A DNA stretch of 47,722 bases from Acidobacteriota bacterium. GTDB taxonomy: Bacteria; Acidobacteriota; Vicinamibacteria; Vicinamibacterales; UBA2999. A program made the position numbers and the translations under genes. Positions 1 through 47,722 of the stretch are shown one piece after another. The notes beneath the pieces were generated by a model. The model worked only from the letters and a program-made list of their open reading frames with translations. It ran no database searches and was not told where the DNA came from. Positions within the stretch are counted from its first letter, which is position 1, and each line of letters begins with the position of its first letter. Location of the stretch: positions 1 to 47,722 of the forward strand of contig JAUSDY010000079.1 in assembly GCA_030650395.1 (NCBI GenBank). The letters are read 5' to 3'.

Positions 1-346
1 TGTCGGTCCGAACTCGCTCTCGTTCGCCGGACAAATGTCGCTCAGCGCATTGATCGCTGAAGCGATGGACGTCTAAGTCCGCATGGCGCCTGCGCAGCTT
101 CCGCTCCATTTGTCTCTCGGCTCACTCGAACGCTCGTCCGGACCGACACCGCTCGGCGGGGCGCGGAGAGAGGCCCTCCCGGCGTGAGCATTCGAGCGAG
201 GCGACGACAAGAATCTGTCGTCAAGTCGACCGGAGCCAACGCAGGCGTCTTGCCGTCTTTGGCGCGTCCATAGCTGGGGTGATCAATGTGGCGAGGGAGA
301 CTTGACCGCCGAGTGAGAGCGAACGCCGGGAGGGCCTCTCTCCGCG
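1..346. repeat. Diverged inverted repeat in a gene-free stretch
   Basis: No convincing gene lies in the first 428 bases. Bases 162-184 and 324-346 are a perfect 23-bp inverted repeat. The rest of the two arms also aligns: read on the minus strand, bases 1-100 match bases 235-320 on the plus strand, sharing the words GCAGGCG, CGTCCAT, GATCAATG and GAGAGCGA. The first arm also begins with a ten-base word (1-10) whose complement is at 137-147. A small hairpin (203-209 with 216-222) lies between the arms. The short open frames here come from the repeat and have no recognisable protein. What the element is remains unknown; a decayed palindromic or mobile element is the simplest reading. Confidence 0.6.
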
Positions 347-428
347 TCCCGCGTAGCGGGCGCGCGAGTTCGAGCTGCTACGCGGCAGATCCGGGGAGGA
401 TCTGCCGCGCCGGCCCACCCTTCGAACG

Positions 429-788
429 CTATTTCTTCTTGCCCGTAAAATCCGCCTGGCCCATGCCGAAATCCATCATGCCCTTCATCTCGGCGCCGTT
501 CACTTCGGCGGTCACCTTGATGTCGAGGTTGCCCTGAGGCGTCGCGACCGTGAAGGCCAGTGCCATGGTCGTGCCGGTCATGGTGCCGGCGACCGCGGTT
601 TCGCCTTGCGGGCTCGATAGCGTTCCGGTGACCTTGTCGCCGTCCTGCTTGAGCACGGCGCCGGCGGTGATGGGCCCCTCGGGCCCGTTAATCGCGAGGT
701 CCCAACTGCCCGCGACGCTGTTTTGCGCGCGAGCAGAGACCGTGAAAACCAGCCCAAGAATCAGAGCGAGCGAAATCAGTCGTGCCAT
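429..788 (-). CDS. Small secreted protein, function unknown
   Basis: A 119-residue protein with a clear signal peptide (MARLISLALILGLVFTVSARAQ). The mature part is a glycine- and threonine-rich beta-type domain (GSWDLAINGPEG, KVTGTLSSPQGE) ending in a short basic tail (TGKKK). The pattern resembles small acidobacterial proteins of the kind that carry a lipocalin-like fold, but I cannot assign a family. The start is chosen because GGAGG lies just upstream of this ATG and because it opens the signal peptide; a longer frame upstream has no such support. It is followed upstream on the same strand by the EboA-family gene with a gap of about 47 bases, so the two may be co-transcribed. Confidence 0.7.
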   Translation of the reverse strand: MARLISLALILGLVFTVSARAQNSVAGSWDLAINGPEGPITAGAVLKQDGDKVTGTLSSPQGETAVAGTMTGTTMALAFTVATPQGNLDIKVTAEVNGAEMKGMMDFGMGQADFTGKKK

Positions 789-835
789 GTGATTGCCTCC
801 GGGAAGGCTCAAACAATAGCATGGCGCGGCCATTC

Positions 836-1534
836 TCATCCTCGTTGTTTCGCCGGTTCGCCAATTGCAAGCGCGATGTCCGCCGGCACCGTGCGGCCCG
901 CGGCGGTGCGTTCGGCCGCGTAGTCGCGGGCCATTCGCGACAGCTCCGAGTTCAGGCGCGTCTCGAGGCCGACCACGCGGTCGAGCGTGATCGAATTGAA
1001 CAGCGCCTTCAGCACGAGCTGATTGAAATTGCGCTCGGGAAAATACCGCGCCGGGTACGGGTTCTCGCAGGCCAGCGCGCCGAACACCGGCACGATGTTG
1101 CTGCGGCACGCATCGATGGCGTAAGCAAGAAAGTACGCGGCTTCATCGGGCCATAGGGCGAGCGCGCGCAGCCAGCTTTGCTGCTCGCGGGCATCACCCT
1201 CTTCGAAGCACGCCACGGCGTCGTCCACGAAGGCACGTCCTGAACGGGCCGTGTGCCGGCGCCCGATCAGGATCACGGCGCGGGCCGCATCGTCCTGCGT
1301 CCAGCGCTCGAATCCGATGCCCGGCGCCACCTCTCGTAACTGCCGCAGCCCCTCGTCTTCGATGGTGAGCGCGCCGCGGCCGACGTGCAGGGCCGCGCGC
1401 GCGTAGGCGTCGAGCAGCGTCGCGCGGGAGCCGTCGGCGGGACAGGCCCGCGCGTGATCGAGCCACGCTCCGGCATCAGGAGACATGGTCGCGCGCAGCG
1501 CGCCTGAGAGTACGCGTTCAATGACGGTCAACAT
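836..1534 (-). CDS. EboA-domain protein
   Basis: A 232-residue protein whose C-terminal half carries the EboA signature: ENPYPARYFPERNFNQ, then LVLKALF, GLETRLNSELSRMARDY and ERTAAGR. The length fits the family. EboA is the first gene of the eboABCDEF cluster of cyanobacteria and other bacteria, linked to export or handling of prenylated and aromatic secondary metabolites such as scytonemin precursors; its biochemistry is not settled. Here no other ebo gene is visible. The protein is soluble, with no signal peptide, and rich in alanine helices. It is divergent from the cytochrome operon, with about 100 bases between starts. The family call is firm; the role in this organism is not known. Confidence 0.8.
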   Translation of the reverse strand: MLTVIERVLSGALRATMSPDAGAWLDHARACPADGSRATLLDAYARAALHVGRGALTIEDEGLRQLREVAPGIGFERWTQDDAARAVILIGRRHTARSGRAFVDDAVACFEEGDAREQQSWLRALALWPDEAAYFLAYAIDACRSNIVPVFGALACENPYPARYFPERNFNQLVLKALFNSITLDRVVGLETRLNSELSRMARDYAAERTAAGRTVPADIALAIGEPAKQRG

Positions 1535-1636
1535 GAAAGGGACGGCGCCCCGGCGCCAGTGACTCTAGCTGAATACGGATTACGAGGCAACGCGCGCGGG
1601 CGAGTCCGAGGGCATGTATGCTTTCCGCGTCAATCA

Positions 1637-4498
1637 ATGCGTGTCATGACCACCCTCCGGCGGCACTGGATTGCGGCGCTTGGAGTCGCGGTGGGCGCCA
1701 ACAGCGCCTACCTGGCGGCGTGGTCCGCGCCAACGTTGTTCTACTACGCCAACGTCGCACTCCACGTTGTGCTCGGCGTCGTGGCGGTGGGCGTCCTCGT
1801 TTACCTGGCATTGGCGGTCCGCCGGCGGACCTTCGGTGCCCTTCGACTGGCAGACGCGAGCCCGGGGCTCGCGTCCGCTCGCTCAGGACAGGCGGCGCTC
1901 GTGTGGATTCCCTTCGCGGCGTGCGCCGGCGTCGGCCTCTGGCTCGCATACACAGGGGCGACGCTGTCGCATCAGCGTGTGCTGGACGCACACGGCGCGC
2001 TGGCCGCTCTTGGCGCGCTGTCGCTCGCGGTGTGGTTCGGTGTGACGGCGGTTCGCGCCGGCCGCGCAAGTTCCCGCGGCCTGTTTGCCGTGGCGGCGGC
2101 GTTGCTGATCCTGGCGGTCGCCGTCCCGATCGTCGTCAAGCCGATCGTGAAACGCCGGTGGGCCGAGAGCCACCGCATTGTCAATCCGCTCACCGCACCT
2201 GTGGCGATGGACGGGGAAGGCGGCGGTCGATCCAGTCCATTTTTCCCGTCATCGGCGCGCACCAACGTGGGCGGCACGATCCCCGCGAACTTCTTCATGA
2301 CGAGCACGTCATGCGGCCGCTGCCACAAGGACATCTACGACCAGTGGCAGTCGTCGGCGCACCATTTCTCGTCGTTCAACAACCAGTGGTACCGCAAGTC
2401 GATCGAGTACATGCAGGACGTCGTCGGCACACAGCCGTCGAAATGGTGCGCCGGGTGCCACGACCACGCGGTGTTTTTCAACGGCCGCTTCGATCGTCCG
2501 ATCAAGGAGCAGATCGACACGCCCGAAGCGCAGGCCGGGCTCGCCTGCACGTCTTGCCATTCCATCGTGCACGTCGGCAGCTCGATGGGGCAGGGCGACT
2601 TTACCGTCGAGTATCCGCCGATGCACGACCTCGCGGTCAGCGACAACCCGGTGCTGATGCGCGCGCACGATGCGCTGCTCTATCTGTCGCCCGAGCCTCA
2701 CCGCAATACGTTCATGAAGCCGTTTCACCGCGACCAGACGGCCGAGTTCTGCTCGAGCTGTCATAAGGTCCACCTCGATCTACCGGTGAACAGCTACCGC
2801 TGGTTCCGCGGCTTCAACGACTACGACAACTGGCAGGCGTCGGCGGTGTCAGGGCAGGGCGCGCGGTCGTTCTATTACCCGCCCAAACCGCAACGCTGCG
2901 CGGATTGCCACATGCCGCTGGTGGCGTCGAACGACCCGGCAGCCAAGGACGGCAAGGTCCGATCGCATCGGTTTCCCGGCGCCAACACCGCGCTGCCGTT
3001 CGTCAATCGCGATCCGGTGCAGCTCAAGACCGTGCAGGATTTCTTGCGCGACGGGCAGATTTCGGTGGATGTGTTTGGCATCGCGCGCGGTGCCGCGCCG
3101 GAGGCGATTGAAGTGAGAGGGGCCCGCGCCGCCGAGCCGCAGATCGCCAGCACCTTCGCGGTGGGCGAGGAATCGGCGCAGTTCGGCGCCGCCGCGGTGC
3201 TGGCGCCTGCGGTCGATGTGATCGCGCCGCTCGACAAAGTCACGGCCACGGTGAGGCGTGGCGAATCGGTGCGTGTCGAAGTCGTCGTGCGCACGCGCAA
3301 GGTCGGACATTTCTTCCCTGGCGGAACCGTGGACGCGTTCGATGTCTGGGTCGATCTCGAGGCGGTGGACGATCGCGGCCGCGTGATCCTCCACAGCGGC
3401 GCGGTGGCCGACGGCGGCAAGGGCCCGGTCGATCCAGCCGCGCATTTTTATCGCAGCCTGCAGCTCGACGACCACGGCAACCCGATCAACAAGCGCAATG
3501 CATGGATGACGAGATCGGTGGCCTACGTCCGGCTCATTCCTCCGGGAGCGGCCGACACGGTGCACTATCGACTGCAGATTCCTGAAGACGTGGGCGATCG
3601 CATTTACCTGCGCGCCAAGGTGAACTACCGCAAGTTTGCGTGGTGGAACACGCAGTGGGCGTACGCCGGCGTCCGCGACCCATCGAACCCGGCGCCAGAC
3701 GTGACGCGCTCGCACGACGATGGCAAGTGGGTGTTCAGCGGCGACACCTCGAAGGTGTCGGGCAGCATCAAGGCCATTCCGGACATTCCCACCACGGTGA
3801 TGGCGCAAGCGGAGTCAACGCTGGTCGTCGCGGCCAGGGGAGCGGCAATACCCGAGGTGAAGCCGTACCTCGACGCCTCGGTCCGCGAGCGGTGGAACGA
3901 CTACGGGATTGGCTTGCTGCTCCAGGGCGATCTGAGGGGCGCCGAGGCGGCGTTCATGAAGGTCGTGGCGATGGAGCCAGGCTATGCCGACGGCCCCGTC
4001 AACGTCGCGCGCGTGCACATCCAGGAAGGCAACATGGCCGCTGCCATGCCGATGCTGGAGCGGGCGCTCAAGATCGATCCCGCCCTGGCCAAGACGCATT
4101 ACTTCATGGGCACGGCGTTGAAGACGCTCGGCCGCTATGAGGAAGCCCTTACGCATCTGCAGACCGCCGCAGCGCAGTACCCGCGCGATCGCGTGGTGCT
4201 GGGGCAGATCGGCCGGGTCCAGTTTCTTCAACGCCAATTCAAAGACGCCATCGCCAGCTTCGAGCGCGTCCTCGCGGTCGATCCGGAAGATCTGCTGGCC
4301 CACTACAACCTGATGCTCTGCTACCAGGGCCTCGGCAACACCGAGGCGGCCGCGCGCGAGCAGGCGCTGTACTTGCGATTCAAGGCCGACGAGTCGGCAC
4401 AGGCGATCACCGGTCTGTTCCGCCTCAAGTCAGCCGACGACAACAACGAGCGGCAGCAAGTGCACGAACATAGCAGTAGAAGCATGAGAAAGGACTAA
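1637..4498 (+). CDS. Membrane-anchored five-heme cytochrome c with TPR domain
   Basis: A protein of about 953 residues with three parts. The first 200 residues hold about five hydrophobic helices. Next comes a cytochrome c554-type region with five CxxCH heme motifs: CGRCH (about residue 226), CAGCH (271), CTSCH (304), CSSCH (372) and CADCH (421). A beta-rich region follows, and the last 200 residues are tetratricopeptide repeats. It would be anchored in the inner membrane with hemes in the periplasm and act in electron transfer; the partner is unknown. The start is uncertain: a GTG at 1559 gives 26 more residues, but the ATG at 1637 leads directly into the first helix. It is the first gene of an operon; the next gene begins 3 bases after its stop. 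Confidence 0.85.
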   Translation: MRVMTTLRRHWIAALGVAVGANSAYLAAWSAPTLFYYANVALHVVLGVVAVGVLVYLALAVRRRTFGALRLADASPGLASARSGQAALVWIPFAACAGVGLWLAYTGATLSHQRVLDAHGALAALGALSLAVWFGVTAVRAGRASSRGLFAVAAALLILAVAVPIVVKPIVKRRWAESHRIVNPLTAPVAMDGEGGGRSSPFFPSSARTNVGGTIPANFFMTSTSCGRCHKDIYDQWQSSAHHFSSFNNQWYRKSIEYMQDVVGTQPSKWCAGCHDHAVFFNGRFDRPIKEQIDTPEAQAGLACTSCHSIVHVGSSMGQGDFTVEYPPMHDLAVSDNPVLMRAHDALLYLSPEPHRNTFMKPFHRDQTAEFCSSCHKVHLDLPVNSYRWFRGFNDYDNWQASAVSGQGARSFYYPPKPQRCADCHMPLVASNDPAAKDGKVRSHRFPGANTALPFVNRDPVQLKTVQDFLRDGQISVDVFGIARGAAPEAIEVRGARAAEPQIASTFAVGEESAQFGAAAVLAPAVDVIAPLDKVTATVRRGESVRVEVVVRTRKVGHFFPGGTVDAFDVWVDLEAVDDRGRVILHSGAVADGGKGPVDPAAHFYRSLQLDDHGNPINKRNAWMTRSVAYVRLIPPGAADTVHYRLQIPEDVGDRIYLRAKVNYRKFAWWNTQWAYAGVRDPSNPAPDVTRSHDDGKWVFSGDTSKVSGSIKAIPDIPTTVMAQAESTLVVAARGAAIPEVKPYLDASVRERWNDYGIGLLLQGDLRGAEAAFMKVVAMEPGYADGPVNVARVHIQEGNMAAAMPMLERALKIDPALAKTHYFMGTALKTLGRYEEALTHLQTAAAQYPRDRVVLGQIGRVQFLQRQFKDAIASFERVLAVDPEDLLAHYNLMLCYQGLGNTEAAAREQALYLRFKADESAQAITGLFRLKSADDNNERQQVHEHSSRSMRKD

Positions 4499-4501
4499 GC
4501 C

Positions 4502-6187
4502 GTGCGACCGTCACTCGCACTGACCACCGCGCTGCTGGCCGCCTTCGCCGTCGTCCGCATGCCCGCGGCAGCGCCGCCGCCGGCATTCACTGACGTCACG
4601 GCGGCCGCCGGCGTCACCTTCGTCCACACCAACGGCGCGTTCGGCAAGAAGTACCTGCCCGAAACAATCGGCTCGGGCGTCGTCGTCTTCGACATCGACG
4701 CGGATGGCTGGAACGACGCGCTGTTCGTGAATTCCGCCCACTGGCCCGGGCGCGGCGGCGCGCGGACCACGGCCGCGCTGTACAAGAACAACCGCGGCTC
4801 GCTGAGCGATGTGACGAAAGGCTCAGGGCTCGACGTCGAGCTCTACGGCATCGGCGGCGCTGCCGGCGACTTCGACAACGATGGCCAGGTCGACGTCTAC
4901 GTCACGGCACTCTCAGGCAATCGCCTGTTCCGCAATCTCGGCGGCGGGAAGTTCGCCGACGTCACGAAGGCGGCCGGCGTTGCAAGCGGCGGCTTTTCGA
5001 CCAGCGCGCTGTGGTTCGACTACGACACGGATGGCCGGCTCGATCTGTTCGTGGCCCACTACGTCGACTGGAGCATCGAGAACGATCTGTTCTGCACGAT
5101 CGACGGCAAGAACAAGTCGTACTGCACGCCCGAATCGTACAAGGGCCAGAGTCCGACGCTGTTTCACAATCGTGGCAACGGTAGGTTTGAAGATGTCACG
5201 AAGGCGGCCGGGCTTGTCGATCCGGCGTCGAAGGGCCTGGGCGTGGCCATGCTCGACTACGACGGCGACGGCCGTATGGATCTGTTCGTGGCCAACGACA
5301 CGGAACCCAATCGCCTGTTTCGCAATCGCGGCAATGGCACCTTCGTCGACGTCGCCATCGGCGCCGGAGTCGCGTTGAGCGAAGCGGGCGTCGCGCGCGC
5401 GGGTATGGGGGTCGATGCCGTGGACTACGATGGGTCGGGGCGGCCGAGCCTCGTCATCGGCAACTTCTCAAACGAAATGATGGCGCTCTACCACAACGAG
5501 GGCACGGGGATTTTCATCGACGAGGCGCCGAGATCCGCGATCGGCCGCACCTCGCTGCTGACGCTCACGTTCGGGTGCTTCTTCTTTGATTACGACCTCG
5601 ACGGCCGCCCCGACATCTTCGCGGCCAATGGGCACGTCGCCGATGACATCGAGCGGCTGCAGTCGCGCGTGACCTACGCGCAACGGCCGCAGCTGTTTCG
5701 CAACGTCGGGAAAAAAGGATTCGACGCCGTAGAGCCGCGGGCGGCCGGACTGCAGCAGCCTCTCGTGGCGCGTGGCGCCGCCTACGCCGACTACGACAAC
5801 GATGGCGATCTCGATATGTTCGTCACGACCAACCGCGGGCCGGCGCGGCTCTTCCGCAACAACAGCGAGCCCGCCAGTCATGTCCTGCGGGTACAGACGA
5901 TCGGCACTTCGTCCAATCGCGACGGGATTGGCGCGCGGGTCGAGCTGCAACTGGCCGGCGGATCGAAGCCGTGGCAGGTCGTCAAGACCGGGTCGAGTTA
6001 CGCATCGCAAAGCGAGCTGGCGCTGACGTTCGGTCTCGGGGCGGTCACGTCCGTCAACAGCATCCGCGTCACCTGGCCCAACGGCAAGAGCGAAGTCACC
6101 GGCGCCATCAAGGCCGACCAGACGGTGACGCTGAAGGAGGGTGCCGGCGTGTTGCGAACGGTGCCCATCCAGCGCGGGACGCGCTGA
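4502..6187 (+). CDS. CRTAC1-family FG-GAP protein with ASPIC/UnbV domain
   Basis: A secreted 561-residue protein. After a signal peptide (ALTTALLAAFAVVRMPAAA) come seven DxDxDG-type loops such as DIDADGWND, DFDNDGQVD, DYDGDGRMD and DYDNDGDLD. These are the calcium-binding signatures of FG-GAP/VCBS blades and predict a beta-propeller. The last 100 residues contain an ASPIC/UnbV domain (SNRDGIGARVELQLAGG, FGLGAV, VTWPNGKSE). Such proteins are frequent in Acidobacteriota and Planctomycetota beside multiheme cytochromes; the molecular role is not established. The GTG start is preceded by GAAAGGA and lies 3 bases after the cytochrome stop codon, so translation is probably coupled. Confidence 0.88.
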   Translation: MRPSLALTTALLAAFAVVRMPAAAPPPAFTDVTAAAGVTFVHTNGAFGKKYLPETIGSGVVVFDIDADGWNDALFVNSAHWPGRGGARTTAALYKNNRGSLSDVTKGSGLDVELYGIGGAAGDFDNDGQVDVYVTALSGNRLFRNLGGGKFADVTKAAGVASGGFSTSALWFDYDTDGRLDLFVAHYVDWSIENDLFCTIDGKNKSYCTPESYKGQSPTLFHNRGNGRFEDVTKAAGLVDPASKGLGVAMLDYDGDGRMDLFVANDTEPNRLFRNRGNGTFVDVAIGAGVALSEAGVARAGMGVDAVDYDGSGRPSLVIGNFSNEMMALYHNEGTGIFIDEAPRSAIGRTSLLTLTFGCFFFDYDLDGRPDIFAANGHVADDIERLQSRVTYAQRPQLFRNVGKKGFDAVEPRAAGLQQPLVARGAAYADYDNDGDLDMFVTTNRGPARLFRNNSEPASHVLRVQTIGTSSNRDGIGARVELQLAGGSKPWQVVKTGSSYASQSELALTFGLGAVTSVNSIRVTWPNGKSEVTGAIKADQTVTLKEGAGVLRTVPIQRGTR

Positions 6188-6188
6188 T

Positions 6189-9100
6189 ATGCGTCGCGTC
6201 GCAGTGCTTGGCGCCGTGCTCATCGCGTTGGCGCTCGTCGCGGGCTCGATGGGCGTGTTCAGGCGCTCGCCGGCATCGCCCGTAGCGCCAGCGGCCAACG
6301 CTGACCGCGAGCGCGCCTACCGCAGTAACAACCTTGGCGTGGCGTTGCTCGAGCGATTCAATTACGAAGGCGCCGCCGGGGCGTTTCGCGAAGCGCTTCG
6401 GATCGATCCTGGCGTCGCCATCGCACGCCTCAATCTGAGCATCGCCCTTTACTATCTTCCCGACCTCGAGGGTGCCGCGCGCGAGGCCACGGCGGCGGCC
6501 TCGCTGCTTCCGTCGGCGCCGCAGCCGCCATACGTGCTCGGCTTGATCGCGCGTGCCGACAACCGCGACGAAGACGCGATGCGATTCTTCGAGCGCGTCC
6601 GGCAAATGGATCCAGCCGATGTCGGGACGGCGATCAACCTCGCCCAAATCCTCCTGCAAGGTCGCAACTACAGCGAGGCGATCGCCACGCTGCGCCCCCT
6701 CGTCTTCGACGAGCCGTACAACGTGACGGCCACCTATAACCTGGGGCTCGCGCTGAGCCGCGCTGGTCAAGCCGAAGAGGGCCGGCGGCTCATGGAGCGG
6801 TCGCAAGTGGTGCGTGACAGCGGTTACGGAACGACGTTGTCGAACGGCTATATGGAGCAGGGCCGCTACGCCGAAGGGGTCGCGTCAACTGGCGCCGAGC
6901 CGGAACTGGTTGATGGCGCGACGCCCCCGGCGGGGTTCACGCCGGCGCCGCCGCTCGGCGTTGCGGCGACAGGTGATGTGACGACGTCGCCGTTTGGCCG
7001 GCAGTACGCGCCCGCAGATCTGTCGGACGAAGGACTTCGTGGCATCGCGGCGGGCCTCGGCGGCGGACTGACGCTCGCCGATATCGATCGCAACGGATCG
7101 CTCGACCTGATCGTGGTGTCTTCCGGTGGACAGCGCGTCTGGCGCAACGACGGGCGCGGGGCGTTCACGGATGTAACGAGCGAATCAGGTCTTGCGGCCG
7201 CGCCCGCGGGCGCCGTCGGCCTCGGATGCGTCGCCGCGGATGTCGACAACGACGGCCTGCCGGATCTCTTCGTCCTCCGTTACGGCGCAAGCAGCCTGTA
7301 TCACAACGACGGCAACGGACATTTTTCGGATGTCACCGCGCGAGCGGGGCTGGCGCCGTACCCCTCGCTGCCCGGCGCCGCCGCGCTGGCCGACATCGAT
7401 CACGACGGCGATCTGGATATTGCGATCGCCGGGCTCGCAGACCTCCGCGGATCCCGCGCGCTGGGCCGCACGCTAACCTTTCCGGACGACTTCGCCGCCG
7501 CCCCCATGCAGCTGCACCGTAACAACGGCGACGGCACGTTCAGCGACATCACGCGGCAGGCCGGCTTCGACGCGCTCACGCGGGCGATGGCGATCCTTCC
7601 CACCGATTTCGATAATCGCCGCGACATCGATCTGCTGATCGTCAATCGCACCGGTGCGCCCCTGCTGTTCAAGAACCAGCGCGACGGCACGTTCCACAAC
7701 GCCGCGCAAGACACCGGGCTCGCGGCCGCCGTGCGCGACGGCGACCGGATCACCAGCGTCGCGACCGGCGACACCAACAAGGACGATGCGCCGGATTTTG
7801 TGATCGGGCGGGCCGGCGCGCCGAGCGTGTTGATTCGAAGCGACGGACGCGGCCGCTTCACTGCCGAAACGATCGAAGGCACGGGCGATGCGGTCGCCTC
7901 ACAGGTATTCGATTACGACAACGACGGCCTGCTTGATGTCGTGTCGTGGTCTGCCACGGGACCGCGCGTGATTCGAAACGCCGGCAGCCGCTGGGTCGAT
8001 GTGACGCCGGCGGCGACGGCCGGTGTCGCGCCGAGCGCTGAAGCGGTTCCGCTGTCGTCGCGCATGCTCGCCGCAGCCGATGTGAACGGCGACGGCGCTG
8101 CCGACATGCTCGCGGGCAGCCGCGGTGGATCCGTCACGGTCTGGCGCAACAGCGGTGACGCGAGAAATGCGTTTCTTCGCGTCGCTCTGCGCGGCCGCGT
8201 CAGCAACCGTTCGGGGGCTGGCGCGAAAGTTCAGGTTCGCGCCGGCAGCTTGATCGCACGGCTCGAGACGTCGGCATCGACGCCGGCCGCCGCGCCTGCG
8301 GGCGTACTGTTTGGCCTCGGCCGCCGGCCGGGCGCTGACGTCGTGCGAGTGCTGTGGCCTTCGGGAGTCCTGCAGGCTGAGTTTCCGGTGACGCAGGAAA
8401 TCACGATCGAAGAGCTCGATCGCAAGCCCTCTTCCTGTCCTTTCCTTTACACCTGGAACGGCGAGCGCTTTGAGTTCGTGACCGATTTCATGGGCGGGGG
8501 CGAGCTGGGCGCGTGGCAACCGCCCGGCCCGGCGTCGCGGCCGGACCCGGTCGAGTACGTCCGCATCCGCGGCGATCAATTGCGGGCAAAGGACGGGCGC
8601 TACGAGATCCGCGTGACCAACGAGCTCGAAGAGACACTGTTCGTCGATCGGCTGCAGCTGCTATCGGTCGCGCACCCGATCGGCGTTGGCGTGTTTCCAA
8701 ATGAGGGCATGACGGTTCCGCCCAAGCCGTTCCGGCTCTACGCGGTGACGGATCAAGCATCGCCGGTGAGTGCGGTCGACGATCATGGTCACGTCGTAAC
8801 GGCGAAGCTCGCGCACGTCGACCGGCAGTACCCGGACGACTTCCAATTGAAAGCCTTTCGCGGCTACGCGGATGATCACACGCTGACGCTGGACCTTGGC
8901 GCCGTGACGGGGCCGTCGGTGCTGCTGATGACGGGGTGGACCGATTACGCGTTTTCGAGCGACAACCTGGCCGCGCACCAGGCCGGGCTCGCGTTGTTGC
9001 CGCCCGCGCTCGAGGTGAAGGACGCTGCAGGAAAGTGGCGCACCGCGATTGCCGACATCGGCATTCCCGTCGGACGTCCCCAGACCATCGTCGCCGACCT

Positions 9101-9740
9101 CAGCACTGTTCTTCGGCCCGGCGAGCACGAAGTGCGCATTCGCACCAACATGCGGATCTATTGGGATCGGATCGCCGTCGCCCGTCTCGCCTCGTCTCCC
9201 GAACCGGCAAGCAGCGTTGGCGTGTTGGCTGCGCGGCTGCACGAGCGTGGCTTCTCGCTGCCGCTCAAGCCCGACGGCAAGGAGCCGGAAACCTACGACT
9301 ATTCCCGCGTCACGGCCCGCTCTCCGTGGAAGACGATGGCCGGGCGGTTCACGCGTGCCGGCGATGTGGCGCAGCTACTGGCCGGCGCCGACGACATGTT
9401 CGTGATCTCCAAGCCGGGTGACGAGATCACCCTGAGCTTCGACGCGGCCACAGACGCGGCGTTACCCGCCGGCTGGACGCGGACGTTCCTGCTCATGTCT
9501 GACGGCTTCAGCAAGGAAATGGACATCAACTCGGCGAGCCCCGATCGCGTCGAGCCGCTGCCGTTTCATGCGATGACGCGCTATCCGCCGCCCGCCGAGC
9601 AGCGCTACCCGGACTCCGCCGCTCACCGTGACTATCGTGAGCGATACAACTCACGTGCGTGGTGGCCGCTCCTCCACCCCACCACGCAAAGTCCGCGTGG
9701 CGGGGGCCCCGGCCTGCCGCCAATTATTAAGAAAAACTAG
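6189..9740 (+). CDS. Large TPR / FG-GAP / ASPIC-UnbV protein
   Basis: A protein of about 1183 residues with an N-terminal signal anchor (VAVLGAVLIALALVAGSMGVF). Residues about 40-235 are TPRs, about 275-650 are FG-GAP/VCBS blades (DIDRNGSLD, DVDNDGLPD, DIDHDGDLD, DYDNDGLLD), and about 660-735 an ASPIC/UnbV domain. The remaining 440 residues begin at SCPFLYTWNGERFEFVTDFM and form a beta-rich region found in similar large proteins. The ATG follows the previous stop codon by one base; the upstream GTG at 6141 lies inside the previous gene and is rejected. The last 25 residues include a peptide made by a palindromic element (LHPTTQSPRGGGPG), so the native C-terminus may have been altered. The function is unknown; it is in the cytochrome operon. 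Confidence 0.85.
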   Translation: MRRVAVLGAVLIALALVAGSMGVFRRSPASPVAPAANADRERAYRSNNLGVALLERFNYEGAAGAFREALRIDPGVAIARLNLSIALYYLPDLEGAAREATAAASLLPSAPQPPYVLGLIARADNRDEDAMRFFERVRQMDPADVGTAINLAQILLQGRNYSEAIATLRPLVFDEPYNVTATYNLGLALSRAGQAEEGRRLMERSQVVRDSGYGTTLSNGYMEQGRYAEGVASTGAEPELVDGATPPAGFTPAPPLGVAATGDVTTSPFGRQYAPADLSDEGLRGIAAGLGGGLTLADIDRNGSLDLIVVSSGGQRVWRNDGRGAFTDVTSESGLAAAPAGAVGLGCVAADVDNDGLPDLFVLRYGASSLYHNDGNGHFSDVTARAGLAPYPSLPGAAALADIDHDGDLDIAIAGLADLRGSRALGRTLTFPDDFAAAPMQLHRNNGDGTFSDITRQAGFDALTRAMAILPTDFDNRRDIDLLIVNRTGAPLLFKNQRDGTFHNAAQDTGLAAAVRDGDRITSVATGDTNKDDAPDFVIGRAGAPSVLIRSDGRGRFTAETIEGTGDAVASQVFDYDNDGLLDVVSWSATGPRVIRNAGSRWVDVTPAATAGVAPSAEAVPLSSRMLAAADVNGDGAADMLAGSRGGSVTVWRNSGDARNAFLRVALRGRVSNRSGAGAKVQVRAGSLIARLETSASTPAAAPAGVLFGLGRRPGADVVRVLWPSGVLQAEFPVTQEITIEELDRKPSSCPFLYTWNGERFEFVTDFMGGGELGAWQPPGPASRPDPVEYVRIRGDQLRAKDGRYEIRVTNELEETLFVDRLQLLSVAHPIGVGVFPNEGMTVPPKPFRLYAVTDQASPVSAVDDHGHVVTAKLAHVDRQYPDDFQLKAFRGYADDHTLTLDLGAVTGPSVLLMTGWTDYAFSSDNLAAHQAGLALLPPALEVKDAAGKWRTAIADIGIPVGRPQTIVADLSTVLRPGEHEVRIRTNMRIYWDRIAVARLASSPEPASSVGVLAARLHERGFSLPLKPDGKEPETYDYSRVTARSPWKTMAGRFTRAGDVAQLLAGADDMFVISKPGDEITLSFDAATDAALPAGWTRTFLLMSDGFSKEMDINSASPDRVEPLPFHAMTRYPPPAEQRYPDSAAHRDYRERYNSRAWWPLLHPTTQSPRGGGPGLPPIIKKN
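9673..9712 (-). repeat. Palindromic element, family I, inside a coding region
   Basis: Forty bases with a hairpin stem (CCACGC, seven-base loop, GCGTGG, extended by the flanking CCCC and GGGG runs). It matches the complement of 39806-39845 at 37 of 40 positions. It is read in frame near the C-terminus of the TPR/FG-GAP protein as PTTQSPRGGGPG. Confidence 0.75.
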
Positions 9741-9748
9741 AAGAAGCA

Positions 9749-10747
9749 ATGACTACTCATCTTCGCTACGCCGTGGCGGCCTGCCAGACCGACCTGCCAA
9801 ATCCGATCGAGCGGCGCCAGATGCGCGCCAACACCGATCGCATGCTCAGCATGATCGATTCGGCGGTCGCCGGAAGCGCGCCGTTCCTGCCGGTGCGCCT
9901 GCTGGTGTTCCCGGAGTTCGCTCATGCTGCTCCGGTGTTTGCCACCGTCGGTGAGCTGCTCGAAAAGCTGGCGGTGCCGATCCCCAACGAGCACACCGAT
10001 CTGATCGCCCGCAAGGCAAAGGAGCTTGGCGTTTACGTGCAAAGCGGCTCGATGATCGAGTGCGACGAGAAATATCCGGGCGTCGCGTTCAATACAACGT
10101 GCCTGATCGGTCCTGAGGGCCTGCTCTACAAATACCGCAAGGTGAATCCCTGGATTCCGTACGAAGTGCACGCCAGCCCGCACGATCTGCAGGGCTACGA
10201 CGAGCCGTTGTTCCCGGTAGCCGATACCGAGATCGGCCGCATCGGCTGTGCGATTTGTTACGACTGGCTGTTTCCGGAAGCGATTCGACAGCTCGCCGCC
10301 AACGGCGCAGAGGTGCTGGTGCGGGTGTCGGCCTACATGGATCCATGGGGCGCGACCGAGCCGATGAACTGGTGGACGATCATCAATCGCGCGCGGGCGA
10401 TCGAGAACATCGCCTACGTCGTGGCGGCGAACCAGGGCGTCAGCTTGCGGCACTATCCGCCCTACTCATGGCCGGGTGGATCGCAGGTCGTGGATTTCGA
10501 CGGCCGGATGCTGGCCGAGGCGTCGCCCGGGCCCGGAGAACGAATCGTCGTCGCGCCGATTGACGTCACGGCGTTACGCCACGAGCGGGCCTCGCGGCGC
10601 GGCCATCACATGCTCGCGCACCTGCGCAGCGAGGCGTATCCCGTCTACGCCAGTCATCATTTCCCACCGGATCCGGAGGCTGACCCGGCAGCCGCGTCGT
10701 TCGAACAGAACGTCGCTCGCATCGACGCCGCCAAGCGCCGGCTGTAA
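9749..10747 (+). CDS. Nitrilase-superfamily amidohydrolase
   Basis: A 332-residue cytoplasmic enzyme of the carbon-nitrogen hydrolase superfamily. The catalytic triad is visible: Glu56 in VFPEF, Lys131 in YRKVNPW and Cys170 in GCAICYDWLFPE. Other family landmarks are RARAIENIAYVVAANQG and GGSQVVDFDG. Members hydrolyse amides or nitriles to acids and ammonia; the substrate cannot be told from sequence, though the YRKVNPW form and length are closer to amidases than to true nitrilases. It begins 8 bases after the preceding gene with GAAGAAG upstream, so it belongs to the cytochrome/ASPIC operon as its last gene. It converges with the Rieske pseudogene across a 42-base gap. Confidence 0.85.
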   Translation: MTTHLRYAVAACQTDLPNPIERRQMRANTDRMLSMIDSAVAGSAPFLPVRLLVFPEFAHAAPVFATVGELLEKLAVPIPNEHTDLIARKAKELGVYVQSGSMIECDEKYPGVAFNTTCLIGPEGLLYKYRKVNPWIPYEVHASPHDLQGYDEPLFPVADTEIGRIGCAICYDWLFPEAIRQLAANGAEVLVRVSAYMDPWGATEPMNWWTIINRARAIENIAYVVAANQGVSLRHYPPYSWPGGSQVVDFDGRMLAEASPGPGERIVVAPIDVTALRHERASRRGHHMLAHLRSEAYPVYASHHFPPDPEADPAAASFEQNVARIDAAKRRL

Positions 10748-10753
10748 GCAGCC

Positions 10754-10785
10754 TTGTCCCGCCGAAGCCCCAGGGCGAAGGCGGA
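10754..10785. terminator. Hairpin in convergent gap, family V-like
   Basis: An imperfect palindrome (CCCGCC...GGCGGA around a GAAGCCCCAGGGCGAA core) fills the short gap between the convergent amidohydrolase and Rieske genes. It is like the TCCGCC/GGCGGA elements at 36 and 46.8 kb. No T-run follows, so terminator activity is inferred from position only. Confidence 0.4.
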
Positions 10786-10789
10786 GCGG

Positions 10790-11098
10790 TTAGTCGGTCA
10801 GCTTGACCGCGACCTCGTCGCCTTGCACGCGGATGTCATGGCGCGACACGCCGACCCGCGGGTCCTGCACCATCGTGCCGGTCTTGATTTCATACGACCA
10901 GCCGTGTCACGGGCAGGTCACGACGCCGTTGTCGATGTCGCCCTCGCCCAGCGGCCCGCCGCGATGCAGGCACATGTTGTCGAGCGCGTGGAACTCGTCG
11001 CCGATCCGGAACAGCGCAACGTGGCGGCCGCTGACGACGACCATGGTTCCCGAACCTGGGACGAAGTCAGCGACCTTGCCGACGGCGATGAATTCCAC
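10790..11098 (-). pseudogene. Rieske-type [2Fe-2S] ferredoxin with in-frame TGA in the cluster motif
   Basis: A 102-codon Rieske ferredoxin frame interrupted at codon 64 by TGA (10907-10909). The first cluster half is intact (MCLHRGG, C-x-H). The second reads TCP-stop-HGWSYEIKTG, where the family has C-P-W-H-G-W, so TGG (Trp) has become TGA. Reading continues in frame to TAA with a normal C-terminus (VQGDEVAVKLTD). Such small ferredoxins pass electrons to oxygenases or nitrite reductases. The GTG start is preceded by AAAGGAG and lies about 10 bases after the upstream gene's stop. Either the gene is freshly inactivated, or the base is a sequencing error, or the TGA is recoded. Other genes here use TGA as a normal stop, which argues against a changed code. 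Confidence 0.75.
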
Positions 11099-11108
11099 GC
11101 CGGCTCCT

Positions 11109-12129
11109 TTACTTGTCTTCGCGGAATCCTGCCGGCAGCGCAACGGATGCGGCATCGACATCCGGCGTGAGCTTCAGCACCTCGACGGAGGTCGTCAGGA
11201 TCATGGCGCGTTGGGGTTTTCCGCTGGGTTCGTTCTTCGCCTCCGCCATCTTCTTCAACCCGCCGAGCATGCCGCCGAGGCCTTTCTTCGGCGCTGGCTC
11301 AGCAGCCGCAACCGGTGCCGTCGTGTTCGCAGCGCCAGGCGGCACTGCTTCCATCGTCATCGTCGTCATGATCGCGGTGCCGTCGACTTTGCCGCCTTCG
11401 GCTTTCATTCTGTCGAGCGCCGGCTTGATCTGCGGGTACATCGCCAGGGCCATCGCCATATCCTGCGCTGACGCGCCGGTGACCATCGGGCCGTACAGTT
11501 TTTCCGCGTACTTCATGTCGAATGCCATCAGGTCTTTGGTCGAAGGCGCGTTCGGCGTCAGCCACATGTCGGTGACCATCACCATGCCGCCGCCCTGGTC
11601 GAGCGTCTTGCCTTTTTCACGAACGGTGATGGTGACGATCGCCTGCTTGGTGTCGAAGCCGTTGATCGACTTGGTGGCGCCGGTGTTCTTGACGTCGAAG
11701 TCAACTTCCACTTCCTTCGCGTTCGGGTCCTGTTGTGACGGCTGAGACGGCTCGCCCGGTGCGCTGCGTTGTTCGCGCGCGTTCTTCTCGGCCTCGCGCT
11801 TCGCGTCTTCCATCTGCTTGCGCAGCTCGGCGAAGGTCGTGACCTTGTAGGTCTTCTTCCTGATGTCGAGGTCGTAAATCTTCTCTTCGCTGAGCATCGA
11901 TGATCTGACCGGTCGTGTCAGATATCGTCGCCTTGCGATTACCCTTCACCGCCACGACGGAAGTCACGCCCTCGCGCGCCCCCTTGCCGCCGAACATGTT
12001 GACGAGCTTGCCGATGGCGCCGCCGAGTTGAAACCTGACGCGCTGATCGGTGCGGACGTCGGCGTTGAGATGAGCCGAACTAGCCAGACACGACAACACG
12101 ATAAGTGTAGTGATACGAACGCGATTCAT
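11109..12129 (-). pseudogene. Secreted hypothetical protein, frameshifted
   Basis: Two frames join into one protein of about 339 residues. The first starts at MNRVRITTLIVLSCLASSAH (signal peptide) and runs to TISDTTGQIID; the second continues LSEEKIYDLDIRKKTYKV. One extra base near 11895 separates them: removing it gives GQIID-LSEEKIYDLD without a gap. The second part includes a charged helical segment (ELRKQMEDAKREAEKNAREQ), a beta-rich middle and a low-complexity APKKGLGGMLGGLKK stretch. I do not recognise a named family. It lies upstream of the Rieske gene on the same strand. Two neighbouring genes, each with one point lesion, suggest either local gene decay or local sequence errors. Confidence 0.65.
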
Positions 12130-12139
12130 GGTCCCTCCG

Positions 12140-12212
12140 AAAACTTGAAACTTGGAACTGAAACTTCGAACTGAAACTTCTAACTTTCAACTTTCAACTT
12201 TCAACTCTCAAG
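12140..12212. repeat. Low-complexity inverted repeat (AACTTTC / GAAACTT)
   Basis: An AT-richer stretch of short repeated words, GAAACTT on the left and AACTTTC on the right, which are complementary and could fold back. It fills the gap between two minus-strand genes. Similar wording occurs at 25468-25497. Confidence 0.6.
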
Positions 12213-14036
12213 TTACTTCCGCGCCGCGGGCGTGAGCGTCGTTTCCTTGCGCGCGCCCGCCCGCATATAGACGACCTTAGCCGGCTGGCCAATCTTGAGC
12301 AGCTCGAGCGCATAGGTGTAATCGTAGATATTGGTGATCGACTGGCCGGCGATCTCGACGATCACGTCGCCCTTCGCTAACCCCGCCTGTTCCGCAGGGC
12401 CGCCGCCGATCACGCCGCCCAGCAGCAGGCCTTTCAGATCCGATGCGTAGTCTGGAATCGTGCCCGTAAAGAGCCGCAGGCCCGCGCGGCCGCCGGTGTC
12501 GGTCTTCTGCTCGACCTTGGTGAACTGCGGCACTTGTTCCGCATCCAGCAGCCGCTTGACGATCGCCGTCGCGAACTGCGCGACGCGGTCCAGATCCTCG
12601 TAGTTGATCTTGTCGGAGGTGTCGCTCGGCTTGTGGTACTCCTGGTGCGCGCCGGTGAAGAAGGTGAGGCACGCGACGCTCGCGCTATTGAAGCTGCCGA
12701 CGTCGGTCGGTTGATACGGATCTTCCTGCAGCACCAGATCGAACCCGGCCGCGACGTTAGCCTGCTCGAGCAGCCTCGGCCACATCGCGCTCGTGCCGGT
12801 CGCCTGTACCGTGAGCTTGTTGTCGCTGACGCGGCCCACCATGTCGAAGTTCAGGTACGCCGCCATCTGGTCGAGCGGCACCGGCGGCTTGGTCACAAAC
12901 GCGTTCGAGCCGAGCAGGCCGAGCTCTTCGCCCGACCAGAACGCGAGCAGCAGGTTGCGCTTGCGCGGCTGCGCGCTGAGCGCCTCGCCGATCGCCAGCA
13001 CGGTGGCCGTGCCCGACGCGTTGTCGTCGGCGCCGTGATGGATCTGGTTCGCTTCGTCCTTGCCCGCCAGCGATCCGCCGGTGGTGCCGCGCCCGAGATG
13101 ATCGTAGTGCGCGCCGACCGCGACCCACGGCTTGCTGATGCCGCCGACCGAGCCACTCGCCGGAAGGTAGGCCACAACGTTGTTGCCGGTCTGTTGCTGC
13201 CGAATCACATTCGCGTTCAACGTGACGGTGATATTCGGGATCGCAAAGCCCGCGACGTGCGGATTGCCGCTATCGAGCTCCTTCTGCACCTCTTCGAGCG
13301 ACTTGCCGGCGGCGGTAAAGATCGGCGCGGCCACGGTGCCGCGGATGCTGGCGGCGACCAGGCCCGAGCCCGCGATCGCGGTATCAAAACTCATCGGCAC
13401 GACTTCGCCGGCGTTGGGCGATCGCGGACCGGTGACCACGAGCATGCCCTTCGCGCCTCGTTGGCGCGCCGCCTGCGCCTTGAAGCGAAGGTCGGCATAG
13501 CGGGCAAGAATGGCGCGCGTCTTCTGATCCGCATCCTCGGGGAAGTAACGCAGCACCACGACGATCTTGTCTTTGACGTCGAGCCCGGCGTAGCTGTCGT
13601 AGCCGAAGTTCTGCGCTTCGGGGACGACCAGTCCGTAGCCGGCAAACACCACTGCACCGGTGGCCTGCGCCGTATCGGAAAAAGACAGCGCCAGGATGTT
13701 GGTATTGCCGACGAAGTTCGACGCGTCGCCCTTCTGATGGGCGATGGTGATCTTCGAGCCGCCGTCTTTCGATCCGGCGGTGAACGTGAACGGCACGCGG
13801 AAGTCCGCCATCCCCGGCAGCGGCTTGGCGCCGATGCGCTTCAGCTCGGCGATCAAATAGTCGGCCGCGAGCTTCTCGCCATTCGATCCGGTGAGCCGCC
13901 CCTCGAACTTGTCGGACGCGAGCGTCTGCACGTGCGTCTTGGTGCGTGTCGCGGTCGCTGTCTGGGCGTTCGCCGTCGCGACAACGAGCGATACAGCCGC
14001 GAAGGTAAGCGTGAGCTTCGGAAAAGAGGTCTTCAT
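12213..14036 (-). CDS. Secreted M28 aminopeptidase with PA and PDZ domains
   Basis: A 607-residue zinc peptidase. The signal peptide ends near ATANAQ. Residues about 95-290 form a protease-associated insert and the M28 catalytic fold surrounds it. Zinc and catalytic residues are visible: His310 in GAHYDHLG, Asp337 in GADDNASG, Glu370/Glu371 in SGEELGLLG, Asp398 in NFDMVG and His468 in EYHKPSDT. The C-terminal 90 residues are a PDZ domain (LKGLLLGGVIGGGPAEQAGL, KGDVIVEIAG). It would trim N-terminal residues from peptides in the periplasm or outside the cell. It lies upstream of, and on the same strand as, the frameshifted hypothetical gene, and 54 bases after the TolB-like gene, so it may be co-transcribed with that gene. 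Confidence 0.9.
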   Translation of the reverse strand: MKTSFPKLTLTFAAVSLVVATANAQTATATRTKTHVQTLASDKFEGRLTGSNGEKLAADYLIAELKRIGAKPLPGMADFRVPFTFTAGSKDGGSKITIAHQKGDASNFVGNTNILALSFSDTAQATGAVVFAGYGLVVPEAQNFGYDSYAGLDVKDKIVVVLRYFPEDADQKTRAILARYADLRFKAQAARQRGAKGMLVVTGPRSPNAGEVVPMSFDTAIAGSGLVAASIRGTVAAPIFTAAGKSLEEVQKELDSGNPHVAGFAIPNITVTLNANVIRQQQTGNNVVAYLPASGSVGGISKPWVAVGAHYDHLGRGTTGGSLAGKDEANQIHHGADDNASGTATVLAIGEALSAQPRKRNLLLAFWSGEELGLLGSNAFVTKPPVPLDQMAAYLNFDMVGRVSDNKLTVQATGTSAMWPRLLEQANVAAGFDLVLQEDPYQPTDVGSFNSASVACLTFFTGAHQEYHKPSDTSDKINYEDLDRVAQFATAIVKRLLDAEQVPQFTKVEQKTDTGGRAGLRLFTGTIPDYASDLKGLLLGGVIGGGPAEQAGLAKGDVIVEIAGQSITNIYDYTYALELLKIGQPAKVVYMRAGARKETTLTPAARK

Positions 14037-14090
14037 AAGTCTTTACTTCGTGTTCTTCGTATTCTTCGTAGTGTCGTTATTCGTAATTGG

Positions 14091-15233
14091 TTATTTGTTA
14101 TTAGCTTTTCGAAGCGGCGCAGCTTTAAGCGCTGCCATCGCAGCCTGATGATTCCACTGCGCGAGATAAATCTGTCCGGGCGCGCCCGCGCCACCGGCCC
14201 GGCTCGACGTGAACGCCACCTGCGTGCCGTCCGGTGATGGCACCGGCAAGCCGTCGAAGCCGTCCGAATAGGTGATCCGTACCGGCTCTTTCGTGCCGGC
14301 CTTATCCACCATGAAGACTTCGAAGTTCTCGAAGCCCAGCTTGTTCGACGCAAACACGAAGTAGTCGCCGGACGGATGCTCGTAAGGCGCCCAGCTCATC
14401 GCGCCGAAATCGGTGATCTGCTTCTTGTCGGTGCCATCCGCCTTCATCGTCCAGACGTTCGCGATCAAGCCGTTCTCTTCGAAGTGGCGCCACACGATGC
14501 GGCCGTCCTTCGTGAAGAACGTGCCGCCGTCGTAGCCGTTGTCGGTGGTCAGCCGCTTCTGATCCGAGCCGTCGGCCTTCATGATGTAGACCTCGGCGAA
14601 GTACGACGCGTCGAGCGCCAGTTGCTTCTGCTCGGCGGCAGACAGCGTGCGGTTATACGCATCGCGCATCGACGAGAACACGATCCACTGCCCGTCAGGC
14701 GAGTAGCCGCCCTCGGCGTCGTAGCCCTTCGCCGTGGTCAGCCGCTTCATCGTGCCCGTCTTCTCGCTGAACGCGAAGATGTCCATCTCGGGATCGTAGT
14801 CCCACGCGTAGCGGCGCGCTTGTCCCGACGCGCGAAACGCAAGCTCATCGTCTTGGTACTGCTTCGACTTCGCATCGAGATGCGTCGAGCCGAACATGAT
14901 CTCGTCGCTGCCCGGACGGAAGAACGCGCACGTGGTCTTGCCCATGCCGGGCGAGATGCGCCTGGTCTCGCCGGTCGCGAAATCCAGCACGTAGATTTGG
15001 TAGAACGGGTTGCCGGGCTCGCGCTCGCTCTGAAACACGAGGCGCTTGCCGTCCGGTGCCCAGTAGCCTTCACCCGCGCGCTTGCCTTCGACCGTGAGGC
15101 GCCGAACACGGCTCAGAAAATCACGCTCCGTCGGTGCCGACTGGGTTTGCGCCGCTGATGACGCAGAAAACAACATCAAAGCCACAGATGACGCAGATAA
15201 CGCAGATCTAAATACTCCTGAGGTCTTAAGCAT
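14091..15233 (-). CDS. TolB-like PD40 beta-propeller, secreted
   Basis: A 380-residue exported protein built of WD40-like PD40 blades (GEGYWAPDGKRLVFQS, GGYSPDGQWIVFSS, PSPDGTQVAFTS). This fold resembles the propeller of TolB and of S9 peptidases, but no hydrolase domain follows, so binding or scaffolding is likelier than catalysis. The signal peptide is odd: residues 10-18 (SALSASSVA) are encoded by a copy of a low-complexity repeat at 15181-15205 whose inverted partner lies upstream of the gene. The start at 15233 is chosen because the next ATG would leave too short an export signal. The 54-base spacing to the M28 peptidase suggests one transcript. Confidence 0.8.
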   Translation of the reverse strand: MLKTSGVFRSALSASSVALMLFSASSAAQTQSAPTERDFLSRVRRLTVEGKRAGEGYWAPDGKRLVFQSEREPGNPFYQIYVLDFATGETRRISPGMGKTTCAFFRPGSDEIMFGSTHLDAKSKQYQDDELAFRASGQARRYAWDYDPEMDIFAFSEKTGTMKRLTTAKGYDAEGGYSPDGQWIVFSSMRDAYNRTLSAAEQKQLALDASYFAEVYIMKADGSDQKRLTTDNGYDGGTFFTKDGRIVWRHFEENGLIANVWTMKADGTDKKQITDFGAMSWAPYEHPSGDYFVFASNKLGFENFEVFMVDKAGTKEPVRITYSDGFDGLPVPSPDGTQVAFTSSRAGGAGAPGQIYLAQWNHQAAMAALKAAPLRKANNK

Positions 15234-15271
15234 TTGGTATTTCCCTCTGCGTAATCTGTGTCATCTGTGGC
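15181..15271. repeat. Inverted repeat of ACGCAGAT-type units
   Basis: Bases 15181-15205 and 15247-15271 are inverted copies of a 25-base sequence with two mismatches, made of repeated CTGCGT and ATCTGTG words. The left arm lies in the signal-peptide codons of the TolB-like gene; the right arm is in the divergent gap. Repeats of this wording are common between genes in environmental bacteria. Confidence 0.8.
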
Positions 15272-15393
15272 CCTGGTGAGTTTTCGGCGTTATCTGAGGC
15301 TCGTGTCACCGTCCGTCCCCACAAATGCAATCCCCCATTCTAATGGCGCTGCCTTCGGGGACAAAACGACCAATCCCTGTTCTACGATGGGTC

Positions 15394-16668
15394 ATGCATC
15401 GCGCGGTGATGATGAGCCCATTGGCGTTTGTGGCCCTTTCTGCGGCGCTTCTGGCGGCCCCGGGCGACGTGCGGATGCTCGAAGTCACCGGCGAGGGCGC
15501 GAAATACTGGTCCCGTTGGCGGGGGCCGTCGGGCCAGGGCGACGTGCCGGCGGGGCAGTATGTCGATCGCTGGTCGCCGACGCTGAACGTGCAGTGGAAA
15601 ATCGCGGTGCCCGGGCGCGGCAATTCGTCTCCCATCGTGTGGGGCGATCGCATCTTCCTCACCACCGCGCGCGACAACGGCCGCCGCCTGTCGATGCTCG
15701 CCTTCGCGCGCAAGGACGGCAGCAAGTTGTGGGAGGCCGACGTCCCGTCCGCCGGCACGGAATACGTCCACGAGAAAAACGGTTATGCCTCGGCGACGCC
15801 TGCGACCGACGGCCAGTTCGTCTACGCCTCGTTCGGGCGGCACGGCCTCGCCGCGTTCGACTTCAACGGCAAGCTCGCGTGGCATCGCAAGCTCGCCGTG
15901 ATCGACAACTATCACGGCCCGGCCGGCTCGCCGGTTCTCTACAAGGACCGCATCTTCATTTATCAGGATCAGAACCCGGTGCCCGGTCAAACCGCGTTCG
16001 TCGCCGCGTTCGACAAGAAGACGGGCAACACCGTCTGGAACACGCCGCGGCGCGAGACGATCGGGTGGGGCACGGCCGTCGTGATCAATACGGGCGCGCG
16101 CGACGAGCTCGTGATCAGCAGCCAGCAGCGCGTTGCCGCGTACCACCCTGACACCGGCAAAGAGCTGTGGACCGTTCGCGGCATGACTTACGAAGTGATT
16201 CCCACGCCGGTCGTCGGGCACGGCTTCGTCTTCACCTCGTCTGGGCGCGCCGGCCCGACGCTGGCCATTCGCCCGGGCGGCAGTGGCGATGTCACCGCGA
16301 CCCACGTCGCGTGGAGCTCGCCGAGAGGGTCGCCCTTCGTTCCATCAGCGATTGTCGTCGGCGATCTGCTGTATCTGATCAACGACATGCAGAGCATCCT
16401 CACCGTGGTCGAAGCGACAACCGGAAAGCTCGTCTACCAGAACCGCCTCGGCGTCGCGATGCGCGAGGGGTTTTCGGCGTCGCCGGTCCACGTCAACGGC
16501 AAGGTGTTCTTGACCAATGACGATGGGCAGACGTTTGTGGTGGAGGCGGGGCGGACGTTCAAGCTGCTGCACGTCAACGAGCTCGGCGCGCGCACGCTGG
16601 CATCACCGGCCCTCGTCGACGGCACCTGGTATTGGCGAACGGCCGAGGCGTTACTAGCGATCCGGTGA
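15394..16668 (+). CDS. PQQ-like beta-propeller protein, secreted
   Basis: A 424-residue protein with a signal peptide (MMSPLAFVALSAALLAAPG) and about seven propeller blades of the PQQ-dehydrogenase type, shown by repeated DGKLAWHRKL, KTGNTVWNT, DTGKELWTVRG and TGKLVYQNRL motifs. It begins with WSRWRGPSGQG, the opening typical of secreted PQQ-like proteins in Acidobacteriota and Planctomycetota. No cytochrome or clear cofactor ligands are seen, so it is more likely a BamB-like structural or sensory propeller than a dehydrogenase. The ATG at 15394 is preferred to one 69 bases upstream because it sits next to the signal peptide. It converges with the cupredoxin-like gene. Confidence 0.82.
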   Translation: MHRAVMMSPLAFVALSAALLAAPGDVRMLEVTGEGAKYWSRWRGPSGQGDVPAGQYVDRWSPTLNVQWKIAVPGRGNSSPIVWGDRIFLTTARDNGRRLSMLAFARKDGSKLWEADVPSAGTEYVHEKNGYASATPATDGQFVYASFGRHGLAAFDFNGKLAWHRKLAVIDNYHGPAGSPVLYKDRIFIYQDQNPVPGQTAFVAAFDKKTGNTVWNTPRRETIGWGTAVVINTGARDELVISSQQRVAAYHPDTGKELWTVRGMTYEVIPTPVVGHGFVFTSSGRAGPTLAIRPGGSGDVTATHVAWSSPRGSPFVPSAIVVGDLLYLINDMQSILTVVEATTGKLVYQNRLGVAMREGFSASPVHVNGKVFLTNDDGQTFVVEAGRTFKLLHVNELGARTLASPALVDGTWYWRTAEALLAIR

Positions 16669-16669
16669 T

Positions 16670-16689
16670 CGCGGACCTAAAGGTCCGCG
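16670..16689. terminator. Perfect hairpin filling a convergent gap
   Basis: Eight-base arms (CGCGGACC and GGTCCGCG) around a TAAA loop occupy almost exactly the 21 bases between two convergent stop codons. Position and symmetry suggest a two-way terminator. It shares the general build of the element at 41261-41282. Confidence 0.55.
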
Positions 16690-17397
16690 CTACTGCATAC
16701 GTAATGACAACTCGGTCGGTTTGCCGGCGACCACCGTGACCTTCTGCGGCGCCGACTTCAACGACTCGTGCCAGACGCGAAGCTCGTAGGTCCCGGGCGG
16801 GATATTCTCCAAAGAGAAGCGGCCGTCCGCGCCGGTGATCGCGGCGGCATCGTCGGTCACCACCAGCCAGCCGCGCATCCAGGGATGCGTGTTGCAGCTC
16901 AGGCGCACCGTGCCCGCGCCGCCAATCGGCTTGCTGACGTTGAGGCCGGCGATCGGCAAGGCGACGTTGAAGATCGTCTTGCCATTCTCGAGCTGCGCGT
17001 TGGTGGTGTGCAGGATCGGATCCTTGCTCGTGGTGCGCACGCTCGAATTGGGCCTCGCGATCTGCACGCGAGGCGCAAAGTGGCACTTCTCGTTCAGTAC
17101 CGTCGTCTCGAGCGCTGTCGAGCGCTTGACGCCGGTCAGGATCACAACCGCATTCGCCAGGTGTCCCTGGCCGTCGACGACGATGGCGAGGTCGGGGAGC
17201 TCCTGGCCGCAGATCTTCTGATCGATCGTGACGCGTACGGGCGCAAGCCCCTTCGCGCTCGTCGTGATCGTCCCGGTGATGCTGCCCGCCGCTTGCGCGT
17301 TTCCGTAGGGCACCCCTTCATGGGGTGCCTCGCCAGCCGACGCTAAGGCCGCGCACGCACAGGCTCCAAGTATTCCCAGAGTAAGTAGCCGACCCAT
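16690..17397 (-). CDS. Secreted cupredoxin-like protein with carboxypeptidase-regulatory domain
   Basis: A 235-residue exported protein. After the signal peptide (LLTLGILGACACAALASAG), residues 23-31 (EAPHEGVPY) come from a palindromic element. The middle holds IDQKICGQELPD and VLNEKCHFAPRV, then LSCNTHPWMRGWLVV, a His/Cys motif like the copper site of cupredoxin-fold proteins annotated as methylamine-utilization type. The end (ADGRFSLENIPPGTYELRVWHE) is a carboxypeptidase-regulatory beta-sandwich. A small copper or electron-transfer role beside cytochromes is plausible but inferred. The start overlaps the upstream cytochrome/barrel gene by 55 bases, suggesting coupled translation. A longer upstream frame lies inside that gene and has no signal peptide. 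Confidence 0.7.
   Translation of the reverse strand: MGRLLTLGILGACACAALASAGEAPHEGVPYGNAQAAGSITGTITTSAKGLAPVRVTIDQKICGQELPDLAIVVDGQGHLANAVVILTGVKRSTALETTVLNEKCHFAPRVQIARPNSSVRTTSKDPILHTTNAQLENGKTIFNVALPIAGLNVSKPIGGAGTVRLSCNTHPWMRGWLVVTDDAAAITGADGRFSLENIPPGTYELRVWHESLKSAPQKVTVVAGKPTELSLRMQ
17307..17330 (-). repeat. Palindromic element, family III, just after a signal peptide
   Basis: Arms GGCACCCC (17309-17316) and GGGGTGCC (17322-17329) around a five-base loop, coding for EAPHEGVPY in the cupredoxin-like protein. It matches the element at 22726-22751 in sequence, reading frame and place after the signal peptide. Confidence 0.7.
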
Positions 17398-18461
17398 CGC
17401 ACTCCCTGTGCTTCGCGTTCGTTGAGCGGAATCATGACGCCAAGCGATCCGGCGAGCGCGCCGGTTCGCGTCAGGCCTTTGCGCACTTGCGGCGTCACCG
17501 CGAGCTCGCGGTTCTCGCCATTCAGCTCGACGCCGAACGTCCACGTGTTGGGCGCCGCGCTCGTGTCGCGCCCGAGATAGAGGTTGTAGATATAAGCGCG
17601 GCCGGCCTTGACGAGATCGACCGGCAGCTCCACCTTGGCTTGCGCCTGCACGTACCAGTCGCGCAGCATCGCGCCCGCCGTGACGAACGGCTCGAAGATG
17701 ACAGTGCCGTGGCCGGTGCCCTTGTCCTGGCTGCCACTCGGAATCACCGCTTCGAGCCCAACCGAGACGATGCGCGCCGAGGTTTCACTCGCGTAGGTGG
17801 TGTAATTGAAGGCGGCCGCGATGTCGCCCAGGCCGCCGCGGCGCGAGCCGCCGAAATCGGTCGTCGCCAGCGGCACAGCGATCTCGTACATCGCGCGCTT
17901 GCCGATGCGGCGCTCGTACAAACCAACCAACGAGATCTCGGTGAGGGCGGGCGCACCGGGCTCGGTCTTGTGACTGATCGCCGGCAGAATCAGGAATTCG
18001 TTTTCAGGAAACGCCTTCTCGGTGATGATCGGCCGCGGGAAGTTCAGGTTGCCCATCGGCCAGCCGCTCTCCTTGCAGAACCCGCGCATGTGCGTGACGA
18101 ACCCGGTGATCTGTTCAGGGCTGAGCGAATCCTCGAACCCGGGCATCTCTGATGAGAGCCCCACCGCGGGACCGCCCTTTGCGATGGCGCGCTCCCAGTC
18201 GGCGTCGGGCTCGGGTGTGGTGACGCGGCAGTCGGTGAAGTCCATCGGCACCACCGTGACAGTGGGCTCGTTCACCTTCCCGGAGCCATCGTCGGCATGA
18301 CAGCGCGCGCACCACGCGCCCCACATTTCGGGAATGGTGGCCGGCACGCCGGGTTGCTGGCTTGCAGCCAGCGCTGCTGCAAGAAGAAACGGGATCAACC
18401 ACCAGACTATGCCGGAGGCGCGTGCGATTCTCCAAAAATGAGATGGAGTCGCAAGTCGCAA
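17343..18461 (-). CDS. Cytochrome c domain fused to outer-membrane barrel-like domain
   Basis: A protein of about 372 residues with an unusual build. A hydrophobic export segment (IVWWLIPFLLAAALAASQQ) is followed by one cytochrome c domain with CARCH and a later Met (EMPGFEDSLSPEQITGFVTH). From about residue 125 the protein changes to alternating beta-strands with aromatic belts (LVGLYERRIGKRAMYEIAVP, WYVQAQAKVELPV, VRWVGYLLWEYLEPV), as in transporter-type barrels of the phenol-degradation MetA group. It could place a heme next to an outer-membrane pore. The start is weak: the best in-frame codon is TTG and no strong ribosome site is seen. The next gene begins inside its 3' end. Confidence 0.7.
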   Translation of the reverse strand: MRLATPSHFWRIARASGIVWWLIPFLLAAALAASQQPGVPATIPEMWGAWCARCHADDGSGKVNEPTVTVVPMDFTDCRVTTPEPDADWERAIAKGGPAVGLSSEMPGFEDSLSPEQITGFVTHMRGFCKESGWPMGNLNFPRPIITEKAFPENEFLILPAISHKTEPGAPALTEISLVGLYERRIGKRAMYEIAVPLATTDFGGSRRGGLGDIAAAFNYTTYASETSARIVSVGLEAVIPSGSQDKGTGHGTVIFEPFVTAGAMLRDWYVQAQAKVELPVDLVKAGRAYIYNLYLGRDTSAAPNTWTFGVELNGENRELAVTPQVRKGLTRTGALAGSLGVMIPLNEREAQGVRWVGYLLWEYLEPVRARP

Positions 18462-18660
18462 CGGAGGGCTTGAGGGCTTGAGGACTTCGTCAGCGCGTCA
18501 TCTCCAGTCAGTTGTTCTTTGTGATCGAGAGCCATGCGATGCGTGGCTGCAAGAGCATCGCCCGATCTCTAGCTGAGCCGTGCGCCAAGGCGCGGTGGCG
18601 TTTTTGCAGCGTCGGTTCGGTTACCTTTGCGCGCCGCAAAGGAATGGATGGATGGTGACA

Positions 18661-19525
18661 ATGTCAAAGTCGAAGAAACCTCAGAGCAAGAAGAGCGGCG
18701 GCGCGGCTAAGTCGCGGCCGACGTCCAGCGGTCCGCGGCAAGGCGGATCACTACACGCAGGCGACGCTGTTCTGGAACAGCCAGACCGACGTCGAGAAGC
18801 AGCACATCATCAACGCGTTCCGCTTCGAGCTCTCGAAGGTGCAGGTGCCGGCGATCCGCGAGCGGATGGTGTCGGGGTTGATGAACGTGGCGCCAGAGCT
18901 CGCGCAGGAAATCGCCGACGGTCTCGGCATCACCGAGATGCCGGCGGCGATGCCGAAGGTGATGCAGAAGAAGGTCAGGCCGAAGGTCGCCGAGTCGAAG
19001 GCGCTGTCGCTCTTTGCGCGCCCCGGCACCGTCGGCATCCAGGCGCGGCGCATCGCCATACTCGTCGCCGACGGCGTGAATGGCAGCGAAGCGCGCACCA
19101 TCGCCGAGCGGCTGACGCTCGACGGCGCCGTGCCGGTGTTCGTCGCGCCGAAGCTTGGCACGGTGCAGAGCGCGGCAGGCAAGGCGTTACAGGCCGACGC
19201 CTCGCTCGAGGTCTCGCCGTCAGTGGTGTTCGATGCCGTGGTCGTGGCCGACGGCGATGCGGCCGTCGACGCGCTGGCCAAAGACGCCCGCGCGGTGGAC
19301 TTTCTCAAGGAGCAGTACCGTCACTGCAAGCCGATCCTGGTGCTGGGAGCCGCAACGCGGTTGCTGCAGGAAGCCGGCATTCACCGCGCGCTGCCGTCGG
19401 GGAAACCGGACAGCGGATTGATCGTCGGCGCGCCGGGCAAGGCGGTATCGGTGGCCGACGCGTTTATCGCGGCCGTCGCGGCGCATCGCCACTACGACCG
19501 CGAATCCGATCCGCCTGCAGTGTAG
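18661..19525 (+). pseudogene. katE: Catalase (KatE-type) relic lacking the catalytic core
   Basis: The N-terminus (MSKSKKPQSKKSGGAAKSR) is the lysine-rich start typical of large-subunit catalases. About 25 codons later the sequence jumps, in another frame, to DHYTQATLFWNSQTDVEKQH, a segment found after the heme-binding core in intact enzymes. From there one frame continues (HIINAFRFELSKVQVPAIRE) through the flavodoxin-like C-terminal domain (RIAILVADGVNGSEARTIAE, DAVVVADGD, KPILVLGAATRLLQEAGIH). Roughly 450 residues with the catalytic His, Asn and heme-ligating Tyr are missing, and the frame changes at the junction near 18,710-18,740. The product cannot be a working catalase. The C-terminal domain could still be made from an internal GTG at 18839, but I see no good ribosome site. 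Confidence 0.8.
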
Positions 19526-19528
19526 GGA

Positions 19529-19674
19529 GGAGGATTGGGGTCAGGTCAAGGGAGGATTGGGGTCAGGTCAAGAAAATCACATTAAGGGATGACCGGGGAC
19601 AGGTCAGTGGCCGCTTTGGCACCTCGAGACCTGTCCCCAATCCTCCCAAACAGTGATTTTCTTGACCTGACCCC
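19529..19674. repeat. Long nested palindrome of GGGGTCAGGTC type
   Basis: Two perfect tandem 22-base copies (19529-19550, 19551-19572) lead into a large palindrome: 19559-19580 pairs perfectly with 19653-19674 (22 bp), and inside it 19595-19605 pairs with 19628-19638 (11 bp). It fills the convergent gap between the catalase relic and the TonB receptor. The wording resembles REP-type hairpins mobilised by RAYT (Y1) transposases; no transposase is in the window. Confidence 0.85.
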
Positions 19675-19685
19675 GAACTACACCG

Positions 19686-22571
19686 TTAGAAGCGGTACTT
19701 GACGCCGAGTTTGAACACGCGCGCGGCGATGATCTCCGTCGGCTGCAAGTAAGTCGAGCCGACGCGGTTGGTCTGGTCGGTGATGGTGTTGGTGTTCAGC
19801 GTGTTGTAGAGGTTGAACTCCCCCTCAATCGACTGATTACCAAACGTCTTGATCCGCTTCGTAATGCGGTTGTCCCATAGCTTGGTCCACGCGTAGCGTC
19901 CGGCCTGCGGCTCGACGCGAATGGTGACGTTGACGTTATTGGCGTCGCGGACCTGCACTTCGCGGAAGAAATAGTCGCCGCTCTGCATGCCGAGCGACGA
20001 GCCATACAGGAAGCCCCACGGCAGCTGGTAGCTGCCGCTGACACGGAACACGTAGTTCCACGACGGCCGGGCGAACTGGTAGTTGCCGGTGCCCAGATTG
20101 CTTCCGGAAATGTTGCCCGACTGCGGCCCGTACAACGCTTCGTTCGGGTTCCTCGGCGTGTTGTCGCGCAGATCGCGGTAGTCGGCGTCGAACGCCACCA
20201 GGAACGAGTAGTTGTTCGAGTACTGCTTGTTCAGCGTGACACCCATCGCGTGATAGCGATTTCTGCCTTCCGCCTGGACGATGCGCTCGATGTTTTGGCC
20301 GAAGGTCGGATAGGTTCTCGGCACGGAATAGACAATCAACGGCTGGTCGTCGGCCGTCCCGGTCACGTTGTCGCGGCCCGGATCGACGCCTGTCCTGGTC
20401 GCCGTGTACGCCTCGTACGGCAGCGCGACATTGATCGACTGGTTGCCGTTGCCGTCGATCTTCCGCACGTAGTTGAACTGCACGGTCATCACCCGGCTCA
20501 GCCCCAGGTCGAGGCCGGCGGTGTACTCGTTGACGAACGGTCCCTTGAGATTCGCGTCGATCGTGCGCTGGGTCCCGCCACCAGACGTCGACGTCAGGTT
20601 CGCGGGAATCGGCACGTACGGGATCGTCCCGTCCCAGTTCGAATACGTGCGCGTGATGATCGCGTTCGGGTTTACGTTGCTGGCGCCCGGTCCGGGGTTG
20701 GCCGACGCCCCGGAGCTGCCGCCGACGTAACGCCCGTAACTGCCACGCACCGCGACGCGGCCCTCACCGGTGATGTCGTAGACCGCCGACACGCGCGGCA
20801 CGATCGTCGAGTAGATCGGGTAGTTGTCTTCGCCCCTGTACTCGAAGATGTTCTTGGTCGCGAACGGGCCGGTGCCGGGGTTGCCCTGCTCGGGCAGGAA
20901 GCTCGAGTAGCGGTCGTAGCGCACGCCCACGTTGAGCGTCAGCTTGCGCGAGAGGGTGATCTTGTCGTTGAAGTAACCGGAGCTGTACCATTCGCCGGAG
21001 GCGGTCGTGTTCTGGTAGTCGTAGACCAGCACCGAGTCGGGCCGCGTGAAGCAGCCGTCGTAGTTGTGGGCCTCGTCGCAGTTCAAGTCGCCGGTCAGGC
21101 TGCGATAGCGGTACTGCTGCTGGTTCGGATAGCCGAGGTTCTCCGTCGACTGCATGTTGCGCCAGCCCAGGTAGCCGGTCTTGAGCTCGTGATTCCGGTT
21201 CCACAGGTTGGCGAAGTAGGCGTATGTCGCACCGTACTGCCACCGCCGCGGCGTGCGATCGGTCTCGAGGAACGCGCCGCGCGTCGGGCCGTTGTTGGTG
21301 GCCAGATCCGTCTTGCGGACGTCGGTCGTCCATGGCACGTCGGGCCACCAGTAACCGCCGCGCTGCAGGCTGGCGTCAAAGGTCGAGCGCGACGACAGCA
21401 CCGATTGCCATTTGAACGACGGACCGACCAGCGACCACGAGTCCTGGTTCTGCGTCGATTCGAGCGGGACGTAGCGGCTCGCGCTGCGATACGGCTGCCA
21501 CTTGCGGCCGACCTGCGCCATCGCCTCGAACTTGTTGTTCTTGGTGACCTGATACGTGATCTTGCCGGTCGGGTCCTGCAGCTTGGTATAGAACTCCGCC
21601 TGTTGGCGATCCGAAAGCCGGATGAACCCGGGGATGAGCAGGCCGGCCGAGGCGTCACGATGGCTCGCATAGAACCACAGGCGATCTCTCAGGATCGGGC
21701 CGCCCACCTCGCCGTAGTAGTCCTTGTGCGACGTGAACTTGTTCACGCCCGGCGCGTAGCCTTTCTTGAGCAACGCGTCGGTAATGTTGTCGCTCTGGAA
21801 ATCGCCCGACTGATAATTCGCCGAGCCCACGCCCTTGAAGCTGTTGCTGCCCGACTTGACGATCAGGTTCATCGTCAGCCCCGGGTTCATCGCGTCGGCG
21901 CCCTTGGCGGCCGTCGTGATCTGCGCTTCTTCGTAGGTGCCGTAGTCGCCGTAGGTCTGGTCCCAGATCATGCCGTCGTAGCTGACCACGCCACCGCCGG
22001 AGCGGCCGAAGGTCCGCGCCGAGGGACCCGAGCCGGTGCCGAAGTTCGATCCGCCGACGTCATACGACGTGGCGTAAAGGCCGGGGATGAGCGAGATGAG
22101 GCCGGTCAAGCTGCGGCTGTACGGAATCTCGTCGAGCTTCTGTTGATCCCAGTTGACCGCGACGTTTGCCTTTTCGAGGTCGATCGTCGGCGTCTGGCTG
22201 GTGACCGTCACGCTTTCCTGCAGCGCCGCGACTTCCATCTTGCCGTTGATCGTCGCCGTCGCGCCGGCGTTCAGGTTGACGCCTTGAACGTTCAGCGTGC
22301 TGAAGCCCGGAAGCGTGAACGACACCGTGTATTCGCCGCCGGGCAGCAGCGTGAAGCGGTAGACGCCCTGTTCATCGGTGACCGCGGTGCGCGCGCCGCC
22401 GATCATGTTCGGGCTGGTGATGGCCACCGTCACGCCGGGCAGCGCGCCGCCGCTCGTGTCGGTCGCGCGGCCCGTAATGGCGCCGGTCTGCTGTTGGGCG
22501 GCGGCGGGCATAGCCAGCGCGGCGAGTAGCGCGAGAGAAATTAGCCAAGTCACGGCTGTCTTGCAATTCAT
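19686..22571 (-). CDS. TonB-dependent outer-membrane receptor, Oar-like
   Basis: A 961-residue outer-membrane protein. Signal peptide (VTWLISLALLAALAMPAAAQ), then a carboxypeptidase-regulatory domain (GAITGRATDTSGGALPGVTV, residues about 28-110), a plug domain (TVTSQTPTIDLEKANVAV; TMNLIVKSGSNSFKG) and a long beta-barrel ending in aromatic KLGVKYRF, the expected final strand signal for barrel insertion. This type is greatly expanded in Acidobacteriota and probably takes up oligopeptides or glycans; the substrate is unknown. GGGAGC precedes the ATG. It is divergent from the M28 peptidase gene, with 78 bases between starts, and both may be controlled together. Confidence 0.92.
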   Translation of the reverse strand: MNCKTAVTWLISLALLAALAMPAAAQQQTGAITGRATDTSGGALPGVTVAITSPNMIGGARTAVTDEQGVYRFTLLPGGEYTVSFTLPGFSTLNVQGVNLNAGATATINGKMEVAALQESVTVTSQTPTIDLEKANVAVNWDQQKLDEIPYSRSLTGLISLIPGLYATSYDVGGSNFGTGSGPSARTFGRSGGGVVSYDGMIWDQTYGDYGTYEEAQITTAAKGADAMNPGLTMNLIVKSGSNSFKGVGSANYQSGDFQSDNITDALLKKGYAPGVNKFTSHKDYYGEVGGPILRDRLWFYASHRDASAGLLIPGFIRLSDRQQAEFYTKLQDPTGKITYQVTKNNKFEAMAQVGRKWQPYRSASRYVPLESTQNQDSWSLVGPSFKWQSVLSSRSTFDASLQRGGYWWPDVPWTTDVRKTDLATNNGPTRGAFLETDRTPRRWQYGATYAYFANLWNRNHELKTGYLGWRNMQSTENLGYPNQQQYRYRSLTGDLNCDEAHNYDGCFTRPDSVLVYDYQNTTASGEWYSSGYFNDKITLSRKLTLNVGVRYDRYSSFLPEQGNPGTGPFATKNIFEYRGEDNYPIYSTIVPRVSAVYDITGEGRVAVRGSYGRYVGGSSGASANPGPGASNVNPNAIITRTYSNWDGTIPYVPIPANLTSTSGGGTQRTIDANLKGPFVNEYTAGLDLGLSRVMTVQFNYVRKIDGNGNQSINVALPYEAYTATRTGVDPGRDNVTGTADDQPLIVYSVPRTYPTFGQNIERIVQAEGRNRYHAMGVTLNKQYSNNYSFLVAFDADYRDLRDNTPRNPNEALYGPQSGNISGSNLGTGNYQFARPSWNYVFRVSGSYQLPWGFLYGSSLGMQSGDYFFREVQVRDANNVNVTIRVEPQAGRYAWTKLWDNRITKRIKTFGNQSIEGEFNLYNTLNTNTITDQTNRVGSTYLQPTEIIAARVFKLGVKYRF

Positions 22572-22649
22572 GGGGCGCTCCCTAGGAAAAACAAATGTTA
22601 GCACCGACTGGCCCCAGTGGTGAGGCGGTCCCACCCCTATAATTCAGGG

Positions 22650-24053
22650 ATGCCTCGAGCCGTTGGTCTTCTCTTTCTCCTTACTGCACTTGCTGTCACC
22701 CCGCATGCCCAGGGCCGGCGTGTGGAGGCACCCCCTTCTTTGGGGGTGCCTGGCTGGTTGGATCCCTATCGCGCCAACGCCGACAAGCTGATCAAGGCCG
22801 CGACCGCCGACCAGTCTGCGTGGAACCGCCTCGCTGAGCTGACCGACACCTTCGGGCAGCGGATCAGCGGATCCGATAACCTCAAGCGCGCCATCGTGTG
22901 GGCCACGGATGCGATGAAGCGCGACGGCCTCGAGAACGTGCACACCGAGCGGGTGATGGTGCCGCGATGGGTGCGCGGCCAGGAAAGCATCGAGATGATC
23001 GAGCCGCCGCAGCATGTGCTGCCGATGCTCGGGCTCGGCGGCAGTGTCGGCACGCCCTCTGCAGGCGTCGAAGCCGACGTGATGGTGGTCGCCAACGGCG
23101 ACGAGCTCGCCAAACGATCCGCCGAAGTGAAAGGCAAGATCGTGCTCTTCAACGTTCCCTACACCAACTACGGCGAGACCGTGGCGTATCGCTCCGGCGG
23201 CGCGCGCATGGCCGCCCAGCACGGCGCGGTGGCGGCGCTGGTGCGATCGGTGGGTCCCACCGGGCTCCGCACGCCGCACACCGGCGGGATGAATTACGGC
23301 GACGAGCCGATCACCAGGATCCCTACCGCGGCGATCACCGCCGAAGATTCAAACCGCATTCAGCGGCTGGTCAACCGCGGCGTACGTGTCCGCCTCCGCG
23401 TGAAGATGGCGGCGCGCTTCGAACCCGACGTCGAATCCTTCAACGTTGTCGGCGAAATCCGCGGCAGCGAGAAGCCGGAAGAGATCGTGCTCGTCGGCGG
23501 GCACTTCGACTCGTGGGATCCGGGCACCGGCGCGTCGGACGATGGCGTGGGGTGCATGGTGACGTGGGAAGCGGCGCGCTTGATGAAGAAGCTGAACATC
23601 CGGCCGAAGCGGACCGTGCGCGTGGTGCTGTTCACCAACGAAGAGAACGGCCTGCGTGGCGGCAACGGGTATCGCGACGCGCACGCCCAGGAAGCCGCCA
23701 ATCACATCTTCGCGGTCGAGTCCGATTCGGGCGTATTCGCGCCGGGGCGGCTCGGCTTCAGCGGATCGGAAGCCGCACGGGCGCTGATCGCCGACATCGG
23801 CACGCTGCTCGCGCCGCTCGGCCTACAGGACATCACGTCGGGCGGCGGCGGCGCCGACATCGGCCCGATCAGCACGCTCGGCAAGGTGCCGATGATGGCC
23901 TACTCCGGCGATTCGACGAAGTACTTCACCATTCATCACACGCCGGCCGACACCGTCGATCGCATCGAGCCGCAGGAAGTGTCGCGCGCGGCCGCCGCAC
24001 TCACCGCGATGATCTATGTCGTTGCCGACATGCCGCAGGCGCTGCCGAAGTAG
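22650..24053 (+). CDS. Secreted M28 peptidase, carboxypeptidase Q-like
   Basis: A 467-residue zinc peptidase with signal peptide (VGLLFLLTALAVTPHAQG). Residues 26-34 (EAPPSLGVP) are encoded by a palindromic element. A PA-type insert covers about residues 130-250. Zinc ligands are visible: His285 in VGGHFDSWD, Asp297 in ASDDGVG, Glu331/Glu332 in FTNEENGLRGGN, Asp359 in AVESDSGVF and His430 in TIHHTPADT. The overall plan matches plasma glutamate carboxypeptidase and bacterial relatives, which release amino acids from dipeptides or short peptides. The PCu(A)C-like gene begins 5 bases after its stop, so they form an operon. Confidence 0.88.
   Translation: MPRAVGLLFLLTALAVTPHAQGRRVEAPPSLGVPGWLDPYRANADKLIKAATADQSAWNRLAELTDTFGQRISGSDNLKRAIVWATDAMKRDGLENVHTERVMVPRWVRGQESIEMIEPPQHVLPMLGLGGSVGTPSAGVEADVMVVANGDELAKRSAEVKGKIVLFNVPYTNYGETVAYRSGGARMAAQHGAVAALVRSVGPTGLRTPHTGGMNYGDEPITRIPTAAITAEDSNRIQRLVNRGVRVRLRVKMAARFEPDVESFNVVGEIRGSEKPEEIVLVGGHFDSWDPGTGASDDGVGCMVTWEAARLMKKLNIRPKRTVRVVLFTNEENGLRGGNGYRDAHAQEAANHIFAVESDSGVFAPGRLGFSGSEAARALIADIGTLLAPLGLQDITSGGGGADIGPISTLGKVPMMAYSGDSTKYFTIHHTPADTVDRIEPQEVSRAAAALTAMIYVVADMPQALPK
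22726..22751 (+). repeat. Palindromic element, family III, just after a signal peptide
   Basis: Ten-base perfect arms (AGGCACCCCC / GGGGGTGCCT) around TTCTTT. It is read in frame as EAPPSLGVP directly after the signal peptide of the M28 peptidase and resembles 17307-17330. Confidence 0.75.
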
Positions 24054-24058
24054 GGGTC

Positions 24059-24445
24059 ATGCGTACTTTCCTCGTCGCCTTGTTGCTGAATCTGATCGTT
24101 CATGCACAGCCTGCGATCACCGCGTCGGATGCGTGGATCGCCGAATCCGGCGCCGACGGGACCGCCGCGGCATACCTGTCGATTAGCAATCCGACCATGT
24201 ACGACATCTATGTCGTGAAGGCGACGAGCGAAGCAGCGGGGAAGATCGAGCTGCGCGATGGTGACAAATCCGCGAAAGACATCACGGTGCCGTCATACGG
24301 ATCGCTCGAGCTCACGGCCGCTGGTCCGCACTTGATGCTGATGGATGTGAAGCAGGCGTTGAAGGCGGGAGAAAACGTGACGCTGACGTTGATGACCGAC
24401 GGCGGCGTCACCATCGTGACCACCGCCGTCGTCAAAGCGCGCTGA
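24059..24445 (+). CDS. PCu(A)C-family periplasmic protein with altered copper motif
   Basis: A 128-residue exported protein of the copper chaperone PCu(A)C family. The signal peptide is short (TFLVALLLNLIVHAQP). Family features are DAWIAESGADGTAAAYLSIS, then GSLELTAAGPHLMLMDVKQA and LKAGENVTLTL. PCu(A)C binds Cu(I) through two His/Met pairs and delivers it to cytochrome oxidase. The C-terminal HLMLM pair is present. The first pair, usually HE.. followed by Met-rich residues after the IEL strand, is replaced by KIELRDGDKSAKD, with no His or Met. Copper binding may be weak or changed. It lies 5 bases downstream of the M28 peptidase gene, an unusual pairing. Confidence 0.8.
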   Translation: MRTFLVALLLNLIVHAQPAITASDAWIAESGADGTAAAYLSISNPTMYDIYVVKATSEAAGKIELRDGDKSAKDITVPSYGSLELTAAGPHLMLMDVKQALKAGENVTLTLMTDGGVTIVTTAVVKAR

Positions 24446-24462
24446 GCGTCAGCCGTGGTCTC

Positions 24463-25461
24463 CTATTTCGTTCCGACGATGATGGTCAACGGGCTGGGGG
24501 GCAGAGGCCGTACCGAGATGTCGTGGAATCCCGCTGCATCAAGCATCCCGCGGTATTCGCGGAGCGTGAACGCGTCGCCGCCGGCGGTGCCGACAAGCAT
24601 ATGTAGTACGAAGGCCGCCGGTGCGGGCGGGCTCACGCGATCGTCGTTCGGCACCCACTCGAGCACCACGACACGTCCGCCGGGCTTCAGGCTGGCCGCG
24701 ACCTTCTGCAGAAACGTCGTGCAGGTCGGCCCGTCGAAGTGGTGCAGGAAATTTGTCACCAGCGCAACGTCATAGTCGCCGCCGAAATCCACGGTGAAGG
24801 CATCGCCCGCGATCGTGCTATGGCGCGCGCCGACGCCCATCTTCGCCGCATGTTCCGACGCGACCGTGAGCACGTTAGGCCAGTCGAGCGCGACGATTTC
24901 TGCCGCCGCGTTCTGCTGGGCGAGGACGATGCCGAAGATGCCGTGCCCGGCCGCGAGGTCGAGCACGCGGATCGGCCCGGCGGCCGCGACGCCGAGGACT
25001 TCGGCGATCGCCTTGGCCGGCGGCATCATCATCGGCACCATCGCGCGCGCGAACCGTTCCCAGACCGGGTTCTCCGTCGACACCGTATCTTCGCTCGGCG
25101 TGATCGTCCCACGGCGGACGATGGCGGTGAGGCTGTCGAAGTTGTCGACCACCGCTGGGGCATTCATGAACTCCATGATGCCGCCGAGGTATGCCGGAGA
25201 GTGCTTGCTGAGAAAGAACGTCGAATCCGGCGTGAGCTCGTAGCGGTCACCGGTTTTCCCGATTAAGCCGATGACCGTCAGAAAGTCACACAGCATCCGC
25301 GTGCCACGGGTGGAACTCTTGCAGCGCGCGGCGATCGCATCGACGGTGTCCGCGCCCTCGCCGATCGCGGTGAAGACCTCCAGGTCGATTCCTGCGCGCA
25401 GCGCCGCTGTGCGTTGATACGCCTGCATCGTCTCGAAGATCAGTTCCGGACTGGGTGGCAT
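24463..25461 (-). CDS. SAM-dependent O-methyltransferase-like protein
   Basis: A 332-residue cytoplasmic protein with an N-terminal winged-helix dimerisation domain (AAFRAG-type region FETMQAYQRTAALRAGIDLE, residues 9-90) and a class I methyltransferase domain. The SAM-binding loop is VLDLAAGHGIFGIVLA, with the acidic residue IVALDWPNV after the next strand and a later LKPGGRVVVLEWVPNDD motif. This arrangement is that of the plant-type/antibiotic O-methyltransferase family (AcsF/CrtF-like), which methylates hydroxyls of small aromatic or polyketide compounds. The acceptor is unknown. It converges with the PCu(A)C gene. A 26-base gap with AACTCTT repeats separates it from the cytochrome c'-like gene downstream on the same strand. 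Confidence 0.85.
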   Translation of the reverse strand: MPPSPELIFETMQAYQRTAALRAGIDLEVFTAIGEGADTVDAIAARCKSSTRGTRMLCDFLTVIGLIGKTGDRYELTPDSTFFLSKHSPAYLGGIMEFMNAPAVVDNFDSLTAIVRRGTITPSEDTVSTENPVWERFARAMVPMMMPPAKAIAEVLGVAAAGPIRVLDLAAGHGIFGIVLAQQNAAAEIVALDWPNVLTVASEHAAKMGVGARHSTIAGDAFTVDFGGDYDVALVTNFLHHFDGPTCTTFLQKVAASLKPGGRVVVLEWVPNDDRVSPPAPAAFVLHMLVGTAGGDAFTLREYRGMLDAAGFHDISVRPLPPSPLTIIVGTK

Positions 25462-25487
25462 AGCCCTCCACTCTTAACTCTCAACTC

Positions 25488-25910
25488 TTAACTCTTCTTT
25501 ATCGCAAAGCCGGTCTCGGTCTTCTCGCGGTTCTTCGCGTGGCAGGTCTGGCAGACGCCGCCGAGCTCTTTCTGATGCGCGGCGATCGCTTCCGTGTTCT
25601 TGGCCGCGGCGGCCTTTTCGATTTCGGCAGCGTGCGTCATGGCCGACATCGCCCAGTCGGCGGCTTCCTTGTTGTTGCGGGCCGTCCAGAACGCGCTGAC
25701 GTCCTTGAACAGCGCCTGGAGCTTCTTGGCTTCCGCTGCGATCGCATCAGGCTCGGTGGCCTTTCGCATCGCACCGTTGGCCGCGCCGACGCCCTTCATC
25801 AACTTGTCATAGTCTTCATCCGTCTTCGCCTGTGCCGACGGCGCCACCGACATCGTGATGGCTACGAGTAAGGCTAGTCCGGCCGCCATAAGAAAACGAG
25901 AAACGCGCAT
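25488..25910 (-). CDS. Cytochrome c'-like monoheme protein
   Basis: A 140-residue periplasmic protein with a signal peptide (FLMAAGLALLVAITMSVAPS). The mature protein is all-helical with alanine and lysine rich helices, and the single heme motif CQTCH lies near the C-terminus (GGVCQTCHAKNREKTETG), the layout of class II cytochromes c'. These bind gases such as NO or carry electrons. The ATG is preceded by GGAGG. It is divergent from the S9 peptidase gene, and a double palindromic element occupies the 200-base gap. Confidence 0.8.
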   Translation of the reverse strand: MRVSRFLMAAGLALLVAITMSVAPSAQAKTDEDYDKLMKGVGAANGAMRKATEPDAIAAEAKKLQALFKDVSAFWTARNNKEAADWAMSAMTHAAEIEKAAAAKNTEAIAAHQKELGGVCQTCHAKNREKTETGFAIKKS

Positions 25911-25990
25911 GGATCCTCCCGGGACACTCAAGGTGCGGCGACATGTCGCGCCACTGACCGCAGCGGCTGGAAGAATAGCACCCTTTGTAA

Positions 25991-26063
25991 GAGGCAACCC
26001 CAAGAAGGGGTTGCCTCCACTACTGAGACTGCTGTGGAGGCAACCCCTTCTTTGGGGTTACCG
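25991..26063. repeat. Double palindromic element, family III, in a divergent promoter gap
   Basis: Two GGCAACCCC/GGGGTTGCC hairpins (25991-26017 and 26037-26061) joined by a spacer containing GAGACTGCTGTGGAGG. The whole arrangement recurs at 32031-32100. It lies between divergent starts of the cytochrome c'-like and S9 peptidase genes. Confidence 0.75.
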
Positions 26064-26110
26064 ATTGCGATTGTATGCAAGCCGGTCCAGAAACTGATAA
26101 TTTGTCCCGC

Positions 26111-28174
26111 ATGAAGCCATTCATTCATCTCGTGTCCGCGATCGCTCTTGCGTCGGTTGTGTCCGGTAGCGCGCAGACCAGGCGCGCGCTTGTCCTCGAC
26201 GATCACTCGAAGATCCTCGGCGTGGGCGATCCGCAGCGCTCGCCCGACGGCGTGTGGGTGGCCTATACGGTGTCGGCGGTCGATGCCGAGAAGGATCGGC
26301 GCAACACCGACGTGTGGATGGTGAAGTGGGACGGCACCGAGCAGCTGCAGCTGACTTCGTCGCCCGATGGCGAGTCGTCTCCGCGCTGGAGCCCCGACGG
26401 CAAGTACCTGGCGTTTGTCGCGTCGCGCGGCACCGAAGAGGAAAAGAAGAAGGGCGGGCAGATCTGGCTGCTCAACCGCTCCGGCGGCGAGGCGCAGAAG
26501 GTCAGCGACGTCAAGGGCGGCGTGTCCGACATCCAGTGGTCGCCCGACGGCACGCGCATCGCGTTTGTCGCGGATGACGAAGATCCCGACGACGAGCCGG
26601 AGAAGAAGGAAGGGTGGAAGCGCAAGACCGCGCCGCCGATCGTGATCGATCGCTATCACTTCAAGGCCGACCGTGAGGGCTACCTGAAGCACCTCTACAG
26701 CCACATCGCGGTGTTCGATCTCGCGACGAAAACGGCGACCGTGATCACGAGCGGCAAGACCGACGACCGCAGCCCGTCGTGGTCGCCCGATGGCAAACAC
26801 CTTGCGTTCCTGAGCAAGCGCGGTCACGCCGATCCGGATCGCACGTCGAATGAAGATATGTGGGTGGTCGAAGCGCGCGACGGGGCGGAGCCGAGGCAGA
26901 TTACCAGGACCGCGGAGGGCGAAGCCGGACGACCAGCCTGGAGCCCGGATGGTGGCCGGCTGGCCGCCGTGATTGGCGACACCGATCGGTTTGCGCAGTA
27001 CTCGATGAGCAAGTTGATCGTCGTGCCGTCGAATCCACCCGCCTCGGCGGGGCCGGCGACCAAGCCGCCGATCTATATGCCGTCGCTCGACCGCGCCGTG
27101 TCCAACATCGCATGGTCCGCCGACGGCCAGCACCTCTCGTTCCTGTTGCAGGACGATCGGACGAATCATCTCGCGACCGTGAACGCCGAGAATCCGAACG
27201 GCACGCCGCAGCGGCGCAGCACCGGCCGTAGGGTGATCAGCTCGCCGAGTCCGGGCAGGGACGGCAACTTCGCGGTGCTGGCGGCCGAGGCGACCCACAT
27301 GAACGAGGTCTACGCGCTTGAAGGCTCGAACCTCCGCCAGCTGACCAAACACAACGACAAACTGCTCGGCGAACTGCAGCTGGCCGCCACCGAGGATTTC
27401 CAGTCGAAGAGCAAGGATGGAGCGGAGGTGCACGGGCTGATCGTGAAGCCTGCCGGCTACAAGGCCGGCACGAAGTACCCGACGCTGCTGATCGTGCACG
27501 GCGGCCCCAACGGTCAGGATCAGCACACCTTCTCGTTCGATCGCGAATTCCTCGCCGCCAACGGCTACGTCGTGCTGGCGATCAACTATCGCGGCAGCGC
27601 CGGCCGTGGCACCGCGTTCCAGAAAGCGATTCTTGCCGATTGGGGCAATCTCGAAGTCGTCGACCTGCTCGGCGCGGTGGACGAAGCGGTGCGGCAGGGT
27701 ATTGCCGATCCCAATCGGCTTGGCATCGGCGGGTGGAGCTACGGCGGCATCTCGACCGACGCGGCGATCGCCACCGACACGCGATTCAAAGCGGCGGTCA
27801 GTGGCGCCGGTGTTGGGTTGTACATGTCCCTCTACGGCGTCGATCAATACATCATTCAGTACGATCAGGAGCTCGGCCAGCCGTGGAAGAACAAGGAGGC
27901 GTGGACGAAGATGTCGCACGGCTTCTTCAACGCCGACAAGATCAAGACGCCGACGCTGTTCATGGGCGGCGAGAAGGACTTCAACGTGCCGATCGCCGGC
28001 GGCGAGCAGATGTACCAGGCGCTCAAGAGCCTCGGCGTCGATACGCAGCTGGTGATCTATCCCGGCCAGTTCCACGGCCTGTCGATCCCCAGCTACGAGC
28101 GCGATCGTCTGCAGCGGTATCTGAATTGGTTCAACAAGTACCTGCAGCCATCGGCAACTTCAACCTTGCAATGA
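26111..28174 (+). CDS. Secreted S9 family prolyl-oligopeptidase-type peptidase
   Basis: A 687-residue protein with signal peptide (IHLVSAIALASVVSGSAQ), an N-terminal PD40 propeller (PRWSPDGKYLAFVASRGT, PSWSPDGKHLAFLSKRG) and a C-terminal alpha/beta hydrolase. The triad is Ser543 in GGWSYGG, Asp623 in GGEKDFNVP and His655 in GQFHGLS. The oxyanion region LLIVHGGPNGQD is normal. It is of the acylaminoacyl-peptidase/dipeptidyl-peptidase group, cleaving short peptides. The stop codon overlaps the start of the M14 peptidase (ATGA), so the pair is translated together, suggesting stepwise peptide breakdown in the periplasm. Confidence 0.9.
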   Translation: MKPFIHLVSAIALASVVSGSAQTRRALVLDDHSKILGVGDPQRSPDGVWVAYTVSAVDAEKDRRNTDVWMVKWDGTEQLQLTSSPDGESSPRWSPDGKYLAFVASRGTEEEKKKGGQIWLLNRSGGEAQKVSDVKGGVSDIQWSPDGTRIAFVADDEDPDDEPEKKEGWKRKTAPPIVIDRYHFKADREGYLKHLYSHIAVFDLATKTATVITSGKTDDRSPSWSPDGKHLAFLSKRGHADPDRTSNEDMWVVEARDGAEPRQITRTAEGEAGRPAWSPDGGRLAAVIGDTDRFAQYSMSKLIVVPSNPPASAGPATKPPIYMPSLDRAVSNIAWSADGQHLSFLLQDDRTNHLATVNAENPNGTPQRRSTGRRVISSPSPGRDGNFAVLAAEATHMNEVYALEGSNLRQLTKHNDKLLGELQLAATEDFQSKSKDGAEVHGLIVKPAGYKAGTKYPTLLIVHGGPNGQDQHTFSFDREFLAANGYVVLAINYRGSAGRGTAFQKAILADWGNLEVVDLLGAVDEAVRQGIADPNRLGIGGWSYGGISTDAAIATDTRFKAAVSGAGVGLYMSLYGVDQYIIQYDQELGQPWKNKEAWTKMSHGFFNADKIKTPTLFMGGEKDFNVPIAGGEQMYQALKSLGVDTQLVIYPGQFHGLSIPSYERDRLQRYLNWFNKYLQPSATSTLQ

Positions 28175-29880
28175 CACAACAGCTAATCACATTCGCCCTC
28201 GGTCTGTTCTCTGTGACCGCACTGATGGCACAGCAAGCGCCTGATTTGCGGACGCGCGCGGAGACGTCCAACTACGAAGAAACCAGCACCTACGCCGACG
28301 TCGAGCGCATCATGGCCGGACTCGCGGCGACGAGCCCGCTCGTCACTCGCGAGAGCTTCGGCAAGACCGAACAGGGCCGCGACATGCCGCTCATGGTCAT
28401 CTCGGATCCGAAGGTGACCACGCCTGATGCGGCGCGGCGGCTGGGGCGGCCGCTGGTGTTCGTGCAGGCCAACATCCACGCCGGCGAGGTCGAAGGCAAG
28501 GAAGCGATCCTGAGGCTGGCGCGCCGGCTGGTGTCCGGCGACCTCAAGCCGCTGACCAGACAGCTCGTGATTCTGATCGCGCCCGATTACAACGCCGACG
28601 GCAACGAGAAGGTCGACGTCATGAATCGCACCGCGCAGAACGGTCCGGTCGGCGGCGTCGGCACGCGCGAGAACAGCAAGGGCCTCGACCTCAATCGCGA
28701 CTACATCAAGCTCGACAGCCTCGAGGCGCGCGCGCTGGTGGGGCTGATGAACAAGTGGGACCCGCATGTGCTGGTCGACCTGCACACCACCAACGGCTCG
28801 TATCACGCCAACCACCTGACCTACTCGCCGATCCTCAACCCCAATGCCGACGATCGGCTGATCGCCTTCTCGCGCGACCTCATGCTGCCCCAGATTCGCA
28901 AGGTGATGCTCGACACGCACAAGTGGCGCACCTATTACTACGGTAACTTCGCGCCCGAAGACGGCGGCGGGCGCGAGAGCTCGCGCGTTGACCCCGCTAA
29001 TCCCGGTAACATCACCTGGCGCACCTTCGATCATCGTCCGCGCTTCGGCAACAACTACGCCGGGCTGCGCAATCGCATTGCGATCCTGTCCGAGGCCTAC
29101 AGCTATCTCGATTTCAAGGGGCGCGTCGAAGTGACCGAAGACTTCGTTGAAGAGGTCTGGCGCTCGGCGGCGTCACACGCCAAGACCATCATGGCGCTGA
29201 CGGTGCAGGCCGATCGGCAGTTCACCGCGCCGCCTAACCCGCGGCCTGCCCTGAGCGAGGCGAGGGCTTCGACACTAAGCCCTCGGCGAGTCGAAGGGCC
29301 GGTCGAGCTCGGCGTCGACTTCCAGATTCGCGCGCTCCCACAGAAAGTCGACATCCTCGTCGGCGACGTGAAGAAGGTCTTGAATCCCAAGTCGGGCCGC
29401 GAAATGTCGGTGATGACGGACATGTCGGTCGTGGTGCCGATGAAAGAGTACGGCACCTTCACAGCCACGAGGTCGCTGCCGATGCCGAAGGGCTGGGTGA
29501 TTCCGGCGAACCCGCGCCTGGCGGCGGCGCTCGATCGCCTGCGCTGGCACGGCGTGCAGATGCAGGAGGTCGCCGACGCGGCGCAGGTGCCGGTTGAACG
29601 CTTCTCGATCGCCGACTACACGCGCGCGGAGCGGCCGTTCCAGGGGCATCGCGAAGCGCGGCTGAAGGGATCGTTCGACAAAATCCAGCTCACCGTCGCG
29701 CCGGGCGCGTACTTCGTGCCCGCGAACCAGCCGCTCGCGCGGCTGGCGTTCTACCTGCTCGAGCCCGAGAGCGACGACGGGTTGGTGACGTGGAATGTGA
29801 TTGAAGAGGGCCTCGCGGCGGGGCAGACGTATCCGATCTATCGCGTGATGGATGCGACCGGGTTGAAGCTGAGACCCTGA
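28171..29880 (+). CDS. Secreted M14 zinc carboxypeptidase
   Basis: A 569-residue peptidase with signal peptide (ITFALGLFSVTALMAQQ). M14 metal ligands are His103 and Glu106 in NIHAGEVEGKE and His205 in VDLHTTNGS; the catalytic Glu is likely Glu308 in LSEAYSYLDF. NRDYIKL and the Arg of GLDLNRD fit substrate binding. The catalytic domain ends near residue 350, and a beta-rich C-terminal half follows. Between them, residues about 361-377 (ALSEARASTLSPRRVEG) are coded by a palindromic element. The enzyme removes C-terminal residues from peptides. Its start overlaps the S9 gene's stop, and it converges with the glutaminyl cyclase gene. Confidence 0.9.
   Translation: MTQQLITFALGLFSVTALMAQQAPDLRTRAETSNYEETSTYADVERIMAGLAATSPLVTRESFGKTEQGRDMPLMVISDPKVTTPDAARRLGRPLVFVQANIHAGEVEGKEAILRLARRLVSGDLKPLTRQLVILIAPDYNADGNEKVDVMNRTAQNGPVGGVGTRENSKGLDLNRDYIKLDSLEARALVGLMNKWDPHVLVDLHTTNGSYHANHLTYSPILNPNADDRLIAFSRDLMLPQIRKVMLDTHKWRTYYYGNFAPEDGGGRESSRVDPANPGNITWRTFDHRPRFGNNYAGLRNRIAILSEAYSYLDFKGRVEVTEDFVEEVWRSAASHAKTIMALTVQADRQFTAPPNPRPALSEARASTLSPRRVEGPVELGVDFQIRALPQKVDILVGDVKKVLNPKSGREMSVMTDMSVVVPMKEYGTFTATRSLPMPKGWVIPANPRLAAALDRLRWHGVQMQEVADAAQVPVERFSIADYTRAERPFQGHREARLKGSFDKIQLTVAPGAYFVPANQPLARLAFYLLEPESDDGLVTWNVIEEGLAAGQTYPIYRVMDATGLKLRP
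29248..29299 (+). repeat. Palindromic element, family II, inside a coding region
   Basis: An inner perfect stem (29261-29269 with 29277-29285, nine bases) is framed by GCCCTGAGCGAG and GAGTCGAAGGGC. It is read through in frame in the M14 peptidase between catalytic and C-terminal domains. It shares its outer words with 31655-31709. Confidence 0.75.
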
Positions 29881-29887
29881 CTGGTGG

Positions 29888-29909
29888 GGACAAACCTTTA
29901 GGTTTGTCC
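29888..29909. terminator. Hairpin GGACAAACC-TTTA-GGTTTGTCC in convergent gap
   Basis: Nine-base perfect arms sit exactly between the stops of the convergent M14 and glutaminyl-cyclase genes; the second arm touches the latter's TAG. The same hairpin recurs at 42737 and, with small changes, 44466, and forms the outer part of 46776-46828. Confidence 0.55.
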
Positions 29910-30703
29910 TACGGCGCGACGGCGATCTGATACACGCGCGGCCACTTCTTGCCGGTCACGTAGATTCGCCGCGTCGCCTTGTCGTAGGCGATCCCGTTCA
30001 ACACATCCGCCGGCGGCGTCCGCTGGCTGCGCGGCCACAGCGATTCCAGGTTCACCCACGACGCCACCTGCCCCGTCTTCGGCGAAATCCTCGCGATCCG
30101 ATCGGTCGTCCAGACGTTCGCCCAGATCTCCCCGTCGATCCATTCCAGCTCGTTGAGACCTCCAACGGGGGTTGCGGCGTCGCGCACCTTGAGCGTCTTG
30201 GTGACGGCGAGCGTTTTCGGATCGAGAAACGACAGCGTGTCGGAGCCGTCGCTCATGATCAGCTGGGAGGAGCCGTCGTAGGCGATGCCCCAGCCCTCGG
30301 TCTTGTAGGAGAACGTCCGCTTCTGCTTGAACGACTGCTTGTCGTAGACGAAGCCGAGATGATGCTGCCACGTCAGCTGCAGCAGCTCGTCGCCGACCAG
30401 CGCGAGGCCCTCGGCGAAATATTTCTCCGCGACTTTGACCTCCTGCAGCACGCGCCCGGTCGCAATCTCGACCCGCCGCAGCGACGATTCGCCGTTCAAG
30501 CCGGTGCTCTCGTAGAACTGGCCATCGGCGACGACCAGGCCCTGCGTGAACGCACCGGCATCATGCGGAAACGACGCGACCACGGTGACGCCGTGAACAG
30601 GCGCCGCCTGTCGCTGCGCAACGGTCGCCGGCGCACACGCTACGAATCCAATCATCACCGAATCAAGTAGAAGCTTTCTTGTCGTCCGTCTATCCAATCC
30701 CAT
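29909..30703 (-). CDS. Glutaminyl-peptide cyclotransferase, propeller type
   Basis: A protein of about 264 residues of the plant/bacterial-type glutaminyl cyclase family, a five-bladed propeller that turns N-terminal glutamine into pyroglutamate with release of ammonia. Family motifs are clear: SFPHDAGAFTQGLV, FYESTGLNGESSLRRVEI, AEKYFAEGLAL, LTWQHHLGFVYD, EGWGIAYDGS, LNELEWIDGEIWANVW and NGIAYD. The start at 30703 has GGAGGA just upstream and gives a signal peptide with a basic n-region (DRRTTRKLLLDSVMIGFVAC); the cysteine might be lipidated. This start overlaps the upstream M24 gene by 49 bases. An internal ATG at 30655 would overlap the stop by one base but leaves a poor export signal. Confidence 0.88.
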   Translation of the reverse strand: MGLDRRTTRKLLLDSVMIGFVACAPATVAQRQAAPVHGVTVVASFPHDAGAFTQGLVVADGQFYESTGLNGESSLRRVEIATGRVLQEVKVAEKYFAEGLALVGDELLQLTWQHHLGFVYDKQSFKQKRTFSYKTEGWGIAYDGSSQLIMSDGSDTLSFLDPKTLAVTKTLKVRDAATPVGGLNELEWIDGEIWANVWTTDRIARISPKTGQVASWVNLESLWPRSQRTPPADVLNGIAYDKATRRIYVTGKKWPRVYQIAVAP

Positions 30704-32013
30704 TTTCCTCCGGGCATGATCGCGGCGTCTTCTTCGAGCGCGAAGCGGACCGGTTGGTTGCCCCACTCCGGCACGTTGTGCGTCACGTTGAGCTCGATCG
30801 AGTGCCACGTGTTCGGACGGAAGACATAGTCGCCGCGCACCGGCACGCCCTGCTGATAGTCGGTCATGCCGATTGGCGGCCCGGCGGCGTGGCCGTGATA
30901 GCCGACCGGATGGCAGTAGATCGACGGCACCAGCCCTTCCTTCTTCGCGTGCGCGAGCGCATCGGCGAGCGCCTGGTTCCCGGTCCTCTCCAGCCTCGCA
31001 TATTGCATCGTGAGATCTTGAAGACGATTGCCGGCTTTGAGTCCCGCCTTCAGGCCCGCCGGCGCGTCGGTTTCACCCGGCTTCAGCACGTAGGCGTTGT
31101 GCTGCGTGTCGGTGGAGAAGCCCATGTAGACGATGCCGAAGTCGGTGTGGAGCATGTCGCCGGGAAGAATGACGCCGCGCGGGTTGGTCTTTTCGCCCTG
31201 GCGCCAGATCGTGATCGACGGCTGGAACCACTTGCCGAGGCCCATTTCGACGACACGCTGGCGCATCCACCACACCACGTCTTCGTTGGTGGTCTTGCCC
31301 GGGGTGATGACCTTGTTCGAGAACGCCTCGCGGATCACCATGTGCGCCACCTTCATGGCGTGGCGATACGCGTCGAGCTCTTCGGGCAGCTTCACTTCGA
31401 GCCAGCCAACCGCGAGCATCTCGGCGGACTTGATCTTCGCGGCATGCGCGGGGCCAAGCGCGTCGACCAGCCGCCGCTTCTCGTTGGCGGTGATGCCGTC
31501 GGCGTGGTTCCAGGAGTCGGACTCGTTGATGCCGATGACCTTGGGATTCTTCTCGTCGACCAGCTTGCGCAAGCCCTCATGCTGCGCGTCGTTCGCCGTC
31601 GGGACCATCGTGTAGATGCCGTCGTAATCGAAGCGGCCGATCGAATAGCGCTCGACCCTGAGCGAAGTCGCAGGACTGGTGGAACCAGCCTGCGACTGAG
31701 TCGAAGGGGGATTGTAGAAGACGAGAATCGTGCGCCGCCGCGAGGCGTAGTAGGTGAGCGGCGACATCGACGCAAACACCGCGTCTTCGTTGTACTCGCG
31801 GGTCGGGATGATCCACATGTCGATCCCTTCGCGCGTCATGACGGGCCCGAGTAAGGTGTCGAAGCGCTTCTTGATCCACGGCGTGACGAGCGCATTCTGC
31901 TCGCGATGCGTGAGCACGCGCTGCGTGGGATCGGGATACTGGAGGCCCTGTGCGTCGCCGAGAACTGTCGCGGCGATCAAAAGAAGGAAAATGGCGACTA
32001 GTCGGCGGATCAT
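30655..32013 (-). CDS. Secreted M24 family Xaa-Pro-type aminopeptidase
   Basis: A 452-residue metallopeptidase with signal peptide (LVAIFLLLIAATVLGDAQ) and the pita-bread fold in the C-terminal half. Metal ligands: Asp291 in LHTDFGIVYMG, Asp302 in STDTQ, His373 or His375 in GYHGHAAGP, Glu407 in HSIELNV and Glu427 in ALEEDA. It would remove N-terminal residues before proline. Residues about 102-121 (PPSTQSQAGSTSPATSLRVE) come from a palindromic element in the N-terminal domain, away from the metal site. An upstream in-frame codon (32058) is rejected because the ATG at 32013 begins the signal peptide. It overlaps the glutaminyl-cyclase gene. Confidence 0.88.
   Translation of the reverse strand: MIRRLVAIFLLLIAATVLGDAQGLQYPDPTQRVLTHREQNALVTPWIKKRFDTLLGPVMTREGIDMWIIPTREYNEDAVFASMSPLTYYASRRRTILVFYNPPSTQSQAGSTSPATSLRVERYSIGRFDYDGIYTMVPTANDAQHEGLRKLVDEKNPKVIGINESDSWNHADGITANEKRRLVDALGPAHAAKIKSAEMLAVGWLEVKLPEELDAYRHAMKVAHMVIREAFSNKVITPGKTTNEDVVWWMRQRVVEMGLGKWFQPSITIWRQGEKTNPRGVILPGDMLHTDFGIVYMGFSTDTQHNAYVLKPGETDAPAGLKAGLKAGNRLQDLTMQYARLERTGNQALADALAHAKKEGLVPSIYCHPVGYHGHAAGPPIGMTDYQQGVPVRGDYVFRPNTWHSIELNVTHNVPEWGNQPVRFALEEDAAIMPGGKWDWIDGRQESFYLIR
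31655..31709 (-). repeat. Palindromic element, family II, inside a coding region
   Basis: Arms AGTCGCAGG (31666-31674) and CCTGCGACT (31689-31697) with an inner CTGGT/ACCAG stem, framed by CCCTGAGCGA and GAGTCGAAGGG. It is read in frame as an extra segment in the N-terminal domain of the M24 peptidase. Confidence 0.78.
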
Positions 32014-32030
32014 AGCGACTAGTCTAGATC

Positions 32031-32100
32031 GGGCAACCCCAAGGGGTTGCCCCCACAACTAAGACTGCTGTGGAGGCAACCCCTTCTTGGGGTTGCCTAC
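32031..32100. repeat. Double palindromic element, family III, in a divergent promoter gap
   Basis: Hairpins 32031-32052 and 32072-32100 joined by a spacer with AAGACTGCTGTGGAGG, the same composite seen at 25991-26063. It sits between the divergent starts of the M24 peptidase and the decayed TonB receptor. Confidence 0.75.
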
Positions 32101-32136
32101 AAGGTGGCGCGTTTCATGCTCTGCTGTGGGTTAGGC

Positions 32137-33158
32137 ATGAGCATTGACCACAAAAGGCATCACATCGCGCTGGTTCTCGGCATTCTGCTGTCGTTCGCCT
32201 TGGACGCTTCCGCGCAATCTGGGACCGGCCGTGTGACCGGCCGGGTGCTCGAAGCGCGCACCGGGGCGCCGCTGGTCGCGGTTCTCGTCAAAGTGCAGTC
32301 CACCAAACAACAGGCCTTCTCGGATCTGGACGGCCGCTTCGAGATCGCTGATGTCCCGCTGGGCCCCCAAACGCTGCTCGTCTCGGTTGTCGGCTTCGGC
32401 CTGGTTCGACGCGACGTCATCGTCGTCAGCGGAGAAGCGGTCGACATCAGCATCCCGGTGGCGGAAGGCGCGAGTACTTACGTGGAGGATGTCGCCGTGT
32501 CGGGCACCTCTTCCGCGAAGCAGAGCCGGGCGTGGCGAGCCAGACCGTGCTAGGCAGTCGCGATCTGCTCGCACTGCGGGGACTGATCGCCGACGATCCA
32601 TTTCGCGCGGTGCAGGTGCTCCCCGGCGTTGCGACCGGCGACGACTTTCGCGCCGAGTTCGCCGTGCGTGGACTCGGCCCGTCGAACATCGCCATCGCGG
32701 TTGACGGCGTCGACAGCAGCGGCTCGGCTCGCATCTCGGCTCGCGCCTCGATTTCACCACCCGCGACGGCTCGCGCGATCGCCTTACCGTCCGAGTCGCT
32801 CGATGCCGATCGCATCGATCGCACCTTCTCGGGCACGAGATCAACGACGCTGCTCGACAAGAGCGTCGGCGCTTCGTCGCAGGCGATCTGGGCGCAGTAT
32901 CGCTGGACCCCGGCGTCGCGAATCGTCGTCACACCGGGCGTGCGCGTCGAGCATTGGCTTGCCCCGAGCGACAACCGCAACCCCGGAGTCGAGGGGGGTT
33001 TGATCGATCAGACCGAAGCGTCGCCGTGGTTGTTGAGCGAATGGGAGCTGCGTCCGAATACGCGCGTGAAGTTCGGCGCCGGTCTCCAGCGCCAGGCGCC
33101 GACGATCGATCACACTTTCTACACGCTGCCAGTTGCAGGAATACTGATCGAGTTCTGA
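32137..33158 (+). pseudogene. Decayed TonB-dependent receptor
   Basis: The start is intact: signal peptide (IALVLGILLSFALDASAQ), a carboxypeptidase-regulatory domain (RVTGRVLEARTGAPLVAVLV, GRFEIADVPLGPQTLLVSVV) and the first plug strand (VEDVAVSGT). One base is missing near 32510, after which the proper reading (LFREAEPGVASQTVLGSRDL) is in another frame and goes on through the plug (DDFRAEFAVRGLGPSNIAI). A second break follows near 32740: the expected LDFTTRDGSRDRLTV lies in a different frame. Only the last part of the barrel remains (TPGVRVEHWLAPSDNRNPGV). An intact receptor would be 700-900 residues, so about half is gone. The gene is surely non-functional. Confidence 0.82.
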
Positions 33159-33165
33159 TACCTAC

Positions 33166-33218
33166 GTTAACCACGGAGGACGAGAGCTGTGTCTCTCCGT
33201 GTTCTCCGTGGTTAACGT
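33166..33218. repeat. Inverted repeat CGTTAACCACGGA, terminator-like
   Basis: Thirteen-base perfect arms (33166-33178 and 33206-33218) enclose further ACGGAG/CTCCGT words. It lies in the convergent gap between the decayed receptor and the BNR-repeat gene. The ACCACGGAG wording is a common intergenic repeat in environmental bacteria. Confidence 0.7.
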
Positions 33219-33228
33219 CCGTGGGCTG

Positions 33229-36200
33229 CTACGGCGCTTTTACAGTGAGCGTCTTGACCATCGTCGTGTAATACGCCAGCCGTGACATCTGATCTTTCGT
33301 CGGCGCGCCCGTCCACCTTCCGAGCGCGCCATACAGACCGGTGATCCGCGAGACCAGCTCGCGCGACTGGCGTTTCAGGTCGGCGGCGTCCACGCCGGTT
33401 GCGGGACCCTTCTGAATGCGATCGTTCACCGGCCCGAATGTCCTCGCCAGCGCGGCGACCTGCGACAGCGCATCGGTCCACAGCTTGCGATCCGCCGGCG
33501 TCACGTCGAGCCGCGGATCCTCCCGCACCTCGACCCTCTGCTCCAGCGTCCTGCCACCGGCCGCCATTCGCACCGTGTAGGTCCCCGGCATCACCAGCGG
33601 CCCGGGCATCCCCGCTCCCGCGGCAGGCGCATCGTCATCGCCGCTAGATCCACCGCGAATCGGCAGGTCGGCCTCGCGCAAGTTCCAGACCGCGCGGTTC
33701 ACACCTCTCGACGAGGCCGTCCTCAGCGTGTTCACGAGCTGACCACCCGCGTTGTGGATCGTGACGGCTGGCGCGGTGCCCGCGGCGCTCAGCCAGTAGT
33801 CGACGAGCGCGCCGTTGGCCGGATTCTCCCCGCGGTACCACATGTCGCCGGTGTGAGCTTTCAGGTTGGTCTGGCGAATCTGATACGCCGGCGCCACGGT
33901 GAACAGGTGCGCGGGCGAGGCGATCACCTGCGGCGTCAGCTCCTGCAGCGCGTTGATCTTGTCCAGGATCCAGATGCCGCGGCCGTGCGTGCCGAGCACG
34001 AGGTCGTTGTCGCGCGGGTGGATCACCAGGTCGTTGTGCGCCAGCGTCGGCATGTTGTTCTTCAGCTCGATCCAGTTCGTGCCGCCGTTCGGCGAAACGA
34101 ACAGGCCGATCTCGGTGCCGGCAAACAGCAGGTTCGGGTTCTTGACGTCTTCGCGAATCGTCCGCACCACGCGCCCGGCGGGCAGGTCGCCCGCGATCGC
34201 GGTAAACGTCTTACCGCCATCGTTCGATTTGTAGATCCAGTTGCCGAGGTCGTTGCTGCGGTGGTTGTCCATCGCCACGTAGACGGTGCCGGCGTTGTGG
34301 CGCGACGCCTCGATGCCGCCGAACCACGACGACTTCGGCGCGCCCGGCAGGCGATCCTGCAGGTCGGTCCACGTCTTGCCGTCGTCGCTCGACATCCGCA
34401 GCCGCCCATCGTCCGTGCCGACGTAGATCAGACCCTTCGTCAGCGGTGACGGTGCGATCGACACGATGCCCGGGTAGTAGGGCACGCCGTCGTCGATCGA
34501 CAGCACGGTCTCGTCGGCCCTCCGCCCCATCAGCGGCAGCGTGGCCCGATCGACGCCTGTTGTCATATCTCCAAGATCTTCCCAGGTGGTGCCGCGATCG
34601 CGCGAGCGGAACAGGTGCTTCGCGCCCGCGTAGATGGTGGCCGGATCGAACGGTGAGAGCGCGATCGGCGAGTCCCAATTCGCCGGGTGCATCGCGTTGC
34701 CCAGGATCTCGTCCGGCACGTTCTTGCCCCAGGTGTTCCAGTTGCGGCGATCGCCGATGGCGCCTTGCGGATCGCCCGGGCGGATGTCCTGGCTGGTCCA
34801 CGTGCGCGTGTCGTTGCGCTGCAGGCCGAGGAACTGGCTGGCGGAGAAGACGATCCGTGAATTCGTCGGATCCGGCACCGCGAAGAAGCCGTCGCCGCCG
34901 CATAGCCGCGACCAGTGCTCGTTGAGGATGCCGCTGGTGGTCCAGCTCGCGCTCGGGCCCTTCCAGCAGCCGTTGTCTTGCAGGCCGCCGTAGATGTTGT
35001 AGGGCCGCTCGTTGTCCACGGCGACGCGGTAATACTGCGACACCGGCAGCGACTGCACATAGAGGAACTTCAACCCGCGATCGAACGAAATGCCGATGCC
35101 GCCATCGTCCAGCTTGATCACATGGCGCGAGTCTTTCGGATTGATCCACACGAATCGATCGTCGCCGTGCGTGGTGGTGTTCGGCGCCGTGAACGATTCG
35201 CCGCCGTTGTCCGAGAACGAGTAGGCATTGAGCATGTAGATGCGGCGATCGTCCTGCGGGTCGATGGTCGGCTGGCTGGCATACATCGGACGCGGGTTCC
35301 AGTTCGACATGAAGCGCCACGTCTTGCCCGCGTCGCCGCTGCGGTAGAGGCCGGCCTTGCGCTCGATGTAGGCCGTGGACGCGTTGTAGCGGGAGCCTTG
35401 TTCGATGCTGACCATCACCACGCGCGGGTCCTTGCGATACACCGAGATGCCGATGCGTCCGTACTCGCCCTCGGGCAGGCCGTTGCCGGTGAGCTTCGTC
35501 CACGTCGCGCCCGCGTCCGTGCTCTTCCACAGCGCGCTGCCGGGCCCGCCGCCGTTGAAGCCGAACGCGCTGCGCCGGCGTTGATACGACGCGGCGTAGA
35601 GCGCATTGGGATCGAGCGAGTCCATCACCACGTCGGTCACGCCCGTGTCGTCATCGACATGCAGCGTGCGCTGCCAGGTCTTGCCGCCGTCCAGCGTGCG
35701 ATAGAGCCCGCGCTCGCCGCCGGGTCCCCACACCGATCCCTGCGCGGCCACGTAGACGATCGCCGGGTTGGACGGGTGCGTGACGATGCGGCCGATGTGC
35801 ATGGAGGTCTTGAGGCCGACATTGGTCCAGGTCCTGGCGCCGTCGGTGGTCTTGTAGACGCCGTCGCCCCAGCCGACACTCTGCCGGTTGGCGCGCTCGC
35901 CGGTGCCGACCCAGATGATGTTGGGATCGGGCTGATAGATCGCCACGTCGCCGATCGAGTGCACGGCCTCACGCTCGAACACCGGCGTCCACGTGATGCC
36001 GTTGTCGGTGGTGCGGAACATCCCGCCCGTCGCCGACGCGACATACATCGTGTAGGGATTGGATTCGACGACATCCATGTCGACGAAGCGCCCCGACATC
36101 GTCGCGGGTCCAATGTTGCGGAGGCGAAGGCCGCTCAGATCCGACGTTCGGAGGGCGGCGGCTTCAGCCGCCGCCTGCTTGTCCGCCGTAGCGCTTTGCG

Positions 36201-36336
36201 CGGAGGTGGACGCGTAGAGGCTGGTCCCTGTCCACCGAAGCGCGAAGCGCGAAGGTGGAAGACCCGCCTGTGCGAATCCGGCGATCGACAGGGTGATGAC
36301 AACAAGAGACAGAAGGCGTCTGACCATGGACGCCAT
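33229..36336 (-). CDS. Large secreted BNR/sortilin-like propeller protein
   Basis: A 1035-residue protein with a signal peptide (LLSLVVITLSIAGFAQA). Many BNR/Asp-box repeats follow: FRTTDNGITWTPVF, YKTTDGARTWTNVG, YRTLDGGKTWQRTL, WKSTDAGATWTKL and KSNDGGKTFTAIAG, predicting two tandem propellers like those of VPS10/sortilin proteins and xyloglucanases. The C-terminal 250 residues are a beta-sandwich with GTYTVRMAAGGRTLEQRVEV. No hydrolase residues are evident. It is typical of Acidobacteriota, and the function is unknown. The mature N-terminus (about residues 22-70) is largely coded by three palindromic elements, giving a disordered linker. An ATG nine bases later is equally possible as the start. 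Confidence 0.85.
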   Translation of the reverse strand: MASMVRRLLSLVVITLSIAGFAQAGLPPSRFALRWTGTSLYASTSAQSATADKQAAAEAAALRTSDLSGLRLRNIGPATMSGRFVDMDVVESNPYTMYVASATGGMFRTTDNGITWTPVFEREAVHSIGDVAIYQPDPNIIWVGTGERANRQSVGWGDGVYKTTDGARTWTNVGLKTSMHIGRIVTHPSNPAIVYVAAQGSVWGPGGERGLYRTLDGGKTWQRTLHVDDDTGVTDVVMDSLDPNALYAASYQRRRSAFGFNGGGPGSALWKSTDAGATWTKLTGNGLPEGEYGRIGISVYRKDPRVVMVSIEQGSRYNASTAYIERKAGLYRSGDAGKTWRFMSNWNPRPMYASQPTIDPQDDRRIYMLNAYSFSDNGGESFTAPNTTTHGDDRFVWINPKDSRHVIKLDDGGIGISFDRGLKFLYVQSLPVSQYYRVAVDNERPYNIYGGLQDNGCWKGPSASWTTSGILNEHWSRLCGGDGFFAVPDPTNSRIVFSASQFLGLQRNDTRTWTSQDIRPGDPQGAIGDRRNWNTWGKNVPDEILGNAMHPANWDSPIALSPFDPATIYAGAKHLFRSRDRGTTWEDLGDMTTGVDRATLPLMGRRADETVLSIDDGVPYYPGIVSIAPSPLTKGLIYVGTDDGRLRMSSDDGKTWTDLQDRLPGAPKSSWFGGIEASRHNAGTVYVAMDNHRSNDLGNWIYKSNDGGKTFTAIAGDLPAGRVVRTIREDVKNPNLLFAGTEIGLFVSPNGGTNWIELKNNMPTLAHNDLVIHPRDNDLVLGTHGRGIWILDKINALQELTPQVIASPAHLFTVAPAYQIRQTNLKAHTGDMWYRGENPANGALVDYWLSAAGTAPAVTIHNAGGQLVNTLRTASSRGVNRAVWNLREADLPIRGGSSGDDDAPAAGAGMPGPLVMPGTYTVRMAAGGRTLEQRVEVREDPRLDVTPADRKLWTDALSQVAALARTFGPVNDRIQKGPATGVDAADLKRQSRELVSRITGLYGALGRWTGAPTKDQMSRLAYYTTMVKTLTVKAP
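36154..36259 (-). repeat. Three palindromes in the N-terminal linker codons of the BNR gene
   Basis: GGCGGCGGC-TTCA-GCCGCCGCC (36154-36175), a TCCGCC/GGTGGA element (36181-36211) and a TCCACC/GGTGGA element (36230-36259). The last two belong to family V, like the inner element at 46791-46819. All are translated in frame. Confidence 0.65.
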
Positions 36337-36347
36337 CCTACTACCTA

Positions 36348-37286
36348 CTATTTAAAGAGATTGCCTGCGAGGTATTTGAGCCCGGTGTCAACTGCCACCG
36401 TGGCAACGACTTTTCCTGGTCCAAGTTCGCGCGCCACATCGAGGGCGCCGGCCAGGTTCATGCCCGTCGACGTGCCCGCAAAAATGCCTTCTTCCCTTGC
36501 CGCACGCCGCGCCATCGCACGTCCGGCGTTTTCGTCGATCACTCGTACTTCGTCGTACGAGCCCGCGGTCAGGTGCGGCGGCCAGAACCCCGCTGCCGTG
36601 CCCTCGACGCGATGCGGTCCGCCTTTGCCCGTCGTCAGGAAGGGCGAGGTGGATGGTTCAAGCGCGATGATGCGAGCGGAGCTGCCGGCCCCTTTGAGCG
36701 CCCGTGCCACACCGACCAGCATTCCCGCGGTGCCGACCATGGCGACAAACGCGTCGACCTTACCGACCTGTTCGGCCAGCTCGCGGCCGATGTTGCCGTA
36801 GCCGTCGAGCGCGTCGGGGTTGTTGAACTGATCGGTCCAATAGGTATTCGGATCTTGGTCCAGTTCCTCGATGCGTGCCTTGAAGCGGTCGAACAGCGCC
36901 GGCGTGACCTTGCCGCCGTCGCTCGGCAGCAGCTCGAGGTCTGCGCCAAATGCGCGCATGGTGTCGAGCTTCTCAGCCGAGAATGCGTCGGACGAGAGCG
37001 GATGGAAGTCGTAGCCCTTCATCGCGCACACCATCGCCAGCGACGAGCCCGTGCTGCCGCCGGTGTATTCGACGACGCGCATGCCGGGTCGAAGGGCGCC
37101 GCGCTTCTCGGCGCCTTCGATCATCGCGAGCGCCATCCGATCCTTGTACGACCCGGTCGGATTGAAGTACTCCAGCTTGATCACGACATCGGCCGAGCCC
37201 GGCGTGACGAGTCGCTGCAGTCGGACCACCGGTGTGGAACCGATCGCACGGAGAACGGAATCGACAGGAGCAGGGGCTATGGACAT
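36348..37286 (-). CDS. Cysteine synthase-family PLP enzyme
   Basis: A 312-residue fold-type II PLP enzyme. Lys48 in NPTGSYKDRMA is the cofactor lysine. EYTGGSTGSS holds the phosphate-binding turn and the asparagine-loop equivalent, and MVGTAGMLVGVARAL and GTSTGMN complete the site. Most O-acetylserine sulfhydrylases have PGGSVKDR at the lysine; the TGSYKDR form is common in paralogues annotated cysteine synthase/cystathionine beta-synthase-like, so the substrate is uncertain. It lies 11 bases upstream of the BNR gene on the same strand (gap between its stop and that start), and its own start region contains the GATCTCAG repeats. Confidence 0.85.
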   Translation of the reverse strand: MSIAPAPVDSVLRAIGSTPVVRLQRLVTPGSADVVIKLEYFNPTGSYKDRMALAMIEGAEKRGALRPGMRVVEYTGGSTGSSLAMVCAMKGYDFHPLSSDAFSAEKLDTMRAFGADLELLPSDGGKVTPALFDRFKARIEELDQDPNTYWTDQFNNPDALDGYGNIGRELAEQVGKVDAFVAMVGTAGMLVGVARALKGAGSSARIIALEPSTSPFLTTGKGGPHRVEGTAAGFWPPHLTAGSYDEVRVIDENAGRAMARRAAREEGIFAGTSTGMNLAGALDVARELGPGKVVATVAVDTGLKYLAGNLFK

Positions 37287-37317
37287 GGACTATAGATAGC
37301 ACGCGCGACGTCGATCT

Positions 37318-37442
37318 CAGACAACTGATCTCAGATCTCAGATCTCAGATTTCAGATTGCAGATCAATTGAAGATCTAAGATCGAAGATCTGAGATTAAT
37401 CTGCAATCTGAGATCTGCAATCTGAGATCAGTCATCTGAGAT
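37318..37442. repeat. Low-complexity GATCTCAG/CTGAGATC repeat in a divergent gap
   Basis: About 125 bases of repeated AGATCTCAG and AATCTGAG words, rich in self-complementary GATC, fill most of the gap between divergent genes. Left and right halves are complementary. The promoters of both genes must lie in or beside it. Confidence 0.75.
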
Positions 37443-37472
37443 CGACCAGAAGCATGTAAAGTGGGGCACCAT

Positions 37473-38639
37473 ATGCGCACACACCTCTGGCGGCCGCTGC
37501 TCTTCATCGTCGCGATGGCCGGGCTGTCGGTCGCGGCGCGCGCTCTCGAGCCTGCATCGCAGGCCGGTCGTGACGGCCCACCGGTCTTCCAGGTCGATCC
37601 CTCCTGGCCGAAGATGCCGAAGCAATGGATTCTCGGCCAGGTGTCGGGCGTCGCCACCGATGCGCAGGATCACGTCTGGGTGCTCCAGCGCCCGTGGTCC
37701 CTCAATAGCGACGAGATCGCGAAGAACCCGGAAGCGGAATGCTGTTCCGCCGCGCCGCCGGTGATGGAGTTCGATTCAGCCGGCAACTACCTGCAGGGAT
37801 GGGGCGGCAAGCCGGCCGACGACAGCCGGGCCCCCAGCGCGGCAGCCGCGCTGGGGTGGAGCTATCAATGGCCGATGGACGAGCACGGCATTCACGTCGA
37901 TCACAAAGGCAACGTCTGGGTGTCGTCCGCCGGTGGCCCGCGCATGAGTGAGGGCAAGGAGAACTTCCTCCTCAAGTTCACGCGCGACGGGAAATTCCTG
38001 CTGCAGATCGGCCGCCGCGGGATGAGCAAGGGCAGCCTCGACACCGGCAACGTCAACAACGCCGCCGACATCTGGGTGCACCCGGCCACCAACGAGGTGT
38101 TCGTCGCCGACGGCTATCGCAACCGCCGCGTGATCGTGTACGACGCCGACACCGGGACGTTCAAACGCATGTGGGGCGCCTACGGCAACACGCCGGACGA
38201 TCAAGTGCCCCAGGTGTTCGCCGGTGATGGACCGGGCCCACCACAGTTCCGCACCGTGCACGGCATCAAGGTCTCGGCCGATGGCTTGGTCTACGTGAAC
38301 GATCGTCTCAACAACCGCATCCAGGTCTTTACCCTTGACGGAAAATTCGAGCGCGAGATCTTCATCGAGCGAAAAACGCAGCTGCTGGGGACCTCGTTCA
38401 ACACCGCGTTCTCGCCGGATCGCGATCAGCGCTGGCTCTATGTCGCCGACGCGGGCAACGGCCGCATCCACATCCTCAATCGCAAGAGCCTGCAGGAGGT
38501 TGGCGCGTTCGGACGGATCGGCCGTTATGCCGGCCAGTTTGTCTTCATGCACAACCTCGCCACCGACTCGCGAGGTAATTTGTACGTGAGCGAGGTCGGC
38601 ACCGGCCGCCGCGTCCAGAAGTTTGTCCTGCAGAAATAG
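37473..38639 (+). CDS. Secreted NHL-repeat propeller protein
   Basis: A 388-residue protein with signal peptide (LLFIVAMAGLSVAARA). It has NHL blades (SGVATDAQDHVWVLQRP, GIHVDHKGNVWVSSAGG, VFVADGYRNRRVIVYD, GLVYVNDRLNNRIQVF, LYVADAGNGRIHILNR, NLYVSEVGTGRRVQKF), forming a six-bladed propeller similar to peptidyl-hydroxyglycine lyase-like domains. Acidobacterial genomes carry many; their role is unknown. Residues about 116-132 (PADDSRAPSAAAALGW) are partly coded by a palindromic element placed between GGK and YQWPMDEHG, where relatives run directly from GWGG to the tryptophan strand. Start chosen at the signal peptide. Confidence 0.85.
   Translation: MRTHLWRPLLFIVAMAGLSVAARALEPASQAGRDGPPVFQVDPSWPKMPKQWILGQVSGVATDAQDHVWVLQRPWSLNSDEIAKNPEAECCSAAPPVMEFDSAGNYLQGWGGKPADDSRAPSAAAALGWSYQWPMDEHGIHVDHKGNVWVSSAGGPRMSEGKENFLLKFTRDGKFLLQIGRRGMSKGSLDTGNVNNAADIWVHPATNEVFVADGYRNRRVIVYDADTGTFKRMWGAYGNTPDDQVPQVFAGDGPGPPQFRTVHGIKVSADGLVYVNDRLNNRIQVFTLDGKFEREIFIERKTQLLGTSFNTAFSPDRDQRWLYVADAGNGRIHILNRKSLQEVGAFGRIGRYAGQFVFMHNLATDSRGNLYVSEVGTGRRVQKFVLQK
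37826..37860 (+). repeat. Palindromic element, family I, identical copy 1
   Basis: A 35-base element with arms CCCCAGCGCGG and CCGCGCTGGGG around CAG, identical base for base to 39253-39287. It is read as RAPSAAAALGW within the NHL protein. Confidence 0.9.
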
Positions 38640-38830
38640 TAGCTGTTGGTCTCTTGAACTGTTGAGCTCGTGATCTAATCTGCAGATCTAGTGAGCGGTT
38701 GATCTGTTGATCGATCTGTTGAACGCCCTTCCGCCAGGTAGCAAGATAGATCACGACCTCGAGAGATCAAAAGCTCGGTCGATTAGATCACCAGCTCACA
38801 ACCTCAACAGATCACCAGATGCTCGGCACG
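38640..38830. repeat. GATCTGTTGATC-rich low-complexity region
   Basis: The 218-base gap between the NHL and DUF2911 genes is packed with GATC-centred words (GATCTGTTGATCGATCTG, AGATCACCAG). The two halves are partly complementary. No gene is seen in it. Confidence 0.6.
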
Positions 38831-38857
38831 CTACCTGTTTAACGCTAAACTCTGTGG

Positions 38858-39538
38858 ATGAGCATTCGATCCGTGCTGTCGGTCATCGTGTCAGGTGCGG
38901 CCATGAGCGCCGCGTTGTTGGCCCAGGCCATCCCCGACGTGAAGTTGGTGCCGTCCCCCCAGGGCCAGGCCGCGATCCAACTGGGCGGGACATGGGACAA
39001 GACCGCCGACGGTCCGCGCTATCGCGATGGCAAGTGGATTGTCGTGGACTACGGCCGTCCGCTGCTGCGCGGGCGCACGGAAATCTTCGGGGCGGGCGCC
39101 GACTACGGCAAGACAGTCAACGCCGGCGCCCCTCTCTGGCGCGCCGGTGCCAACGACACCACACGGCTCACGACGCAGGCCGCGCTGCAGATCGGCGGCA
39201 AGACCATCGCGCCGGGCACCTACAACGTGTTCGTCGATCTCAAGCCCGGCAACCGGGCCCCCAGCGCGGCAGCCGCGCTGGGGTGGAACTGGACGCTGGT
39301 GCTCAGCACGCAGCCGGTGCAGGAGAAATTCGACCCGAACGACAAGGTCAGGTTGTCGGGCGCGACCAACTACGACCCGAAGTTCGATGTCCTTCGCGCG
39401 CCGATGACGGTGCGCGGCGGCGAGCCATCGATCGAGCAGTTTACGATCGGGTTCGTGAACGTCAGCGCGACCTCCGCCACACTCGTGATGTCGTGGGAGA
39501 AAACCGCCGCCTCGATCGATCTCAAGCTAGGGGTCTGA
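38858..39538 (+). CDS. DUF2911-family secreted protein
   Basis: A 226-residue exported protein (signal SVLSVIVSGAAMSAALLAQA). The DUF2911 pattern is plain: DYGRPLLRGRTEIFG, APLWRAGANDTTRLTT, ALQIGGKTIAPGTYNVFV and WTLVLSTQP. The family is secreted, beta-rich and of unknown function. Between FVDLKPGN and WNWTLVLS, where relatives have only a short turn, the peptide RAPSAAAALG is coded by a palindromic element identical to one in the upstream NHL gene. The stop codon TGA is itself part of a GGGGTCTGACCCC palindrome, so the native C-terminus may have been cut or extended by it. Confidence 0.82.
   Translation: MSIRSVLSVIVSGAAMSAALLAQAIPDVKLVPSPQGQAAIQLGGTWDKTADGPRYRDGKWIVVDYGRPLLRGRTEIFGAGADYGKTVNAGAPLWRAGANDTTRLTTQAALQIGGKTIAPGTYNVFVDLKPGNRAPSAAAALGWNWTLVLSTQPVQEKFDPNDKVRLSGATNYDPKFDVLRAPMTVRGGEPSIEQFTIGFVNVSATSATLVMSWEKTAASIDLKLGV
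39253..39287 (+). repeat. Palindromic element, family I, identical copy 2
   Basis: Identical over 35 bases to 37826-37860, in the same orientation and the same reading frame, 1.4 kb away in an unrelated gene. Confidence 0.9.
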
Positions 39539-39542
39539 CCCC
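39530..39542. repeat. GGGGTCTGACCCC palindrome supplying a stop codon
   Basis: A perfect 13-base palindrome. Its TGA is the stop codon of the DUF2911 gene. Copies recur at 40357-40369 and 40386-40398. Confidence 0.7.
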
Positions 39543-39555
39543 GTCGCGGCTATAT

Positions 39556-39720
39556 CTAAGGCAGCTCACGAAGCGCCTGGTTGACGCGCGCCAGCTCCTT
39601 GTCCAGCGTGACGAGCTCAACGTCTCGAGACATCGCGAGCCACAGGTAGGCGGCGTCGTAGATGGTGAGGCCCGTCCGCAAAGCGAGCTCGAGCACCTCG
39701 GCGCTGTCCAGTTCGTCCAT
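39556..39720 (-). pseudogene. C-terminal fragment of a PIN-domain (VapC-like) toxin
   Basis: A 54-codon frame holding only the last third of a PIN domain: ALRTGLTIYDAAYLWLAMSR, then VELVTLDKELARVN. The YDAAYLxLA and TLDKxLA motifs with their acidic residues are typical of VapC RNases. The N-terminal half with the first catalytic aspartate is absent, and the frame runs into the divergent three-repeat gene just 15 bases away. No VapB partner is seen. This looks like a remnant left after the neighbouring sequence was inserted or rearranged. Confidence 0.6.
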
Positions 39721-39735
39721 AGTATCGTGGCGCCC

Positions 39736-40347
39736 ATGAAGCTCATCAGCACCGCCCTCGCCGCCATCCTCTGCCTCGCCGTGGCGGCCCCGGCCCTCGC
39801 GCAGCCCGGGGTCCCCGCCGCGCGGACTTTGCGCGGTGGGGTGGAGGAGCGCAGCTACAAGATCCTCGCGACCAGCAAGACCTCCACCATGCAGAAAGAA
39901 ATGCAGGAGGCCGGCGATGCCGGCTACCGCTTCGTGGCGGTGATGGGCGGCGAGACCGCGGTCGGCGGCAAAGAGGTGGTGGTGCTCGTCGAGAAATCGC
40001 CCGACGACAAGAACACCTACAGCTACCGCCTGCTTGCGACCAGCAAGACATCGACGCTGCAAAAGGAATTGCAGGAGGCGAGCGACGCCGGCTACCACGC
40101 CGTCGGCCAGACCGTCTTCGAAAGCATGTTCGGCGGCAAGGAAACCGTCGCCATCGTCCAGAGGAGCTCGGGCGCCGCCGGCGCCGCGCGCTACGAATAC
40201 AAGCTGGTGGCGACCACCAAGACTTCGACGTTGGAGAAGGAATTGAAGGAGCTGGCGGACGAAGGTTTCCAGGCGATCGACCTGACGGTCGGCAAAACTG
40301 CCATGGGCGGCAGCGAAATCGTCGTGATCACCCGCCGCGCAAAGTAG
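39736..40347 (+). CDS. Secreted protein of three tandem ~55-residue repeats
   Basis: A 203-residue exported protein (ISTALAAILCLAVAAPALAQ). After a short linker the same unit occurs three times: SYKILATSKTSTMQKEM, SYRLLATSKTSTLQKEL and EYKLVATTKTSTLEKEL, each followed by a helix with AGDAGY, ASDAGY or ADEGF and a strand pair with GGKEVVVLVEK, GGKETVAIVQR or GGSEIVVITRR. The unit resembles the small DUF4177-type beta-alpha-beta domain in layout, but I cannot confirm the family. The linker (PGVPAARTLRGGVEE) is made by a palindromic element. Two GGGGTCTGACCCC palindromes follow the stop codon. Confidence 0.75.
   Translation: MKLISTALAAILCLAVAAPALAQPGVPAARTLRGGVEERSYKILATSKTSTMQKEMQEAGDAGYRFVAVMGGETAVGGKEVVVLVEKSPDDKNTYSYRLLATSKTSTLQKELQEASDAGYHAVGQTVFESMFGGKETVAIVQRSSGAAGAARYEYKLVATTKTSTLEKELKELADEGFQAIDLTVGKTAMGGSEIVVITRRAK
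39806..39845 (+). repeat. Palindromic element, family I, inside a coding region
   Basis: The complement of 9673-9712 with three differences in 40 bases, two of which form a compensating pair in the stem (A-T to G-C). It codes for the linker after the signal peptide of the three-repeat protein. Confidence 0.75.
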
Positions 40348-40356
40348 GGGCAAGTA

Positions 40357-40398
40357 GGGGTCTGACCCCGAGCAAGTAATGCCGAGGGGTCTGACCCC
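40357..40398. repeat. Two GGGGTCTGACCCC palindromes in a convergent gap
   Basis: Perfect 13-base palindromes at 40357-40369 and 40386-40398 lie between the convergent stops of the three-repeat gene and the aminotransferase. They probably end transcription from both sides; of REP type. Confidence 0.65.
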
Positions 40399-40405
40399 GT
40401 CTCGG

Positions 40406-41674
40406 TTACATCGACGACGTCTTGCCGCCCAACACTGCGATCGTCCTGTCAATATCGTCGTGGTTGTTGAACACCGACACCGCAAGGCGGATGCGGTTTT
40501 CGTTGGCGACCACCGTCCCCACGACTTTTCCTGCCTGCAGCATCTTCGTCGTCGCCGCGGCGTCTTTCAGCTCGAACGCGACGATCGGCGTTTCGGTGCC
40601 CATCGGCGTCAGCGCCTTGTAGCCGAGCGGCGGCAGTTCCCTCTGCAAACGATCCGTCAGCTGCTTCGCGTGCGCGCGGATGTTCGTCAGCCCCAGCTTG
40701 TTGACGTAGTCGATGCCGGCATTCACGCACGCCGCCATCATCACCGGGATGCCGCCGGTCTCGTACCGCGCCGCGCCCGGCAGCGGCTCCCACGACAGCG
40801 CCGCGCGGTTGAAGTTCGACACCTGCCGGTGCCCATACCTCGTCGTCGGCAGCGCCGTCCCTTGCAGATCTTCGCGGACGTAGAGGAAGCCGATGCCGCG
40901 TTCGCCCATCAGCCACTTGTAGGTGCCGGACGAGGCGAAGTCGATGCCGAGCGCCTTGACGTCCACCGGCACCGCGCCGACGGCCTGGATGATGTCGGCG
41001 AACACCAGCGCCCCGCGCGCGTGCGCGATCGCGCTCACCGCTTTGGCGTCGTGCATGAAGCCGTTGACGTTCGACACCAGCGCCATCGACACCAGGCGCG
41101 TGTTCTTGTCGATCGCCTTGGCCATGTCTTCCGGATCGATCGCCCAGTTCCTGTGCTTGACGATCCTCAGCTCGACGCCCTTCTTCTCGAGCTCTTTGTA
41201 CATGTAGAGCGAGGTCGTGAAGTGCAGCTCGTCGATCACAATATTCCCGCGGAGTCGTAGAGGCGGGTCTTCAGACCCGCCTAGTCCACTGAACAGACCC
41301 ATGACGACGATGTTTTCGCCGTCGGAGGTGTTGGCGGTGTAGGCGATCTCCTTGGCGGAGGCGTTGATCATCGCGCCGAACTTCTTCTTGAGCTCCTCCT
41401 GCTTGGCGGCCCCGAAATCCGCGCGCCCCTCGCCGGGGCCGAGCAGGCGGAAGTCGACCACCTGCTTCACCGCATCAGCCGCAAACGTGCCGATCGGATG
41501 CAGCGCCCCCGAGTTCATGTAGGTCTCGCGCAGCACGGAAGGAAAGTCCGCGCGCACGGAAGGAGGAAAGATGCCGGGCCGAGCGGCCTGTGCGGCGGAG
41601 GCCCGCAAAGCTGAAGGGAACGTGGCAGCTAAGGCACTAGCGCCTGCCAGGAACTCACGTCGTCCGAGAATCAT
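40406..41674 (-). CDS. Class V aminotransferase, Tat-type signal
   Basis: A 422-residue PLP enzyme of the cysteine desulfurase/selenocysteine lyase-like group. The N-terminus GRREFLAGASALAATFPSAL has the RR-x-F-L pattern of a Tat signal, suggesting export in folded form with its cofactor. The active site has Asp227 in VFADIIQAVGAVPVDV and the PLP lysine Lys253 in SGTYKWLMGERG. YETGGIPVM and RIRLAVSVFNN are family motifs near the C-terminus. No catalytic Cys loop of true desulfurases is evident, so it may be an isopenicillin-N-epimerase-like enzyme. Residues about 134-143 (SEDPPLRLRG) come from a palindromic element inserted in GLFSGLGGNIVIDE. Confidence 0.85.
   Translation of the reverse strand: MILGRREFLAGASALAATFPSALRASAAQAARPGIFPPSVRADFPSVLRETYMNSGALHPIGTFAADAVKQVVDFRLLGPGEGRADFGAAKQEELKKKFGAMINASAKEIAYTANTSDGENIVVMGLFSGLGGSEDPPLRLRGNIVIDELHFTTSLYMYKELEKKGVELRIVKHRNWAIDPEDMAKAIDKNTRLVSMALVSNVNGFMHDAKAVSAIAHARGALVFADIIQAVGAVPVDVKALGIDFASSGTYKWLMGERGIGFLYVREDLQGTALPTTRYGHRQVSNFNRAALSWEPLPGAARYETGGIPVMMAACVNAGIDYVNKLGLTNIRAHAKQLTDRLQRELPPLGYKALTPMGTETPIVAFELKDAAATTKMLQAGKVVGTVVANENRIRLAVSVFNNHDDIDRTIAVLGGKTSSM
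41261..41282 (-). repeat. Palindromic element inside the aminotransferase gene
   Basis: Ten-base arms (AGGCGGGTCT / AGACCCGCCT) with a two-base gap, flanked by GTAG and AGTC. It is read through in frame as part of GGSEDPPLRLRG. Confidence 0.7.
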
Positions 41675-41725
41675 AGAGCCTCCAGGGAATCCGAGGCCGC
41701 CATTATGCACTTACATCGGTGGTTT

Positions 41726-42631
41726 TTACGTGAGATCCCTGGTAACCCACATAAAGGCCTGGACGTCGATCATGTCCTTGGCGCCGAGAAGCGCAAGCCT
41801 TTCCAACAGGAAGCTGCTCATGCGAAGAGTAGCTTCGTAGGTGGGCCAATTCGGCGTCGTGCTGTAACGCAGATCAAAATTCATCCGCGCCGCCATCAGC
41901 TCGGTGTTCGACGGCTTGAGCGCCATGAACTTCTTCGGGTTCGCCAGGAACGGCAGCAGCGTGACATTCGGCCACGTCAGCACCTTGCCGCCGTCGGCCG
42001 GCAGCTGCGCCACCGCTTCGAACAGGTGGGCGAACTTGGCCGAGTCGGGCTTTTCGATGAACGGGATCGCGGCCTCGAGAATGTGCGTGCCAGCGTCTTC
42101 GTTCTTCTTGAGGCCCTTGTGCACGGCCTTCACTTCGAACGTTGAGGGAATGTTGGTGGCGCGGAACAGCGCGTCGATCACGTCGGCGATCTCGCCGTGC
42201 TTGCCGGCGTCGACCATCGCCGGTCCCTTCTTGCCGCCGAAGTTGGCGACGTAGACATCGTGCGCCGCGCGCTTGTTGCGCATGTCGGCGTCGACGAACT
42301 TCTCGTCTTCGAATTTCTTGGGGTAGGTCTTCTCGAACCACACGATCGCTTCGTCGAGGTGGTTCGCCAGGCCCTTGGCTTTCGCCTTGGCCTTGGACTT
42401 CTTGGGTTTGGAGGCGCCGGTGCCGATGGCGTCGAAGTCGGGGTCGCTCTGCACCTTGGAGCGGGTGATCTGCGGCGCGTCTTCGCGGAGCTTGCGTTCC
42501 GGCCCCTGCGGCGAGTCGGCGAGCGAGATGAAATGGATAATCGCGTAAGGCGGATTGACGTCGAGTACCTTGCCTCGCTGCCAGACCGTGTGTTCAACGA
42601 GGGCGCCGACGTCTTTCGGGGTCAACAACAT
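41726..42631 (-). CDS. Hypothetical protein with DUF3553-like N-terminus
   Basis: A 301-residue cytoplasmic protein. The first 50 residues (DVGALVEHTVWQRGKVLDVN, YAIIHFISL) look like the small DUF3553-type barrel found beside helicases. A lysine/alanine linker follows (KPKKSKAKAKAKG), then an all-helical domain (DEAIVWFEKTYPKKFEDEKF, AGKHGEIADVIDALFRATNI, LPFLANPKKFMALKPSNTEL). The helical part may bind nucleic acid given the basic linker, but I do not recognise it. The ATG at 42631 is chosen because AGGGGG lies directly before it. It follows the aminotransferase gene's start by about 50 bases, on the same strand. Confidence 0.7.
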   Translation of the reverse strand: MLLTPKDVGALVEHTVWQRGKVLDVNPPYAIIHFISLADSPQGPERKLREDAPQITRSKVQSDPDFDAIGTGASKPKKSKAKAKAKGLANHLDEAIVWFEKTYPKKFEDEKFVDADMRNKRAAHDVYVANFGGKKGPAMVDAGKHGEIADVIDALFRATNIPSTFEVKAVHKGLKKNEDAGTHILEAAIPFIEKPDSAKFAHLFEAVAQLPADGGKVLTWPNVTLLPFLANPKKFMALKPSNTELMAARMNFDLRYSTTPNWPTYEATLRMSSFLLERLALLGAKDMIDVQAFMWVTRDLT

Positions 42632-42736
42632 CCCCCTATTGTAGTCTGTCTCGGTTGTTGGCACCGATTATGATTTTTCGGCCCACCTTGTTCAGTTTAA
42701 ACAGGTGCGTCGCGCGTGCGTGCGCGCCGTGCGTGG

Positions 42737-42758
42737 GGACAAACCTTTGGGTTTGTCC
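42737..42758. terminator. Hairpin GGACAAACC-TTTG-GGTTTGTCC
   Basis: The same hairpin as 29888-29909, placed just after the stop of the HigA-like gene on the minus strand. Likely a terminator or shared palindromic element. Confidence 0.5.
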
Positions 42759-42768
42759 GCCAATGCGT

Positions 42769-43128
42769 TTACGTGGGCCGAGCGACGAAATCGAGTCGGA
42801 CGCCGGCTCGTGCGAGCATCTCAACGAGCGCGTCGATCGTGAAGCGCTCGACCCTGCCGCGGATCACGTCGGACACGCGGGGTTGCGATACGCCGAAGAG
42901 TCGCGCCGCCTGCGCTTGAGTGAGTTTACGCTCGGTAATCACGTCGTCGAGCGCACTCATCAGCTTTGAGCGCAGCATGAGATACTCGGCCTCCGCCGGC
43001 GAAAACCCCAGGTCCAGGTAAACGTTTCCGCTCGATTCTTCAAACACGGTCTTCTTTGCATCGGCAGGCTTAGTGCGCTTTCGTCGCGCGCCTCGCGATG
43101 TAAACGCCTTCGTTGAACTTTGCGACAT
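42769..43128 (-). CDS. HigA-like helix-turn-helix antitoxin
   Basis: A 119-residue DNA-binding protein. The basic N-terminal part (RGARRKRTKPADAKKT) is followed by VFEESSGNVYLDLGFSPAEA and an XRE helix-turn-helix, LTQAQAARLFGVSQPRVSDV, with IRGRVERFTIDALVEMLARA. This matches the antitoxin group paired with phage-derived Gp49/HigB-like toxins. No intact toxin gene is next to it. In another frame just upstream, RVFHVAKFNEGVYI resembles the core strand of such a toxin, so a toxin remnant may overlap the start and the basic N-terminus may be fused toxin sequence. The antitoxin would normally repress its own promoter. Confidence 0.75.
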   Translation of the reverse strand: MSQSSTKAFTSRGARRKRTKPADAKKTVFEESSGNVYLDLGFSPAEAEYLMLRSKLMSALDDVITERKLTQAQAARLFGVSQPRVSDVIRGRVERFTIDALVEMLARAGVRLDFVARPT

Positions 43129-43159
43129 GGAATACGCGCCCGATGAGAGGCTTGTAGGC

Positions 43160-43196
43160 GATGATTATATAAAATTGGATATAAGTCTAGTCGTTC
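43160..43196 (-). promoter_or_regulatory. Putative promoter of the HigA-like gene
   Basis: An AT-rich island in GC-rich DNA with a perfect TATAAT on the minus strand (43164-43169), about 35 bases before the start codon. The -35 match is weak. TA operons usually have such promoters overlapped by antitoxin sites. Confidence 0.4.
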
Positions 43197-43231
43197 TTCA
43201 GTCTCTCTGTCAGGGAGGAATCTTCGTTAAG

Positions 43232-43283
43232 AACCTCCGTCCGGAACCCCCGTCCGGAACCCCCGTGAGGAACCTCCGTGAGG
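43232..43283. repeat. Four tandem 13-bp units
   Basis: AACCTCCGTCCGG, AACCCCCGTCCGG, AACCCCCGTGAGG and AACCTCCGTGAGG stand head to tail, ending five bases before the stop of the lipoprotein gene. Each unit differs from its neighbour at one or two places. Confidence 0.85.
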
Positions 43284-43287
43284 AACG

Positions 43288-44445
43288 CTACGCCGCGCAG
43301 CGGGCAGAAGTGATCTCCGCCCGCTTCTTCTTGAAGACGCGAACCCAGTCGTCGACCGTCACCGGCCGCTTCTTCCCGTCGGCGCCGTCGATCGTTTCTC
43401 CGCGCTTCATCACGTTCGACACCGTGAACAGGTCGCGCAGCTGCCTGTCGGTGAGGCGGTTGAGCCGCTCGGCCAGGAAGCGCCGGCCGGCTTCGCTGAT
43501 CTTCGGATCGTCGAGGTTGCCGGTGAGCGAGCGCGGCAGGTTGCCGATGCACTGCTTCGAGTCCTTCCACACAGTCTCGCCGGACCAGTCCGCCAGCTTC
43601 ATCTTGCTGTTGTTGACGAGCGTCGCCTTGCCGAACGTGCCGCCGAGGTCCTTGATCACCAGCCATGGCGATCCGCACGTCTCGTTCCCTTTGGCATCTT
43701 TCCGCTGCCCCGCCGTACAGACGATCTCCTGCTGATCCGGTTTGGTGTCGGAGTGTTGGATGAAGACGGCAAGCAGCTTGAAGGCGTCGATCTGCGCGCG
43801 CGTCGCGCCGCCGGCGCGCTGGCTTGCCGCTTCGAGCTCGGGCCAGGCCCAGCCTTCGTATCCCGGCGTTTCGATCGGATCGCCGGGCACGTCGCGCTCG
43901 ATGATCGCGGGATCGAAAACCTTCGTCGACACGTCGGTCGGGCTGCCGCGCTGCCAGTCGGCGCCGCTGGTCGCAAACGGATCCGCTGGACAGCCGTTGC
44001 ACGTCACGCGTGTCGGTTCCATGGTGTCGGCCCTGAATCCCAGTGCCCACAGCAGGCGGCTGGCGGCGACCTCGGCGTAGACTTCGCCGTTCTTCTCGCC
44101 GTACTTCACCTTCACCACGTCATCTTTCTTGAGCTCGCACAGGAACTTCGGCGTCATGCCGGTGAGCGGCTTGTCGGGAAACACGAACGCGCACGCCACC
44201 GCCGGGCCGACGCGCAGCGGCGCCGGCAGGACAGGGCCCCTGGCCAGGTTCAGGGAAGAAGTGTTCACGGCTTGCCACACCTGTGCCCGCTGCAGCAGCG
44301 CTTGCCGCTCCGCGACGCTCAGTTTCTTCAGGGTCCGCGGCCCTTTAGGCGCCTCGGTATCCGGGTCCGGCCCGAAGCGCCCGCTGGCGCATCCCGAGAG
44401 AAATAGCGAAAAGGCCACGGTTACCGCGAATGTTTGTCGAATCAA
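43288..44445 (-). CDS. Putative lipoprotein, function unknown
   Basis: A 385-residue protein with a lipoprotein signal (FAVTVAFSLFLSGCASG; lipobox LSGC). A helical KLSVAERQALLQRAQVW segment is followed by a mixed domain with paired cysteines (RVTCNGCPADPF, EIVCTAGQRK, NETCGSPWLVIKDLGGTFGK). The VIKDLGGTFGKATLVNN and MKLADWSGETVWKD segments recall proteins related to kinase-like or phosphatidylinositol-kinase-type folds, but this is only a resemblance. It ends with VDDWVRVFKKKRAEI. I cannot name a family. The likely place is the inner face of the outer membrane. A GACAAACC hairpin lies just upstream of its start. Confidence 0.7.
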   Translation of the reverse strand: MIRQTFAVTVAFSLFLSGCASGRFGPDPDTEAPKGPRTLKKLSVAERQALLQRAQVWQAVNTSSLNLARGPVLPAPLRVGPAVACAFVFPDKPLTGMTPKFLCELKKDDVVKVKYGEKNGEVYAEVAASRLLWALGFRADTMEPTRVTCNGCPADPFATSGADWQRGSPTDVSTKVFDPAIIERDVPGDPIETPGYEGWAWPELEAASQRAGGATRAQIDAFKLLAVFIQHSDTKPDQQEIVCTAGQRKDAKGNETCGSPWLVIKDLGGTFGKATLVNNSKMKLADWSGETVWKDSKQCIGNLPRSLTGNLDDPKISEAGRRFLAERLNRLTDRQLRDLFTVSNVMKRGETIDGADGKKRPVTVDDWVRVFKKKRAEITSARCAA

Positions 44446-44465
44446 TGCTGTCCTCTTGGCGGTGG

Positions 44466-44487
44466 CGACAAACCTTCAGGTTTGTCG
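44466..44487. repeat. CGACAAACC-TTCA-GGTTTGTCG hairpin
   Basis: Nine-base perfect arms, 20 bases upstream of the lipoprotein gene. Compared with 29888 and 42737 the outermost pair is changed on both sides (G-C to C-G), keeping the stem. Confidence 0.6.
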
Positions 44488-44572
44488 AGCACGCTCTAGG
44501 CACGCTGCCGCTAGAGGAAGTATTGCAAACAACGCACCAGCCCTTGCGTGCGCGATTGAACACCTTCATTTC

Positions 44573-44618
44573 GACCGCAGGGGTGTGCTAAACGACACAC
44601 ATCATCCGCCCTGCGGTC
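44573..44618. promoter_or_regulatory. Inverted repeat GACCGCAGGG...CCCTGCGGTC
   Basis: Ten-base perfect arms (44573-44582, 44609-44618) separated by 26 bases that contain a smaller GTGT/ACAC pair. It ends 14 bases before the small basic protein's start, so it could be an operator or an mRNA leader hairpin. Confidence 0.4.
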
Positions 44619-44632
44619 ATCACAATGGCGGC

Positions 44633-44893
44633 ATGAGTATTTCCAAAGCGGCGGCGATGATCGCGGAGAGCCACGCGGCACAGAAGATTCAAGCGGAAGC
44701 CGCGCGGGCGCGGGAGGCCGGCAAGGCGGCGGCAGAGACGATGCGCGCGAGCCGGGGAGCGGTGGATGCGCCGGGGAAGCGGCATCGGAAGCCGCCGCCG
44801 CAGGAGGCGATCGACAAGCGGATGGGTGAGCCGGTGGGGAAGAAGATGGGTCAGAAGAGCTTCAGGCCTGGGAAGAGCCGCGGGCGCGGCTAG
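44633..44893 (+). CDS. Small basic alanine-rich protein, hypothetical
   Basis: An 86-residue frame: an alanine-rich amphipathic helix (SISKAAAMIAESHAAQKIQA) followed by a proline/lysine-rich basic tail (GKRHRKPPPQEAIDKRMGEP, FRPGKSRGRG). It has no signal peptide. The composition suits a small nucleic-acid-binding protein, but GC-rich DNA easily gives such frames by chance. The start is the ATG after the inverted repeat. No family is recognised. Confidence 0.4.
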   Translation: MSISKAAAMIAESHAAQKIQAEAARAREAGKAAAETMRASRGAVDAPGKRHRKPPPQEAIDKRMGEPVGKKMGQKSFRPGKSRGRG

Positions 44894-45042
44894 GACCGCG
44901 CGACACGATCTGCGTCGCAGTTTCTGCGGCGCTAATCGACCCTCCGCGCTGCAGCTTCTGCAACGCCTTCACGACCACAACTTGGGTTTCCGCGTGAATT
45001 CGATCCAAAGCGCCCGGCACTGCGGATGCAGTTCCCGCTGGC

Positions 45043-45312
45043 GTGAAGCGAATCTTCTTCTCCGATCACGCCCGGGATGCGATGGCGCGCCGCCGTCTAC
45101 TGGAAGAGGATGTCCTCGCGGTCGCCAAGGCTCCCGAACAGGTGATCGACATCAGGATGGGCCGGGTGTTGGCCCAGTCGATTCGCGCCTTGGGCGAGGA
45201 CCACCAGGTGTATCTTTTGAGGGTCGTGATCGACGTCTGGCCGGAAGGCTTGGAGATCGTGACGACCTACAAGACCACTCGAATCACCAAGTATTGGAGA
45301 GGCGTGCAATGA
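45043..45312 (+). CDS. DUF4258-family protein, toxin-like
   Basis: An 89-residue protein with the DUF4258 pattern: FFSDHARDAMARRRLLEEDV near the N-terminus (H-A-x-D/E-x-M-x-x-R), a middle strand with RALGEDHQVYLLRVVIDVWP, and VTTYKTTRITKYW at the end. The family has a RelE/HigB-like small fold and often pairs with DUF2283. The start is GTG. The stop overlaps the DUF2283 start (ATGA), which supports a two-gene operon. It may be a type II toxin, but toxicity is not shown by sequence. Confidence 0.78.
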   Translation: MKRIFFSDHARDAMARRRLLEEDVLAVAKAPEQVIDIRMGRVLAQSIRALGEDHQVYLLRVVIDVWPEGLEIVTTYKTTRITKYWRGVQ

Positions 45313-45512
45313 AGGTCAGCTACGATCAGAAAACCGACACCCTCACCGTGGTGTTTAAGGAGCGGACCGAGGTCACCATCAGCGACGATGGGAAACCCGG
45401 TGCGATTCTGGACTACGATCGCGCCGGCGACCTGGTGGCCATTGAGATTCTTGATGCCTCGAAGCGGGTGAGTGAGGCCACGCGCGTGGACTTCGAGGTC
45501 ATCAAGGACTGA
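45309..45512 (+). CDS. DUF2283-family protein, antitoxin-like partner
   Basis: A 67-residue protein with the DUF2283 consensus: MKVSYDQKTDTLTVVFK, then GAILDYDRAGDLVAIEILDA and a final SEATRVDFEV. It is a small all-beta protein with no DNA-binding motif. The overlapping start with DUF4258 indicates linked translation and equal dosage, as in toxin-antitoxin pairs. Confidence 0.8.
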   Translation: MKVSYDQKTDTLTVVFKERTEVTISDDGKPGAILDYDRAGDLVAIEILDASKRVSEATRVDFEVIKD

Positions 45513-45583
45513 GTTCGATCGTCTGGCCTCGGCGATCTCGATCCGCAGCGATTGCATCATCCCCAGGATATACCCCGACCCAG

Positions 45584-45883
45584 CTATTTGCGGCTATCGG
45601 CCCACGACCTGGCCATCTGGACGAACTCGGCTTCACGCTCCGGCCAGTCGTGCAAGGTGGCCGGGTCGAAGTCCGCGCCGTTCGGCCAGATGAGCGTGTA
45701 GCCCTCCGGACTCATGGAAACCGCGTTGAACATTGTCAGGTCCTTCAGTGGGCCGAAGAGCTGTCCTTCAAGGACTGGCAGGAAATTGATGCGGCGCACG
45801 ACGCCGTCTTCGAAGCCAATCTCGAGCTCGTGGGGGCCGACGATGACGAACGACACGACGCGGTGCATTGGGTGCTGCATCAT
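45584..45883 (-). CDS. DUF2442-family protein
   Basis: A 99-residue protein matching DUF2442: PHELEIGFEDGVVRRINFLP, then GPLKDLTMFNAVSMSPEGYT and LIWPNGADFDPATLHDWPE. The family usually lies next to DUF4160, as it does here, and the pair is often listed among possible toxin-antitoxin systems. The start follows the DUF4160 stop by 9 bases on the same strand. Confidence 0.82.
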   Translation of the reverse strand: MMQHPMHRVVSFVIVGPHELEIGFEDGVVRRINFLPVLEGQLFGPLKDLTMFNAVSMSPEGYTLIWPNGADFDPATLHDWPEREAEFVQMARSWADSRK

Positions 45884-45892
45884 GATCCTGAC

Positions 45893-46162
45893 TTACGTTA
45901 GTGGGTCGATCTTGACGGGTGGTTGACCGGAATGCAAGAGGGTCCAGTCCTCGAGCAGCTCGGCCCGGTGGAGCTCCGCCCAGGCCTCGACCAGGCGCCG
46001 TTGCGGAATGGGCAGCCCACCGCCGAGCAACTCGAGTGTGTCGATCGCAAAAGCAGCGGCTTGATCCTGGTAGATGGCGTGGAAATGCGGACGATGGTGG
46101 CGCGCGCCGGCCTCCGCGAACATGCGAATGACAATTCCGTAGAAACGAGAGATCTCGGGCAT
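45893..46162 (-). CDS. DUF4160-family protein
   Basis: An 89-residue protein matching DUF4160: PEISRFYGIVIRMFAEAGAR, HHRPHFHAIYQDQAAAFAID, and PIPQRRLVEAWAELHRAELL. The conserved HxPHFHA-type histidine cluster is present (HHRPHFHA) and could bind metal or act in catalysis. It is first in a two-gene operon with DUF2442. An alternative ATG eight codons upstream is possible, but family members usually start at MPxISxFYG. Confidence 0.82.
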   Translation of the reverse strand: MPEISRFYGIVIRMFAEAGARHHRPHFHAIYQDQAAAFAIDTLELLGGGLPIPQRRLVEAWAELHRAELLEDWTLLHSGQPPVKIDPLT

Positions 46163-46296
46163 GCCGAGTAGACGTGCGAAGCGCATGCCGCCGAACTTTG
46201 AGCGATTTCCCTCGTGTTCTTTCGCTTAGGTCATCCGACTGGTCGCAATTGTTTCGACGCGGTCGGCGCTTCGATGTGGCAATTCCTGCAACAACT

Positions 46297-47722
46297 CTAA
46301 GCCGTCGCCACCTTCGCGCCTCGGAAGAAATCCGCCGGCATGGGTCGTCGCAACTTCCAGACGAAGGCGATGGGCCGCTCGCCCTTATGGGACTCGTGAT
46401 CAACCGCGCCCAGGAATGTGTAAGGCACCGTCAGGCCGTCCTGCTTCTTCCGTGCGCGGACGAACAACAAGATGTTCCCACCAAGCTCACGATGCCGGAT
46501 GTATCGCTGGCCGGTGGGCGACGGCTGGCTCGTGGTTGACTGCGACTCCCAGTGAAACAGCGTCGGCGAAATCGCATAGTCCTTTGTAGAGCGTGGATGG
46601 TGAGTAATGGCGTTCGGATTTCTCGAGCGTCACGAAGAACAGGTCGGAGTTCGTCGCCTGATCGCGGTAGGTACCCTCGCGGTGCTGATAGAACTGCCCT
46701 GGGGTGATGCGGCCGAACGCCGAGAAAATCTCAACTAACGAATGACGCGCATGCACCGACAACGGGATATGTGGTGACAAACCTTTCTTGTCCGCCGAAG
46801 CGCCATGCGCGAAGGCGGAAGGTTTGTCCAATTCAAGTGGAATCGTCAGATGGTCCGCCCGTTCGTCGAGGAGATCGAGCAACTCCAACAATTCAGCGAC
46901 GATTGCCGGATGCGCCTGCATCGCTGCCGATGCCTCTTCCAACGTTGCGGGCGCCGCCCTACCCCACAGCGTATGGACCAACGCCGTAATGAGACGCTCG
47001 TCAGCCGGGGCTCCTCCGAGCCAGTTCCGATACGCAACCAGGCGCTGTGGATCGTCAATGTGCAGGAGCCTCTTGATCGCGTCGCCGAGGTCACTCTCGT
47101 GAGGCCCCGCTGAAGGCACCGGCAGTCCCGCCCTGCGAACCAGGTCGGACCAGCATCCGGATTTGTAGACATCGACGAGGTCAAGACCGCTTTCCTCGAG
47201 AAACTCACTCAGCTTAGGAACCCTGCCGGCGAATCGATCGGAGTTCGCGATGGCGCGAAGTTCTCCCACCATCGCGGGCCGCTGTGTCGGCAGCGCCGTC
47301 TGCAGATTCTCGAGAACGATCTCTTTGGCGACACGGTCTAACTGCATCGTGCAGCCCGCCGGCAAGAACGGGAACCCTTGCTCGACCTGCTTGCCCACTT
47401 CCGTCCGCGAGGCGCCAGTCACCGCCCGGTACCGGAGGTCGAACCGGAACTTGCGGTGTGACTGGCCGATGAAGTCCAGGACCGTCACGCAGTCCTTGCC
47501 GTCGAAGCGGCGGAGGCCGCGGCCGAGCTGTTGCATGAACACGAGCGCGCTTTCCGTGGGACGCAGGAACAGCATCGTGTCCACGGCGGGGAGGTCGACG
47601 CCTTCGTTGAACAGGTCCACGGCAAAGAGCGCCCGCAGCGACCCTTTCTGGAGATCCGCCAGCGCCTTCCGGCGCGTGTCGCTGTCGGTGTTCGCGGAGA
47701 CCGCCTGGGACGGAAGCCCTGC
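46297..47722 (-). pseudogene. DUF3427 superfamily II helicase, C-terminal part, frameshifted
   Basis: The gene enters from the right edge, so its N-terminal helicase motifs lie outside the window. Visible are helicase motif V (LFNEGVDLPAVDTMLFLRPT) and motif VI (VFMQQLGRGLRR), then an all-helical linker and the DUF3427 domain (ITPGQFYQHREGTYRD, DLFFVTLEKSERHYSPSTLY). At 46583-46585 one extra base shifts the frame; in the corrected frame the domain goes on as KDYAISPTLFHWESQSTTS and HRELGGNILLFVRARK to a stop at 46297. Uncorrected, the protein ends at 46487 with an unrelated tail. A nested palindromic element (46776-46828) adds DKPSAFAHGASADKKGLS in frame. DUF3427 helicases are common in defence islands. 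Confidence 0.75.
46776..46828 (-). repeat. Nested palindromes: TCCGCC element inside the loop of a GACAAACC element
   Basis: Outer arms GACAAACCTT (46776-46785) and AAGGTTTGTC (46819-46828) are the hairpin known from 29888, 42737 and 44466. Its loop has been opened by a TCCGCC/GGCGGA element (46791-46819) of the kind seen at 36181-36259. Both are translated in frame in the helicase. Confidence 0.75.

Follow-up and report, generated by a model that had tools for sequence, protein, structure and literature searches.

The window, that is, the whole 47,722-nucleotide stretch that was analysed, corresponded to contig 152 of an Acidobacteriota genome of 5.41 Mb in 180 contigs. It contained two neighbouring genes, encoding an NHL-propeller protein and a DUF2911 protein, which carried the same short sequence (Table 1). 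An earlier note on this DNA had described bases 37826–37860 and 39253–39287 as identical, in the same orientation and with an open frame reading RAPSAAAALGW in both genes, and all of this was borne out. The 35 bp had also been called a palindrome; the perfect palindrome was confined to the inner 25 nt (12 + 1 + 12). Likewise, the repeat itself was real, and its unit was corrected from 35 nt to an element of 34 nt. A duplication of 2 bp accompanied it (AG for the NHL gene, AA for the DUF2911 gene), and the two together gave 36 nt or 12 codons. The repeat was not matched by chance in any of 100 dinucleotide shuffles of the window. Pfam assigned the two host proteins to unrelated families, as expected from their description as non-homologous. 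A third host gene carried an element of a sister family, family B, which added 14 residues that were absent from the ortholog in genome G001. What looks like a signal peptide preceded this element.

Table 1. Elements, putative target duplications and host genes in the window
Feature	Position	Strand	Description
Family A element	37826..37859	+	34 nt, in frame within the NHL-propeller gene; with the duplicated AG adds SRAPSAAAALGW
AG, left copy of 2-bp target duplication, NHL gene	37824..37825	+	
AG, right copy of 2-bp target duplication, NHL gene	37860..37861	+	
Host gene 1, NHL-propeller protein	37473..38639	+	ATG at 37473 assumed as start codon
Family A element	39253..39286	+	34 nt, in frame within the DUF2911 gene; with the duplicated AA adds NRAPSAAAALGW
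AA, left copy of 2-bp target duplication, DUF2911 gene	39251..39252	+	
AA, right copy of 2-bp target duplication, DUF2911 gene	39287..39288	+	
Host gene 2, DUF2911 protein	38858..39538	+	
Family B element	39806..39844	+	39 nt, in frame near the N-terminus of host gene 3
Host gene 3	39736..40347	+	Weak DUF4177 match
Family B element	9674..9712	-	39 nt

AlphaFold models of both host proteins were built with relatives. In the NHL model (mean pLDDT 86), whose numbering starts at base 37494, the insert comprised residues 111–122 and was located between the strands of residues 98–103 and 130–135, with pLDDT values below 50 for residues 109–121. In the DUF2911 model (mean pLDDT 76), the insert comprised residues 132–143, between the strands of residues 120–130 and 143–150, with pLDDT values below 50 for residues 133–140. 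Both inserts were thus predicted as low-confidence loops between strands.

Homologs of the NHL and DUF2911 proteins were sought in 60 genomes, and matches were obtained in 47 and 25 of them, respectively. The RAPSAAAALGW insert was found in none of the 29 genomes that could be aligned over the NHL site and in none of the 24 that could be aligned over the DUF2911 site. In the same-genus orthologs of both window genes, with identities of 84–85% for NHL and 74–81% for DUF2911, the gap was exactly 12 residues. At the DNA level, a single 36-nt gap was seen in all four NHL orthologs and in five of the six DUF2911 orthologs; the sixth (L147) had an equal net gap length, which was split by the aligner. 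The alignment with relatives that had been proposed earlier therefore found the 12-residue segment absent at both sites. The peptide did not appear at these sites in distant genera, nor was the 35-mer lacking elsewhere in the genome, the two outcomes that had been named in advance as contrary to an insertion. These alignments show that the element entered sites which are unoccupied in sister species. The NHL and DUF2911 genes also adjoined each other in genomes G002, G005 and G006.

A genome-wide search for the 35-mer, likewise proposed earlier, gave many copies, several of which were in frame within unrelated genes. The palindrome with up to 3 mismatches was found at 38 places in the own genome and at none for the reversed control pattern, and an identical 25-nt core was present at 15 places. 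A pattern that tolerated loops of 0 to 12 nt gave 36 places, every one with a loop of 3 nt. One of the 38 places (C1:12120, 3 mismatches) was excluded as unrelated, which left 37 copies of family A. These copies were found via the core alone, and they carried CCGGG on the left side in 36 of 37 cases and TGG on the right side in all 37. The conservation of the ends therefore ran beyond the palindrome, even though the ends formed no part of the search. The layout of family A was CCGGG-C-CCCC[stem-loop]GGGGTGG, with a length of 34 nt.

A pattern of the ends only, CCGGG..CCCC(8-38)GGGGTGG, matched 84 places in the own genome, and its reversed control matched none. These comprised 35 family A copies, 48 family B copies and one doubtful match of 38 nt with weaker arms (L073), which was left out of family B. 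Family B had a 39-nt body with a different stem (GCCACGCGGACTTTGCGTGG and variants), the same ends as family A, and copies that were often in tandem at 42 nt. In total, the own genome held 37 copies of family A and 48 of family B, two of the latter in the window. The element is characterized by the conserved ends CCGGG(G)Y and TGG, which flank a strong hairpin of CCCC-stem-loop-stem-GGGG. Of the ends-pattern places, 83 of 84 were examined as loci; the window copy at 9674 lay outside the counts of junctions, coding signal and frame given below.

The stems were compared over every ends-pattern match in the examined loci, giving 130 distinct elements. At least five of the six inner pairs were formed in 115 of them when wobbles of either strand were allowed. 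In the 35-nt elements (n = 33), 203 of 231 inner cells were Watson-Crick, compared with a shuffle mean of 148 and maximum of 163, and in the 39-nt elements (n = 40), the corresponding values were 236 of 280, 174 and 188. Stems covary in both the 35-nt and the 39-nt elements. Larger hand-picked sets, from which non-palindromic matches were excluded, gave a similar picture. On the strand ending in GGGGTGG, G·T outnumbered A·C by 56 to 0 at the first inner pair, where T was nearly constant, and by 12 to 2 at inner pairs 2–6 (p = 0.006, a guide only, as related elements are non-independent). This bias of the wobbles toward one strand indicates that the hairpin seems to matter in single-stranded form, as ssDNA or RNA.

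The ends pattern matched 45 of the 60 genomes, with at least 10 copies in nine of them; single matches are unsafe, since the reversed control also gave one or a few in many genomes. Among 396 genomes of the phylum, it was found in 95, with at least 10 matches in 13, and these included other classes, with other stems. In other classes, the module was located within longer repeats in many of the regions read, and may in these cases belong to a larger unit. Some of the single matches in other classes were plainly non-palindromic. The exact family A pattern, searched over species genomes, gave 57 stretches, a count that may omit records close to the window; 56 were apparently Acidobacteriota by name, and one was an actinobacterial bin (L313). 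In addition, 26 matching stretches were found in viral contigs. Elements with these ends but different, covarying stems are found across Acidobacteriota. The single mobile palindrome of the earlier note was thus widened to one of two sister families with common ends, ends that are themselves phylum-wide.

The junctions of the element with its surroundings were examined in the own genome. AR directly followed TGG in 25 of 27 family A copies of 34 nt, in five of eight family A copies of 35 nt, and in 44 of 47 family B copies. A 2-mer match between the two flanks was found in 15 of the 27 family A copies of 34 nt, compared with a re-paired mean of 10.2, and 0.35% of the shuffles were as high. A 3-mer match was found in 24 of the 47 family B copies (re-paired mean 8.0; none of 2000 shuffles as high), and in nine of the 27 outside tandems (mean 4.7; 1%). 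This test was run at several widths and offsets. Duplications of AG, AA or GA and of AGA or AGG were thus present in part of the copies, and a duplication of the expected length was absent from 12 of 27 family A copies of 34 nt, all eight of 35 nt, and 23 of 47 family B copies. Over 58 elements pooled from many genomes, duplications were weak, with eight 3-mer matches against 2.9 expected (the highest of 1000 shuffles gave 10) and three 2-mer matches against 6.2 expected, so that the evidence for duplications is that from the own genome.

Where the empty site could be read at the DNA level, a C|AR target fitted the NHL and DUF2911 genes and loci L012, L057 and L058, and was absent at L030 and L067. 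A duplication was absent at this level in L057, L058 and L067. Furthermore, eight family B loci were located inside a palindromic repeat, GGGGTCAGACCCC, in which AGACCCC always followed the right junction. The number of repeated bases on the left was two in L077 and L079, three in L059, L069, L082, L083 and L084, and five in L052; provided that the repeat had been intact before, the net lengths are 41, 42 and 44. The G run of this repeat was shorter in L082. A constant 3' junction together with a variable 5' side would be the trace expected from two-step joining.

A mobiliser was sought in two protein families. The first bears on the possibility that the copies are ordinary REPs moved as single-stranded DNA by a RAYT, a Y1 HUH transposase, of the own or a related genome. 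The size, the dispersal and the presence of some intragenic copies are as in REPs, at least as these are described in the available parts of PMC3733652, and the one-sided wobbles of the hairpin point in the same direction. The own genome has one Y1_Tnp gene, and in genome G297 a Y1 gene was located about 56 nt from an element copy. However, the own Y1 gene was flanked by a different repeat, GGGGTCAGGTCAAG, and a RAYT gene flanked by element copies, which would mark a REPtron, was not found. In a search of 36 genomes, 49 Y1 loci were scanned, equal to 48 distinct places, some of them in genomes without element copies. No consistent link with Y1_Tnp emerged: an element copy was in the stretch at three of the 48 places, and at two of these it was 0.8–1.3 kb away. 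Genomes G158, G166 and G190 had 9–13 Y1 genes and no element match, and the ends of the element lack GTAG and CGTC tags. A RAYT was therefore rejected as the mobiliser, and we consider an ordinary REP of this kind unlikely.

The second family was RVT_1. Within the order, RVT_1 was present in eight of nine genomes with at least 10 copies, compared with 11 of 51 with fewer (Fisher p = 2e-4, a statistic that ignores kinship and concerns the second of two families tried). The ratio was seven of eight against 11 of 51 when the own genome was excluded. A cut-off of 5 copies gave 11 of 18 against 8 of 42, and one of 8 copies gave 9 of 11 against 10 of 49. Outside the order, the link was weak, with reverse transcriptases in eight of 15 copy-rich and two of seven copy-poor genomes. 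No element copy was found in the stretch at any of 27 reverse transcriptase loci, and in the own genome the reverse transcriptase was a partial match near a contig end. By motif, we take four of the five reverse transcriptase sequences read to resemble those of group II introns, and L383 to resemble RT-Cas1. The association of reverse transcriptase with copy number is a lead only. An autonomous parent transposon, as expected for a MITE, was not found among the Y1 and RVT_1 families; duplications accompanied some of the copies.

Copies inside genes occurred in both orientations and in several frames, and encoded unrelated peptides (RAPSAAAALGW, HPSAAAALGA, GAPATRTLRGGVE, HPTTQSPRGG and PPHDAENASRGPR). 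The variety of orientations and frames indicates a DNA element rather than a peptide motif, and the unrelated peptides argue against a common peptide function. Both observations weigh against the possibility that the peptides or hairpins are selected functional motifs, such as a sorting tag after a signal peptide or an RNA control hairpin. Several family B copies did follow an apparent signal peptide in the same frame (L011, L051, L066, L070 and L078), and a copy in one enzyme gene, that of DXP reductoisomerase (DXR), was common to genomes G000, G003 and G005. However, copies were also found in enzymes such as phosphoglycerate kinase (PGK) and citrate synthase, and, among 13 loci with clean gaps described below, the DXR insert was the only one present in another species. 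In an Rfam search of 10 loci, nothing above the gathering score overlapped an element; one match below threshold overlapped an element edge by 5 nt in L189, and Acido-Lenti-1 was found near the copies in L175 and L189. Selection for such a function is very unlikely in our view.

All six frames were open in both consensus units, which is unremarkable at the GC content of the element, as random sequences of matching GC were also open in 67% and 50% of cases. Frame keeping cannot be proved from protein alignments alone, because open frames were picked; the frame claim rests on the orthologs together with a coding test in which the two flanks were scored separately. A first coding-potential scoring was discarded, as it overcalled copies located in (CTCAAGC)n arrays, whose composition keeps them open. 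In the separate-flank test, 17 of 69 scorable copies had a strong two-sided coding signal, which was on one strand in 15. The frame was kept across the element in 13 of these 15 copies (p = 3e-5) and changed in two (L038 and L061).

From the 83 copies, 28 in-frame candidates were drawn, and 14 of them were searched within the genus, with L011 compared separately. Orthologs covered the site for 13 loci, of which 11 had clean gaps and two had ambiguous alignments (L054 and L066). With the NHL and DUF2911 genes included, a clean gap of 12–14 residues, or 25 for a tandem pair, was found at 13 of 15 loci. The gain was 12 residues in L008 (AMP-binding enzyme), L012, L030 (citrate synthase), L031 and L033, 13 residues in L057 and L058 (AMP-binding enzyme), 14 residues in L011, L053 and L067, and 25 residues from two tandem copies in L037 (Rieske protein), with protein names at these other loci taken from Pfam. 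One of the four L057 orthologs shown (L223) has other residues at the insert site. The L067 fragment was PGK, and the better of the two PDB alignments shown lacked the 14 residues, whereas the second (13pk) had a different natural insert in the same loop. L053 was DXR, and its 14 residues were absent from both PDB alignments shown. Three species carry the DXR insert, and the remaining five same-genus orthologs compared (L205, L211, L214, L215 and L216) lack it, so that either this insertion predates the others or the element inserted there on two occasions.

Kept frames also bear on whether the inserts are skipped in translation, leaving proteins of normal length. A precedent is found in Magnusiomyces mitochondria, where inserted nucleotide blocks are bypassed at 81 positions in coding genes (PMC5009743, in the parts available). 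Bypassed inserts do not need to be multiples of three and do not keep the frame there, yet 13 of the 15 copies with two-sided coding signal did. The copies in GGGGTCAGACCCC, with their two, three or five repeated bases and net lengths of 41, 42 and 44, also speak against skipping, which we regard as highly improbable. An assembly or binning artefact, for which the 180 contigs of the genome might be cited, is scarcely credible given that many genomes deposited separately contain the family (57 stretches matched the exact pattern) and that three genomes have the DXR copy at an identical site.

The 35-mers are thus probably copies of a mobile element that is very small and non-autonomous and that adds residues to proteins. 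The earlier proposal of two insertions of a mobile palindrome with the frame kept is supported by the empty sites, the dozens of copies and the clean gaps, and in our judgement the element appears to have been mobile in the recent past. Copies inside genes would be the survivors, in which body and duplication give a multiple of three (36, 39 or 42 nt) without a stop. The inserts would be translated as floppy surface loops, which would be why they sit at turns. With less assurance, the copies may move as a single-stranded hairpin, of DNA or RNA, on the strand ending in GGGGTGG-3', which an enzyme supplied in trans would join first at its 3' end.

A bolder picture, which we hold to be improbable, would make the element part of a third, phylum-wide superfamily of intragenic hairpins beside the GTAG and CGTC REPs. 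It would move via an RNA or ssDNA hairpin of about 40 nt, whose 3' end would be attached at C|AR before fill-in of the target left a variable duplication on the left side, with a host or intron reverse transcriptase acting in trans. If this were true, the element would be among the smallest retroelement-like parasites, feeding loops of 12–14 residues into enzymes.

We know of no transposase for the Rickettsia palindromic elements (RPEs), to which the earlier note had likened the repeat. RPEs, and the WPE of Wolbachia, occur in unrelated protein genes with the frame unbroken and at solvent-exposed positions, according to the available parts of PMC3767692 and PMC10969869. The element resembled them in being palindromic and in frame within unrelated protein genes (13 of 15 clean gaps). 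RPEs are about 100–150 bp long and found in Rickettsia, with RPE-4 and RPE-6 among the CGTC-tagged REPs (PMC3733652, in part), whereas the element was 34–39 nt, GC-rich and from Acidobacteriota; its ends were different, and sister species had its sites empty. The stated resemblance with a different sequence therefore stands for the in-frame palindrome and not for length or host.

The GTAG and CGTC REPs are hairpins of 20–40 bp in many copies, some of which lie within genes and add residues; no transposase is linked to the CGTC REPs, and some REPs are inserted in other palindromes (PMC3733652, 2013, as far as available). The element was likewise a small hairpin in many dispersed copies (84 places). 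However, it had no unpaired GTAG or CGTC tetranucleotide, ended in CCGGG(G)Y and TGG, had short target duplications and did not adjoin RAYT genes. The text of that paper, figures aside, names no tagged REPs from Acidobacteria, its one mention being of TIRYT transposases. The acidobacterial TIRYT repeats of Koribacter, Terriglobus and Granulicella are inverted, and one of them forms a repeated family (PMC3733652). They share the phylum of the element, and the GGGGWSAS in their TIRs resembled the other repeat here, GGGGTCAG, which adjoins the own Y1 gene, and not the element. The likeness to the GC clusters of yeast was one of form only, a short GC-rich palindrome with an AG duplication, and may be convergent, as those clusters are mitochondrial. 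Tandem arrays of yeast mitochondrial GC clusters have reportedly been described, to go by the title of a paper. One of the dispersed clusters, GC42, is 42 nt long, GC-rich and flanked by AG as a putative target duplication (available part of PMC4478555).

Palindromes of Acidobacteriota have already been counted in bulk, as the RepRanger survey of REPs has three Acidobacteriota genomes in a table (PMC12306157, in the part available). In the open-access literature, covered mostly by title and the start of the abstract, no description of the element was recognised. The element of the earlier note, proposed as a possibly undescribed one that inserts into proteins, thus appears to be undescribed, but the principle was known beyond Rickettsia from the GTAG and CGTC REPs (PMC3733652, in part). 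The element is apparently ordinary in principle and new in identity, as far as the literature search reached.

A junction pattern of this kind makes the movement of palindromes without a transposase directly testable. In PGK, DXR and citrate synthase, the copies amount to experiments of nature in which a loop has been inserted into a core enzyme. As a warning, an identical peptide shared by unrelated proteins, or an unexpected loop in an alignment, can be the scar of such an element. Protein-coding palindromes were reportedly titled a unique feature of Rickettsia (Ogata 2002), and some REPs were later added to them; an apparently undescribed family of palindromes that insert peptides is now found in a GC-rich phylum far from Rickettsia.

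The family B insert in the DXP reductoisomerase gene was common to three species of the genus (genomes G000, G003, and G005), and was absent from all five of the other same-genus orthologs compared. The insert is probably an old, in-frame addition that was retained in a normally essential gene. At the site of L057, an in-gene copy of the element, the G007 ortholog (L223, contig C31) contained different extra residues, APLRQGYGGQ, at the identical position, which were perhaps another insert.

Features located in the genome and the window
Feature	Locus	Position	Together with
Family B copy, DXP reductoisomerase gene	L053	G000:C1:86896-86934	L195, L196
Y1 transposase gene, the only one found in own genome	L050	G000:C1:101355-104678	
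Repeat resembling GGGGTCAGGTCAAG..GGGACAGGTC		window 19529-19674	
Low-complexity arrays, GATCTCAGA-like and GATCTGTTGA-like units		window 37334-37443, 38700-38830	
Palindromic repeat GTGGGGACAAACCTTTAGGTTTGTCC		window 29884, 42733, 44462, 46771	
Palindromic repeat TGTGGAGGCAACCCC..		window 22721, 26005-26062, 32041-32098	
Palindromic repeat AGGGGTCTGACCCCGTC		window 39529, 40385	

Three palindromic repeat families were found in the window besides the element, and the low-complexity arrays were located immediately upstream of the NHL-propeller and DUF2911 genes. Arrays of a heptamer, (CTCAAGC)n, were present at several places in the own genome, and 16 of its 27 family A copies of 34 nt were located within or close to such arrays. 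Non-genic family A copies included L002, L007, L013, and L015.

The Y1 transposase gene was flanked on both sides by GGGGTCAGGTCAAG..GGGACAGGTC inverted repeats, and a resembling repeat was present in the window. Reverse transcriptase genes tracked element copy number among 60 genomes of the order, being found in 8 of 9 genomes with ten or more copies and in 11 of 51 with fewer (kinship uncorrected), and this association was weak beyond the order. Matches to the Acido-Lenti-1 RNA (RF01687) were located close to element copies at L175 and L189, in other classes.

Five family B copies (L011, L051, L066, L070, and L078) were positioned immediately after an apparent signal peptide (..AQ|), in one common frame. 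This placement probably reflects a target preference for CAG, and an effect of these copies on secretion is possible.
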